This document shows positions 1 to 64,000 of a DNA stretch of 64,000 nucleotides, piece by piece (the stretch's first letter is position 1; each line of letters opens with the position of its first letter). Origin of the DNA: Ceratorhiza oryzae-sativae (Eukaryota; Basidiomycota; Agaricomycetes; Cantharellales; Ceratobasidiaceae). The stretch is from NCBI GenBank assembly GCA_030998015.1, contig JARWMV010000015.1, positions 62,001 through 126,000 on the forward strand, in the 5' to 3' direction. The position numbers and the translations under genes are program-made. The notes under the pieces are model-generated. The model saw nothing but the letters and a program-made list of their open reading frames with translations, searched no databases and was not told the DNA's origin.

Positions 1-1103
1 GTTCCCTTAAATATCTTAAATGTAGTTCAGCCCTAGTCACTTGGACTGACTGATACTAATCTTAATACTAGACTTTAAGCGATAGCTTATAGGATAGATG
101 GTGGGCTGCCTAATGTGTGTACTTCCTCAGCTACAGGTACTTAGATTTCCTCTAATAGCTGGTACTTAATGTCATGCTCAATCAGGCAATATTGTATCCT
201 TATATATCTCTGTATATAAGATACAATGACTCAGACAGTATATAACTAATATGGTACTTTATTCCTCAGTACTAGTTATATAAGAAATCACACACAGACA
301 AGAGAAAAATAGAAAGAGAAAAAGGAAACCAATAACTGTTCTGGGTTGAGTAGAGGAGGGAAGGTGTCTGGAAGGGCCTCAGAGGAGGTCCTTTTATACC
401 CTGAGGAGGGCATTCCAGAGCCAAATAGATACATGCATGCCAGTGCAATCATCAAAAGAGGGTACTGCTATACTTGGGGTACACCCTAGCCCAGTATAGG
501 ATAAAAGAGTAAAGACAGGGTGTGGATCGAAGGCATTGATGCATCTGAGACCTGCTATTGGCTTGTAGATCATATTATCATAGTATATACATGTAATGAA
601 CGGAGGCTGCATCTCAGTGAGTCATAAAGTGAGTCAGGGAAGCTTCTGGATCAATTTGGGAAGCTCTCCTGACTCACTGGAGTCATTAGATCTTGATTGA
701 TGGTCCAGTAAGATTCTAATGATCTTCGGGCCATTCCGGCGCGAGGATCTGGTGGATCGCGACGATCTTCGGGCAGCAGATACTGCCAAAGATTAGCTAT
801 CGATAGAGCATAAGATCGCTTTGATAGCGTAAGCGGTTGCCGAGATATGAGCGGTGCGATGTTGTAATCAATATCTCCTGATAAGAGGAAATATCGCAAC
901 CTCTGTATCTCTCTGAGATCTTATTGTAAAAACTTAATAAAATATGCGTTGGAGAGCGGGAATTTTGTACTATTTAATGGAACAGAAAATAGTACAATTC
1001 AGAGCGCATACAAATTCAAGTATTTCACAATTTAATTACAGAGGCATCGCTTGAGGTTGGCAGAGCAGACTAAAATAATAGAAAATGTTAGTGATCCATA
1101 ACA
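1..1103 (-). repeat. Solo-LTR family C, copy 1 (cut by window edge)
   Basis: This is the same sequence as 14148-15248 and, inverted, 32758-33860. It ends at GTGATCCATAACA, the terminus shared by the other copies; the first ~210 bases lie outside the window. Read on the minus strand, a TATAAAA box (392-398 complement) is followed by a pyrimidine-rich stretch, which sets the LTR's sense as minus. The five bases after it are ACTGG; the partner target duplication cannot be seen. Confidence 0.85.
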
Positions 1104-1501
1104 ACTGGGCCATGTGCACATACAGCATGTTATAGATACACTCATATCAGATAGATATCAACAGCTGACAACAAAGGGCTGGATGTGTGCACCAAGAGCA
1201 CCAATGCAATTTGTCTGACAGGCACACATCCTGTAATCACTGTTTGACATCTATTGACACCAACACATGATGCAATTGATCTAACTGATAACATGTGCCC
1301 TAGCAACTTATACAGCAGTACATTTGTAAAGGATGAAACACAGGAAGCAATGGGGATTATGTTGATTGAATGGGTTGGTAATGGTACCGCTTGCTTGTGC
1401 CAATATGACGCTTTCATACGGACAATGGTCAAAGTGTGAAATGCATAGCCATGGTCAATAAGACAATTAGAGGCTTCGCTTGAATAATTACGACATGTGC
1501 A
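1104..1501. other. Non-coding flank between LTR and GPI18
   Basis: About 400 bases downstream of the GPI18 stop codon. Short open frames occur on both strands, but none has a recognisable domain or intron structure. It presumably holds the GPI18 3' UTR and terminator; I see no clear polyadenylation signal. Confidence 0.5.
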
Positions 1502-3172
1502 CTACGCAGGGGGGAGAAAAGCAAGCCAGAGGACGCTGCTGACAAAAACCCAAAGAACAATCCATCGGATCCACAAATGTGATACAAAAATATACCAAGG
1601 GAGAGGTTGACCGACAGCCGAACTGCCTTGACGTTTAGCACCAGCCACCAGGAGCGCAGCTCCCACCCACGAGGCCCACGGAGTCGCAGCCGGTAAAACA
1701 CGAAGGGCGATCTGGACGTGAGCAGACGTGAACAGCAACATGGACAGCGCGAGTGCATGAATCGCATAGGGAAGGAGCGTGAGGGCTATCGTTGCACTTG
1801 GGTTAAAAGACGAGGTGGATGTTTTTGTCGACTTTTGGGGGGTTGACAGAACGCCCTTTGATCTGATACAGATAGTCCACAGAAATTTAACGATCGACCC
1901 GCTTACTAGAGATAACACTGGCGTGGCAAGGAGAAAGTTGGGAATTTGTGCCACGGTCCAGTACCGTAAGAACCCAACGTCCCAATACTGGGATTGGACG
2001 AATGAATATATGGAGGGGATGCGGGAAGAACACCAAGGGCGAGGGAACCGACCATCACTGGAGAGATCTTTTGGGCCAACACAAAATGTGATATATCCAA
2101 GATACTGGTGGGCGATAAAAGGTGCGACTACTATCACCGAAAGGAACGAAGCGTAGAGAATGGCGCGTATTCGTATTTGTTTGATAGCACCGAGAAGGAT
2201 TTTAGGGGCATGATGACCGCTCAAAGTGGAATCTCTTGTTCTCAAGATGCAATACTCTATCATCGGACGAACAAGTAGGCTGTAGATCATAAACCCTGCC
2301 ATGATGATACCGTTAGATCGAAAACAAGTAGCCAGGGAGAAACAGAATGAAGCCATGAGATATCCGTGATGATGATACGATCTCATGCCTATTTGAGTTA
2401 ATTAAAAAGTGCCACATCATGTACAAAACTCGGTGCTAACCTCTAAAAGAGAAATACGCGAAAAACGGTTCCGCGTAGGCGTTCCGAAATACGACTGGTG
2501 GCGCCCCCATGAGGATAAAAATCGCTGAAGTCAAATATGCAAAGTGATGTGAGTGGGATATCGAAGCGGTCAATCTGCGTCGTAAAGCGTTCGTAGTTGT
2601 TGCGATGAATTTTGGAAGTTTGGTAATCGAAAAACTGCAGCGAAAGCAGTCTGGACTCACGAATAAAGCTCTAAGCATGGCTCAGAGGATAAGAGGCCTA
2701 TCAGTATGGCTTTGAGAGTCATAAAGATCCCGGATATCAGGTATACGCCCAGACGGTCTTTCATCCGAGTGTATTCAAGTACGCGCAGTAGACCTTGCTT
2801 TCCGAGATGGACGAGACGCAAGACAATGGGGACCCCGGGTGGAAATGCGTACTGGTGCTCATATAAATAGAAGGCATTGAGCGCTATGGATTGATAATGG
2901 AGTGCGTCCCATCTTAGACCAGCAGAACCTACGAGCTGAGGTTCGAAAAAAGGATGTTCCAGCTCAGAACCCGACGAAGGATGTAGCTGGGAATCATGAG
3001 CGAATGAATAATCATCATTAAGAATAGACTGGGAATTAGGGCCTTGGGGGTAGTGAGTCTTGATCAAGTGTGAGGTATCAAACGCCGGGACTTGGGGTCC
3101 CAAGACTTGAGCAAAAAGCGCAGCGCAAACAAAGGCAAGACGTAGCCGATTTCTCGGGGAGATTAAATCCAT
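1502..3172 (-). CDS. GPI18: GPI mannosyltransferase 2 (PIG-V/GPI18), intact copy A
   Basis: Predicted to add the second mannose to GPI-anchor precursors in the ER membrane (GT76 family). Exons on the minus strand are 3172-2661, 2574-2441 and 2388-1502; introns of 86 and 52 bp have GTGAGT/GTTAGC donors and CAG/TAG acceptors, and all phases join cleanly to 510 aa, a normal family length. Family landmarks are readable: an N-terminal hydrophobic segment, RWDALHYQSIA followed by YEHQYAFPPG (luminal catalytic region), the AEPFF motif, CFRSNG, PWC...IPSIYSFVQ.YWDVGFLRYW, and repeated hydrophobic segments to a C-terminal FLPPA. No stop codons are present. The product is multi-pass. A decayed second copy lies at 32570-36969. 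Start ATG 3172 was chosen because it precedes the first hydrophobic segment and no in-frame family sequence lies upstream. Confidence 0.93.
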
Positions 3173-4639
3173 TATCCTGGTTGTTTTTATTTCGATTTTC
3201 TCAAGAGGCGACGAGGAAGAAGAGGTCTTTTTATCTCCAGGCGGCCAAGTGTCGTCGTGGTGATGGACAACTCATACATCCGCGCATGATTTGAATTGCT
3301 GAGTCAGCGCTCCACGTAGAGCCTTCACATTCGTCGTCAGCTAATTGGCGTTGCCAGCGGTACATGGAACCTTGAGATTCGAATCAACGAATCTAAGTCA
3401 GAACTATCAAGGGACAAAATTTCTAAAGTACACCCGCCATCGGGTGAGCTTGCGACGGGGTTGGACTTATTGACAGCTGAGAGCCTGAGCTCGTCAACGT
3501 CAATCCATAGCAGATGTCAAAGAAGCATTCCCAATGCAGAAGCGGCATTTGAACTGTTGAATATCACACATCCCGCGTATTTACGCATCCCTGCCATTCG
3601 TCTCACAGTTTTATGTATAAAGCGCACCCGTAGAACATAAAGATCAACAAAAGATCCATATGCCTTCACTTCCACTGCACGCAAAAGCAAATTCATGGCT
3701 ATTGAATGCTTTCGTCTGTAACAGCACCCTTCGTCATTTTTGCTTTCGATTTTTGCCTACTATAAATTTATATAAGGCTTATCCGCGTGAACGCAATAGA
3801 GGTCCGATGATATCCCCTGCATTTAGCTCACCCATTCTCACGCAGGGAGGTTTCGGGGGAGCTAGACAAGAATGTACTTAGCTCAACTACGAAGGTGGAG
3901 AACTTGATATATTGGCTGTACCTGGATACAAATGTACTACGAGGGACAGTAAGAAAAGAAATATATGAAAAATGAAAGAGAAAACTACACCTTAGTTCAA
4001 CTCCGAAGTTAGAGAACCAAGGGAAGAAAGTTTTCACAAGGGGGACGCATGATTTCAGAAATGGACGCAAAAGTACAAACACGCCGCATACATGAACGGA
4101 TATGATTGTAAATTTAACGCTTATTCGCCTCCCCCCCACGGCTTGTGGGCGTAGATCATTCGGCACTCCGATCGAAGCGATATCCCTTGACTACTCGCGT
4201 GCTACATATTCCCCGCCGCGCTTCTCATGCTAGGCTCCCATCGTTGACCCCCCTATCCTAGTTGCTAGACCTCCTCCCGCCTCGCCCTCCCAACTCGTCA
4301 GCCCCCCAACTGCCATTACCTGTACGGTGTGCCTCCCTGGGTGTAGAAGTAGCTACATCGACCGAGATTTGGCCCCGCATAGCCCATCTCTTTCTCGTCT
4401 GAGTCGATCGAGCGTCGCGCACCCTATGAGGAAATGTAACCCTTCTTCATTACACGATCATCAACTCCGAAACAGGAAACACATATTTGTAATCCAACAG
4501 AAAGTGAAATCCCGAAATTTATGAGACGCGGTTGCGAAAGAACCATACGAAGACATTGAGCAAGAAATCCTTTATTGCACTTCTGGGTGCCCATGATAGG
4601 TCGTGCCCGTCCATGCAGCTAATCGAAATTAGAATAATT
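3173..4639. other. Intergenic region between GPI18 A and surface gene A
   Basis: No convincing gene. 3450-3560 matches 37195-37310 and 4467-4639 matches 37316-37492, so this is the duplicated spacer of the block. Copy A carries about 900 extra bases (roughly 3560-4466), including a repeat shared with 31128-31320. Short frames here lack domains. Confidence 0.6.
3835..4035. repeat. Dispersed repeat shared with 31128-31320
   Basis: Begins CTCACGCAGGGAGGTTTC and contains two diverged copies of a CTCAACTACGAAGGTGGAGAAC-like motif. The counterpart at 31131 begins CTCACACAGGGAGGTTTC and has the same layout with CpG sites changed to TpG/CpA. Probably a transposon fragment; the class is unknown. Confidence 0.55.
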
Positions 4640-6314
4640 TTACAACAGGAACTCTGAACGCTCACTCTGCGTCATTGAGGTTTGTTCTGCCTGGATATTA
4701 TGTTAATGTGAGGCAGAATTAGGGTAAAGACGATGAGACGTACCATATTACCATACGGATTATACTGACCTTGTTCGATTCCCGAGCCGCGCCCAAGGTT
4801 ACTGGTCAGGTGAACCGGTTTATTATGATAGGCCGCCTCTTCACCATACGTCTCATGATGAGGACCGTGAGGCTGGCGGTGCTTGCGTGCTCGATACCAC
4901 AAGAGCAGCCCCGTAAGCAGCAGAAGGAAAGCCGCTCCTCCAGCGGCACCGCCCGCTATAGCCGCTACTGAAGTAGATTTAGAGGACGGAATAGGAGTCA
5001 GTGTCGGTGTCGGTGTTATCGTGGGTGAAGGGATAGGTGTAATTGTGCTTGCCGAACTTGGCATTCGGGTTCAATATCATGCAAGTCATAAATATATGTG
5101 GCGAAACAAACCTTGGCAGATACATGTAGAAATCAATGCAAGCATAGTCTCCATCTGAGCCGACATGGGTCATAGTTACGGTATGAGGCCCAGCAAGCAA
5201 GCCAGAGATATTCCAAAACAGTTTCTGACCAGTCTGTAAACAAGGGATACACATCAAAGTGTGTTCGCAACAGCGATGAGATTACAGACCCATAGGTTAC
5301 CGTTCGTCGCGGTATCCACGATTTGCTGGGCCACTCCGTCAACACTAAACTGAACCTTGGAGTTGGTCGCGAAGTCGTCGGAAAAATACCACAAGGCAGT
5401 TCCGTTGAAGGTAAACGTGGCTATGGCTCCCGGTGTGATGGCACAGTGCTCCGTGTTGTTGAAATACATGGCTTGATTTGTGCTGTTGGAATCTGTATTC
5501 TGTGCCAGTTTATATCTAAGCTAATGCTTGTATAGTAAACAAATTGTCTCACCCATCTATCCCATGCGGACCCTGAGTAGCTCATTTCGTTGCTCTCGTT
5601 GTCGACTAGTACCGCTGCGGAGGGGACACCGGTCGCGCCACTGGTGTTTGCTTGAGGTTCTGACAGAGAATGTAAATGAAAATAATAACTTACGGACCGT
5701 AGCCTTGTGGCCTAATATCACCATCAGATGGTGGAGTGACCCTAAGATAATGTTAACAACTCCCGTCCACCAAGATGGCAGGGAGCTTACGCAAAGTAGT
5801 CCAGACCTATTGATGCGTTGTTTACATTTGTGTTACCGAGGACAATGGTGTGGTCGCCAGGGCCCAAACCTCCAGCGAACCAGATGTTCTGTTGATACAA
5901 TGTGTTCGCTCCAGTGTTTGTCCAGTTCACGTTGATATTCTCCGATCCATCCAGCGAAAGCGTGACGGCGCCAAATCCAGCGGGCTTATCAGCATAATAT
6001 GCGATAGAGCTGCCTGAATCCGAAAGCGAGATTTATCAACTGGGCAAGTACTCTGATGATTGGCGCCCACCTCGGAAGGCAAACCAGGCTTGTGAGCCGT
6101 ATGTCCGGCTCTGAGTGTATGTGCCCTGGTATCTCTGATTGGCATCGCCAGACGTGACGGTACTCCAGCCTGTCTTACTGTACTGGATACCAGTAGGGTT
6201 TGTAGCACTGTAAACGTTCGAGTCGTCTACACGAATGGTGGCCTGGCTCATTGCATACGAAGCCCAGGTCAATGCGTAGAGGGCAAAACGTGGTGTGCAG
6301 TACATAAGGGTCAT
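4640..6314 (-). CDS. Single-pass surface protein, paralogue A (tandem beta-domain ectodomain)
   Basis: Eight exons on the minus strand: 6314-6071, 6013-5791, 5741-5694, 5640-5553, 5499-5290, 5233-5112, 5056-4744, 4690-4640. Introns are 49-57 bp and all phases join, giving 432 aa. Visible parts: an N-terminal hydrophobic signal segment ending about ASYAMSQ; two related ~130-residue modules, each starting with a VDD/VDNES strand and a YS.SGW-like turn and ending in an aromatic strand (LDYFA; IDFYMYLPS); a Ser/Thr/Pro stalk; a transmembrane segment (AAIAGGAAGGAAFLLLLTG...); an Arg/Lys stop-transfer and a ~75-residue tail. N-glycosylation sequons occur in the second module (NNTEH). This suggests a plasma-membrane or wall-facing receptor or adhesin; ligand unknown. 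Paralogues are at 37493-39187 and 63051-64000. I do not recognise a named domain. Confidence 0.85.
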
Positions 6315-7371
6315 CGCGAGGGGGGGGGGGGGTATCTACCGCCTGTACCGAAAATGATCGCCCCCTCCAATATATAATTCGGAAAGAGGAACTTGACGAG
6401 ATTAAAGTGTTGGACAGGTCGGCGCTCATTGGCATCTAGAATGTCCCGCATTTGTGAGTAGATCGCCGTTTGAAGCTGGACTGCCCTGTTTACGATGTGT
6501 TCATGACTAGATCGAGCTGGCAAAAAGGAAAACACCTCACACCTGGACAAGGGGCCGCCACGAGTAGAGACCGGTCTCCAGCGGAGTGCCTGAACCCGGC
6601 CAGACGAATAGGAGTCTTGACGTTTAAGACAGGATTATGAATTTTGAGCCGAAATGAAACGAATTTGAGGTAAAAATAGCATGTCTGGTTATCGCTGTGA
6701 TTTTTCAATCGAGAAGACGGTAGTCACGCTCAACCCAAGCGGGATGCCTTCGTTGGTTCTCGGAATGAATGAGCGCGTGGGTTGATTAATTTGCTATGCA
6801 CAGCATTTGCAAGACCAACTGGCCTGCCCCCCTTGACCCTACTTGTGATAGCCGTCGTGGAGCGGAGATCGCCTCGATATGCCAGACGATAGATATCAGC
6901 AAGCGGAGCAAGTCTTCGGGGGCGCTCGGGTTTGCGGAGGATATGACATGCTGTGGAGTTGGATGTTCCGGGTCAAATGCACGGCCGGGATTAGTGTCAC
7001 TTGGTGCGTGGAAGTTTCCAATACGATAGATATGCCCAGATATAAATCGACAGCCCGAAATCCACAAACTTGATGTTCATTCAATAGGCTTTGGCTAGGT
7101 TAATTCTAGTGCGATCCAGAGGGAACTTGATGCTTCGGTTATCAGTCACGCAATGCGTCGATCAGTTGCCCTTCGATTAGTCAGCGCACCAAAAATGGAA
7201 GCTTTACTCGAGGCCACCGTTCCGCCCCGGGAACCACGAATCTCAGACCGCAAGAGCTCCTGCATATTGAAGAGGGTAAATCTCTGGAGCATTCGTGATC
7301 ACATAGATTGCGGCGTAAGGCCGTCATCTGGTTTCCTGCCACAACATTTAAATTGCTCATTCAGCACCATA
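6315..7371. other. Promoter side of surface gene A; duplicated spacer
   Basis: Matches 39188-40240 with point differences, so it belongs to the duplicated block. It contains a run of 13 G at 6320-6332, next to the start codon, where copy B is shorter and interrupted; this is a likely unstable or mis-called site. No gene recognised. Confidence 0.6.
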
Positions 7372-7827
7372 TACAGTCTTGTGCGGGTCCTTGCACCTGG
7401 ATCACTCCTTGCATCACCCCCGATGAAACCTCACCAATTAGGCTGATAATATCCTACAAATGTCTACGCAGAATCGTAGAGGTCCAATTCATACATGGCG
7501 CATTTTGGTGTATTTTTTTTAGCATTAGTCTGGCAGTTACTGTAGTTTCGGGGCTCATGTGACGTGATCCAAGAAATCTCAAACATTGAGCTCCTGCACA
7601 ACAGCTTGTAAGGGAGTCACGAAAATGCTAAAACTGGGTCAGCACATCCAGGTGGACACCCTAATGGTATCAAACTGAACACGTTCTGCCAGTTACTTTC
7701 TGTATCACAAATCAAGCATGTTGGCTCCAGATATTTGTTGTCACGCGTGATGCTGACTGATTTGCCTTTTTCAGTAATCTTGAAAGATCAACCACTTCTA
7801 TCCCTGCCCTTCTGTCAAACCGTCCAA

Positions 7828-9255
7828 ATGCCTGGCCGTGCTTTGCCCAAATCTAGGAAAAAGTATGATCTGGCTCGCACAAAGAAGTTACTCTATGAGC
7901 GCGCTCTTCAACTATATGCAAACTCTCAGGAATCGCAGCCAGCACATCTTCGTGAGGGTGCTCGGAAGATAGCTGACGAAGTGATGGACGAGCATGAACG
8001 CAAGACTGGAATACGTATCAAGATATCATACAGCACAATACAGTGTCACTTCAGAGGCGGTCGTACCATGTCTTGTTTCAATGCATCCAAAAGCCACCTG
8101 AACGAAGAAGAGCGCGAAGAGATCTTGACATACCTATCAAAAATGTCTGCTCGGGGGTTTCCTTTAACACATCAACAGCTACGAGAGGTCATTAATGCAG
8201 TAATCCGGAATCATAATCCTGAATTCAATGGTGTTGGCAAGAAATTCACATCTCGATTTTTGCAGGCTCATGCCAATCGGATCTCAAGTTACTGGAGTAG
8301 TTCTCTTGATAAAACACAAGCACGAGCTGTTAACCCACATACAATCAAAGCCTGGTTTGACCTACTCGAGTCACGTATACAGGAACATAATATCCCCCCA
8401 AACAATATGTGGGGTGCCGATGAAACTGGCTTTGGGATTGGCATTGGAGGTGCCGAGCGTGTGATTGGGACCACAGGGAAGCAAACACAATATCGCCTTC
8501 GAAGCGGTGGGCGTGAGAACACAACTGTTATGGTTACTATTGGCGTGAATGGGGAATCTATCCCACCTCTTGTCATTTTTAAAGGTCAGCACTTCTTAGT
8601 CCAATGGATACAAGACAACCCACTTGATGCAGTGTAAGTAATTATCATTTCCTTTTTGACTTCATCCATCTCACTCAACTTAAGCCTGGGGTACTCTAAG
8701 AAGGGTTGGATGACCAGCGAAATCAGTCTCGAATGGATCAAACACTTTGACAAGCATACAGCACCAACTGCAGGGGGAGCTGCACGCCTTCTTCTAGTTG
8801 ATGGTCATGCCTCACACTATACTCTCGAGCTGCTCGACTATGCCCGGGAACACAATATTGTTGTGGTGTGTTACCTGTCTCACAGTACCCACGTCTTCCA
8901 GGGCCTGGATGTGGCATGCTTTGGGTGACTAAAAGAATTATATTCTCAATATGTGGGTGAATATGAAGACACAACCAGACAGAGGATAACCAAAGATGTA
9001 TTCCTTACTCCATTCTCCCAGGCCTATGTCAAGACTTTCACCCCTGAAACTATTAAATCAGCATTTAGGTGTACTGGCATCCACCCATTCAATCGAGATA
9101 TTCTCACTGCAGAGGACATAGCTCCAAGCCTTCCATCATCAGTCAACACAGGGCTCCCAATCCATATCCCAGAGGACGTGTTGTTAGCTGCGCAGGTTTG
9201 GGATGAGCTGTATGATTGTCATCAGAGCCTGGAGTTGGATGATATGGAAGGGTAG
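7828..9255 (+). pseudogene. DDE_1-type transposase (one in-frame stop)
   Basis: Two exons, 7828-8633 and 8685-9255, with a 51-bp intron (GTAAGT...TTAAG) that restores frame. ATG 7828 (CCAAATG) precedes a basic N-terminal HTH-like region. The catalytic core is visible: GADETGFG (first Asp), LLVDGHASH (second Asp) and STHVFQGLDVACFG before LKELY (third acidic region). A TGA at 8926-8928 interrupts that last motif where relatives have FGPLK. This would catalyse cut-and-paste transposition at TA sites; this copy is probably inactive unless the stop is read through. After 9255, acidic C-terminal sequence continues in another frame (9279-9554, 9924-10193). Confidence 0.85.
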
Positions 9256-10462
9256 AGCTGGAGAACAACAATTATGTCATGAGTGGAATGGAGGATGAAG
9301 GTGACAATGAGAGAGAAGACAGAGTGGCGGAGGAACTTGAAGACACTAGCCTTGCACTAGGTGATGAGATGGATCTTTGTGCACCACAATACCTAAACCC
9401 TTTCCAACAAGCATTAGCTGGTACTCAAGCAGCTTTCCTCATTGGCAACTCACTGCTCATGTCCCAGGATCAGCTGGAGCCACTACTGTTCTACCATTCA
9501 CCCCCTCCGCCATCCATCTCACCATCACTTGGACAGCCAAGTAGTGAACTCTAGGTGCACCTCCATGAGGAGGCCCAGGCGCTTCATAAACAACTCAAAG
9601 CAATTCATGCAGCTTACCAAGGTGTGCAAGCATGGCTGGTGCTGGCAGATTGACACTGCAGTTTACTTCAGGGTCAGCTCCATGCTAAAGAAGCTGCTGT
9701 TGCAGCTAAACAAAATGGAAAGGGGAAGGGGAAACTAATGGGTGATGGTCTACCAAAAGTGATTACTCAAGGCCTGATATATGAACAATCAAAGAAGAAT
9801 TGGGAGGTTGAAATAGAAGAGGAGGAGGCGAGGTGGGCAAAGGAGGCCAAGAACACAGAAAAGAAGTGATTGTGTGATGAATGGAACAAGCAAGAGTGAG
9901 AAAGGAAAGGGGCTGATGAGGAGATGTGTCATGCATGGGAGGAAGGGCCATTAGCAGAGTGGGAGGTGGAGCAGAAGGCTCATAAGGCGATAGGCAAGTG
10001 GGCACAATGGACAAGGCCCAAGCCACCCAAACAGTCTAAACCATGGCCAAAGACATGGGTGGGATTGGAGAAAGAGCCAGAGCAACTTACCAAGGGTGAG
10101 GCAGATGCAGGCAAGGAAGGGGTGAGAGGTGAGGATGAATGCAAGTATGAGAGTGAGGATGAGGAAGAAAGTGACATGGGTGAGGCAGAGTGACCAGGTC
10201 ACATGCTGACATGGCTGTCCAGTGATTGGCTGTGGTCTTGTTACACGTGCTGGTGCAAGGACTGGTCCAGCCACAAGTCTCACACTTTTGTGCATCAACC
10301 TGTCTTTTTGCCTGAATCCCTCACTGAATGTTGAAATACTTGGCATTTGTATTCTTGTTGGTCATGTATGCATATATATTAACTTGAAGCCCTATTCAAA
10401 TTCAACTCAACACTGGGAGAGGACAAACAAAATTGGGTGGTGCAAGGACCCATACAAGACTG
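9256..10462 (+). other. 3' part of the pogo-like transposon
   Basis: Holds two open stretches in frame 3 (9279-9554 and 9924-10193). The second is rich in Lys, Trp and then Glu/Asp, a common make-up for the tail of such transposases. Stops and frame changes separate them, so I read them as the decayed tail rather than genes. The right terminal repeat ends the element at 10462. Confidence 0.6.
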
Positions 10463-10464
10463 TA

Positions 10465-10601
10465 GAACAAAACACCAATCAAGCAAATCTGGTTGTGTTC
10501 TAGGGACATATGTGTGCTGCAGTTGCAAATCAACAGGACTGACACTCTGTCTAGTGTCCATCTTTCCAATCTTTCCACTGACAATCAGCTGAGCAATATT
10601 G
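10465..10601 (-). pseudogene. MYND gene copy A, fragment 1 (3' end)
   Basis: Matches 40270-40404 with scattered changes, mostly CpG to TpG/CpA. It covers the bases around and just before the stop codon of the MYND-finger gene in copy B. The following bases of copy B are found at 29903-30051, on the far side of element A, showing that the gene was split by insertion. Confidence 0.8.
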
Positions 10602-10842
10602 TGTACAATATACATGTACATACTCAAATGATCTGGAATGTGTATGAGTCAGTAATTGAGTCAAGTGTAAATGCATCATGAATGTGCAGTATATGCGCAG
10701 CAGCAAAGCATATGGCTCACATGTATTTGTAGGGTATTAATATGGGCTTTGTGAGCCCCTTGTACTCCATTGAATTTACTCCTGCACACACATTCTTTTG
10801 TAAATCCTTTCTATACATTAATATATACATTTGATTTCTATA
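10602..10842. repeat. Short unclassified insertion 1
   Basis: 241 bases absent from the duplicate locus (empty site about 40404). It starts TGTACAATATACATG, ends ATTTGATTTCTATA, and is flanked by TATTG and TATCA, which fit a duplicated TATCG whose CpG decayed differently on each side. It shares its end motif (ATTTCTATA) and size class with insertion 2 at 30052-31021. Possibly a solo LTR or non-autonomous element. Confidence 0.5.
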
Positions 10843-10846
10843 TATC

Positions 10847-11222
10847 TGTCATGAACTGACATGCATATATCCACTCTATAATATTTTCTTGATTTATTAC
10901 ATTTTATGAGATCATTTCAAAAACATACTTGCCTTTTATGGTATATCTGTGTCATGTGATTCAGGGGATGTTCTGGACCAATAACCAAGATGTATTTCAA
11001 CTCTGATGTGAAATTCCACAGTTCCACAGTTGCTTCTATTGCTTCTATCTCTTATTGGTCATGACTCACTGTACAGACTTGTTTGTTATGATGTGGCTTG
11101 TATCATGTATATAAACCAGGTCAAGTTCACAGAGGACTCCTCAAGAACTTGACCTCTTGTCAAATACAAGTTCTTTTCTTTTCTTACTACTTTCCTTGCC
11201 GCCTGACTTGTCACCATTGACA
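10847..11222 (+). repeat. 5' LTR of element A
   Basis: 376 bases, TGTCATGAAC...CATTGACA. Contains TATATAAA at 11108-11115. The presumed transcript start is about 11143, where the sequence is complementary to the primer site after the LTR. Confidence 0.92.
11108..11115 (+). promoter_or_regulatory. TATA box of element A LTR
   Basis: TATATAAA, 35 bases upstream of the AAGAACTTGACCT segment at 11143 that is complementary to the primer-binding site. That spacing fits a Pol II start at the beginning of R. The same box is present in the 3' LTR. Confidence 0.7.
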
Positions 11223-11224
11223 TC

Positions 11225-11237
11225 AGGTCAAGTTCTT
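11225..11237 (+). other. Self-priming primer-binding site of element A
   Basis: AGGTCAAGTTCTT begins two bases after the 5' LTR and is the exact reverse complement of AAGAACTTGACCT at 11143-11155 inside the LTR, 35 bases after the TATA box. This is the arrangement known from Tf1/sushi-type elements, where the 5' end of the transcript folds back to prime reverse transcription instead of a tRNA. Confidence 0.75.
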
Positions 11238-11634
11238 GTCAATTGTAAGTCTCAGTGTCATCTGGGATACGTCTTGAACACCATTGGTGTTGTCTCGAGA
11301 TAACTCTCTGTTGCCTTCCCCAATCCCACTCCACCTATCCACAGCCACAAGACATCATTGCCCTATATGTGCCTCTGTGAAGCCTTGCATACCTATATCA
11401 GTTGAAGCACTACTGGTCTTCACAGACGCAGCTGCTCACTGACCAAAGTTTGGGTCCCTCACATGCTGTAACAAGCTTCAGTTCTCTAATCTCTTTTGTC
11501 GACAAGAGGTGGGGTCACTCATTGCCCTTAAGTAGTTGAGCAATGGAGGTCACCTTCCTATTTCCAATAGACTCAGGAAAGGGTCTATTTATCTTTTTTT
11601 TATCTTGCTCTTGCTCAAATATGTCTCTGACAGA

Positions 11635-12190
11635 ATGCACAGCCCTCAAGTGGCACAACCTTTTACAGAGGGCCAGCACTGCCATTTGTGTGGGTGGTTC
11701 GGACACCTGTCTATCCATTGCTTCACCCTCAATTTGGTTGAAGATATCCTTGAAGAGGCCAGGCACATCGATTTTAACCAAGTAATAATTGTCAAAGTCC
11801 ACCCCCAGAAAGTTGGACAAGCCCAACAAGCCTTCATTACTGAGCCAGGTATCCCTGAGTGCAAAATTTGCCACTGAGCAAACGGAGCCAACTTCCCTGC
11901 ACGCTGCCCCTACTGTCCTAAAAAGGACAAATTTTTATACTACTACACCATCCCCTGCAACCAGCTATAAGCTGGAGAACCTTGGCCAACAACTTCTTTG
12001 TCACCTGTTAAACACCATCGAAAACTTCCAAGACAGGTATCATTATTACCAAAATAAGTATGAAGAAACTCATGAAAAACTTCATGAAGCCAAGGCCCAC
12101 TGCACATACCTAACTGAGCATTTGCATGAACACCAGGAGGACTATCTATCCCTCCTCCAAGACCATCTCAGACTAGAAGCACTAGTCTGA
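11635..12190 (+). pseudogene. Element A upstream ORF: zinc knuckle plus coiled coil
   Basis: An ORF ahead of gag. A perfect CX2CX4HX4C knuckle (C-HL-C-GWFG-H-LSIH-C) lies at 11680-11721, followed by CKIC and, after a TGA at 11875-11877, CPYC. After a frame change, 11950-12190 encodes a highly charged, heptad-like helical stretch (YHYYQNKYEETHEKLHEAK...). This looks like a separate nucleic-acid-binding protein or a long N-terminal extension of Gag. It is broken by one stop and one frameshift. Function inferred from motifs only. Confidence 0.6.
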
Positions 12191-12567
12191 GAAACCACTG
12201 CACCCCACAAGTACACCTTCCCCATCTTCTCAACACTGTCAGACCTCCCTCACCCTACTTTTCTAAGTGGCATGGGCTCACCAATTCAGGAAGAAGCACC
12301 CCTTCCAGCAGCCCAAATCGATTCTCCCCAAGGAAGCACTCCTCTGGGACCAAACTAAACTAAAGAGGGTGGTACTGCTGTATTGTTGCCAGGAGACCAA
12401 GAGTTGGGACTTGGATGATACATGGCTGAGATTTGGAGGGATCAAAAAATTTGAAATTTATAGACTTGTATGGGGTACAGAAATTCTCTATTATCAAAAC
12501 AACTCCCAATTCCCTGTAATTCCCTATTGTCTCCAACGTCTTTAAATTTACCTGAACCCTTTCTGAA

Positions 12568-13936
12568 ATGGCATCGCCAACCCCCGCCCCTGCTTGGGCA
12601 AATATGTCCAATGGAGACAAAGTGATCTATATGCTTCAGTCTATGGATGAGCTGTGAGAACAAACCAACAACCTCCAAAATGACGTTGGAGACGTTGAGC
12701 ATAACAATAAAACATACACAGACTAACTTGCAGCAAAACTCACTACCAACCAAACAAAGATAGACACTGATGTGGCTGGGTTGGCCACCAATGTCAACAA
12801 CCTAGTTGGCATGTTAGCAATACTCCAAACCACAATCACGTGCATTGAAGCGCAAGTCAACACTCCCTCAGGTGGCCCAGGCGCCGCCCAAGTACCATCA
12901 TCCTCCAGCATAACCCAGCCACCACTGGCCACTTCTTCCTCAAGCGGATCAACTGCAAAGGTTAAAATGGCTGCCCCTCAAAAATTTGATGGCACAAAGT
13001 GCGAAGACACTATTTCATTCAGAATTGCATGTGCTCGATACATCAATACAAACATGAGTGGGCACTCAGCTGATCAAGTGGTCACCTTTATCACATCTTA
13101 TCTTGAAGGGTCTGCAGCTGAATGGGTCAACTCATATGAGGAATTCAAAATCTTAAACCCTGGAACTGTGATCCCATGGCTTCATGATGCCAACCTGTTT
13201 TGGCAAGAATTTACTACCCGTTATGGGGACTTGAACTGCACCAAAAATAACCACAATAAGTGGTGGAAACTGAAACAATCCAAGACAGTTCAGGATTACC
13301 TCACCCTATTCAACTTATATTCAACAGGGCTCAACTACAACAATGCAGCCATGCATGACCAGTTCTATGATGGCCTATCATCAGATGTAACAGACAGCAT
13401 GGTGGCCCAAAACTATGACCCTCACACCAAAACCTTTGCTCAGCTCAGCAGGCCTTGGAAATCGACTGCCACCTTATCTTGTTCAGTAGCAAAAGGACAT
13501 CTCATGGGGGTAACAGGTCCAGCAGCAACAATGCCTTGTCCAGCAGGCCAACAACTACCTCCCAAAGCAATCCCCAAAAAGAGAAATTCAATAATGGGGA
13601 GCAGATATATAAGATCAAGGATGGCAGGGCAGTCAAGGGCCAAATTGTGGCCATCAGGCCCAACACCAAGGGCTTCACTGTCCCTACTGTTTGCTACGAT
13701 GGTAGCAATTCCAACATACAAGAATCCTTCAAGGACATAAAGAAGGACAATCACCCACTGGCGACCCCCAAAGCAAAAGACCCAGATGTGATGGACTTGG
13801 ATAGTGCAGGAAAAGGGAAGGGGACAAACACCTGCTACAACTGTGGAGGGTGTGGTCATATTGCTGCCAAATGCCCCTCAGCCAAGATGTCAGGGTACAA
13901 GGCAGTGGTCAAGGATGTAGAAACAACCAATGATGA
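12568..13936 (+). pseudogene. Element A gag (continues after solo LTR to 15269)
   Basis: Starts at ATG 12568 (MASPTPAPAW). A TGA and a TAA occur early (CGA>TGA and CAA>TAA types), then an open Gag core with APQKFDG and a long helical capsid-like region. A frameshift near 13450 is followed by a CCHC knuckle (CYNCGGCGHIAAKC). The solo LTR at 13937 splits it; the reading frame resumes exactly at 15254 after the target duplication and ends at TGA 15267-15269, overlapping the pol ATG. Encodes the particle protein that packages element RNA. Confidence 0.82.
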
Positions 13937-15248
13937 TGTTACGGGTCAGGGTACACTTGAATACCTAGAGCTTAAGTAAATGTAGATATGTTAGTATACA
14001 CTAATCGTACTCAATACTTCTTAGACTAGAGTAAGAAGGCTCAAAGTAGTTGCAATGCGATCAAGTAACACTCAAGGTAGTCTTAATCTTTCACAGTGTA
14101 AACTGACTAATTTATAGGTATAAAGAGCAAGACTACTATGGTCAGGTTCCCTTAGATATCTTAAATGTAGTTCAGCCCTAGTCGCTTGGACTAACTGATA
14201 CTAATCTTAATACTAGGCTTAAGCAATAGCTTATAGGATAGATGGTGGGCTGCCTAATGCGTGTACTTCCTCAGCTACAGGTACTTAGATTTCCTCTAAT
14301 AGCTGGTACTTAATGTCACGCTCAATCAGGCAATATTGTATCCTTATATATCTCTGTATATAAGATACAATGTCTCAGACAGTATATAACTAATATGGTA
14401 CTTTATTCCTCAGTACTAGTTATATAAGAAATCACACACAGACAAGAGAAATAGAAAGAGAAAAAGAAACCAATAACCGGTCTGGGTTGAGTAGAGGAGG
14501 GAAGGAGGTGGTCTGGAAGGGCCTCAGAGGAGGTCCTTTTATACCCTGAGGAGGGCATTCCAGAGCCAAATAGATACATGCATGCCAGTGCAATCATCAA
14601 AAGAGGGTACTGCTATACTTGGGGTACACCCTAGCCCAGTATAGGATAAAAGAGTAAAGACAGGGTGTGGATCGAAGGCATTGATGCATCTGAGACCTGC
14701 TATTGGCTTGTAGATCATATTATCATAGTATATACATGTAATGAATGGAGGCTACATCTCAGTGAGTCATAAAGTGAGTCAGAGAAGCTTCTGGATCAAT
14801 TTGGGAAGCTCTCCTGACTCACTGGAGTCATTAGATCTTGATTGATGGTCCAGTAAGATTCTGATGATCTTCGGGCTATTCCGGCGCGAGGATCCGGTGG
14901 ATCGCGACGATCTTCGGGCAGCAGATACCGCCGAAGATTGGCTATCGATAGAGCACAAGATCGCTTTGATAGCGTAAGCGGTTGCTGAGATATGAGCGGT
15001 GCGATGTTGTAATCAATATCTCCTGATAAGAGGAAATATCGCAACCTCTGTATCTCTCTGAGATCTTATTGTAAAAACTTAATAAAATATGCGTTGGAGA
15101 GCGGGAATTTTGTACTATTTAATGAAACAGAAAATAGTACAATTCAGAGTGCATACAAATTCGAGTATTTCACAATTTCATTACAGAGGCATCACTTGAG
15201 GTTGGCAGAGCAGACTAAAATAATAGAAAATGTTAGTGATCCATAACA
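13937..15248 (-). repeat. Solo LTR, family C, copy 2 (inside element A gag)
   Basis: 1312 bases with 8-bp inverted ends: TGTTACGG at the left and CCATAACA at the right, and a perfect 5-bp target duplication GATGA (13932-13936 and 15249-15253). The TATA box reads on the minus strand (complement of 14537-14543), giving the orientation. No internal sequence remains, so it arose by LTR-LTR recombination. Removing it restores the gag reading frame of element A. Confidence 0.93.
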
Positions 15249-15265
15249 GATGAGTTGGTAAAAGA

Positions 15266-16465
15266 ATGAGCTCAAACTGTGCCAGGGGGGTGGTCTTGGG
15301 TGCTATGTTACAAAAAGCACAGAATGAAAATAAAAATATGGAAATGGAATGTATGTTGTTAGGAAACCAATCACAACTTCAGTTTTTCTTTCATGCATTT
15401 CCTCTGCATGTAACCCCCGAACACAAGTCTGCATATAATATGAAAAAGTTCAACGGATGGGCCATGATTGATTCAGGGGCCACATCAGTATTTATACATG
15501 AAGACCTTGTTAAACAATATTGTATCCCTACTGTCTCCCTAAAAACACCAAAAAAACTACAAGTAATTGATGGAAGGGAGATTGATTCTGGGTCCGTGAC
15601 CCACTATTGCACCTTCGAGTTGTGCATCCAGGAGCACCGAGAAATCCTCAGTGCTTATGTTGTCAATGTTGGTAAAAATGATTTAGTCCTGGGCATGTCA
15701 TGGCTCAAATTTCATAATCCCAACATTGATTGGGAGGGAAAGGACATGAAATTCAACTCACCAATATGCTTAAAGCATTGTATCACCAAACCACTACATG
15801 TGTGAGCAAACGAGCCCAAAGAACTCCAGTTGGACTCTTTAGACTCACTTCCAGCAAAATATAAAGAATTTACAAGAATATTCACTGAAGAAGACAATGT
15901 CCAACCATTACCACCCCATAGGAAGTGGGACATGGAAATAGATCTAAAACTGGATGCTAAGCCAAGGCATGGCCCCATATACAGTGTGGGTGTCAAGGAA
16001 GATGCAGAATTACACAAGACCCTAGACCGGCAGCTGAAAGCAGGACATATCAGACCCTCAAGGTCCCCAATGGCATCCCCAGTCATATTCATTAAAAAAA
16101 AGAACAGGAAGTTGTGCATGTGCATCGACTACTGATGGCTAAACAAGATGACTGTCTCCAATGTGTACCCACTCCCATGCATCAACGATATTGTGGAGAC
16201 CCTGTGTGGGGCAAAGATATTCACCAAGTTTGATCTAAAGTGAGGCTTCAACCTTATACGAATTTGTGAAGGAGACAAATGGAAAGCCATGTTTAAGACC
16301 AAATACAGGCTGTATGAGCCCTTAGTCATGCAATTTGGCCAGAAGAACACACCAGGAACCTTCATGGCTATGATCCGAGAGGAATTCCAGGACATTGAGG
16401 GCATTTACATTGTAATTTACATGGACGACATATTAGTGTTCTCCAAAAACCAAGAAGAACATGAT
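15266..16465 (+). pseudogene. Element A pol, 5' part: protease and RT
   Basis: ATG 15266 overlaps the gag stop (ATGA). Protease: MIDSGATSVFI and LVLGMSWLKFHNPNIDW. RT begins with PLPPHRKWDMEIDL, continues with PSRSPMASPVIFIKK, CIDY, FDLK, and the catalytic YMDD in VIYMDDILVFSKN at about 16408-16450. In-frame TGAs at 15803, 16133 and 16241 are each one transition from CGA or TGG. Frame 2 continues without loss across element B to 27203, where EHVREVL follows. Confidence 0.9.
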
Positions 16466-17142
16466 TGTTATGACCCACCTAGCAGACATAACCTAACAAC
16501 CGAATATTGTACAGATTTATGGCATTTTTCCCAAAGCAGAACAAACCATAAACAGGATCACATGATCTCGGCGCTTACCCAATGATTAAGCGCCAGTGGT
16601 TACCCTGAACTTGCTCCAGCATTTCTCTCCCATGTTACTTGGAGTGAGGAGCGAGTTGTCATGTGACCTCGGCACTTACTCAGCGATCAAGTGCCGGTGG
16701 TTACCCTGAACTCGCTCCAGCATTTCTCTCCCATGTTACTTGGAGTGAGGAGTGAGTTGTCATGTGACCTTGGCGCTTATCCAGTGATTAAGCGCTGGGT
16801 GCTTAAGTCCAAAAGTCACATGACCCTCGGACCTCACGCGGCTCTATAAGATTCGGAGCCGCACAAACTTAAGACAAACAATTACCTAACCCATAGTACT
16901 GTACATAACCTACACCTACTGCGGAGTGTGCTTAGATAATATGTCCGCAGCCACCGCAGCCACAGGTATATATAAGGAGGATAAAGCAAGACTGGACGCC
17001 TCAGCTTGCTTTATCTCATCAACCACCATAGACCATAGCAAACACTGTAACTAGAACACTCAATACATACTGCATAGCACCAAACCATCAACGCAGCCAC
17101 TACTTAAGTGCTCCACCAGGGAGCCTCCAGAGGGTCACGACA
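16466..17142 (+). repeat. 5' LTR of element B
   Basis: 677 bases, TGTTATGACC...GGGTCACGACA. Contains two copies of a ~101-bp tandem unit. Each unit has a GGCGCTTA...TAAGCGCC inverted repeat, a GCTCC...GGAGC inverted repeat and a TCACGTGA-like palindrome. A TATA box is at 16967-16975. Confidence 0.92.
16967..16975 (+). promoter_or_regulatory. TATA box of element B LTR
   Basis: TATATATAA, 36 bases before AGCTTGCTTTAT (17003-17014), the segment complementary to the primer site. The same spacing holds in element A, which supports transcription starting there. Confidence 0.7.
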
Positions 17143-17144
17143 TT

Positions 17145-17156
17145 ATAAAGCAAGCT
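17145..17156 (+). other. Self-priming primer-binding site of element B
   Basis: ATAAAGCAAGCT begins two bases after the LTR and is the exact reverse complement of AGCTTGCTTTAT at 17003-17014 in the LTR. Same geometry as element A (2-base gap, ~35 bases from TATA). Matches the Tf1/sushi self-priming scheme. Confidence 0.75.
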
Positions 17157-17263
17157 CTTAACTTAACTAGTGGCGAACATAAGTATACTGCACAGATACT
17201 AAGGGCTGAGTACACGAGAAAACCAGCTAACTCCTGTGATACATAAGAGAACATAAAGAAACT

Positions 17264-19097
17264 ATGTCACAGAGACCACAAACTCGATCTCAAAGCAGAG
17301 TGGCAAATAGTAGGCCACAATCACCCAAACCCATTGCTTCCCCAGAGGCTGAAGGTAACCCAGATGAGACCCTCCAAGGAATGCCAGGGGGGTTGCCACA
17401 AAACCCACGACCAGTGGCTCAACCCAACCCCACTTGGGCCCCCATCCTGGGAGGGGAAATAGGGGGAATACCACTCCGCAGCCCTCAACCGCCAATTCAC
17501 CTGATAAATCCAGACCCAGAAGATATCTCAAATCCAGAGAGGGATGAGGTAGAAGATATGACCCGAACCATATACAACAAGGCACGCCTTGGCGGAAGAG
17601 GCAAGGACACAACCCCAGCCAGGTCCCGGAGCCATAGCCACTGCCAACCCTATTCACACCATTGCCACAGCCATCAGGGCGGGGCTCAAGGAACTTAGAG
17701 ACAATAATCATAGGGAACTAGAAAAGGCAATCACAGGTATAAATCAGTGTCAAATATCACTAACCCGACAAGAAGGAAACGTGGACTGGATGGTAAGGTC
17801 AATGGAAACATCCAACAAAAATGTCCTCTATGTGGCAAAGAACCAGGACGACCTAAAAGCAGAAATGGGGAACCTGATAAAAGAATTAAAGGACATCTCC
17901 ATGGAAATAAACCGGGTACTGGGAATGCAAGAGCGAAAGCTCGAAAGCTTAGAGAAGAAAACCGAAAACACAGGGGAGATCCTAATCGCACTAGAACAAC
18001 AGGTAACCGATCTAGGAAATGAGCTCCGGAAAACAACTGAAGCAGGAAGGCCAAGGGAAAGGACAGAAGAAACCAGGGGAAGAACTAGGGTGGTCATAGG
18101 AAGCCCCTCACGATCCCCCTCAGCCTCCCCAGTACGAACACCCTTTCTGGGAAGAACCTTCCAGGCTGAGTCCACAATAAGACCCCGAACAGAACCTCCA
18201 TCCCAAGCAAACCAACCTACCCTTGCTGCAAACCACACTCCTAAGGAGGCGAGACTAGGGAGACCCAGCAAATTTAATGGGAAAAAGGGGAAGGAAGCAG
18301 AGAACTTCATAATCAGCATGGAACTTTTCTTTGCTGACTATGACGAATCAGCCTTTGATGACCGAAAAAAGATATCTGCTGTGCTAATGAACATGGAGGA
18401 TGGGGAAGCAGCAAACTGGGCACAACCTTACTGCCGGAAACTACTAGCAGGCGAACACACAGGTATTCTTGCATCCTGGAAGGATTTCAGGAAGGGATTC
18501 CTGGATGCTTTTAATGACCCAGTCATAAAGGAAAAGACCATCCGGAAACTAAGGAAATTAACACAGACCAAGAGTGCATTGGATTATGCTACCCAATTCC
18601 GGATCCTGATCCAAGAGGTAGACTGGAACCAGGAAGCCCTCAAGGACCAATTCAGGGAAGGGTTAAAACCCGAAGTACGACAAGAGATCTTAAGGATTGA
18701 AGTACTGGCAAATGAGGCTGAAGGTCCATCATATACCTTAGATCAATTAATTGACTTTGCCTGCAAAATGGACAACATGCAGTTTGCGAACCAGAAAATG
18801 AATACAAGGACCAGCAACTCATCAAATTCAACCTGGGCACCAGCAAAATACAAACAAGGGGGGAACAAGCCTTTAGGGACCAGCGGCAAACAGGGGAATA
18901 CCCAAACCAACAACATGGTAAGGATACCAAACAGTGAAAAGGACAGGCGAAGGAAAGAAGGACTCTGTATCAAATGCGGTAAATCAGGGCATGTCCTGAA
19001 GGAGTGCCGAGGCCAGTGGACCTACGACAAAGCTAAGATACAAGGGAAGGCCAGCAGACAAGTTGAGGAAGAAAGCAGCTCTGAGTCGGAAAACTAA
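17264..19097 (+). pseudogene. Element B gag (one frameshift)
   Basis: ATG 17264 (MSQRPQTRSQSRV), a Pro-rich N-terminus, a 1-bp frame change at about 17580-17600, then an uninterrupted frame to TAA 19095-19097. A long coiled-coil stretch (17690-18060) is followed by an R/S/P-rich linker, a capsid-like helical domain (PSKFNGKKGKEAENF...) and a zinc knuckle CIKCGKSGHVLKEC near 18966-19007. It has no internal stops, in contrast to element A. A homopolymer read error could explain the single break. Confidence 0.85.
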
Positions 19098-19209
19098 TTG
19101 GTCCTACCACTTCCATGTTGGAGGACCCCAATATAACCCCTACCGCAGATGTATGTTACCTCAAGAAGTCTAGTAATCAATCAATAATATACACTACGTA
19201 GAGGGAATC

Positions 19210-22200
19210 ATGGAACCAGCTAAGACGCTGATTGACTCAGGATCTTCAACCAACTTCATCGATAAGGCCTATTCAAGGGAAAAGGGGATCCCAACCACTC
19301 CCCTCAAACACAAGAAATCAATTGTGGCCATTGATGGAAATGAAATCAAGGATGCCATAGAAGAAAGGGCAGAACTAAACATCAAAGTGGAAGGGAAGAC
19401 ACTAAAATGCTCCCTTTATGTAATGACCCTAGGTGACACAGACATAGTCCTAGGGAAAGAATGGCTTGAAGAAGCAGAACCTATCATAGATTGGAAAGAC
19501 CTTACCATCTCATACCCAGACGAAATCAAGGCAAGGGCAGCAAGTGAAAGCCTACAAATCCCAGAAGAATTTAGGGATTTTGAAGACCTATTTGGGGAAG
19601 AAGGTTTCCGAGAACTTCCACCCCACCAGGTAACCTAGACTTCAAAATGGACCTGATCGAGGGAGCGGAGCTGCCAAAGCCTGCAAAGAGGTACAGTATG
19701 TCGCCAGCAGAAACAAAGGCGCTCAGGGAGTACCTAGAGGAGGAACTAAGAAACGGGAAAATAAGGCCCAGCCAGTCAGTTGTAGCTGCACCCTGTTTCT
19801 ATGTGAACAAAGCAGATGGAGGGCTTAGGTTGGTAGTCGACTACCGTAAGATGAATGACATCACCAAGCCAGACAGGTTTCCACTTCCAATCCAAATAGA
19901 ATTGATTGAGAGACTGAAGGATGCAACCATCTATTCAAAAATGGATGTTCGATGGGGGTTCAACAACATCAGGGTAAAAGAGGGAGACGAATGGAAAACA
20001 GCTTTCAGGACAGGAGAAGGCCAGTTTGAATGCTTGGTCATGCCATTCAGTAAAAGAAGGACCAAGAACCTTTACCAGGTTCATGATGGAAAAGTTCCTG
20101 ATATAATAGACATTATGTGGTAATCTACATGGACGATGTACTAGTGTTTTCCAGAAACAGGGAAGAACACGTACAACATGTCAGGGAAGTGTTAAGAAGA
20201 ATGAGGGAAAACCACCTCTTCCTCAAACCACACAAGTGTCAGTTCTTTGTGAAGGAGGTAAGCTTCATTGGAATTGTCATATCCCCAGAAGGGATATCGA
20301 TGGAAAAGGAAAAGGTAAAGGCAGTTCTAGAATGGCCAGAACCTAACACAGTAAAAGAAGTCCAAGCCTTCCTAGGCTTCGTGGGGTTCTATAGAAGGTG
20401 GATAGAGAAGTTTAGTACCTTAGCCAAACCCCTCACAGATCTCACCCAAAAAGATGTCAAATTCCTGTGGGAAAGAAAACAACAGGAAGCATTTGAAGCT
20501 ATCAAAGAAGCAGTAGCAAGAGAACCGTCCTGATCCACCCAAACCCAAACAGGCCATACATACTGGAAACAGATGCCTCAGGAGTGGCCATGGGGGCGTA
20601 CTAAGCCAAAAGGGTGATGACAACCATTGCATCCAATTGCCTTCCTATCAGAAGAGCTTCACCCCACCAGAGAAAAATTATGACACCTACGACAAGGAGT
20701 TGCTTGCAATTGTTAGGTCCTTAGAGCACTGGAGGTTATACTTAGAAGGGACAGAGGAACCTATTGTGATATACACTGACCATAGGAACCTCCAGTACTG
20801 GCAAAATGCCCAGATGTGGAATAGAAGGCATGCCAGATGGTATCTCACTCTGGCACCCTTCAATTTTCAGATTGTGTATAGACCAGGGAAACTCTCACAG
20901 AAGCCAGATGCCCTTTCCAGAAGGAGCGACCATGGGGATACCCCTATGGAACCACAGATCATGATTCCAGAAGAAAGGTTCATAGGTTTCATGGCAGAAG
21001 TACAGGGGAATTTCTGGGAAGAGCTTAAAGAAGCTCAGGAAGAAGACGAATCTATCAGATCCTTAAGGCTGAGTGTGGCAAATAAAGAACAACTACCGCC
21101 CTCAGTACAGAAGGAATTTAGACGGTATGAAATGAAGGAGGGCCTATTAAGGTATGACGATAGGCTCTACATCCCGGATGACAAGGACTTGAGGTTGAGT
21201 CTCCTTGAGGAGTGCCATGACGCCCCAGTGGCAGGTCATCAGGGACAAGCCCGAACACTAGAATTACTATCAAGGGATTACTATTGGCCAGGAATGAAGG
21301 CCCAAGTAAACCGATATGGAATCTTGTGAAACATGTCAAAGAAGCAAAGGACACAAACAAGGCACTCCCTGAAGTCCTTACCAATCCCATGGAAACCATG
21401 GGCAGATGTCGCATATGATTTCATTGTCAAATTACCTGTCTCAAAGGGGTACGACAGTATCTTGACAGTTGTAGATCGCTTCTCCCAGCAGGCCCATTTT
21501 GTACCATGTCTGGAGAGCACCAATGCAGAAGAACTGGCAGAAATATTCATAAGGGAAGTATGGAGACATCACGGGACCCCAGAAACCACTGTCTCAGACC
21601 GAGGGCCAACCTTTAACAGCCAATTCCTAAAAGCCCTATACAAAGGAATTGGGACAAAGCCCAGATTCTCCACTGCTTTCCATCCAGAAACAGATGGTCT
21701 GTCGGAAAGGACAAATCAATGGGTAGAAGGGTTCTTAAGAACCTTCTGCAATTATAGACAAGATGATTGGGTAAAATGGTTACCCATTGCCGAATTCTGC
21801 CATAACAACCACGTAAATGCTACAACAGGACAAACCCCATTTGAAACAGTATATGGAAAAAACCCAAGATGGGTTGTCCGAGAGGGAGAAGAACCATCTG
21901 AGGCACCCGCTGCAGACAACATGTGTAATCAAATGGAAAAGGTATGGGATGAGGCAAGAGCCTCAATGGAATTACACCAACAAATGGAAAAGAAAGGGAG
22001 GGAATTCAAGGTAGGAGACAAGGTTTGGCTGCTCCTAACAAACCTCTCGTCCAAGAGACCCTCCAAGAAACTGGACAACCAAAAGGGGGGCCCTTTGAAA
22101 TCACAGAAAAGATCTCATCCCATGCATATCGCCTGGACCTACCTAAAACCATACGTGTACACAATGTATTCCATGTAAATCTCCTCTCGCCATTCACAGA

Positions 22201-22514
22201 AGATAAAGACTTCCAAGAAGGCAGGCCAAACCACCACCAATCATAACGGAAAAAGGAGAGGAGGAATACGAGGTGGACCACATTGCAAATTATGAATGGC
22301 GGAATGGCAGCTGTTTTACCAAATCAGATGGAAGGGCTACGACCCAATAGAAGACACAATGGAACGTGCCAGCAAGTTTGCTGACATGAAAGAGGTTCTA
22401 AATGACTTGCAAAGGCGCTTACCAGATGCACCAATGCCAGTCAAGACAAGTCAGCACTCAGGTGACTCGAAAGGCAGGCCAAAGAGAACCAAACGAGGAT
22501 CTGGAAAGCTTTAA
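19210..22514 (+). pseudogene. Element B pol: protease, RT, RNase H, integrase, chromodomain
   Basis: Domains in order: protease (TLIDSGSSTNFID; DIVLGKEWL), RT (RLVVDYRKMN; YMDD at about 20125), RNase H (YTDHRNLQYW), H2C2 zinc region, integrase core (TVVDRFS; VSDRGPTF; FHPETDGLSER) and a chromodomain (EYEVDHIANYEW then QIRWKGYDPIEDT). At least six frame changes occur (near 19635, 20060, 20530-20640, 21310, 22030, 22290) but almost no substitution-type stops. Either a recently broken element or a good element with indel errors in the assembly. Confidence 0.88.
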
Positions 22515-22601
22515 AAAAGAGCCATCCAGGATACCCAAGAAAGGCCAGAGCCCGCTCTACCACCTCACTTGCACCACAACACACCTGCGAAACCCCAAAA
22601 C

Positions 22602-23423
22602 ATGCCTTTCGTCACTCACCCAGTCGCACATCCCAACTGTTACACACCACTTGCTGAAAATCAGGTGGCCCCACTTTGGCAGCCACCCACCACCAGGCAG
22701 CCAGCACCCTACCCTGGCAGGGAAAATCGTCCTAAACCAGGGATGTACTGCTCCAGTGTGGAAGACGCCCAGAGGTACGCTGAACGACTGTTGCCAGGGG
22801 CTAACCTAGTGTACATCCCAAAGAAGTTAAGGGATGAAAGGAACTGGATTGACAATGACAAGTACCTGGATCCCAGGTTAGGGGTCCTGACATGGCATGG
22901 AAGCTGGAAGCCAACAACGAGAAACGCCTTGTTAAGAACACCGATGTATGTCGTTGACAATATCGTGGGACCAACAGTCGATGTGGTGACCAAGGCAGCA
23001 AGACAACAGAGGAGGGCCACAGGCCAAATGGCAGATGGAGGGGACTGGGAGGTGGAGTGCTGGGCAAAGGCATTGCTGGAAGAATGGAAGTTGACACCAG
23101 CTGCACCATATGTGGGACTGCTCGAAGCAACTACCACTGATGAGATGTTTACTGCTATCAGGACGAAGCAGGCAAACATGAGTGACTTCCGAAATTGGGT
23201 GAAGGTGCACCCAAACAAAAACACCAATTACGACACTGATATGACGAGCCTTACATCAAGCCTAGAATCACTGGTCGTGGCTGAGGAAGAAGCCAAGCCA
23301 GAAATAAAGGAACCCACCCTGGACCCAGCTGCGGAGGAAGCCAAACAGGACTGGGACTGGTGGGAAAACGAGCTTGTCGAAGCTCTGGAGGAGGTGCCAC
23401 TGTTGGAACCAACCCCCATATGA
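22602..23423 (+). CDS. Element B accessory ORF, unknown function
   Basis: 273 aa from ATG 22602 (MPFVTHPVAHPNC), uninterrupted, on the element's sense strand directly after the chromodomain. The N-terminus is Pro-rich, the middle is Trp-rich with helices (RNWIDNDKYLDPRLGVLTWHGSW; CWAKALLEEWKLTP), the C-terminus is acidic (about 20 Glu/Asp near the end). I recognise no domain. Being open where neighbouring pol is broken suggests selection or simply shorter length. Could be an extra structural or regulatory protein of the element. Confidence 0.6.
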   Translation: MPFVTHPVAHPNCYTPLAENQVAPLWQPPTTRQPAPYPGRENRPKPGMYCSSVEDAQRYAERLLPGANLVYIPKKLRDERNWIDNDKYLDPRLGVLTWHGSWKPTTRNALLRTPMYVVDNIVGPTVDVVTKAARQQRRATGQMADGGDWEVECWAKALLEEWKLTPAAPYVGLLEATTTDEMFTAIRTKQANMSDFRNWVKVHPNKNTNYDTDMTSLTSSLESLVVAEEEAKPEIKEPTLDPAAEEAKQDWDWWENELVEALEEVPLLEPTPI

Positions 23424-23489
23424 CCACTTTGCCTCCCACAAATTGTCTCCCGAATGTATAAGAGTTTTATTTTCTTTTACACACCAAAC

Positions 23490-24046
23490 TTAATACATTT
23501 CCTTTTTACTCTCTATTTTACGTTTGCCCTTGAGGGGCCGGGTATAGGGCTTCTTGCCTTTTTTATCCTTCTTATTGGTCTGAACAACTGACCAGGTAGT
23601 GGGCTGCAGCCAAGGAGCCTCCCCCCCTGGGAAGTCGGCCATGTAGTTCTGGAAACACCCAGAACCAGACGCTGCAAAGGGCGAAGCCTCATCAAACAAG
23701 GGAGCAGAGCCCTCCTTGAAGAATTCGGCAAGAGCAGCCTGGTGAGACCGCTCCTCAAAGGACTTGTAGTCCTGATCAACGAGCGCCCAGACACGCTCAA
23801 GGGTGGCCTCATGGGCCCGACCATCAAGGAGGATGCGCTCTTCTACAGAACAAGTTAGCTACGTGAGAACGACGAAGAACAAACACACATACCTGGCACC
23901 CCACAGAAGAACCAGTCCCCAACACCTCGATAGAAGTCTTCAAGGGAGGCGTCGCACACAGCATCACAGTAGGCGCAGTACTCCCCCTCAGGGAGAGACC
24001 AGCAGGTGCAGTCAAGGGGATTGTAGTTAAGGGAAATAACACGCAT
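23490..24046 (-). CDS. Antisense two-exon gene inside element B
   Basis: Runs against the element. Exons 24046-23893 and 23842-23490 are joined by a 48-bp intron (GTATGT...CTGTAG); the splice restores frame and gives 168 aa. The N-terminal exon is Cys-rich (CTCWSLPEGEYCAYCDAVCDA), followed by an acidic/aromatic middle (RVWALVDQDYKSFEER) and a Lys/Arg-rich tail (KKDKKGKKPYTRPLKGKRK). Cys pattern and basic tail suggest a metal- and nucleic-acid-binding protein; no family recognised. It is transcribed divergently from the Rep-like gene across a ~800-bp repeat-bearing region. Confidence 0.62.
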
Positions 24047-24129
24047 AGTAAAGACGGGATGAGGAAGGAAAACAACAAAACCACAAACATTAAAAAATCA
24101 CGGTGCAACACAATAACTTGCACAAACAT

Positions 24130-24848
24130 CAAAACAAGGTCTGGTCAGGTGACACCAACAGACACGTGACCATCTGCCAGAAAACAAACAACAAAGCATG
24201 GGAATCACATGACCTAGCCTAGTCATGTGACCACCTGCCAGAAAACAAACAACAAAGCACAGGAATCACATGACCTAGCCTAGTCACATGAATATACGCT
24301 ATCCCCTAACTACCGGAGGGGTCGGAGAGGGGGCACCGACCGAAGTGGGGGAGCGGAGGCCCCGAGCGTAGCGAGGATCAAGGCCGACGCAGAGGAACGG
24401 ATGGGAGGGCACCCCTCGGAGATGCGTCACAAGGGAAAGACATACAAGGACAAGCAAGAAAACAAACGAGTCATGTGACATGAAGCGAACATGTGTCCCA
24501 AGCAGACAAAGAAAACAACAAGGTCACGTGACCCAGACAATGTCACATGATATGGCCGCTATCCCCTGAACTACCGGAGGGGTCAGAGAGGGGGCACCGA
24601 CCGGAGTGGAGGAGCGGAGGCCCCGAGCACAGCAAGGTTTAAGGCTGACGCGGGGGAACGGATGGAAGGGCACCCCTCGGAGATGCGTCATCACCAAAAT
24701 AAGGTCATGTGATCACAACAAATGCAAGACAGAGTCATGTGACGATCAAAACGGACCTTGCAGCTTATATAGACAAGCACAAGGCCCAAGATAACCTGCA
24801 CTCTCATGCTCTCTTCCCAGTCCCCAAATACCTCTAAAACTGTAAACA
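24130..24848. promoter_or_regulatory. Repeat-rich divergent intergenic region in element B
   Basis: Lies between the antisense gene and the Rep-like gene. A ~62-bp unit (…CTGCCAGAAAACAAACAACAA…) is repeated at about 24170-24295. A ~130-bp GC-rich block occurs twice (about 24299-24431 and 24556-24690). Each block has GGTCGG...CCGACC or a close version able to form a hairpin, and matching AGGGGT/ACCCCT motifs at its ends. Many CACATG/CACGTG sites are present. Organisation resembles a bidirectional promoter or origin-type region; I found no TAATATTAC-type nonanucleotide. Confidence 0.5.
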
Positions 24849-26030
24849 ATGCTAAGCGGAAATGGATTGAACGCAGCAACACCCCAGCCAAGCGGATCAA
24901 GCGAAGGGCGGAGGTTGGCGTCGCCATCGCCAGCGCCCTCAGTATCAAGCCGAGCCCCCTCGCCCACTTCTATGCGGCCTACGCCGACGGATCGAGGGTC
25001 CGAAGAGCTGACCAAAACCACGCTGGCCCCTTGGTTCCACGTCCAGACCAGGGCGGTGCTGCTGACCTGGTCGAAGCTACGCGATCAGCCCTCAAGTGGG
25101 CTCGTCACCCAATACAAGGCGTTCTGCCGCCAACGGCCAAATCATTGGGCGACTTTGGCAGTGGTGGAACGCCACAACCCCGAGGAACCAAACTACGACC
25201 CGGCCCAGCCCCTCCATGTCCACGCCCTCTCCATCAGTCAGGAGCGGAAGGGCGGCTGGAACACCCAGAACACCTGGTTCTGGGACTTCGAGGGGCAACA
25301 CCCCAACATCCTGCCGAAGGACCTCAAGGACGGACCAGGAGGCAACCCTGCAAGGGAGGCTTTCAACTACCTCTGGAAGGATGTTGGAGCTAACGGCGAG
25401 GAGGTAGAGGAGCTGATGGCGGGGGACCTGACCTTGGAAAGGTTGGAGGAAATCCTGGTGAAGGGAAGGGCAGGAAAAGGTCGAGGGCGGAGGTGGACCT
25501 GGAGGACGGGGTGGAGATTGTTGCCTCGGCAACAAAAAAAGAGTACTACAGGCATTCAAGTGCTGCGCCCCCTCCAGATGGTGACACGTGGAACTCAGTA
25601 CAAGCATATGCTGAGTACACGTATAAGGAGGACCGGGGATGCATGCCTGCAATCCCGTGGAGTTGGAAGTCCCAGAAGACCAGGCACATCACAGGGCGAC
25701 CAATGGTTTGCGGAAGAGGCTGAGAAGAGAGGGAGGGGCATGCGCCATCGCATCCTGGTGATCGAAGGCGAAAACAGGAACTGGGAAGACAGCGTATGCG
25801 CGATCCAAGGGCTCCCATAGCCGATGTGCAACGTCTGGAATGTGGGGAATCTGTCGGAGGACGCTGACATCTGGATCCTGGATGACATGGTCCAGTCAAA
25901 CAGGAAGTACTCGCTCAAAGCCCTGAGCCAGTACGAAGGCAGACTTCACAGGCAGATATGCTCATGTGAAGTCAATGAAGGTATGGCCGACGGTGATCCT
26001 GGGGAATAGCCGTCGCCATAATGAAGTGTT
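24849..26030 (+). pseudogene. CRESS-DNA-virus-type Rep (HUH endonuclease + SF3 helicase), broken
   Basis: ATG 24849. The endonuclease half is in one frame: motif I LLTWSK (25059-25076), motif II HVH (25215-25223), motif III YLWK with the presumed catalytic Tyr (25368-25379). The helicase half is split over frames: P-loop core TGKT only in the frame starting 25780, Walker B region DIWILDD at about 25866-25886 back in the first frame with a TAG just before it, and PTVILGN (sensor-1 type) at 25987-26007 in a third frame. The linker 25450-25720 reads best in yet another frame. So the gene has at least four frame changes and is not functional as sequenced. Motif order and spacing are those of geminivirus/genomovirus-like Rep; fungal genomes are known to contain such integrated genes. 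Its location inside an LTR element is the unusual part. Confidence 0.78.
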
Positions 26031-26216
26031 GGACGGACATAGAGGGGGAAGAAGGGGACTTATGGGTATCCAAAAACGTAGACTGGGTATACTCAGGAGG
26101 GAAGCCATTTTTTATTTTTCCTTAAAAAATAAAAATAAATTATCTTTGTATAAGCTGTTTTTACAGACCATGTGTCGAGAAGTAAGCTTAAACAAGGAAA
26201 TAAGCAAGGAGAAAGT

Positions 26217-26349
26217 AATCTCATGTAGCGTAGAGGTTAAGGGGTCTAGCCTGACTCATCATCTCCTAGCTGAGAAATTACACATCGAACGGAAGGTCGT
26301 TGGTTCGAGTCCAGCGCCCTTAACCTCCTCGATATATGAGATACCTTTT
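26217..26349 (+). other. tRNA-like stretch with Pol III box motifs
   Basis: A perfect B box GGTTCGAGTCC (26302-26312) with a plausible T-arm (GTTGG/CCAGC), an A-box-like TAGCGTAGAGG (26226-26236), and TTTT at 26346-26349. GGTTAAGGGG (from about 26235) pairs with GCCCTTAACC (26316-26325). I could not fold a normal anticodon arm, so it is more likely a tRNA-derived relic or SINE-like head than a tRNA gene. Confidence 0.4.
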
Positions 26350-26403
26350 AGAAACTTTTAGAACCCAGAAAAGAAACATGCCTCAAGATCCCCCAAGACA
26401 TGT

Positions 26404-26419
26404 CCAAAGGGGGGGATAA
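26404..26419 (+). other. Polypurine tract of element B
   Basis: CCAAAGGGGGGGATAA immediately before the 3' LTR; the expected primer for plus-strand synthesis. Confidence 0.8.
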
Positions 26420-27197
26420 TGTTATGACCCACCTAGCAGACATAACCTAACAACTGAATATTGTACAGATTTATGGCATTTTTCCCGAAGCGGAACAAAC
26501 CATAAACAGGATCATGTGATCTCGGCACTTACCCAATGATTAAGCGCCAGTGGTTACCCTGAACTCACTCCAGCATTTCTCTCCCATGTTACTTGGAGCA
26601 AGGAGCAAGTTGTCACGTGACCTCGGCGCTTACCCAACGATTAAGTGCCAGTGGTTACCCTGAACTAGCTCCAGCATTTCTCTCCCATGTTACTTGGAGC
26701 GAGGAGCGAGTTGTCACATGACCTCGGCGCTTACTCAGCAATCAAGCGCTGGTGGTTACCCTGAACTCACTCCAGCATTTCTCTCCCATGTTACTTGGAG
26801 CGAGGAGCGAGTTGTCACGTGACCTTGGCGCTTATCCAGCGATTAAGCGCCAGGTGCTTAAGTCCAAAAGTCACATGACCCTCAGACCTCGCGTGGCTCT
26901 ATAAGATTTGGAGCTGCACAAACTTAAGACAAATAATTACCTAACCCATAGTACTGTACATAACCTACACCTACTGCGGAGTGTGCTTAGATAATACGTC
27001 CACAGCCACCACAGCCACAGGTATATATAAGGAGGATAAAGCAAGACTGGACGCCTCAGCTTGCTTTATCTTGTCAACCACCATAGACCATAGCAAACAC
27101 TGTAACTAGAACACTCAATACATACTGCATAGCACCAAACCGTCAACGCAGCCACTACTTAAGTGCTCCACCAGGGAGCCTCCAGAGGGTCACAACA
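26420..27197 (+). repeat. 3' LTR of element B
   Basis: 778 bases, one 101-bp tandem unit longer than the 5' LTR. Other differences are mainly C/T and G/A at CpG sites. Ends GGGTCACAACA before the ATGAT duplication. Confidence 0.92.
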
Positions 27198-27202
27198 ATG
27201 AT

Positions 27203-29534
27203 GAACATGTCAGAGAGGTCTTGCATTGTCTTCAAAAAGCCAGCCTATACTGTGCCCTGGAGAAATGTGTCTTTGATGCCACTGAAGTTGACTACCCGGG
27301 GATAGTAGTGACCCCCCAGGGAATTAAAGTAGACCCAGCCAAGGTTGAAAAAGCCGCTGAATGGCCAACCCCTACCAACCCAACTGAAGTCCTGGAAGGG
27401 CTGGGGTTCACAAATTGGCTAAGGCACTTCATAAAGGACTTTTCAAAAATCACAAAATGTCTTTATGAATTAGTCAAGAAGGATGTAAAGTGGGAATGGA
27501 CAGAAGAAAGGGATTGGGCATGGAACTTATTGAAGCAGAAATTAAAGGAAGCCCCCCTCCTAATTCAGCCAGAGCCCAGTAAACCATTCATTCTGGAAAC
27601 AGATGCCTCAGGCTATGCCACAGGTGCTGTATTATTACAATATGGAGAAGACAGAATGCTTCACCCAATCTCTTATTACTCCAAAGCTATGGTTCTGGCA
27701 GAAAGGAATTACGACATCTACAACAAAGAAATGCTGGCAATCATAAAAGCCCTCAAACACTGGCATCACTTGTTAGAAGGGGCTGAACACCCAGTGAATA
27801 TCGTTTGCGATCACAAGAATTTGGAGTACTGGAAGACAAATTGGCCACTGAATGGCCAAGTCACACGATGGCACGAGTTCCAATCCACATTCGAATTCAA
27901 GATTCTATACATCGAAGGGGCAAAGAATGGCTGGGCAGACATACTCTCTAGGCTGTCAAGACACATCCCTAAAGAGGGGAGTGAGAGCCAAGCTCTGCTT
28001 GCACAAAACCAATTTTTGGAGTTAAAATCATTATGTATACAAGCAATCACACTGGACCATGACCTGGAACAACTCATTAGGGACACTATTCCAGGGGATG
28101 AGCACCTATCAAAAGTGCTGAAAGCCTTGGATGACAATGAGAAGGTCAAAAATTGGGAATGGGACAATGGACTCTTACAATACAAGGGCCAAATTTATGT
28201 CCCAAACAATAAGGAACTCCACAAGCTGGTCATCGAAAGTCATCATGATAACCCAGCAGCAGGACACCCAGGGCAGTTCAGAACATATGAATTGTTAAAT
28301 TGCAAATACATGTGGTCATCAATGAAAAAATCAGTCAACAAATACATCATGCATTGTGAATCCTGCATCAGGAACAAGCACAGCAACCAAGTTCCCCCAG
28401 GGCTCCTAAACCCAATACCAGCACCAGAAAAGCCTTGGGGAAGAAATCACCTATGACCTGATTACTGGGCTACCCCTGTCAGAAGGGTTTGATGCCATAT
28501 TTACAGTGGTCGACTGACTGACAAAAATGGTCCACTTCATCCCATGTCAATCAGAGGCCAGTGCTATGGATTGTGCAAATCTGTTCCTAACTTATGTATG
28601 GAAACTTCACGGATTACCATGGAAAACCATTTCAGACCATGGCCCCAACTTTGCATCCAAATTCTTAAGGCACCTGTATAAACAGCTGGATATAAAACCT
28701 TCCTACTCAACAGCATATCACCCCCAAACAGATGGCCAGTCTGAAAGGGCTAACCAAGTAGTGGAAGGGTACCTCAGACACTACGTGTCAGATCGGCAGG
28801 ACGACTGGGTCTCACTCCTACCCTTGGCTGAATTTGCCTACAACAATGGTGTCAATGCCTCAACTGGCAAATCACCATTCTTTGCAAACTATGGTTTCCA
28901 CCCAAGGTTGGCAGTTGGGGACAAGGAGGAACAAGAACTTCCTGTAGCAGACAATCATGCAGAATGGCTTCAAAAGGGCCACAATGAACTTAAGGCTGCC
29001 TTGGAAATATCAAATCAGAGGATCAAAGAATATTACGACCAGAAGCATCAGACCCCAGAAGCTATTAAGGTTGGAGACAAAGTCTGGCTCAACACCAAGA
29101 ACATACAGACTCAACAGGCCTCCAGGAAACTGGCCCACAAAAGAGTTAGACCATTCAAGGTGGTAGCACAACATGGCACTCATGCCTTCAAACTGGACTT
29201 GCCGATAACCATGAAAATACACCCAGTATTTCATGTTTCACTCCTGACCAAACATAAAGACAACCCTTATGGGCATCAGGTTCCTTCACCACCACCTGTG
29301 GTAACTCCTGAAGGGGAAGAAGAATTCAAAGTGGAACAGATCATAAAGTCATGATACAACAAAAGGTCTAACATCTTCAAATACTATGTCAAATGGCTTG
29401 GATATGACGAGCGACAATGGCTAACTTACAATGATCTGGTAAATGCACCAGAACTCATGGCTGACTATGTCAAGTCACACCCAAAGGCACCCCATGACCC
29501 CCATGTCTTGAAGGGGGGAAGTGTCATGAACTGA
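27203..29534 (+). pseudogene. Element A pol, 3' part: RT end, RNase H, integrase, chromodomain
   Basis: Resumes in frame exactly after the ATGAT duplication. RT thumb, RNase H (FILETDASGYATGAVLL; DHKNLEYW), H2C2 zinc region (GHPGQFRTYELL...HCESCIRNK), integrase core (VVD; ISDHGPNF; HPQTDGQSERANQ) and chromodomain (KVEQIIKS, then YYVKWLGYDERQWLTYNDL). Breaks: a 1-bp frame change at a GGGG run near 28438, TGA at about 28515 (CGA>TGA type) and TGA at 29352-29354 before the chromodomain core. Confidence 0.9.
29511..29521 (+). other. Polypurine tract of element A
   Basis: AAGGGGGGAAG directly before the 3' LTR TGTCATGAAC. Confidence 0.78.
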
Positions 29535-29897
29535 CATGCATATATCCACTCTATAATATTTTCTTGATTTATTACATTTTATGAGATCATTTCAAAAACA
29601 TACTTGCCTTTTACAGTATATCTGTGTCATGTGATTCAGGGGATGTTCTGGACCAATAACCGAGATGTATTTCAACTCTGATGTGAAATTCCGCAGTTCC
29701 GCAGTCACTTCTATTGCTTCTATCTCTTATCAGTCATGACTCACTGTACAGACTTGTTTGTTATGATGTGGCTCATATCATGTATATAAACCAGGTCAAG
29801 TTTGCAGAGGACTCCTCAAGAACTTGACCTCTCATCGAATACAAGTTCTTTTCTTTTCTTACTACTTTCCTTGCCACCTGACTTGTTGCTGTTGACA
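29522..29897 (+). repeat. 3' LTR of element A
   Basis: 376 bases, same length as the 5' LTR. Differences are clustered at CpG positions. The pol frame ends inside it (TGA 29532-29534). Confidence 0.92.
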
Positions 29898-29902
29898 ATA
29901 TC

Positions 29903-30051
29903 ATGCCTTCTTGCACTTGCCACAAACTCACAGGTTCAGTTGCCCTGGCCCACCACAGGACCAACAAGCTGTGTGTGATTTTTGTGTTGCAAGGCCCCTG
30001 CTGCCCCTAGAGCTTGGAGATGAAGTCAAATCTAATAAATATCCTCCAACA
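29903..30051 (-). pseudogene. MYND gene copy A, fragment 2
   Basis: Matches 40405-40551 of copy B (end of the MYND finger: the RYCSADC and CGKCK coding bases). CpG sites are largely TpG/CpA here. Continues fragment 1 across element A and is itself cut at 30052 by insertion 2. Confidence 0.82.
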
Positions 30052-31021
30052 TATTGCAATATGAGTCATGTAGTTATTGAATCATGTATAAGACAAGTCA
30101 GCAAGCAAGTCAAGTGACTGTGATATGACTTACTGTAACTAGTCACTGGTAGTATGAGCATAGTTCATGTAGTGACTTGGACAGTCCTTCTCTCAAGTAT
30201 ATAAGGCCACCTTTGGGCCTTGCAGTTCCTCATCCTTGTCGTGACCCTCTGGAGGCTCCCTTGTGGAGCACTTAAGTAGTGGCTGCGTTGACAGTTTGGT
30301 GCTATGCAGTATGTATTGAGTGTTCTAGTTACAGTGTTTGCTATGGTCTATGGTGGTTGACAAGATAAAGCAAGCTGAGGCATCCAGTCTTGCTTTATCC
30401 TCCTTATATATACCTGTGGCTGCGGTGGCTGCGGACATATTATCTAAGCACACTCCGCAGTAGGTGTAGGTTATGTACAGTACTATGGGTTAGGTAATTG
30501 TTTGTCTTAAGTTTGTGCGGCTCCGAATCTTATAGAGCTGCATGAGGTCCGAGGGTCATGTGACCTTTTTGGACTTAAGCACCTGGCGCTTAATCGCTGA
30601 ATAAGCGCCGAGGTCACGTGACAACTCGCTCCTCGCTCCAGGTAACATGGGAGAGAAACGCTGGAGCGAGTTCAGGGTAACCACCGGCGCTTAATCGTTG
30701 GGTAAGCGCCGAGATCACGTGACAACTCGCTCCTCGCTCCAGGTAACATGGGAGAGAAACGCTGGAGCGAGTTCAGGGTAACCACCGGCGCTTAATTGTT
30801 AGGTAAGCGCCGAGATCACGTGATCCTGTTTATGGTTTGTTCCGCTTCGGGAAAAATGCCATAAATCTGTACAATATTTGGTTGTTAGGTTATGTCTGCT
30901 AGGCGGGTCATAACAATCCTCTGTTCACACCTTTTATCTTCTGTCCTGTGTAATCCTCCTTGTAACTTAATACACCATTTATCTCATCTATTAACTGCAC
31001 TATATATACATTATTTCTATA
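30052..31021. repeat. Short unclassified insertion 2 (itself interrupted)
   Basis: About 290 bases once the nested solo LTR (30237-30915) and one target copy are removed. Flanked by CAACA at 30047-30051 and 31022-31026. Starts TATTGCAATATGAG, ends ATTATTTCTATA like insertion 1, and has a TATATAAGG box at 30198-30206. Resembles a small LTR; class not established. Confidence 0.5.
30237..30915 (-). repeat. Solo LTR of element B family
   Basis: 679 bases, reverse complement of the element B LTR, with two tandem 101-bp units. Perfect 5-bp target duplication ATCCT (30232-30236 and 30916-30920). No internal region remains. Confidence 0.93.
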
Positions 31022-31026
31022 CAACA

Positions 31027-31127
31027 TGATTGAGGTATGATACTGCAAATATGGGTGAAATTGAAACTCATGTTACATGTAGAAGAAGTCCTTGCCACCA
31101 CAAAACATTGCATTCTGGAGAGTAGTC
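31027..31127 (-). pseudogene. MYND gene copy A, fragment 3
   Basis: Matches 40557-40650 of copy B, continuing fragment 2 after insertion 2. Homology to copy B stops near 31127, so the rest of this MYND copy is gone. Confidence 0.8.
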
Positions 31128-31429
31128 TCACACAGGGAGGTTTCTGGTGGCTAAGACACAATTGTATTTATCTCAACTACAAAGGCAGAGAACTTGTATG
31201 TACTATAACTAAGACACAATCATACTACAAGGTACAGTCAGAATAATATACATGAGAAAGAAAGAAAAAATATAATACCTTTGCTGAACTACAAAAGTAG
31301 TTGTCAAGAGTGTAAGGATAGTGGTCACATGACTGCTTACAGTTGATATATGTGTCACCATTTTGATGTATGTTACTGAGTCTTGTTTTTTTACTACCAC
31401 TGTTGTTTACTCAAGTGAATTCATCTATG
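31128..31429. repeat. Repeat related to 3835-4035, then AT-rich spacer
   Basis: 31131-31320 resembles 3835-4035. The rest is AT-rich with no gene. Confidence 0.5.
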
Positions 31430-31953
31430 TGTCAGAGCCAATGAGCTGAACAGTAACACCTAACACTTGTGAGGCAAAGGCAGATCCAAGGGCTGTAATG
31501 CTGAGGATCACAACCACAACATCTAAGAGGGGACATGCAGTGAGGAGGATGGGTGCAATGACATGCAGAGGGGTTTCAGAAGTGCACTTGACCTTAGAGG
31601 TCTGGGCAGGGGCTGCTTGGCTTGGTGACCACACAGGTAGAAGGTAGATGTCAACAGGAGGTTGAGTTCTGAGGCTTAAGGCTCTTAGACTCTCCCTTAT
31701 ATATTCAATAGTGAGTCAGTACATATGAAATAGGAAGCCTATGTAAATTGTATGATAACAGAAATGGTGCCATGTCAACAGAATATTCTGGAACACATCA
31801 ACAATGGTCAACAACAACAAGGTCATGTGACTCAGTCAATTATTCTACACATATATCTGAATAAACAGGACTTGTCCATAAAGCAGAAAAATAGAGGTAA
31901 AATAAATTGTATTAAATTCAGATAATTTCATGCTCATGGTCTAGGCCATGACA
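31430..31953 (-). repeat. Solo LTR, family D, copy 1
   Basis: 524 bases. Reverse complement runs TGTCATGGCCTAGACCATGA...GGCTCTGACA. Flanks CTATG (31425-31429) and CTACA (31954-31958) fit a duplicated CTACG whose CpG decayed to TG on one side and CA on the other. Has a TATATAAGG box on the minus strand. Confidence 0.75.
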
Positions 31954-32056
31954 CTACATATATGCATTCTATCACTGCATGAAGCAATTAAGACTACTAA
32001 GTACAGTTTTATTGAGGGCAGGGCCCTTACATTTTTTTGAACACTACACCCATAGC

Positions 32057-32569
32057 TGTGATGGCCTAGACCATGAGCATGAATTTATTCTGATTTTATC
32101 TTATTTTATTTTCATTTGCTTTCCTGGTTTTTGGACAAGTCCTGTTTATTTGGATATATGTGTAGAATTGTTGACTGAGTCATGTGACCTTGTTGTTGTT
32201 GACCACTGTTGATGTATTCTGGAATATTCTGATTGACATGGCACCACTCTTGTAGATCATACAATTCTATATTTCACATGTACTGCCTCTTGCTGAATAT
32301 ATAAGGGAGAGTCTGAGAGCCTTAAGCCTCTGAACTTGACCTCCTGTTGAACATCCCCTCTACCTGTGTGGTCTCCAAGCCTAGCAGTTCCTGCCCAGAC
32401 CTCTAGGTCAAGTGCACATCTTACACCTCACTGCATGTTGTCACATCCTACCCTTTCACTGTGCATCCCCTTTTAGGCATTGCAGTTAGACCTTTGGCCA
32501 TCATAGCCTACAGGTCTACCATCGCCTCACCAGTGTTTGGCATTGTTGTGCAGGTCATCAGCTCTGACA
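32057..32569 (+). repeat. LTR, family D, copy 2
   Basis: 513 bases, starts TGTGATGGCCTAGACCATGA, ends AGCTCTGACA, with TATATAAGGGAGAGTC inside. No target duplication seen (ATAGC left, CCTTT right). The right side abuts a GPI18 fragment. Confidence 0.7.
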
Positions 32570-32700
32570 CCTTTGATCTGATACAGATAGTCCACAGGAA
32601 TGTAACTATTGACCAGCTTACTACAGATAACACTGGCAGCAGGAGGAAGTTGAGAAATTGTGCCATGGTCCAGTACTGTAAGAACCTGACATCCCAGTAA
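32570..32700 (-). pseudogene. GPI18 copy B, C-terminal-side fragment
   Basis: Matches 1855-1985 of the intact gene (coding for the VQSQYWDVGFLRYW-IPNF region) with frame-breaking changes and CpG losses. It is separated from the rest of copy B (35612-36969) by about 2.9 kb of LTRs. Confidence 0.75.
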
Positions 32701-32757
32701 TAGGATTCATCAGGAAAAACTGGGTTTTTTATAAATCAGGATTTCACAGATTATAGC

Positions 32758-34068
32758 TGTTATGGATCACTAACATTTTTCTATTATTTTAGTCTGCTCT
32801 GCCAACCTCAAGTGATGCCTCTGTAATTAATTTGTGAAATACTTAAATTTGTATGCACTCCAAATTGTACTATTTTGAGTTCCATTAAATAGTAAAAATT
32901 TCCCGCTTTCCAACGCATATTTTATTAAGTTTTTATGATAAGATTTCAGAGAGATACAGAGCTTGCAATATTTCCTCTTATCAGGAGATATTGATTACTA
33001 CATCACACCGCTCATATCTCAGCAACCGCTTACGCTATCAAAGCGATCTTATGCTCTATCGATAGCTAATCTTCGGCGGTATCTGCTGCCCGAAGATCGT
33101 CGCGATCCACCGGATCCTCGCGCCGGAATAGCCCGAAGATCATCAGAATCTTACTGGACCATCAATCAAGATCTAATGACTTCAGTGCATCAGGAGAGCC
33201 TTCCAAATTGATCCAGAAGCTTCTCTGACTCACTTTATGACTCACTGAGATGCAGCCTCCATTCATTACATGTATATACTATGATAATATGATCTACAAG
33301 CCAATAGCAGGTCTCAGATGCATCAATGCCTTTGATCCACACCCTGTCTTTACTCTCTTATCCTATACTGGGCTAGGGTGTACCCCAAGTATAGCAGTAC
33401 CCTCTTTTGATGATTGCACTGGCATGCATGTATCTATTTGGCTCTGGAATGCCCTCCTCAGGGTATAAAAGGACCTCCTCTGAGGCCCTTCCAGACCACC
33501 CCCCTCCACTCTTACTCAACCCTGACCAGTTATTGGTTTCTTTTCTCTTTCTATTTCTCTTGTCTATGGGTGATTTCTTATATAACTAGTACTGAGGAAC
33601 AAAGTACCATATTAGTTATATACTGTCTGATTCATTGTATCTTATATACAGAGATATATAAGGATACAATAGTGCCTGATTGAGCATGACATTAAGTACC
33701 AGCTATTAGAGGAAATCTAAGTACCTGTAGCTGAGGAAGTACACACATTAGGCAGCCCACCATCTATCCTATAAGCTATTGCTTAAGTCTAGTATTAAGA
33801 TTAGTATCAGTTAGTCCAAGCAACTAGGGCTGAACTACATTTAAGATATCTAAGGGAACCTGACCATAGTAGTCTTGCTCTTTATACCTATAAATTAGTC
33901 AGTTTACACTGTGAAAGATTAAGACTACCTTGAGTGTTACTTGATTGCATTGCAACTACTTTGAGCCTTCTTACTCTAGTCTAAGAAGTATTAAGTACAA
34001 TTAGTGTATACTAACATATCTACATTTGCTTAAGCTCTAGATATCCAAGTGTACCCTGACCCATAACA
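32758..34068 (+). repeat. Solo LTR, family C, copy 3
   Basis: 1311 bases, TGTTATGG...CCATAACA, perfect target duplication ATAGC (32753-32757 and 34069-34073). TATAAAA at 33464-33470 followed by a CT-rich stretch gives the plus orientation. Nearly identical to copies 1 and 2. Confidence 0.93.
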
Positions 34069-34179
34069 ATAGCAAATTTGTGTAAATTTGTGAAATCCAT
34101 TTTTTGTAAACCTGCATGTCTCCTGGGAGGCAGTTTGAAGATATGTTGGGGGGAATTTCAAATTGATTTATAGCTATAA

Positions 34180-34816
34180 TGTTATGACCTGCACAGACAG
34201 CCATAACATAACAAGAGAATTAACCTATAGTTTATAGCATTTTCTCCTAAGTTGAACAAGCTATAAATGAGATCATATGACCTTGGCACTTATCCTGGCA
34301 CTTATAGTGGTTATCTTACTTGCTCCTGCAATTCTCTCCATTGTAACTTGGAGCAAGGAGCAAGTTATCACATGACCCTGGTGCTTAACACATCACATGA
34401 CCTTGGTGCTTACAGTGGTTACCTAACTTGCTCCTGCAATTCTCTCCATTGTAACTTGGAGCAAGGAGTGAGTTATCACATGACTTCAGCACTTAAATCA
34501 CATCACCCTTGGACCTCACACAGCTCTATAAGATTTGGAGCTGCAACAACCCTAAGAGTGACTTACTTAATACTTGTTTACACCACACATGACCCATAAC
34601 CTACTGTGGACTGCAGAACAGTCTGACTCATACCTTGAAGGGTATATAACTCATTGAAAGCAAGCCTGCAGGCCCCAGCTTGCTTTATCTTGTCAACCAC
34701 AGGGATTGTCCATACATACTACATAAATACTATCAATATATACTGCAAATTACCACTGACAACATAGCCACTACTTAAGGAATCAACAGAGACAAGGAGA
34801 CAGAAGGGTCTCAACA
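34180..34816 (+). repeat. Solo LTR, diverged relative of element B LTR
   Basis: 637 bases, TGTTATGACC...GGTCTCAACA, perfect target duplication TATAA (34175-34179 and 34817-34821). Keeps the same layout: GCTCC...GGAGC inverted repeats in two units, a TATATAA box and the AGCTTGCTTTAT primer-complement segment. Few CpG sites remain. Confidence 0.88.
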
Positions 34817-34983
34817 TATAATCCTGGTTTATCTGCTGCAATTGCCTATAATCAACACCCCCCACAGATTTTTTTAGGTGATAAAAGGGGGGGACAGTAA
34901 TTCTTGCAACTGGTTAATACACAGCAATGTTGTGTCATAAACAATAATAATTCAGGGGTGTTTTTCCTCATGTTGGACACATG

Positions 34984-35611
34984 TGTCATGGCCTAGACTA
35001 TGACACAGATTTATTTCAATTTTTATAAATTTATTTCATATTTTTCTCCATTTTATTTTATATACTTTTTGATCAAGTGATGGATATTAGGATATATGCA
35101 TAAATTTACTTACATAAGGAAGTTGTGTGACCTTGTTGTTGTTTGACCCTTGTTTGTATCTTACAGAATGTCCTTCTCTGATGATGTGTCATTAGCACAC
35201 TGGTTACCATTGTACCATAGTTGCTATTGTCATCATACCATAGTTACTATTTGCCATTGTACTATAGTTACAGATCATACCATTGTTGCTACTTCTTATT
35301 TGTCCTTGGATTTGATATGTACAGCCTTGGACATGAATATATAAGGGAGAGTCTGAGAGCCTTAAGCCTCAGAACTCAACCCCCTGTCAACATCCCACCT
35401 TCTACCTGCACAGTCACCAAGCCAAGCAGTCTCTGCCCAGTGCTCTTAAGCACAAGTGCACATCTAAACCCCTCTGTGTGTTGTTTCACCTATCCTTGTC
35501 ACTGCACATCCCTCTTAGATGTTGTGGTCTTGATCCTGGGTGGTACAGCCTCTGGATCTGCCTTCACCTCACAAGCATTAGGTGTCACCATTCAGGTTGT
35601 CAGCTCTGACA
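34984..35611 (+). repeat. LTR, family D, copy 3
   Basis: 628 bases, TGTCATGGCCTAGACTATGA...AGCTCTGACA, with TATATAAGGGAGAGTC. Flanks ACATG and AAACA do not match. It abuts the larger GPI18 copy B fragment on the right. Confidence 0.7.
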
Positions 35612-36969
35612 AAACAAATGTGGGGAGGGGACCCAGGAAGAACACCAAGGGCAAGGGAACCAACCATCACTGGAGAGGTCTTTTGGGCCAATACAAAATG
35701 TGACATATCCAAGATACTGGTGGGCAATAAAAGGTGCAACTACAATTGCCAAAAGGAACAAAGTGCAGAGAATGTGCATATTCTTATTTGTTTGATAGCA
35801 TCAAGAGGCATTTTTGGGGTATGATGACCACTCAAAGTGGAATCTGTTGTTCTCAAGATGCAATACTCTACTCTAGCATCAGATGAACAAGTCAGCTGTA
35901 AATCATAAACCTGGCCATAATGATACCATTAGATCAAAAACAAGTGGCCAGGGAGAAATAGAACAAAGCCATGAGATATCCATCATGATGATATGATTTC
36001 ATGCCTATTTGAGTGCATTAAAAGTGCCACATCATTTACAAAACTCAGTGCTAACCTCTAAAAGAGAAATATGCAAAAAAAATGGTTCCATGTAGGCATC
36101 CCAAAATACAACTGGTGGCACCTGGATGAGGTTAAAAATCTCACTGGTCAAGTATGCAAAGTGATGTGAGTGGGAAATTGAAGTGGTCAATCTGGATTGT
36201 AAAACATTTCCAGTTGTTGTGATGAAAATTATGAAGTTTGGTAATCAAAAAACTGGAGCAAAAAGCAGTCTGGACTCATGAATAAAGCTCTAAGCATGGC
36301 TCAGAGGATAAATCTGTAAAATCTGTGGGTGCAAATAAACCAGGGGCTAGTTCATGCATTGATTGTATGCAATGAATGCCAATTGCACCAATGAACAAGC
36401 ATCAATTGCACAAATTGCATGCCAGGAACACATGGTTTATTTGCACTTCATGAACCACAATTGCACCCTCAGATTTTGCAGAGAAAAGGCCAATCAGTAG
36501 GGCTTTGATTTTGAGAGTCACAAAAATCCAGGAGATCAGGTATACACCTGGATGGTATTTCATCCGAGTGGATTGAACTACAGCCAGAAGACCTTGATTT
36601 CCGAGATGGACAACACGCAAGATAATGAGGACGCCAGGTGGAAATGCATACTGATGCTCATATAAATAGAAGCCACTGAGCGCTGTGGATTAATAGTGGA
36701 GTGTGTCTCATCTTCGACCAGCAGAATCTACACGCTGAGGCTCGAAAAAAGAATGACTTCGCTCAGAACCTGATGAAAGATCCCGCCGAGAACAATAAGC
36801 GAAAATGGTTATCATCAAGAATAAGCTGAGAATTATGGCCTTGGTGATAGTGGGTCTTGATGAAGTGTCAGGTATCAAACGCCGGGACTTGGGGTCCCAA
36901 GATTTGAGCAAGAATCGTAACGCAAACCAAAGCAAGACGTAGCCGAATATCCGGAGAGATGAAATACAT
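35612..36969 (-). pseudogene. GPI18 copy B (decayed)
   Basis: Follows the intact gene from its start (ATG at 36969) through all three exons and both introns. It has stops in the N-terminal region, lost CpG sites (CG>TG or CA at most positions where copy A has CG), a 170-bp MITE at 36313-36482, and is cut at 35612 by an LTR. YEHQYAFPPGV is still readable near 36640-36670. Not functional. Confidence 0.85.
36313..36482. repeat. MITE-like element in GPI18 copy B
   Basis: 170 bases absent from copy A. Terminal inverted repeats of about 22 bp: TCTGTAAAATCTGTGGGTGC left, matched by the reverse complement of the right end (TCTGCAAAATCTGAGGGTGC). No coding capacity. The target duplication is unclear. 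Confidence 0.7.
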
Positions 36970-37492
36970 TGTGCTGTTTGTTTATTATTTCAACTTTCTC
37001 AAGAGGTGAGCAGGAGGGAGAGATCTTTTTATCTCCAGCCAGCGGAGCGTTATCGTGGCGACGGACAACTCGTACACCTACGCACGATTCGAACCGCCGA
37101 GTCAGCGCTCTGCGCCAGTGGAGAGCCAACAAATCCACATCAGAACCATAGAGGGACAATGCTACAGTCCCCCCCTCTCGGCTGAGCTTGGGATAGGGTT
37201 GGACTTATTGACCGCTGTGAGCCTGAGCTCGTCCATCGGTAGCGCATTGTCAAAATGAACATCCCCATCGCAGAAAAGGCACTTGAATCGTTGGTCATTA
37301 AATAGTACACTATCGTCAACTCCGAAACAGGAAACACATTCGCAACCCGACAAAAACTGAAACCCAGGAATGTATGAGGCACGGTTGTACAATAACCATA
37401 CGAGGCTATTGAGTGCAATATCCTTTATTGCACTTCTGGGTGCCCGTGATAGGTCGTACCCGTCCATGCAGCTAATTTAAATGAGCATAATC
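36970..37492. other. Intergenic spacer, copy B
   Basis: Matches 3173-3560 and 4467-4639 of copy A but lacks the ~900-bp insertion. No gene seen. Confidence 0.6.
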
Positions 37493-39187
37493 TTAAATGA
37501 TGAACTCGTATTGCTTACTTTGAGTCATTGAGGTTTGTTCTGCCTAGGTAACATGTTAGCGTAGGGCAAGATCGAGCTAAATACTATCAGGCCTACCATG
37601 TTCCCATACGGGTTATACCGATCCTGCTCCAGGCCCGAGCCGCGGCCAGGATTATTACTCGGATATGTCGAGTCAACCGGCTTGTTATGGTAGGCTGTCT
37701 CTCCGCCATACGTCTCGTGGTGCGGACCATGAGACCCACGGGGCTTGCGTGCCCGATAACACAAGACCAGCCCAGCCAGGAGCAAAAGGAAAGCAGCTCC
37801 TCCAGCAACACCTCCGGCTATGGCCGCTACTGGGGTAGATTTAGATGACGTTGGAACAGGCGTCGGAGTTGCCGAAGCCGAAGCCGAAGCCGAAGCCGAA
37901 GCCGAAGGAGTCGCAGTTATTGTGCTTGCCGAACTTAAAAATCTGGGTTAGACTACACAAGGTAAAGCTGTACGCGGCAAACACACCTTGGTAGATACAT
38001 GAAGAAATCAATGCAAGCATAGTCCCCGCTTGTGCCCACATGGGTCATGGTAACAGTATGAGACTGGGCAGTCAAGCCAGTGACATTCCACAATAATTTC
38101 TGAGTAGTCTATGGACAAGGAATACCAGTCAGAGAAGCCTACAAAAGTGGTATCAAGGCATACCCATATGTGTCCATTAGTTGCAGTATCGACTATTTGC
38201 CCGGGCCCTCCGTCAACACTAAATTGGACCCTGGAGTTGCCGGCATAATCGTCGACAAAATACCACAAGGCCGTTCCGTTGAAGGTAAACGTGGCGATGG
38301 CTCCCGGTGTGGTAGCACAGTGTTCCGTGCGGTTATAATACATGACTTGAGTTGAATCGTTGGCGCTGGTACGCTGACCGAGCACATGTTTCAGTTCTAT
38401 ATCATAGAGCTGATCAATCTCTTACCCATGTATCCCATGCAGAGCCCGAGTAGCTCACTTCGTTACTTTCGTTGTCGACGAGTATCGCAGCAGAGGGGAC
38501 GTTGGTCGCGCCGCTGGAGCTCAGTTGAGTAGCGAGATAAAGAATCTAAAATTAAAGAATAACTCACGGTCCGTAACCCTGTGGTCTAATATCGCCATCA
38601 GTTGGTGGAGTGATCCTAATGGGATATGAGAAAGCCTCATTCACCGAGATACCAGGCTCCTTACTCAAAATAGTCCAGGCCTATTGAGGCATTGTTTACA
38701 TTTGTGTTACCGAGCACGATCATGTGATCGCCAGGGCCAAACCTCCAGCGAACCAGATGTTCTGTTGATACAATGTGTTCACTCCAGTGTTTGTCCAGTT
38801 CACGTTGATATTCTCCGATCCATCCAGCGAAAGCGTGACGGCACCGAATCCAGCGGATTTATCAGCATAGTAAGCGATAGAGCTGCCTGAATCCGAACGG
38901 GGGATTTAGCAACTGTGCAAGCACTCTGATCATGGGTGCCCACCTCGGAAGGCGAACCAGGCTTGTGAGCCGTATGTCCGGCTCTCAGTGTATGTACCCT
39001 GGTATCTCTGAGTGGCATCGCCAGTCGTGACAGTACTCCAGCCAGTCTTACTGTACTGAATACCAGTGGGGTGCGTAGCACTGTAAACGTTCGAGTCGTC
39101 GACACGAATTGCAGCCTGGCTCATCGCATAAGAAGCCCAGACCAATGCGTAGAGGGTAAAACGTGGAGTGCAGTACATGGGGGTCAT
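37493..39187 (-). pseudogene. Surface protein paralogue B (one 1-bp frameshift)
   Basis: Eight exons as in paralogue A: 39187-38944, 38886-38665, 38615-38568, 38513-38426, 38373-38164, 38108-37987, 37933-37597, 37543-37493. Exon 2 is 222 instead of 223 bases because one C/G is missing in a GGGCCC run near 38732; that alone breaks the frame. Otherwise signal segment, both beta-type modules, stalk, transmembrane segment and tail are kept. The stalk has a (GCCGAA)n microsatellite (37872-37910) encoding Ser-Ala repeats. It could be an intact gene with a sequencing error. Confidence 0.8.
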
Positions 39188-40335
39188 CGCGAGGGGAGGG
39201 GGTGTCTGCCACTTCAACCGGAAGCTATCATCCCCTCCAATATATAGTTCGGAAAGAGGAACTTGACGAGATTAAAGTGTTGGACAGGTCGGCGCTCATT
39301 GGCATCTAGAATGTCCCGCATTTGTAAGTAGATCGCCGTTTGAAGCTGGGCCGCCCTGTTCACGATGTGTTCCTGACTAGATCGAGCTCGGGATATGGAA
39401 AACGCCTCACATCCGGAAAAGGGGCCGCCACTAGTAAATACCGGTCTCGCCCGGAGTGCCTGATCCCTGCCAGACGTAAATTGGGCTTGACGTTTAAGAC
39501 AGGATTATGAATTTTGAGCCGAACAAAACGAATTTGAGGTAAAAATTGTATGCCCGGCATTCGCTGTGATTTTTCAACCGAGAAGACGGAAGTCATGCTC
39601 AGCCCGAGTGGGATGATTTCGCTGATTCTCGGAATGAATCAGCGTGTGAGTCGATCACTTCTCTATGCACAGGATTTGCCGAGACCAACTGGCGTGCTTT
39701 CCTTGAACCTTTGTGAGACAGCCGCCACGAAGCGGAGATCACCCCGATATGCCAGATTATAAATAGCAGCAAGCGGAGCAAGTGTTCCTGGACACTCAGG
39801 TTTCGAGAGGATTTACCGTGACCTGATGATGGCCCAGCTAGACTTTGAAATACGTCATTTGGATGTTCCGGGTGGCGTGTTTACGGCCGGGACTGGTGTC
39901 ATGGTGCGTAGAGGTTTCTGATACGATAAATATCCCCAGATATCACTCGTCGACAGCCCGAAATCCACAAATATATTGTTCAGTCAATAGGTTCGAGTGG
40001 ATTACTTCTAGTGTGATCCCGAGGGAACTTGATGCTTCGGTCATCAATCACGCAATGCGTCGATCAGTCGCCCTTGGATTAGTCAGAAATGCAAAAGCTT
40101 TCCTCGTGACCACCGTTCTGCCCCGGGAACCACGAATCTCAGACTGCAAGAGCTCCTGCATATTGAAGAGTGGTACATTTCGGGAGCATTAATGATCGCA
40201 TGGAACTCTGCATAAGGCCGTCATCTGGTTTTCTGCAACAACATTTAAATTGCTGATTAAGCACCATATTGAACAAAGCGTCAATCAAGTAAATTTGGTT
40301 GTGTTCTAGGGACATATACGTGCTCCAGTTGCAAA
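39188..40335. other. Spacer between surface gene B and MYND gene
   Basis: Matches 6315-7371 of copy A and gives the empty site for the pogo-like element near 40265. No gene seen. Confidence 0.6.
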
Positions 40336-43300
40336 TCAAAAGGATCGACACTCTGTCTTATGCCCATCTTTCCAATCTTTCCGCTGACAATCAGCTGAGC
40401 AATATCGTGCCTTCTTGCACTTGCCGCAAACCGACAGGTTCGGTCGCCCTGGCCCACCACAGGACCAACAAGCTGTGCTTGATTTTCGCGTCGCGGAGCC
40501 CCCGCTGCCCCTAGATCTGGGAGACGAAGTCAAATCTAATAAATCTCCTCCGACACGTTCGAGGTACGATACTGCGAATATGGGTGAAATCGCGACTCGC
40601 GTTGCATGCGGAAGAAGTCCTTGCCACCACGAAACGTTCCATTCTGTAGAGTTGAAGCCGATCCCTTGCCCACATGTACAAATCGGGCTAAGGGATGGTT
40701 CCATAGTGAGTGGCATGTCGTTTTCGGCCAAGTATTCACAATTAGGAGTATGCGACCATGTGCGGCACCGTTCGACTAGTGCCGGCAAAAGACGTTTCCA
40801 TGCTACAACCTCGGCACCATGAGTTATCAGCTGTTCGACTTCTTTGCCCCTCGAGTGGAGGGATTGAATCCCAGGTAAAAGGGTAGGCATTTTAGCGAGG
40901 GATAGGGGCACGATAGCGGCGTCGAGCACAACGGTTGAGGATGCCAGATCTAGGCGCGCACCAGCGACCAAAGCGACAGTGTACACCCCGAGGTTCCCCG
41001 AAGGTTCGCAGAAGCAAAAGGCTTTAGTAGGGCCCCCTTCCAGTCCAGAGCAATGCGTAAACATTGTGTATATGCTCTCCTTGACTTGAACCATCACGTT
41101 CTCCGGCTTGTTCTTGGCTGCTTCGCTCAAGGCACGCTCCCGATCGGAGAGCTGGAACACGCAGTGGGTCTTCAGCCATTCAAGTTTCTTTTTGGATTTG
41201 AAATCGAGGAGCGGCATTCGATCTAGGTTGATGTGGTGGATGTTCCAAGGTGTATATGAACCATATCCAAGGATAGGGAATGTGTTTAGGGAATACCCTC
41301 CAGGCCCAATTGGTGCTGCCACATTTGAAATCACCTGCGCAATAGATTAGGTGCCATGTAACTTGAAAGGAGCTTCATGGAGAGCTCACCTCGATATAAT
41401 GCGATTTTCGCGCAACACGCAAGCGATGGCCAGCTCCGTTTATCGGATACGGAAAGGCTACATCATGCCGAAAATCGCCAACTGAAACGTCCATAGCACA
41501 AGGTGATATCTGTTTCGCAGATACCGATGCCCCGTTTAAGAGCTCAATCTGCTCGCCAGGAGAGACAATAGATAGTTTTGCTATTATTGATGCGACGTTG
41601 TATGTAAACTTCGTTCGTTCCTCCTTGACTGTAATTATTTGGAGCGACACGTTCTTCGGGTCGGGCTGCGGCAGAGAAAGTCCTAATCCGAGCTGAGAAA
41701 CTCGCTGAACAGCAGAGCCGCCCATCGGCCGATTTCGCATAATCGTGACATATTTCCTGTCCTCGAGACTCGCTTTGAATATCACCATGTTCACCCCAAG
41801 TTTACGCATAAACTGAGATATAGTGAAAGGGTTGGGTCGAAGCGCAAAACAAACGATGGTGTTCGCGGTGACCAGCAGATAGGGGGAAGCCCAGAAAGAA
41901 ACAACCAAATCGGATGTTCCATGAATACCTTCTGGATCCTCTTCGATTGAAACCACGCTTGAGTCGTTAGAGTTCCGAACGCAGGTACCCCAAATACCGT
42001 GCAAGGAGGAGTAATTGTTATGATAAGAGCTGCCGCCCATCATGTTCATTTGGAATCGCGGGCTTCCAGCGCTTTCATTCATAAGTACCCCAAGGCTTTT
42101 CCTAGGAATAGTGACCACTACGCAGACTACGGGAGGAATATCATCCCATCCTTCGAAAATGTCGAGATTGGCAACTCCGACTCGGGGCACCAGCTGCCAG
42201 TTGGGATGAAGCGAAGAGACCGTGAACAGCCCATACAAGTGAAGTTGGAGGCAGAGGTCCTGATAATGGTTCATCTCTAGCATACTTTCCCTATTGCTGG
42301 TGATCAAGCTGAGAAGCCTGTTGACCATCTCCTCCCAATCTTCCTGAGACATCTGAACTCGGTTTCTAACAAGGCGAAGTAGGAGCGCAAAGGACTCGCG
42401 GTGGTAATGTGCCTGAGACATTTCTCGCGCGGCTGCCGCGGTAGGGTTGGCCCTCAACTCCGGGGTGATTTGCTCATCCTTGAACATTTTGACGTATATA
42501 CCTAACAATAAGTTTGAAAGGTCAACCGCATTCAACGAGACTGGCCCAGTCTCAGAGAAATTTGGGTTCCCAGACACCGGACTAACCCAAGCGACACGCT
42601 CGTGGTACTGGCTGATCTGCTTGAAAGCGGCCGAGACGATGATCTCGTGGACATTAGACTGGGTAGTGAAAGCAGAAAGATACGCTCGAGGCGCGAGACC
42701 AAATAATATAGCGATTGTAGGGACGTCTGCGCAAAAGCGGTCCGAGAGGGATTGAGTTGCATCCTTGCCCGAAGGGAGGAGAGCTTCCATGTACAAAACA
42801 GACTGGGACGCAGGCCGTTTTTTGAGTAGAGGTTGGGTGGTGATAAGTACGTTCAAGGGGCCCAGATGATCGAGCAAATTGGACGTATCGACTACGTCGA
42901 ATTCCAGAGGCATGGACATGCAATCACTGAAATCTATCTCTGAGGCACGCCACTGGCAGGTAAACATTCCCGTTTTGGCCTGGCCAGTCTTCGAGTAGAT
43001 ATCTAACGCGCGACAAAACGTTGTGGCTTCACCCGAGAAGAAGCGAATCGTAATCGAGTTCGCTGATCGCGCTCTCCGAAAGGCTTGGCAGTAATCAGAA
43101 AACTGCTGCTTGGCGACTGGGATGATATCGCCTTCGTCGGAGTTTGCCGGGTTATTTGAGCTCGATAAAACGGGGGCAAAAGCAGGGGCAAAATGGAAAC
43201 CCTGAGGGAAAGTTCCGTAGTGTGGTTTAAACCTCTCGCCCGACATAGAGTATCGAATGTTGGATTGAGCTCTGTCGCTGACTTGATATCATCGGGAGAG

Positions 43301-44063
43301 ATAAATGTAGTGCCATTGTCCCAATACTGCTCGAATAATTTGGCCATGGGAGTCATGGCATCAGCCCAGAATATCCCAGCAGATCGACCGATACCAGCGT
43401 TCTGCCCCATCGTGTCCGTGAATCGCTTTGAAAGCTGGGAGTGCTCTCGGCGAAATCCGTCTATCTTGCTAGGAGGCAATTCAAAAAAGTTGCGTAGAAT
43501 TTCCAGTGCCGACGAAGTGCAGAGAGCGTCTGCAGGTCGACCGGCTTCATGTAAGAGCTCCATTTAGACCGCTTCCAATCTTCAATTGTCGTTGAAGCCT
43601 CCGAGAGCTTACTAGCGGTAGCTGTCAACTGAGAAGCTACAGACTTGTTGATTTTGAAATGAAAAAATATGTCCCATAAACACGAAGCGGCCACGTCTTG
43701 TTCTATCAACGCAAACAGAAGACCATTGCGGGCTAGTAGAAGAAATTTAAGTAGGAAGGAAGATCTATTTAAAAATGTGGTATACCAAGCACAGCCGGTT
43801 CCATATCACAACATGTGGCATCAATTTTTCGATTATCTGGATTCCGCTCATGAGTACTTTGCCCTCTGACCAAGAGGAAGATCCATACCTTTGGTCGTAA
43901 GGTCCACGTATAGGGTGTACAAGAGATTACGAGGATCTCCACACCCAAGCAGAAGAATCTCTGCGTCTTGCTCGGGCGAAAGATCTTGGGTAAGACACAA
44001 TGCAGGCGTATTCCCGAGGGGATAAAACATTGTGTCGAACATCCACACTATTGGGTGCGACAT
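40336..44063 (-). CDS. DUF4470 / MYND-finger protein (two frameshifts in exon 3)
   Basis: Exons 44063-43889, 43836-43786, 43732-41390 and 41334-40336; introns 52, 53 and 55 bp. About 1190 aa. The N-terminus reads MSHPIVW..., FYPLGNTPALCLTQDL and LLLGCGDPRNLLYTLY, typical of this basidiomycete family, with CCDMEPAVL on the small second exon. A later FDVVDTSNLLDHLGPLN segment fits the family core. The C-terminus is a full MYND zinc finger (CWSCGGPG...CGKCKKARYCSADCQRKDW...HKTEC). Frame changes by 1 bp near 43489 (run of T) and 43260 (TTC-GAT) split exon 3; both sit at or by short runs, so they may be assembly errors. Role unknown; MYND fingers usually bind proline-rich partners. Confidence 0.8.
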
Positions 44064-44594
44064 GCTCGGCAAATTGAATCAAAGTTGAAGAATATGAAAG
44101 CGAGATATACGGAAATATGCAAAAGACCCGAGGCCGTAGCACGGTCGTCTTCAGGTAGAGGAGGATAAAGGCCGGTAAATCTGGCAAGAATGGGCTGCAA
44201 GCTCTTCGTAGTCTTCTCGTTTTTAGATGAGCCGTTGATTTCGACGCTGCTTGATATATCAATTGAATACCACCTTTGGTTGAGATAGTCTCGCACGAGC
44301 AAAGAAGAGTGATGAGGGTCGTTGATTGCCTGATCGCGAGAAGCGCCAGGCGCTGTCAGAGCAGCTTATGTTACTGGACGCTAACGCTCTTCGTACGCAC
44401 AGCGCATGCATAGGCGTAGAGCAGTTCAAAAACCCGAGGATAATCGAATCATCACCCTCTATACAGAATTCCACTCAGATATTAACCGGGTTCATCCTGA
44501 ATCTCATTCCCATTCACCATATTTCTACATGATCCAATGCCCCCAAGCTAAAACTTGCCCATATGCTTCAGCTAGATTCAATTCAGCGAGATAT
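44064..44594 (-). other. Spacer with unresolved open frames
   Basis: Between the MYND start codon and the kinase stop codon. A minus-strand frame (about 44302-44051) reads RDYLNQRWYSIDISSSVEI and LQPILARFTGLYPPLPEDD, which looks protein-like, but I could not place splice sites linking it to either neighbour. Confidence 0.35.
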
Positions 44595-47500
44595 TCATGG
44601 GAAGAGTAGGTCCGACCATACCAGGTTACCGATCTCCTCTGCAGTCGCTCGTTCCTTCGGGTCAGTTCGCCAGCAACGATGCATAGCGGCAATCATAACG
44701 TATGCCCGAGGGGAGACGGGCTTCTTTTCCAGTTCCGAAATATTGGGGGTCAGTTTCTCTTCACTGACGGCTTTAATGACAGCTATGGTAGACCGAATCT
44801 CGCGGAACGGAATGTCGCCCGTGATTATTTCCTAGGAAAGATTAGTACATCATTGGCCCCGCTGTTAAACTCTTTCTTACGAGCATGGTCTGCACAATGA
44901 GTCAATAAATTGAACAACAAGAATCATTAGAAGTAAATTCCGAACGAGGTACCTACCATGCCAACCGCATACATATCTCCCTCTTTCGAGATCTCAGCTC
45001 CTTCGAGATATAACTCTGGGGCCTGTATGGATAACCGGTTAGTCTCAAAAATAACAAAGAGTAAACAACACGTTCCATCCAGCGGAATGTGCCGCCAGCC
45101 GGATCGGTTTCACTGAATTGCAAAGTTTTGTCGTGCATAACAGTGAGTCCAAAGTCGGTCAACTTGAGGTTACCATCAGGGCCCATGAGCAGATTGTCCT
45201 GCCATAGCTAAGTCGTCTTCAATCGAACACTAGAAGCAAGGCCAACACTTACTCCTTTTATATCTCCGTGAATCTGATCACCCAAGGTAAGAGCGGTCTA
45301 GCTTAATATTTAAAATCATTGTACGTACCACATTCCGATGGTGCAAATAACTGATTACTGCAACAAGCTGTTCGCACTGCGAAGAATGAATCAAAATCGC
45401 AAGTGGAATACACTGTAACCCTTACCATAGCATAAGGATCCATCGAAGGATTGTTCTTCAAAACAGCCTTGACGCTGCCACCTTCCATCCACGGAGATAC
45501 CATTGCTAGCCGACCGCGAAACATCGCCAGTCCGGATAGCTCCAAAACATTTGGGTGTTTAAGCTTGGCCCAAGTGCTTAATTCCCGAGCAGTATGCTAG
45601 AAATGGAAGTTGAGTAACTTGCAACAAAAACACTGGTCTAGCTACTTTGGCATATTTCTCATCGGCCTGGGTGATGCATTTTATAGCAAACAAGCTACCT
45701 CCTGGCTTGGTCCCAAGATAGATATTGCCTTGCCCGCCCGTGGCAGTTGGGTAGTCAGGAGTCTGCCACTTCGTCAATTCAGCTGTGAGGTCAGCAATAC
45801 CGGCGTGCTTAGTCAAGTAGGCCACCATGTCGGAAACAGCCTGTGCAAATGTAGTCAGTCAGTACTAGGAAAAACTCGAGTTCTTACGAGATTCGATGGA
45901 ATATGGATTGGCTTGCGATAGACCGGGTGCGTGCGAAGAAACTGACAGCGCCATGAATATATGCCCAATATAGAAGGAACGAACGATGGAACTTACATCC
46001 TAGAAAAGAGTTTGGCTAATGATCGGATGGTGTACTGGCTCTGGCCCACCTGCAAAATTTCGCAGCATTAGGATTTCCGAGTATATGCTGCAATGATAGG
46101 CTTACCTCCTAGGGGTTATTTGCACAGTCAAAGTATGGGATCATTCTCACCGCAATAAGACGTACCATCTATTCGAGTACGTGTATATAGCGCATATAAT
46201 CAATTTAATAAATCGTACTCACTTCCTGCATATATTAACGTGGCAATCATGCACTTCAAATCAGCACCACTATTTTTTCGGGTTACTCACGGACTATATA
46301 TGTGAGGAGCCGGCATCCTCAGCCAGCCGCCTACGCACCGATGGTAAGTAGGCTTACCGACTAGTTAAGATAAAGCTCAGCCGTGGCTTAGACGCTGTAG
46401 GGGTTTGGCAACTTACGTCCTAGAAAAAAAATCAATCAACCAGATTCGAGAAGAATCGGGGAGGCCTCACAAGCTATATATAGATTATTTTATGGTATCG
46501 GCTATGGTAAGCGATTGAGCATGGCCAGGCTATATCCAAACATACATCCTACGAAATGAAAAGATAAGTTCCAGTCACTCTGGACATAATTTGTAGAAAT
46601 TCTGCTTACTTGCTGAATGAGGGCATCGGATTGTAAGGTCGAATCCGTCAGTCCCACAATCAATCATTGCGCGCAAATAGTATCACCTTCTGCGAGTCGG
46701 CACAACGTCAATTGTCATTTTTAATCTTACTTAAAAGCCAAACAGACTTACAAACTATCGGCGAATTGCCAGGTAAATCAATAGCACAGCAGGAAGTTCG
46801 AAGCTAACTTACGAACTACCGCATGTGTGATATGATTAATCCTACTTCAGCACTACTGGTCCGTTAATCCAAAGGTAGCTCACAAACTAGCGCCTGTCAT
46901 CAACAAATAAATCTAAAAATGAGGGCAATTCACATACAAGCTAGGTTGAAGCAACAAATTGAACGTAAGAGCTCGAGGAGTCGATAGAATACCGGCTTAC
47001 ATCCTAGAACGATTCGTCAGATGAGAAAACAGGGCAACTTGGCCGCTTACACGCTGAGAACACGAAGAGCGCTTTTTATCAGTGCTCATTCGGGTCGCCC
47101 ATAAATTCCCTTACTTTCTATATGACAAGACTTAAATCCAACTCGGTAAGCGAGCATCGAACCACTCACATCCTGGAACCTCCATCGATTGAGCGAGTTA
47201 ATTGTTAGAAAAGACCAAAGCGACTCACATCCTGTACACAGTGTTTTCGTTTAGTCATGAATAGACAGGCAACAAAAATTACTTACCCACTGTTGGAATG
47301 ACATTGCATATAAGCAGGGTGTTTCAAGAGCTCACAAGGAACCAGATACTCACGAGCTAATGATGGCAGAAATCCTTCATGAGATGCTTGTATGCCTCCA
47401 ACAGCGAGTGTACTTACCATCTGTAAAAAAGCGGGACATGTCCCTTGAGCGAAATGTAAGAAGAACTATGGGACAACACATACTGTCTATCGTATCCATC

Positions 47501-48334
47501 AAGGGGTCAGCAGCGTCAGATTAAGGGCCTGTCCAACAGTGGGTCGACTTACGCCCTAAAACAAAGTAAGCCATGGGATTTCGATAAGATTCAGCGCACC
47601 CAAGGGCCACTTACTTTCTATAGAATAACAAGCCGTACACCCTGCCGTTTGAGTAGACAAACAGACCAGAATCATTCACAATACCTACCGGCTATACAAA
47701 AAAGTATTTGAACACGTCGCCGGCCAAGGAAATAAATGACACTCACACGCTACAGATGTCACCGATGGACTGTTGGAAACGCGCATGATCAAGCCGGCTA
47801 GAACACGTACCCTCTTTCGTACGTAACGTTAGTCAAGATAAATATGACGAATGGCTCCCACGTACATCCTAAATTTACAGATGGTATTTGCTATGAGGAT
47901 CAAGGATCTCCAAGTACTCACGACCTGAAAGCCATCAAAAACAACCATACATATGTCAAACAGGTCGCGAGTCGAGTGAGCTAGGGCAGCTCACAAGCTA
48001 AAGTCATGTGATGTTAATTTGAAAAGATAGCCACATGTGCAGTGGGAGACATGCGACGCACCCATTCTCCAAGGATAGGTCGAATATTGCGCTGGAGTAA
48101 TGTTACAAGTCTATCAAAGCGCATAAATAGCCGTTAAGCGGATAGAATACATACGTTTCCTTTTACCGATTCATGCCCCTATGGAGAAAAGCATTGCGAG
48201 TAGTGGGGCAGCTGTCTGGGCAGCCTTCTTACCTCCTCCTATACAATATCAATCAGTCAACCATACAGCCAGAAGCATGAGGATGAGCCAAAAATCACCA
48301 CAAATCGTCCAAAATAAAACTTGTTCCAATCCAT
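44595..48334 (-). CDS. TKL-like protein kinase with 32 single-codon exons
   Basis: About 45 exons in 3.74 kb. 5' exons: 48334 to about 48302 (ATG; donor GTGGTG or GTGATT), 48238-48233, 48178-48155, 48091-48062. Then 32 exons of exactly 3 nt (47997 to 45997, see next entry). Then 45941-45888, 45840-45646, 45596-45426, 45376-45329, 45273-45253, 45198-45070, 45022-44957, 44889-44881, 44831-44595. All phases join, giving about 372 aa. Kinase landmarks: ATGGQGNIYLGT (P-loop), FAIKCI (Lys), RELSTWAKLKHPN (alpha-C Glu), HGDIKGDN (catalytic loop with HGD for HRD), DFG, GGTFRWM, APEL, and a CWRTDPKERA C-lobe motif. Active-site residues are present, so it may be catalytic. Ahead of the kinase, FLRTHPVYRKPIHIPSNL and AVSDMVAYLTKHAGI form a linker. 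Substrate unknown. Confidence 0.85.
45997..47997 (-). other. Array of 32 consecutive 3-nt microexons
   Basis: Minus strand, each with an AG acceptor, three bases, then a GT donor (mostly GTAAGN/GTGAGN). Lowest coordinate of each triplet in transcript order: 47995, 47922, 47866, 47811, 47747, 47689, 47615, 47553, 47484, 47418, 47354, 47287, 47229, 47170, 47115, 47051, 47001, 46938, 46884, 46813, 46752, 46687, 46610, 46546, 46471, 46417, 46358, 46291, 46223, 46166, 46106, 45997. Introns are 47-74 bp (the last is about 106 bp and holds an AG|GT at 46050/46049). Six triplets are GAT; none is a stop. Both flanking exons are in phase 0, so each microexon adds one amino acid and any can be skipped in frame. 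Read from sequence; splicing not proven. Confidence 0.8.
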
Positions 48335-48988
48335 TGTGTTTACGATGTGGTTGTGATATCGTGTCGTCGTAGTTTCAATCAGCCGAATGTGATGCACGTG
48401 ACAACACGTTGCCACCCGCCGGATTTGAAAGGTCCACCTTGGAGCCGAGATATTTACCATCGATAGCATTTAATCGGAGGGATCGATCGTATGCTGCATA
48501 AACCACCAAAACGCCTTGTACAGGGTGATCGAGTAGGAAACAAATAAGAGGGGACCAGGAACCAATTCGCATCGGCTCGGTCCGACCACACCAGAACCGT
48601 GAATTATATCACATGGGCAAAACAGTGCAAGGGTTGGTACGGAGCCGATGAATTCCAAATCACGTCGAGATAACTCACGAATTACGTTGCACGGTCCTTG
48701 CAATCGGTCGCAAACGGTTTGCTGCGAGGTTGCTAATTGGTCAGCCTAGGCTTGGAGAACGGTGGGGCATGTGTTCCACAATCATCAATTGTATGCGTCA
48801 CGGAGTCTATAGTACACCAGCCACACGCAGAACGAACACCCCAAGCACGAATCAAAATGGAACCAAAAACTAATAATGAACTATAAACTACAAAATGTCA
48901 AGCTGGGGAGTGCATATATATCATCAGCAATCGGCACCAACAAAAACCTGAGGTATAGAGAGCATAAATCATCTTTGAGCAACCCTTC
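48335..48988. other. Spacer between kinase start and coiled-coil gene end
   Basis: Contains the kinase promoter and the 3' flank of the neighbouring gene. Short frames on the minus strand lack domains. No clear TATA box. Confidence 0.5.
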
Positions 48989-51900
48989 TCACTCGCGAAT
49001 CGTCACATCCGCGTCTTCTGTCCCACTCTCGGTCGTACTGCTCTCGGACGGAGCGAAATGCACCCCCCGCATGCCAGACACGCTCAAAGACGAGAATCCT
49101 CGTAATGAGGATCGTACCGGTTTCACCGTCGCAGGGGTACTACTCATCGCGTCGTATATGTTCGCGCGTGTGCTCGTTTGGAGGGGATTGGTCGAGATGG
49201 AATGCAGGTTGCTCGACACCGACGACGAGAGAACCGACGCAGTCGAATCAGATGGGGGAGGCGGAGCCGCATCTCGAAGCGCTAGCGCAGCACGGGGCAT
49301 AGGAGTCTCAAACGCCACAGATGACGCCAAAGACTCTCGTCGGGTGCTGCTCAACCTCGCAACACGTCCGGGTGCTGGAGTCGCACCCGCCGTCCCGCGT
49401 ACGCCAAGTTTTCGTTTGATCTACGCTCATCAGTAAACCAAGGCCCGAGGGCACCAACCACAAGGCTCACCAGCTCGAGTTCTTGCTGCTTCGCCTGCAG
49501 CGCCACATTCAAACCCTCTCGATCCTCTGCTTCCAACGCCCGGGCTTTATGCAGCTGCACAATCTTGACCTCCTTGTCTGCGCTCTCGGCCTTGAGCTCG
49601 TTTACCCGCCGTTGCAGCCGACCCGTCTCGTCCGTGAGCTTGGCGACCTTGTCCCGCAAGGCCTTGACTTCCACGCTCTGTCGACCCTCGAGCTGGGCCC
49701 GGAGATGTTCCTCGGCCTGGATCGCGTCGTCTCGCTGGATCTTGACCTTTTCCAATTCCCGAGTCGCGGCACGTAGTTGTTCGGTCTCGCGGGATTGAAC
49801 GAGCAACCGCTCTTCTACATCTGCAATCTCTTGGTTGCGAGTGCGGACGACGCCCTCGAGGCGCTGTTGGTTCTCGAGCGCAACTTGGCGTTCGCGCTCG
49901 ATCTCGTCAAACTGACGTACGAGGTGTTCGTGTTCGTGGGCCAGCGCTGCATGAGCCTCTTGCTCGGATCGAAGCTCTGCTGCCAGCTGCACGCAAACGA
50001 TGAATACCTGCCGACGACCACGACGGCAAACGACTCACAGCGTTCCTCTCTTGCTCAATATGCATGCCGTCCTCGGCCTTGACCCGCACCTTTTCCAGCT
50101 CATCCTCCAACTCGGCCCGGTCCCGAAGAACGTCCTTCCGCTCCTCCTCGGCCTTGGCGCACCGTGCCTCCAACGCCTTGGCACGCTCCTCCATCTCGCG
50201 CAACCGATCCTCTGCATCCCGAACAGCGTCGAGCATCTCCTCCTTTTCCAGCTCCAGACGCCTGATCGTCCGCTGATCAGGCGACCGAGACCGGTTCTCG
50301 AGCTCCTGCACACGCGCCTCGGCACGCTCGACCTCTTTTTGCGCAGCGACGTACATTTCTTCCGCGTGCCTCGCCCGATCGGTCAAGACCGCCATCTCGC
50401 TATCCGCCTTGTCGAGTTCGGCCGCCATGTTTTCCAGCTCGGTTTCCAGTCGGTCCATGTCGCCTGCTTGGGCGGCCAGGGCTTCCCGTTCCGCCTGGAG
50501 ATCGGCGATTTGGGTCTGGAGTTGGCCGTATCGGTGCGTGGGGACCCACTCTTGGCGTTCGCGCTCCCATTCGCCTCTCGGGCTTTCCATCGGCTTCCTT
50601 GGTCTTCCATTCCGCCTCTTTGGCACGCCAGTCGACGTCTCCTCGCGGACTCGACGCCCGAGACTCTTTCACCTGAGCTTTTAGGACCTTGATCTCTTCC
50701 TCCAAGCGCCTATTCTTCTCGTCGGCCTGCTCGGCATACTTCCACTGCGCGTTGACCTCTGACTTGTAATTCTCCAGCTCGCGCCTGAGCCTGTCCTCTT
50801 CCGCCCCACCCGACGCAGCAGCAACCGAACCAGACTGAAGATCCGCCAAGGCCTTTTCAGCCCGAACACACCGATCCAGCAACTCGATCCGCTCTCGCTC
50901 CCAACCTTGCTTTTCCACCTGAACCCGCTCTCGCGCGCCTTGCCCGTCGCGCTCCCTCTCGACCCGCACCTCCCAATCGCGCTCGCGAATCTCCATCTCT
51001 CTCAACCGCCGCTCGAGGTCCTTGATCGTGTTTCGAGCCGCGTCCCGCTCGTCTTTTCGTCTCCGACTCCGGCCCGCCTCGATCTCGGCCCGTCGAAGCG
51101 CCTCGTCGATATCTCGAATCGCCTCGCCAGACAGCTCGATCTTGTCCTCCTCCTCCTCCTCCCCGACCCCGACACCGGACCGATCCGAGACCTGCCCAAC
51201 GAGCTCGGTGCGCTCCGTGTTCATCACCCACTCTCGCTCCTCGCGCAACACCCCGACCTGTTCGCCCAACTCGATGCACAGCGCTTCGAGCTCCCTGACG
51301 CGTCCTCGGGTCTGTTTGACGACGGTCGTCAGCCGGCGGGCGTTGGATTCGGCGGATTCGGCGCGGGAGAGGAGGATGGGGACGAGTGCGGCGTGCGCAG
51401 CGAGGTCGGCTTTGTATTGCGATTCGATGAGGGCGGTTAGGTCTGCTGGGGCGGGGAGCGAGGACGTCGACGAGGTCGAGCCCGAGAGCGAGGTAGGGGG
51501 GGAGATGGGAAGGGGGATGTCTTCGGCTGCGGCTGCTGCGATCGTGATGCCGGTTTCGTCCTGGTTCGAGTGGGATTCATGGCCGAGGCCGAGTCGTGTG
51601 GTATCCTCTTCGCCGAGCATCGGCGTGAAAAATCTCGACAGTTCGGGAATGTTTTCGGGATCGACCTGGACGACCGTGGTCTGGTTGAACTTGGCATAAC
51701 CAGGAGGATAGAGGGTGGGGAGCTCCTGGGCGGTGGTTTCCGTAGACTCGAGTAGCTCTCGAGGCGGAGCTGTCGTCGTCGCACGAGACAAAAACCTGGA
51801 TCGAGAACCGGACGTGGAAAGGGATTGGGAGCGAGCATGTGCAGAGCCCGGCGACGGTTCAGCATCGAGCACAGGGCCAGGCCCAGGTGTAGACCCTCTT

Positions 51901-52796
51901 GAGCCAGCGCTCGCAGTGATGAAATCAAGCGAGCTCGAGCCGGTTGTATCTCTCGTCCTTGTTTGGGCCGATGCCCTGGTTCGTTCTCCCGACATGCGCG
52001 TCTTTTCGGCCGACGAGTCGGGGTCGATGGAGAAAGAGGGAATGCGTTGTTGTGTTTTCGTCAGGTTGAACATGCCGGGCGGGTACCGTGTGGTCATGCC
52101 GCCTGCTGCAGTTTCGTTGGGACCAGAAGAGGGCAGGACATCTTGGGCGGCACTGCGTGACACGTCTAAGGAGTTGGGATTGTACCGGGTGTCTTGGTCT
52201 GCGGCTAGAGCGGCGCCTCTAGTAGAAGCCATACTGTCGTTGCCGAGTTGCATCGGGATAGCATCCAGCTCGCGCGACATGTCAAACGGCCGGTGGGAGA
52301 CGGAATAGTCCTGTGCAGGGGACATGGAATGAGGAAGAGATAAGCTCGAGTCGTCTCGGGACAGCGGTGATGATGTCCAAGGCCCACCAAACTGCGGCCG
52401 AGGAACGGGAGCCGTCGACTTGGAGAGAGGAGCAGGGGGCGCGCTGGCGACCGACGGACCCGACGCTAGCCTCGAACCAACACTCTGTCCAAGCGCAGCG
52501 AGTTGCTCGATCTTTTCTCGCCCGCTCGGGGGTCGCCCGTCGTTGCTGTCGTTGCTGTCGTCTCGCAGTCGGTCCAGAAACGACGTGTGCTCCTCGTGCT
52601 CGAGCAGCGGCGTGCTGGGCACGGTCAACGCGCCTTCCGTCGAGTTGGCCGACGTCTCGGGCGTGATCGTGCGAAAGGCGTTGCGGGCGCCCCATCGGAC
52701 GCTGCGCCCCGACCCCGGCGTGTTCTGCTCCCGCAGGATCGACCGGAACATGGAGCGTAGTGCGCCAGGCGGCGCAGGCGTCGACGGAACGTTCAT
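48989..52796 (-). CDS. Large coiled-coil protein (one probable frameshift)
   Basis: Exons 52796-50039, 49986-49471 and 49420-48989; introns 52 and 50 bp (GTGAGT...GCAG; GTGAGC...GTAG). About 1230 aa. The N-terminal ~400 residues are Ser/Thr/Pro-rich and low complexity with short motifs (FRSILREQ; SFLDRLRDD). Residues ~450-1090 are almost continuous heptad coiled coil (ERRLREMEIRERDWE; RRLELEKEEMLDAV; EKVKIQRDDAIQAEEH). The C-terminus is again Ser-rich. Exon 1 changes frame by one base near 50580-50600, at a CCC run, which may be an assembly error. Composition suits a cytoskeletal, spindle-pole or septal scaffold; no named domain recognised. GC-rich compared with the neighbouring TE zone. Confidence 0.82.
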
Positions 52797-54423
52797 CCTG
52801 TACTCTCCATTAGCGCATCCAACAAGTCATCAACGGAAATCGTTTACAGTGCTGGCCTTGGAGATGTTGATGGTTGCGCCGCGGTCACGTGGCCATACAT
52901 CGCTCCTTGGTGCCAAGCGCTGTCATCAATCATTGCAAGGGCCATCACGCATCCCGCTCCCATCAAAAGGGTGCAAACCACGGGTATATGCCCCAGTGAG
53001 GGCGAATGCGGGCGATCGTCAAGGATAACATATCTTCTTGAGTCTGCTGATGCTCATGTGAACAGTTACACTTGTCGTTCATGATATCCTAGGACATCTG
53101 TGAGCGCCAGAAAACAGTAAATTCTGGGACCCGCATGTACATCCGCTAATGGAGGGTAGTTTCTTTCTGCCAAAGGTGGGGTTGCCGGGCACTCGCGGAC
53201 GTCCCATGGTATAGACATTCATTGAACGACAAGAAAAACTATTTACGTGAGGGCATTGACAGCCTAAAGAAAAAAGCAGTCTTTAGGGATTATACACGTT
53301 CGCCCTCGCAGGCGACAAATTCAGTATATATAGTACCCCGAGCACCCCCGATGCGGCTCAGAGTCCAGTTGGTGGAAGATGAGGGACGCCTCCGTTAGGC
53401 GCACAACGGTCTTGACCATACTCCGGCATGCAGATAGTCGCTTCTCCCTATCCTCCATCAACCCGGCACCAACATACATTCAATGGATGACTTCCCGTAA
53501 GGGCCAAATCTAAGCTAAACTAAACTAAAGTCTGGATGACGTCATATGTCATTAATGTCTGATTACTTCACGTTGTAATCACTCTGCCTTTAGAATAGCT
53601 TAGCTTTCGTTTTAGTTCTTACAGGAAGTCACCCAATTGGACCAAACCGCAGCGACATTCCCGCCTCGACGATTCTCCCAACACCGATGCACCGGAATCG
53701 ATCCAATCAAAACAGAAATGTTATGGTTACGGTCAACACATGGCAAGTTGACGGCTCGTGTCCAGCAATCATACCCGAAACAGTGAAGTCAGGTTTCTAT
53801 CAAAACGAATCATTCATTCTTAGCCTTGACACAAGCTAACGCCACCGTGGGGCACGCAAAGAACAACTGTAGGGGCCACACCATGGCACATCGGTCAACT
53901 AGCGTGCATGGCAAATGATCTCGCCTAGAACTCCCAGATATTCCTCGAGGTTTAAACATCAAAATGAATCATTTATGCTATCCAAGACAAATGTCGTCAA
54001 GTAATTGAACCGTAACCTTGAGCCATTTCAGCGGCATCCTCCCTGCATTAGGTTGTACCCGACCGGATAAAGTCATTGCTTGTATTGAAATTTAGTGCAC
54101 GCTTACAGCTCACATGCATTGCCCCTTACCGTCCCGCCATTACCTTGAGAAGTAAAGCTATCGCTGTCCGGCAAGTGATACCCGACATGCAACTCGAGCC
54201 ATGTTGTGCCCATGTCGTACGGCAACCATCGGAGGATGCGACCGAGCACGGCTATAGTGTCCTTCACCGGCCATGATACTACTCTCCTCACACGCCAGGC
54301 CGGGTTTTAGATTTCAAGTAGCGTCACGCAGGTGGGCACTCTCAGCCGGACGGGTACCAGTTGGGTTGCTCGTATCTATAAAATAGACCACCAGGGAACG
54401 TTGCAGACACACAGCAGTAAAAC
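52797..54423. other. Intergenic region between divergent genes
   Basis: 1.6 kb between the minus-strand coiled-coil gene and the plus-strand peptidase gene. No gene recognised. Holds a 142-bp hairpin element (53489-53630) with a TGACGTCA palindrome inside (53537-53544 approximately). TATAAAA at about 54375-54381 is a candidate TATA box for the peptidase gene. Confidence 0.55.
53489..53630. repeat. MITE-like hairpin element
   Basis: 142 bases with ~43-bp imperfect terminal inverted repeats: GACTTCCCGTAAGGGCC left against the reverse complement of the right end (GACTTCCTGTAAGAACT). No coding capacity. The target duplication is not clear. Confidence 0.6.
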
Positions 54424-55886
54424 ATGAAAGCCTTGGACATATTTGTGGTCTTCTTATGCTCTTGTGCCAAAGTGCTTCAAGCCTCTGCTTTTGGTGACAT
54501 CCCTATTATAGCGGCGGACGTGACACTCAAAGGTATGGAAATACATGGGACATGAGCGCCTCGAATCTCCGTTCAAGCGTCTGACATGCTGGATCGTTTG
54601 CTCTAGTTGAATCTTCGACGTCTAAAGACCTTCGAATCAAGGTGACCATCATCAACACCGGAAACCAAGACTACAAGATCCTCAAAACCCCCGAGTCTCC
54701 GTTTTCGGGTTCGTTCGAAACCGAACGGTTCAATATCGCATCAAAGAACAGCAAGGTCATTGCACCTGTCTTCAAGGGGGTGAAAGTAAATAGCTTCTAT
54801 ATTTTACGGATTTTGTTCGCTTGATATTCACGCATTACCATTAGGTCAAATGGGATGAGGAAGCGGCAGCAGCCTCGCGTGACCCGATATATGTAGCGAT
54901 TTTGAAGAAGAACGGCCGGTTGGAAGTCACTCAACAACGTGAGCAACTCTCTGAACCGAGGCCTCGAGCTCATCACCGGGGTCAATCGGGTAGTTGCACC
55001 CCTCTATGATTTTTCCAAGTCAACTTCTGGGGACTACACCGCGACAATCTCTCAATACATCGAACTGGTTGACGAAGGAGGCCGGATCAATGTCATGAAA
55101 TTCAAGTCCCAGCCTAGCGTAGGATTCCAACTTAGCATCCTCCCCTCCTATACCTCCCAAATAGGCCAGCAAATTCTTCAAGACAACGACTACAGCTCCA
55201 CAATGCAGGACTTCTGTAACCCGACTCAAAGAATTGAAATCCAGGAAGCAGCTAGACTAGCCAATGGAAGAGCACAAATAGCATTTACACGAGCAAATGT
55301 CAATCAGGGCGCCTGGGGTCCCCTTCCCCGGGAATGGTTCGGCGGATGGGACAACGCTCGTGCTCAAACGGTCAAGAGTATCCTTGGTCGCCTGAGGCAG
55401 GACGAGTTCAGGAACTACCAGGCAAGTGACCCTCAACTCTGGTCGGGCTCAATATAACCCTATCTCGCGTTTATCAAGTATTTTTGCAATTGTCCAAAGG
55501 GTGACGCTTTGACATATGCGTATGTCTATCCCCTTGTGTATCGCCAAGTGTTTCTTTGCCCCAAGTTCTGGGCGGCTGCTGTTGATCAAGGCTCAGACAC
55601 TCGAGGTAAGGGAGGATTTCTCGTTACTGGCTGGACCTAGGTGCTCATGGTATTTATTGAACTATCAGCTGGCACAATTATTCACGAGTGAGCATATCGG
55701 TCTGTATCTCATTCAAACAGTCGTGTTAAATAACTGCATCGTAGGGCATCTCACTTTGTCGACGTTGCGGGGGGCACGGGTGATGTTGTCTATGGGAAGA
55801 AAAACTGCAGAGACCTGGCCAACGATAACCCAGCCCGGGCCGTCAGGAATGCAGACTCGTACGAATACTTTGCAGAGGCTCCATGA
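54424..55886 (+). CDS. Secreted M35 (deuterolysin-type, aspzincin) metallopeptidase
   Basis: Seven exons: 54424-54532, 54607-54785, 54845-54938, 54994-55421, 55479-55605, 55669-55687, 55745-55886; all phases join, 365 aa. Signal peptide MKALDIFVVFLCSCAK...ASA. An N-terminal propeptide-like domain (VTIINTGNQDYKILKT; FKGVKVKWD) is followed by the catalytic part: NCPKGDALTYAYVYP, FLCPKFW, AGTIIHEASHF and GTGDVVYG. HEASH is the HEXXH zinc site, created by the 55687/55745 splice, and the Asp of GTGD is the third ligand expected for aspzincins; NADSYEYFAE closes the domain. The intron at 55422 has a GC donor (CAG|GCAAGT). The 19-nt exon 55669-55687 is very short. Probably an extracellular neutral protease for protein degradation. 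Confidence 0.9.
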
Positions 55887-57201
55887 ACACGAGCCTCTTG
55901 TGTTGTTGCCCCCTTGACACCAAATTTGTGGAGCAACCAGTCCTATACTCGATTCTTCTTGGCTCCCATTCTTGAATCAATTTTTTTTTGATATTTCTAT
56001 GCATATGCGCCTATCCGCTTTTCGGGCACCTTAGCATATCTAAGCTCCACCGAATTCTTCGGGTCATGGATGCCGATGGCTACTCCACAGCCGCATGTAC
56101 TGATCTCTCGCAGTTAGAGAGCTTGGGCTTAGCGCCGATTTGATGCTGTGACGAAAACAACTTGGTAGCCCAGGGCGAATTGAACTTGAGGCGCGCCAGC
56201 TGTTGTTGAACGAATGTGATTCTTCGCATGTAAGCCCGACGTTATGCGCGTGAGTCAACTCACATTTCCGTTGTGCGTTCTGTTATATCATACATGTGAA
56301 TCATACCCTCTGTACCATCGTTTTCAAAACGATGTATCTCCGTTTACCCGCTCCGCTTTGTCCGTTGCACAGCATATATGAACGAAAACACTGTCCCCTC
56401 CATCCTCAGCGGCATTTACCACCCTCACTTGCGTTCTACTTTATTGAGCTCGGTCGCTTGGTATCCCCTGCGCTATCCAATATTGAAGCGCCCGTTTATC
56501 CCGCTTCAACGGCTTTGGGCGTGATGTGTGTGCCGACACATACGAATATGATCGTGTTTGAGCTTACTCAAAACGCCAATGATTGAGCAAACAATACATC
56601 GACATGCCATAGTGACATTTTCACTAACTAAACAGTGATGACGCTGACCGCGAAATCCACTTGTATTGTGGTCCCTAAAATTGCCCAAACCTTCTGAAAT
56701 TGGGTGTAAGCTCCCCCCCCCGCTGCGACTCGCTGATGGCTGGAGCAAATGGCTCTGTGGACGGCAGTTTGTCGATGACCCCTATGCGATTCAGGCCAGG
56801 CTCCCCACCGCAATGACATGATAAAGTTGCTCTAGCCAGCTTCTTCAAATAAAATAATAGATTCAAATGCCTTGGGCATGATCTATATGGAATAGCGTCT
56901 CAGGAGAGTATAAATCAGTACACAGCGACAATGTCGTCACGCGCAAGGGAGAATTTGATAAGTGACATCGGCGCTAAGCCCAAGCTCCCCGTTGGTGGCA
57001 AGCGCCGATCACTTGCAGCCATGGGGGCTGCCGAGAACCATCTTGAGCCGAGGATTAGCGCGTAAGGGCGTTGTAAATAGACGCTCAGACATGAGGCAGG
57101 TTCTGGACTCGACTCGTGTGATGTGTGCCTAACCTCAACCCCCTCCCCCATTCACCCTGCTCCCCCACTCGTCTCATTGTCAACCACCTGGTTCAAGGCC
57201 A
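55887..57201. other. Intergenic region
   Basis: 1.3 kb with no recognised gene. Short frames on both strands lack domains. A run of nine or more T at about 55980-55988 and a C-run at 56712-56721 are the only low-complexity features. Confidence 0.55.
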
Positions 57202-60200
57202 ATGTCGACAACCCTCCTCCCTCGGCGAGGATACAGATACCGATACACCGGAACCGATGTCCCAGCCGAAACAGATGTTCCGATCACTGGTAAAGAGATA
57301 GTAAGTTCAGATTGAGCATTTTATGTCCAGCGCGTTCACATGCTCATTGGCCAGCCGGAGCCAATCTATGACTCTGGCTCGCTGAACAACGACGCCCCGT
57401 TTTGGAAGGCTTATGTTTTGGAGGCCGATCAAGTCGACAAGGAGATGGGCGAAGACTGGGACAAGCAAGTGGAATTAAATATTGCTTACATACTCGCTAA
57501 TACGCCTGCCTAGAACGCTGGATGTTATGCTCAGTGGGTATTAGGTCTCTTCGTAGCCCCACTGACTTTAACGTGGCGTCAACTCTTTATCTAGTCTTTG
57601 TAAGCTCACCATGATCCCTGAATATCTCGTGCTAATCTTGTTAAAGGCTGCATTGTTTTCTGCGATTGCAACGGCGTGAGTGGGCCATCGCCTTTAGTCT
57701 ACAGTTTTTTAACCATCAACTCGATTTCACTTGCCAGCTTCATCATCGAGAGCATGAAGAACCTACAGCCAGATCCCGCTCAGCTCACCGTTTCTGGCCT
57801 AGCCGAGATCTCCCGCATCTTGGTCGCAATCTCCAACAACCAACCTGTCTCCATGGATGCGTTGGTTGGCTCCCAGCCACCAACAGCACCCCCATCTCAT
57901 TTGGCAATCGTTGTCAATAGCCTCTGGCTCAGCTCGCTCGGACTCAGTTTGGGGGTCTCCCTCATGGCCATGCTCGCGAAAAAATGGTGCCTAAGATTTT
58001 TATCTGGTCGCTCTGGGCCATACTGCGAACAAGCAAGGCGTAGGCAGGACCGATGGGATGGCATTGTGAAATGGAGAATGGAAGCCATCATGAACGCCCT
58101 TCCTCTTCTTATGCATATAGCCCTCGGTAAGTCGTGATTCTCGTTGGATGAGCTGCACATTGATACACGACGTGCATTTCAGCTCTATTCGCAGTGGGGC
58201 TCGTAGTGTATCTCTGGGATATCAACCGACAAGTTGCCAAACCGGTTCTGATCATCACAGCCATCTTCCTTGGTCTCTACGCTGTCTGTACCATCCTACC
58301 CTTCATCTCACAATCTTGCCCATATGGAACTATCCTATCGGACATACTCGACGCCCAAATCATCCCGGGCATTAGATTCTTCCTGCTTATCATTTTAGCC
58401 ATCCTCGTAATGATATACGTCATCATCGTTATGATACCGGTTATCATTTTGTCGATCTGCGGACTGGACAAATGGGTGGATCACCTAGGCGATTTCGATC
58501 GACTTGATCCCGTTGCCAACTTGCTAATCCCCCAACATTCCCTCATCCGTTACCGAAATCGCCGCGCTCGGCCTGCGAAGAATACACGTGTTCCAGCGGA
58601 CCATTCTACCTCTGGTGTCGTATCCTGGCTGGCTTCAAACTCGGAGCATTCAGAAAATGTAGACGCTGCTCTTAGAGCCCTGTCGGGCGCTAGTATTGAG
58701 CTACCGACGCGTCTGCTTATCAGATCTGATATGGAACTTACGGTTTTTGCTCGTCTAAAGGATTGCTTCCACAGTTGCTGGGACCGGAGCGGAGAAATTA
58801 GTCTCAAAGAGGCGACCGACCTCGCACTGGCGTCGACAGGGTTTCAAGCGCTATTCCATCTACTGGAGTCTGACCGCGATTGGGGGTATAAATGGGATAA
58901 ATGGAATAGGCATGGCAAAAACGCGGGTACATTCGGTGCTGGGATGTATTCCAATGACCTGGTAGCTGTGTACCGTCTGTAAGCATGAACTCCATCCACA
59001 GCATCGATCATGAATCATATAAATAACCCCAGGCTCTCGAAGAAGCATCTGGATGCGACAAAAGGACCAGAAGAGTTTGTGCGATGCACATCAGCATTGA
59101 TGCCTGCCACGCACTGGGTTTTTGAGTACGCCGAGCACACGTTTCAAACGCTAGTAGACGATGCGGCAGCACAACTTTTATCATTACTCATAAGCCAAAA
59201 AAGCAAGAAATTCAAGCTTGGCGATTCCGTGCTGTCGGAATTCTCAAGGGGTTGTGCACATTATCTCATCCCCCGGATCTGGGAAACGGAACAAGAGGTC
59301 GTGACCTCGCAGCTCGTGCTTACCCTTCTTACTATCGACATTGCATCCGATCGGTCTTCAAGTACTCTCCGTTATACACTCGCAGTCACCTTGGCTTCGT
59401 GTGCTCTCGCCGCCAAGAAGGGTCATCCGCTTTATTTCACCACAGACGACGATACAGAAGAAGAAGGCTACCTCATTCCAGCAGTGAAGCTTCTCCAACG
59501 CTATATTCATCAAGGCAGCCGACTCCAATCAGATACAGAGCAGCTGCAGACATTCGGGGTTTTGGGAATTATCCATCTGCTTCCGTTTGAGTCGCTCACC
59601 TATGACCAAGCCTGCGCTATCATTAAGCGTGCCGTTCCGATGAACTCTGATAGCATCAAGTCGACCTGCAAAATCAAGCTCAAACTTTCATCTAAATTGG
59701 ATTGGGACGAACACGCAGCGTACGCCGTGTATGATTGCCTACAAAAGGTACCCGACGTGGGCAGTTATCCCTCGCTCGAATATGTCGTCAGCTGGTGTTT
59801 ACAGGAAATCCCGGGGATCACGAAACGCTTGGACCAGTTACCCAATTTCGAATCAGGGCAACTTGTCTCGTGGATGTGTCGGTGCGAAACAGATAAACTA
59901 TGGGAGAGCGGACTCGTCCATCTCGGTATCCACATTGAAGATCAATTGACTCTCGATAGTAAAACCTTGGGCCTTCTCGCCGAACACGAGCTTACTGCAC
60001 ATTTATTCAAGAGCTCAATAGCCGGGGACCCTTTTACGTCACCCCTTGCGATGTGCCGACTGTGGCAGATCATACAACTTATCCTGTCCTCCAAAGGCGA
60101 GACGCCCAACACTCGGCTTATGGCCATAAATCCTTTGCTGAAATGTGCCGAGTACAAAAAGGAATCGGAGTCTTCCGGTGACTACGGCCTCCCGAATGAT

Positions 60201-60563
60201 ATCACAGATATTTTACTCGAGCGTTACTGGTATAACGAAATTGAACGGATGGTAGCATCAGGACCCGCTCCCAGGGCCATTGGTCGTGTAATCGAACTAG
60301 CGGTGACGCATCAGGAACGGAAGGAATCAAATGTGGATGAGTTGGAGAAGGGTGACCTGTCCACTCACGGTAACACGGAAATCCTGCAAAAATGGAAGAA
60401 GATGGATGATATGTATAAAGTACGAAGGCGCGCTCAAGAGCGTTGGATGAAAGCAAGGCGGATACTTAGAGTCATGAATTGTCTCACCCGCAATTTGGAC
60501 GGTGAGCAACTGTTCGTTCTGCAATTCACCAACCACAGAACTGATAAGCCACACTTGGAGTAG
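57202..60563 (+). CDS. DUF6535-family multi-pass membrane protein
   Basis: Eight exons: 57202-57300, 57355-57464, 57514-57533, 57595-57599, 57647-57675, 57738-58126, 58183-58978, 59033-60563; phases join to 992 aa. Exon 4 is only 5 nt. The intron after 57464 uses a GC donor (GCAAGT); only this choice keeps frame and yields WDKTLDVMLIFAALFSAIAT, the hallmark start of this basidiomycete family. FWKAYVLEADQVD precedes it. Transmembrane segments: that one, then SLWLSSLGLSLGVSLMAML, ALFAVGLVVYLW, VLIITAIFLGLYAVCTILPF and FFLLIILAILVMIYVIIVMI, followed by a ~600-residue cytosolic helical region. The family is much expanded in these fungi; its biochemical role is unknown to me. Confidence 0.9.
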
Positions 60564-63050
60564 GGGCGTTCTCATGACCACGAGATATAACGGTGAGCTA
60601 TTGCCGACCTCGATAAATTGAAGTCTAACACATACTCGTGTATTATAAAGTCTCTCGATTACTGATGAATTCTCTGTGTCCCCAACTCGCATGGGTTGAA
60701 ATATCAAAATGCAGGAAAAGATTATAGCGGTTTGCCAAAATATTTTCTGAGCGCCGAGTAAAATGTAGAATCCAAGTATGTAATATTGAATGCACTACGA
60801 TGGAGCAGCAATCGCATGACTCGCACAGTGCTTAAGAGACAGCTATAACTTTTGATCGAGTGCACGCCTCATAATTTAATTACTATCTATCGATAGTAGA
60901 TTATCGTGGCTACTAAACTAATATATATGTGACCTGTTTAGTCAACAAATGACGGAGTTAGATGTGAAACCGTGCATCACGATCACGCGAAAGGTTTTGT
61001 CCCCAGCGTCAGATCCTGCAGACATATTCCCCTGTATCAATACGTGCACTATATGCGTTTATATGCTACATGTATCATGATATTCATTGAATGTAACATC
61101 TTGCAGTACTCTGTGACGTAGCTCAAACCATCTCACTCCTGATTTTATCATGACTAGGTCTCTACCTGAAGATCTTATTAACTCTGTGCCTGCTCTACTG
61201 GACTCAGGCCACACAGACATCCACAGATTAAAGCTAGGGTAGGGAAAATATCTCTTGGCTCGGTCTCTAAAATCTGTTCCGAGCACCATCCAGGGAGAGA
61301 AAAGTCAATTTGTGGTTGACATTACAGTAGAAGCGATAGCTGGTGGAACGGTGGGAGAAGTGGTCTTGACAGTCCTGTTGATCATGTTACTAGTGTTATA
61401 TCTGATGTTCTCGTGATGTCGGTTGAGGTATAGACTTGGTCACGAGACACACAAGAGAGCTTGCCTATCAGACCAAGCAGTTTGACCCCGCATACGCTGT
61501 CAACAATCTTAGTCCTGCGCAGACGCCTTTTAAGCCGTATGCTTACTCGGCATCTAAAAATAGTTGACTGAACATCGGCCCAACGCTAATTGAATAGCCA
61601 GAGCGACCCAACCACAATTGCACCAGGTAAGTTGACGTTTCCTTGGGGTGGAATTTATTAATCATCTACCAAATTAGCCAATCTAGGCGGTGCGCCGTAC
61701 AGAGGCCACCCAGAGATGTATTGATTGGTGGCATGAATGTCTCCTCGGTGACCCGACCGATCAATACATGTAATTACTCCGTAGGTACACGTATGACAGG
61801 CTAGTTTGGAATGATAACCCCATCAATCTGATGAACCGGCCCGCACGAACTTTGTGCTTGTTGACACGGTCGAATGTATTCACGTTTGCTGTGTGGTGCG
61901 TAAGCACATCCGAATACACGCTGGTTTGTTTCAGTCTCAAGGGCATCCGATTTGATCCCGTTCCCGTGCAAAAGGGCGAACACGAATGAAGGGGGTGGTT
62001 CAACAAAGGCCAAGAAGAACTGTCCCCGTAGATTTTCCTATATTTATATCAACGTACAGATTTTGAATTAGAGAAGAGGTTCCTCAAGCATCGATCATTG
62101 CTTTTTGCCAAACTGGGCATGAGCGGGCTGACCGAGAGTGTCCTAAAGTGGATCACGCGACTGAATCGGGATAGGTCTAATGCCGAATTCGCGCTAGTTC
62201 CCATGCCGATTGTCCTCGAACAGTTGGTCGAATTTATGCAGCCCATACATTTCTCGGGAGGAAAGTGAAAAGCACCACGTTGTACCGCGCCGAGGATCTT
62301 TACGAACCGGGGACCCGGCCTTGCTGCGAAATCAAGGGTCAATATGACTTGGATTAACACGCTGAGCAGCGGGTTAATCATTCACCCAACGTATCGAAAT
62401 AGGAGGCCAGAGTTTCGATTAGATCATGATGCTATGATTCCAAATGAATGATAGCACGGTAATACTCCAGCTGGTTCGGAATATTGCCTAGATTGATTCC
62501 AAACTACTGACCATCAACCTCAATGCAGCTGGAATTTTTATATTTGCCCGCCGTTCATGACCAACCGGCTGGGAGCAGGTTGCCCAAACAGCGCAAGGAT
62601 CTCCGCATGCTGATCCCTGTTGGGAGGCTGTGCAAAGGGAATTAGTACGCCCGCGGACGTCGCCGGCCGACAGGATCACCACTTCACTTGGAAAACCGTA
62701 TCATCAGTCGCGAGCCTTTTCGTTGGAGATAATGCCACCAGGTTTCTCCGGTCGAGAGCATACAGGCTCGGCTATGGGCTTGTGGCCGAGGTTCATTCAC
62801 GAGCTGCGTTTCACGTCAGCTGTGGAAGCCTCCTGGCCTAAGCCAGGCACGAGGCTTGGCACGCGTGGGAGATCAGTCCATTTCCTGCCCCGGTCACCCG
62901 ATTCGGCTGCAAATGTAGGGCGCTAGCTGCAAACGACCATTCCCTCGGCGTATCCCCCCTCTACTAACGCCGGCACGTCAGGCTCCATACCTGTCTTCAC
63001 CAGTTAAAAGGGGAGAATGTGGCCCACACAGTTTGAACTCGGCCCCCCTG
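60564..63050. other. Gene-poor region upstream of surface gene C
   Basis: 2.5 kb. Apart from a degenerate membrane-protein remnant (61290-61566) I recognise nothing. A fair amount of AT-rich sequence around 60840-60960 includes CTATCGATAG. The last few hundred bases probably hold the promoter of surface gene C. Confidence 0.5.
61290..61566 (+). pseudogene. Remnant of a single-pass membrane protein tail
   Basis: VEAIAGGTVGEVVLTVLLIMLLVLYL (61330-61410, written here as a hydrophobic segment after AIAGG) resembles the AAIAGG membrane segment of the surface-protein family. In another frame, TRHTRELAYQTKQFDPAY...PFKPYAYSAS reads like a cytosolic tail to a TAG at about 61563. A stop and a frame change separate them. 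Weak, but the order membrane segment-then-tail fits. Confidence 0.35.
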
Positions 63051-64000
63051 ATGACGCCCATGATCACGACTCGGCGAATTACCCTCGTCTTACTGGCCTG
63101 CGGCTCCTATGTGGCCAGCCAGGGCAACCTGGTCCGCATCGATGATTCGAGTGTGTATAGTTCATCCAACCCTACTGGGATCCAGTACAGCCAAACCGGG
63201 TGGAGCACTGTCACGAGCGGTGGTGCTGCCCAGAGGTACCAGGGCACCTATACCCAAAGCCAAGCGTACGGTTCCCAAGCGTGGTTTGCCTTCCAAGGCG
63301 AGCGCGTATTTTTGCCGTATTTCGCACATCGCTGAGAGTGATTCATTTTTCAGGCAGCTCGATCACATACTACGCCGATCAACCTCCAGGTTTTGGCTCT
63401 GTCGCGATCTCGCTCGACGGGGCCGATAACGTCAATGTCAATTGGACCAACGCCGGCACGACCACCTTGTACCAGCAGAACATATGGTCTGCCGTGGGGT
63501 TGTCCACAGGAGATCATACGGTGGTGCTTGGTAACACGAATATTAACAACGATACGATCGGCCTGGATTATTTTGCGTAAGCTATTCGTGTAATCACACT
63601 GTTTGATGGCTCATCGCTCCTCTAGAGTAACCGCATGGAACGGCGATGACATTAAGCCTCAGAACTTTGGGCCGTAAGTGGATCAGTTCCACATAGCGTC
63701 CCCCTAGTCCTAAATTGGTTCGTAGTGGCGCCACCAGCGTACCAGCCGCAGCGGTGTTAGTAGACAACGAAAGCGACCAAATGAGCTATTCCGGCGGCTC
63801 TTGGAAAAGATGGGTATGTGCTCGTTTTGACCTCGATTGTATGGCTCGGACTCAAATCCCGCTAGTATACCACTGCCTCGATCAACTCCACGATCCAAGC
63901 GATGTATTTCAATCGCACAATGCACTGCGCGACAACACCCGGAGCCGTTGCCACGTTCAGATTCAACGGAACTGCCCTGTGGTATTTCTCTGAAGACTAT
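63051..64000 (+). CDS. Surface protein paralogue C (runs off the window)
   Basis: Exons 63051-63297, 63354-63576, 63626-63673, 63726-63813 and 63866 to beyond 64000. Exon lengths of exons 2-4 (223, 48, 88) equal those of paralogue A, and all phases join. Signal segment ITLVLLACGSYVASQ, first module from IDDSSVYSSSNPTGIQYSQ to LDYFA, second module starting AVLVDNESDQMSYSGGSW. The first intron begins GC (CAAG|GCGAGC) where paralogues A and B have GT. The stalk, membrane segment and tail lie outside the window. Opposite strand to paralogues A and B. Confidence 0.85.

Follow-up and report, generated by a model that had tools for sequence, protein, structure and literature searches.

Results

Structure of the kinase gene

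The window, i.e., the whole 64,000-nt stretch of DNA analyzed here, carries a protein kinase gene whose kinase domain is preceded by a long series of predicted one-codon exons. The features of this gene, all on the minus strand, were as follows:

48334, minus strand: possible start ATG (tentative)
48167..48238, minus strand: span of possible further upstream exons (tentative)
48238-48233, minus strand: possible small upstream exon GAGGAG, called by eye, tentative (GAG in the other three copies of the gene)
48178-48167, minus strand: possible small upstream exon GGGCATGAATCG, called by eye, tentative
48062..48091, minus strand: 30-nt exon RNIRPILGEW preceding the array, from the sequence; the acceptor is ambiguous and a 49-nt version is possible
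45997..47997, minus strand: predicted array of 32 one-codon (3-nt) exons, from a pattern script and sequence reading
Array units 1-16, first base, minus strand: 47997, 47924, 47868, 47813, 47749, 47691, 47617, 47555, 47486, 47420, 47356, 47289, 47231, 47172, 47117, 47053
Array units 17-32, first base, minus strand: 47003, 46940, 46886, 46815, 46754, 46689, 46612, 46548, 46473, 46419, 46360, 46293, 46225, 46168, 46108, 45999
46000..46105, minus strand: 106-nt intron with a zero-nt AG/GT point (56 + 50 nt), positioned with respect to the F[FL]xxHP exon like its sister-gene counterpart
45888..45941, minus strand: exon FLRTHPVYRKPIHIPSNL (the F[FL]xxHP exon), from sequence and protein similarity
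44595..45840, minus strand: protein kinase domain in 8 exons, from the joined reading and Pfam
Kinase exons, minus strand: 45840-45646, 45596-45426, 45376-45329, 45273-45253, 45198-45072, 45015-44957, 44889-44881, 44831-44595 (stop included)

The joined kinase exons were open for 288 codons plus the stop, with all seven introns of the GT-AG type, and the spliced reading contained, by eye, the sequences HGDIKGDN, DFG and AIK, which we take to be catalytic motifs of protein kinases. A Pfam scan of the kinase part alone (about 289 residues; the query carried APEL where canonical splicing reads MEQL) gave Pkinase at 3.5e-43, with 148.3 bits against a curated cut-off of 31.7, and PK_Tyr_Ser-Thr at 9.8e-36, with 123.8 bits against 23.1. 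All families found on this part were of the kinase type, with neither NACHT nor ankyrin among them. The first-pass annotation had described the kinase as well formed. The F[FL]xxHP exon was the first to show clear protein similarity beyond this genome, namely to Ceratobasidium kinases, and the N-terminal part that includes the array codons had no database homologue at E <= 10.

The array of predicted codon-sized exons

In the minus strand of the array stretch, the script pattern AG-NNN-GTNNG matched 34 sites; removal of three presumed decoys (47641, 46746 and 46221) and addition of one unit that escaped the pattern by its donor GTGATA (46689) left 32 triplets in a row between 47997 and 45997, each flanked by AG and GT. 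The first-pass annotation had claimed this same succession of 32 triplets, without a stop and in phase 0, and pattern matching and site reading confirmed it. Its proposed spacing of 47-74 nt held for every intron except that of 106 nt at 46105-46000; the median intron length was 61 nt. Joined in order, the triplets read LVDRRPKGTMLWDDKRDLFFFKQDLDSSEMED, with no stop codon (0/32) and with two ATG triplets, at 47420 and 46168. Since the downstream exon TTT CTT CGC (FLRTHP) sets the frame, each triplet would be one phase-0 codon. The donors, acceptors and intron lengths resembled those of ordinary fungal introns. Branch-point matches of at least 4/5 were found in 32 of the 33 array introns (shuffled mean 25.5, maximum 31), and full matches in only seven (shuffled mean 5.0; 119 of 500 shuffles as high), a weak signal.

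The first-pass annotation had also called for a shuffled-sequence test. The 34 sites of the loose pattern in the 2.4-kb array stretch compared with a shuffled mean of 1.9 (maximum 6 in 300 shuffles), and the longest chain of 21 compared with at most three in 1000 shuffles. Chains did not exceed two in the rest of the window or in 15 other 10-kb stretches of the same genome. Moreover, when exon lengths of 0 to 12 other than 3 were used, the longest chain in the array stretch was two, so that size 3 alone gave the array. On the shuffles and size specificity, chance and decoy sites were rejected as its source. Tandem duplication was not visible within the array either, the intron cores being about as similar to one another as shuffled cores (mean 6.68 vs 6.58), and Tandem Repeats Finder listed no repeat at this place.

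The array was found in four copies in the assembly, and all triplets and splice dinucleotides were kept. No changes were observed at the 96 exon columns or the 132 splice-dinucleotide columns, and the copies differed at 15 intron columns and 7 gap columns. As the copies are 99% identical, these 0/96 exon changes compare with about one expected and constitute weak evidence of conservation.

Related arrays in the same genome

Two sister kinase loci of the same genome shared the layout of array, F[FL]xxHP exon and kinase. In the four copies of the sister gene, the array has a core of 27 (C47), 17 (C251), 10 (C12a) or 15 (C12b) codons, and this core is a tandem repeat of a 68-nt unit made of a 65-nt intron and a codon. 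The intron was letter-identical in 49 of the 63 full units, although in C12a in only 3/9. Cells that departed from the commonest base amounted to 102/189 in the codon and 22/4095 in the intron; with C47 and C12a alone, the contrast gave a Fisher p of 6e-56. Within single arrays, codon pi was 0.59-0.69 and intron pi 0.004-0.04. There were no stops among the 69 core codons, and merely 11 distinct codons were used, compared with at least 22 in 20000 column shuffles. Six of them account for 63/69; the residues were mostly Asp, Trp, Ala, Ile, Arg and Leu, and whole codons recurred from this small set. This paucity of distinct codons points to whole-codon reuse by exchange plus selection. Adjacent core codons were no more alike than shuffled (12 vs 11.3).

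Outside the core, 17 single-copy units of the sister gene were compared. The 13 downstream codons were as variable as their introns (2/39 vs 50/1062), and the upstream flank was quite variable in both (38/354 ungapped intron columns and 5/12 codon bases). The downstream flanks of the four copies were 2.1-2.8% apart. All four contained a zero-nt AG/GT point (60 + 58 nt), corresponding to the 106-nt intron of the window gene.

The third locus (C250 and C66) contained a 107-nt repeat of like kind, together with single-copy codon exons that were identical in both copies. Parsed units with 0-2 nt from acceptor to donor numbered 11/32 in C250 and 12/22 in C66, suggesting that this array is decayed or badly assembled. 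The codons adjoining the F[FL]xxHP exon were alike across loci (EMED, EIEA and AVEH; summed score p = 0.001-0.004), mainly between the window and sister genes (p 0.004-0.008), with pairs involving the third locus at p 0.03-0.14. This comparison used loose-pattern sites only, so that a possible 6-nt exon in C47 and some C250 sites (e.g., 4558 and 4628) were dropped.

Search for further arrays and relatives

In the family search, the top 10 of 30 rows were the ten copies of the window, sister and third groups; the row of the third locus fell in a second kinase domain, some 1.4 kb farther along. No array was found among nine weaker kinase relatives (L005-L013) when runs of at least five were sought, in their 10-kb surroundings (L017-L025) when runs of at least four were sought, or in 3.5 kb at the family member that ranked next, on C37; the relatives at C251:683703 and C23:106574, like most of the remaining rows of the family search, lay outside this survey. 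Genome-wide, TAG-NNN-GTAAGT occurred at 188 places, 24 of them in the four window-gene copies, and no other pair on one strand within 2 kb was seen; the sister gene escaped this pattern, and of the third locus it picked up just two places, separated by 3-4 kb. CAG-NNN-GTGAGT occurred at 564 places, and the clusters among the 100 matches listed (C1-C17) were the sister and window genes; close pairs among these listed matches lay at C3:499143/499471 and C15:269153/269259. YAGGATGTRAG gave 121 places, with pairs on C8, C24 and C40 among the 100 listed. These counts are a weak census, as arrays with other splice letters would escape them. The 68-nt unit was found only in the four arrays of one gene group, in a search that scores the best candidates only.

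BLAST alignments of the double-kinase proteins P0002 and P0003 extended through the array codons, ten beginning ahead of the F exon (residues 11-47) and six exactly at it. The likeness of the array codons to other kinases or to kinase tails was not significant against shuffled codons, whether measured with single proteins (p 0.05-0.29), with the top scorer among 122 proteins (32 of 200 shuffles as good) or with a profile of 96 kinase tails (140 of 2000 as good). The proposal that an upstream kinase domain ends in the array codons as its tail is not supported.

Discussion

The sequence statistics and the sister loci, and more weakly the conservation in the four copies, strongly support that the triplets are real one-codon phase-0 exons. 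These predicted exons very likely sit within a changing region that precedes the kinase, where we infer that they are spliced and translated. The best explanation overall, which we consider probable, is a spliced array of single codons that forms a changing segment before the F[FL]xxHP exon and the kinase. The spliceosome would remove the short introns singly and join the 32 blocks into a peptide of about 32 residues directly preceding the F[FL]xxHP segment and the protein kinase. As a unit comprises a single codon and a short intron, unequal exchange or a skip would add or drop one residue with the frame intact. The window-gene array would be old, its introns no longer mutually alike and its codons the same in four copies; in the sister gene, part of the array would have grown recently as a 68-nt tandem repeat in which the intron stayed near-invariant and whole codons were shuffled.

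The array is most simply read as a region that we infer to be under selection for change. On the model of fungal immune-type receptors, it may plausibly be the recognition segment of a signalling kinase, which is a guess. More tentatively, and at somewhat less than even chances, the invariant intron may act as a frame-neutral carrier, with recombination among tandem units gaining, losing and shuffling single codons of a small set to yield a fast-evolving recognition peptide in a kinase family.

The skipping of codon subsets to yield N-terminal variants, which the first-pass annotation had suggested, may occur. Alternative splicing as the main function, with individual mRNAs carrying their own subsets of codons in the way described for the Tuber NACHT-ankyrin genes, is the strongest competing view, and we regard it as rather unlikely. 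Any skip preserves the frame, the identical donors and acceptors of the 68-nt arrays would leave the spliceosome unable to distinguish units, and Tuber offers a precedent. However, a skip requires an intron of about 110 nt or longer, against the array median of 61 nt, and the copies already differ in their DNA, so diversity need not come from splicing.

It is improbable that the array is real but mostly bypassed, with transcription or translation starting inside or after it (e.g., at the ATG of 47420 or 46168) and only the last codons becoming protein. Similarity to other species does start at the F[FL]xxHP exon, and three Ceratobasidium entries marked as partial and from short contigs (P0015, P0032 and P0037) begin exactly there; but partial models may have missed 3-nt exons or met a contig edge. 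Moreover, the hypervariable sister codons would be purposeless if untranslated, and the codons beside the F exon are alike in the window and sister genes.

We give equally little credence to intron insertion, in which an introner-like element would have placed copies of an intron between old and ordinary codons of a once contiguous exon. The identity of 49/63 introns around differing codons is in line with this, and so is the database protein P0024, whose uninterrupted frame (ELNEIAK-FFESHP) has similar residues ahead of the F[FL]xxHP segment; a search with its N-terminus returned P0024 itself and two Ceratobasidium AG-I kinases. Nevertheless, this would require introns to have been inserted dozens of times at intervals of exactly 3 nt, no two copies have the same core length (27, 17, 10 and 15) despite 2-3% divergence of the downstream flanks, and the search of best-scoring candidates found the 68-nt unit only in the four arrays, whereas introners disperse. 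The many identical short introns of the 68-nt arrays do recall introners, from which they differ in being tandem at one gene group, as do the window introns in being no more alike than shuffled; a dispersed introner was thus rejected.

The alternative given in the first-pass annotation, a single 2-kb intron with decoy sites, which we extend to an untranslated leader and in which the triplets would be absent from the mRNA, fits the lack of a database homologue for the spliced N-terminus. It is disfavoured, and in our judgment very unlikely, given the 34 sites against 1.9 expected, the chain of 21 against at most three, the restriction to size 3 and the recurrence of the layout in two sister loci; decoys also leave unexplained why sister-gene variation falls exactly between AG and GT. 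Least likely of all is a mutational mechanism that targets the triplet, which agrees with the excess of codon over intron pi inside single arrays and with neighbouring codons being no more alike than shuffled, but not with 11 codons, six of which make up 63/69, far below the expectation from independent base changes.

Recursive splicing and stwintrons share with the spliced array closely packed splice sites, the stepwise removal of adjacent introns and the one zero-nt AG/GT point. A recursive exon must start with a donor. Such splicing was rejected for the triplets, as only 1/32 (GTC) begins with GT, and the triplets would thus remain in the mRNA.

TAL-effector repeats are a repeat system with hypervariable positions. 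Fungal NLR repeats likewise form repeat receptors with hypervariable positions (PMC9815663). The sister array resembles both in its near-identical repeats, fixed differing positions and changing number, and differs in that an intron makes up the constant portion of each repeat and a single codon the variable one, so that the protein would carry the variable residues only.

The first-pass annotation knew of no run like this one, and here a precedent exists. The NACHT-ankyrin (NANK) genes of Tuber melanosporum are described as containing 3-bp mini-exons by the tens or dozens (Iotti et al. 2012, as cited in PMC3689799, PMC4986451, PMC10197012 and PMC9815663), and the window gene, with 32 predicted in a row, and the sister gene, with 10-27 in its core, likewise show tens of predicted 3-bp exons. 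According to these citing papers, the systems have in common many codon-sized exons, an expanded fungal family and possible frame-neutral variation of one residue. The Tuber genes belong to Ascomycota and encode a NACHT-ankyrin receptor, for which a C-terminal recognition region and alternative splicing are described; the window gene, in contrast, belongs to a Ceratobasidium-like fungus of Basidiomycota and encodes a kinase, with the array ahead of it and its exons predicted from DNA. As far as we searched, and as judged through the citing papers, the host gene, the phylum and the invariant-intron, variable-codon structure appear to be new. Within Basidiomycetes, P450 genes of Phanerochaete chrysosporium also have small exons amid small introns, the shortest being 6 bp, and arrays are unmentioned in the text available of that report (PMC1184071).

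If splicing proceeds as the sequence suggests, 33 successive intron removals 3 bases apart would put intron definition to a clean test. The near-invariant introns around variable codons in the sister arrays reverse the usual pattern, suggesting that the introns may be the recombination-driving repeat and the codons the variety. The finding suggests that the Tuber mini-exons are not a one-off, and the variable ends of such proteins may be lost from gene models that lack 3-nt exons. Arrays of this kind would provide a concrete route to receptor evolution, one residue at a time.

Array of Probable One-Codon Exons in the Window Gene

The run of codon-sized exons proposed in the first-pass annotation for the kinase gene was found again by script, as follows:

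47997-45997, minus strand, array of 32 consecutive AG-NNN-GT triplets (sequence reading and script)

The spacing of 47-74 nt reported with it applied to nearly all the introns (median 61 nt, n = 33), the single exception being an intron of 106 nt, which is split into 56 and 50 nt by a zero-nt AG|GT point. The joined triplets translate to LVDRRPKGTMLWDDKRDLFFFKQDLDSSEMED, and the claim that no stop occurs among them held for all 32 codons. Their reading frame is fixed by the downstream exon FLRTHPVYRKP, in phase with the array as had been stated, and it is at this exon that clear similarity to Ceratobasidium proteins begins. The remainder of the gene was rightly called a kinase: 3' of this exon lies a kinase domain spread over eight exons (288 codons), and the closest database relatives were Ceratobasidium proteins, which matched 85% of the query at up to 69% identity and point to a probable Ceratobasidium-like source. 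The exon pair carrying the APE motif (45198-45015, minus strand) was without a canonical donor after RWM; a GT-AG junction at this motif gives RWMEQLYLEG instead of RWMAPELYLEG, and P0001, a relative from Ceratobasidium AG-Ba, reads RWMEKLYLDG at the matching place. Judged from these sequences, the motif may be truly altered in both genes.

Chance did not produce such regular runs. The array stretch contained 34 AG-NNN-GTNNG sites, compared with a mean of 1.9 and a maximum of 6 in 300 dinucleotide shuffles, and the longest chain had 21 members versus 3 at most in 1000 shuffles. When exon lengths from 0 to 12 were tried in this stretch, only length 3 formed an array, and length-3 chains had no more than 2 members on either strand elsewhere in the window or in 15 further 10-kb stretches. 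A decoy AG-GGT-GT at 47641, 24 nt ahead of a real unit, is probably unused, because its use leaves an intron of 21 nt.

Searching the whole assembly (48.8 Mb, 253 contigs), we found the locus four times, on C15 (the window), C39, C61 and C234, with 99.2-99.9% identity across about 10 kb. All differences within the array were intronic (of 1892 such columns, 15 had substitutions and 7 had gaps), and none of the 96 exon or 132 splice-dinucleotide columns had changed. This conservation supports one-codon exons but is not decisive, because changes were few overall and only about one was expected in exons. Upstream of the array, the interval bounded by an acceptor and a donor reads GAGGAG in the window (48238-48233) and GAG in the three remaining copies, and this 3-nt difference is possibly a further one-codon unit.

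Sister Gene Arrays

A second kinase gene, the sister gene, has the same plan as the window gene, with codon exons followed by FFHEHPGRKKPIHI and then kinase exons. The pattern listing showed AG-NNN-GT-type sites on C47 and C12 whose spacings are multiples of 68 nt. The core of the array repeats in tandem every 68 nt, each unit consisting of a 65-nt intron and a triplet, and the genome search placed this unit at four sites, each 5' of a sister-gene copy.

Translation of the core codons in the four sister-gene copies
C47: DDAIDDILDDLWWTAAATADDWDWDWL
C251: DWIWARAARWAARLARD
C12a (C12:96 kb): WFLIDDIDRD
C12b (C12:44 kb): HRDRWIIWRDAWIIW

Across the 63 full units, minor bases filled 102 of 189 codon cells versus 22 of 4095 intron cells, and 49 introns were identical letter by letter. 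Within single arrays, pi was 0.59-0.69 for codons and 0.004-0.04 for introns, the highest intron value being that of C12a, where 3 of 9 introns were identical. Downstream flanks diverged by 2.1-2.8% between copies. They share 13 single-copy codon exons with 2 of 39 bases variable, compared with 50 of 1062 in their introns, and thus these exons evolve no slower than the introns; in the upstream flank, variable positions were 5 of 12 codon bases versus 38 of 354 ungapped intron columns. Reading by eye showed, at about 1338-1513 of L038, a stretch of C47, a short element flanked by TA duplications whose ends are inverted (CTCGGCCAAAA); the element sits in the donor of one 68-nt unit, and that intron is lengthened.

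The 69 core codons were mostly GAT (18), TGG (13), GCT (12), ATT (9), CGG (6) and CTG (5), with ACT twice and TTT, CAT, CGT and CGA once each. Independent column shuffling never gave fewer than 22 distinct codons, indicating that whole codons are reused. No stop was present, where shuffles expect about 1.5 and give none in 19% of cases, and identical neighbours showed no excess (12 versus 11.3 after shuffling). Exchange between units would keep the introns uniform, while selection would keep the codons diverse. Mutation targeted to the triplet, creating the diversity directly, fits less well than such exchange and selection. If identical introns had recently entered an old contiguous exon, dozens of precise insertions would have been needed.

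Third Locus and Probable Relatedness of the Arrays

A 107-nt tandem repeat was found at a third kinase locus, with 33 and 25 anchors, respectively, on two contigs:

C250:20001-27500 (L040), 107-nt repeat locus
C66:66001-72500 (L041), 107-nt repeat locus

Its triplets include CGA, CTC, GGA and TAT, but only 0-2 nt separate acceptor and donor in 11 of 32 parsed units of C250 and 12 of 22 of C66; this array is decayed or poorly assembled. The single-copy codon exons 3' of it are identical on both contigs. Past them, reading by eye showed FLSKHP and then a kinase with another kinase domain after it, and the locus seems to hold two kinase domains.

The codons adjoining the F[FL]xxHP exon, the first 3' of the array with clear protein similarity outside this genome, read SSEMED (window), LAEIEA (sister) and DAAVEH (third). 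Their summed similarity gave p 0.001-0.004, mainly from window versus sister (p 0.004-0.008), with pairs involving the third locus at p 0.03-0.14. The window and sister genes have in common a zero-nt AG|GT point that separates the final codon from the one before it, and P0024, a database protein whose reading frame is uninterrupted, has ELNEIAK-FFESHP. When the genome was searched with a Ceratobasidium relative, the ten copies of the window, sister and third groups were the first 10 of the 30 matches listed, the third-group match falling in the second kinase domain. The next-ranked relative, on C37, had no array within 3.5 kb, and scanning of nine weaker kinase relatives revealed none. Double-kinase relatives suggested an origin of the joined window codons as the divided tail of a kinase domain lying upstream; this was not supported, because shuffled codons equalled it in 7-16% of trials.

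Same-strand AG-NNN-GT close pairs elsewhere in the assembly are possible further arrays (C3:499143/499471, C15:269153/269259, C8:340715/341708, C24:112874/113494 and C40:108262/109231). Several array genes were seen near contig ends (C251:10-12 kb; C250:20-27 kb; C234 and C39, within about 3 kb of the end), and they possibly lie near chromosome ends. Similar 101-bp tandem repeat units occur in both orientations in the window (16563-16795, 26512-26853 and 30576-30823).

Precedent and Possible Function

The first-pass annotation knew of no comparable run, but four articles describe multiple, tens or dozens of alternatively spliced codon-sized mini-exons in the Tuber NACHT-ankyrin family (PMC3689799, PMC4986451, PMC10197012, PMC9815663). 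This is the closest known system to the window and sister arrays, alike in its many codon-sized exons, whereas the present arrays are in kinase genes of Basidiomycota. Our literature search found neither a kinase nor any member of the Basidiomycota described with arrays of this kind, although most subscription journals were outside it and absence is unproven.

The ordinary short intron size suggests that the array introns would be removed one by one. Retention of one window intron would usually shift the frame or add a stop; loss of one unit would cost a single residue. On sequence grounds, the joined codons are probably translated and the units may be alternatively included, and we infer that the array peptide could have a role in recognition.
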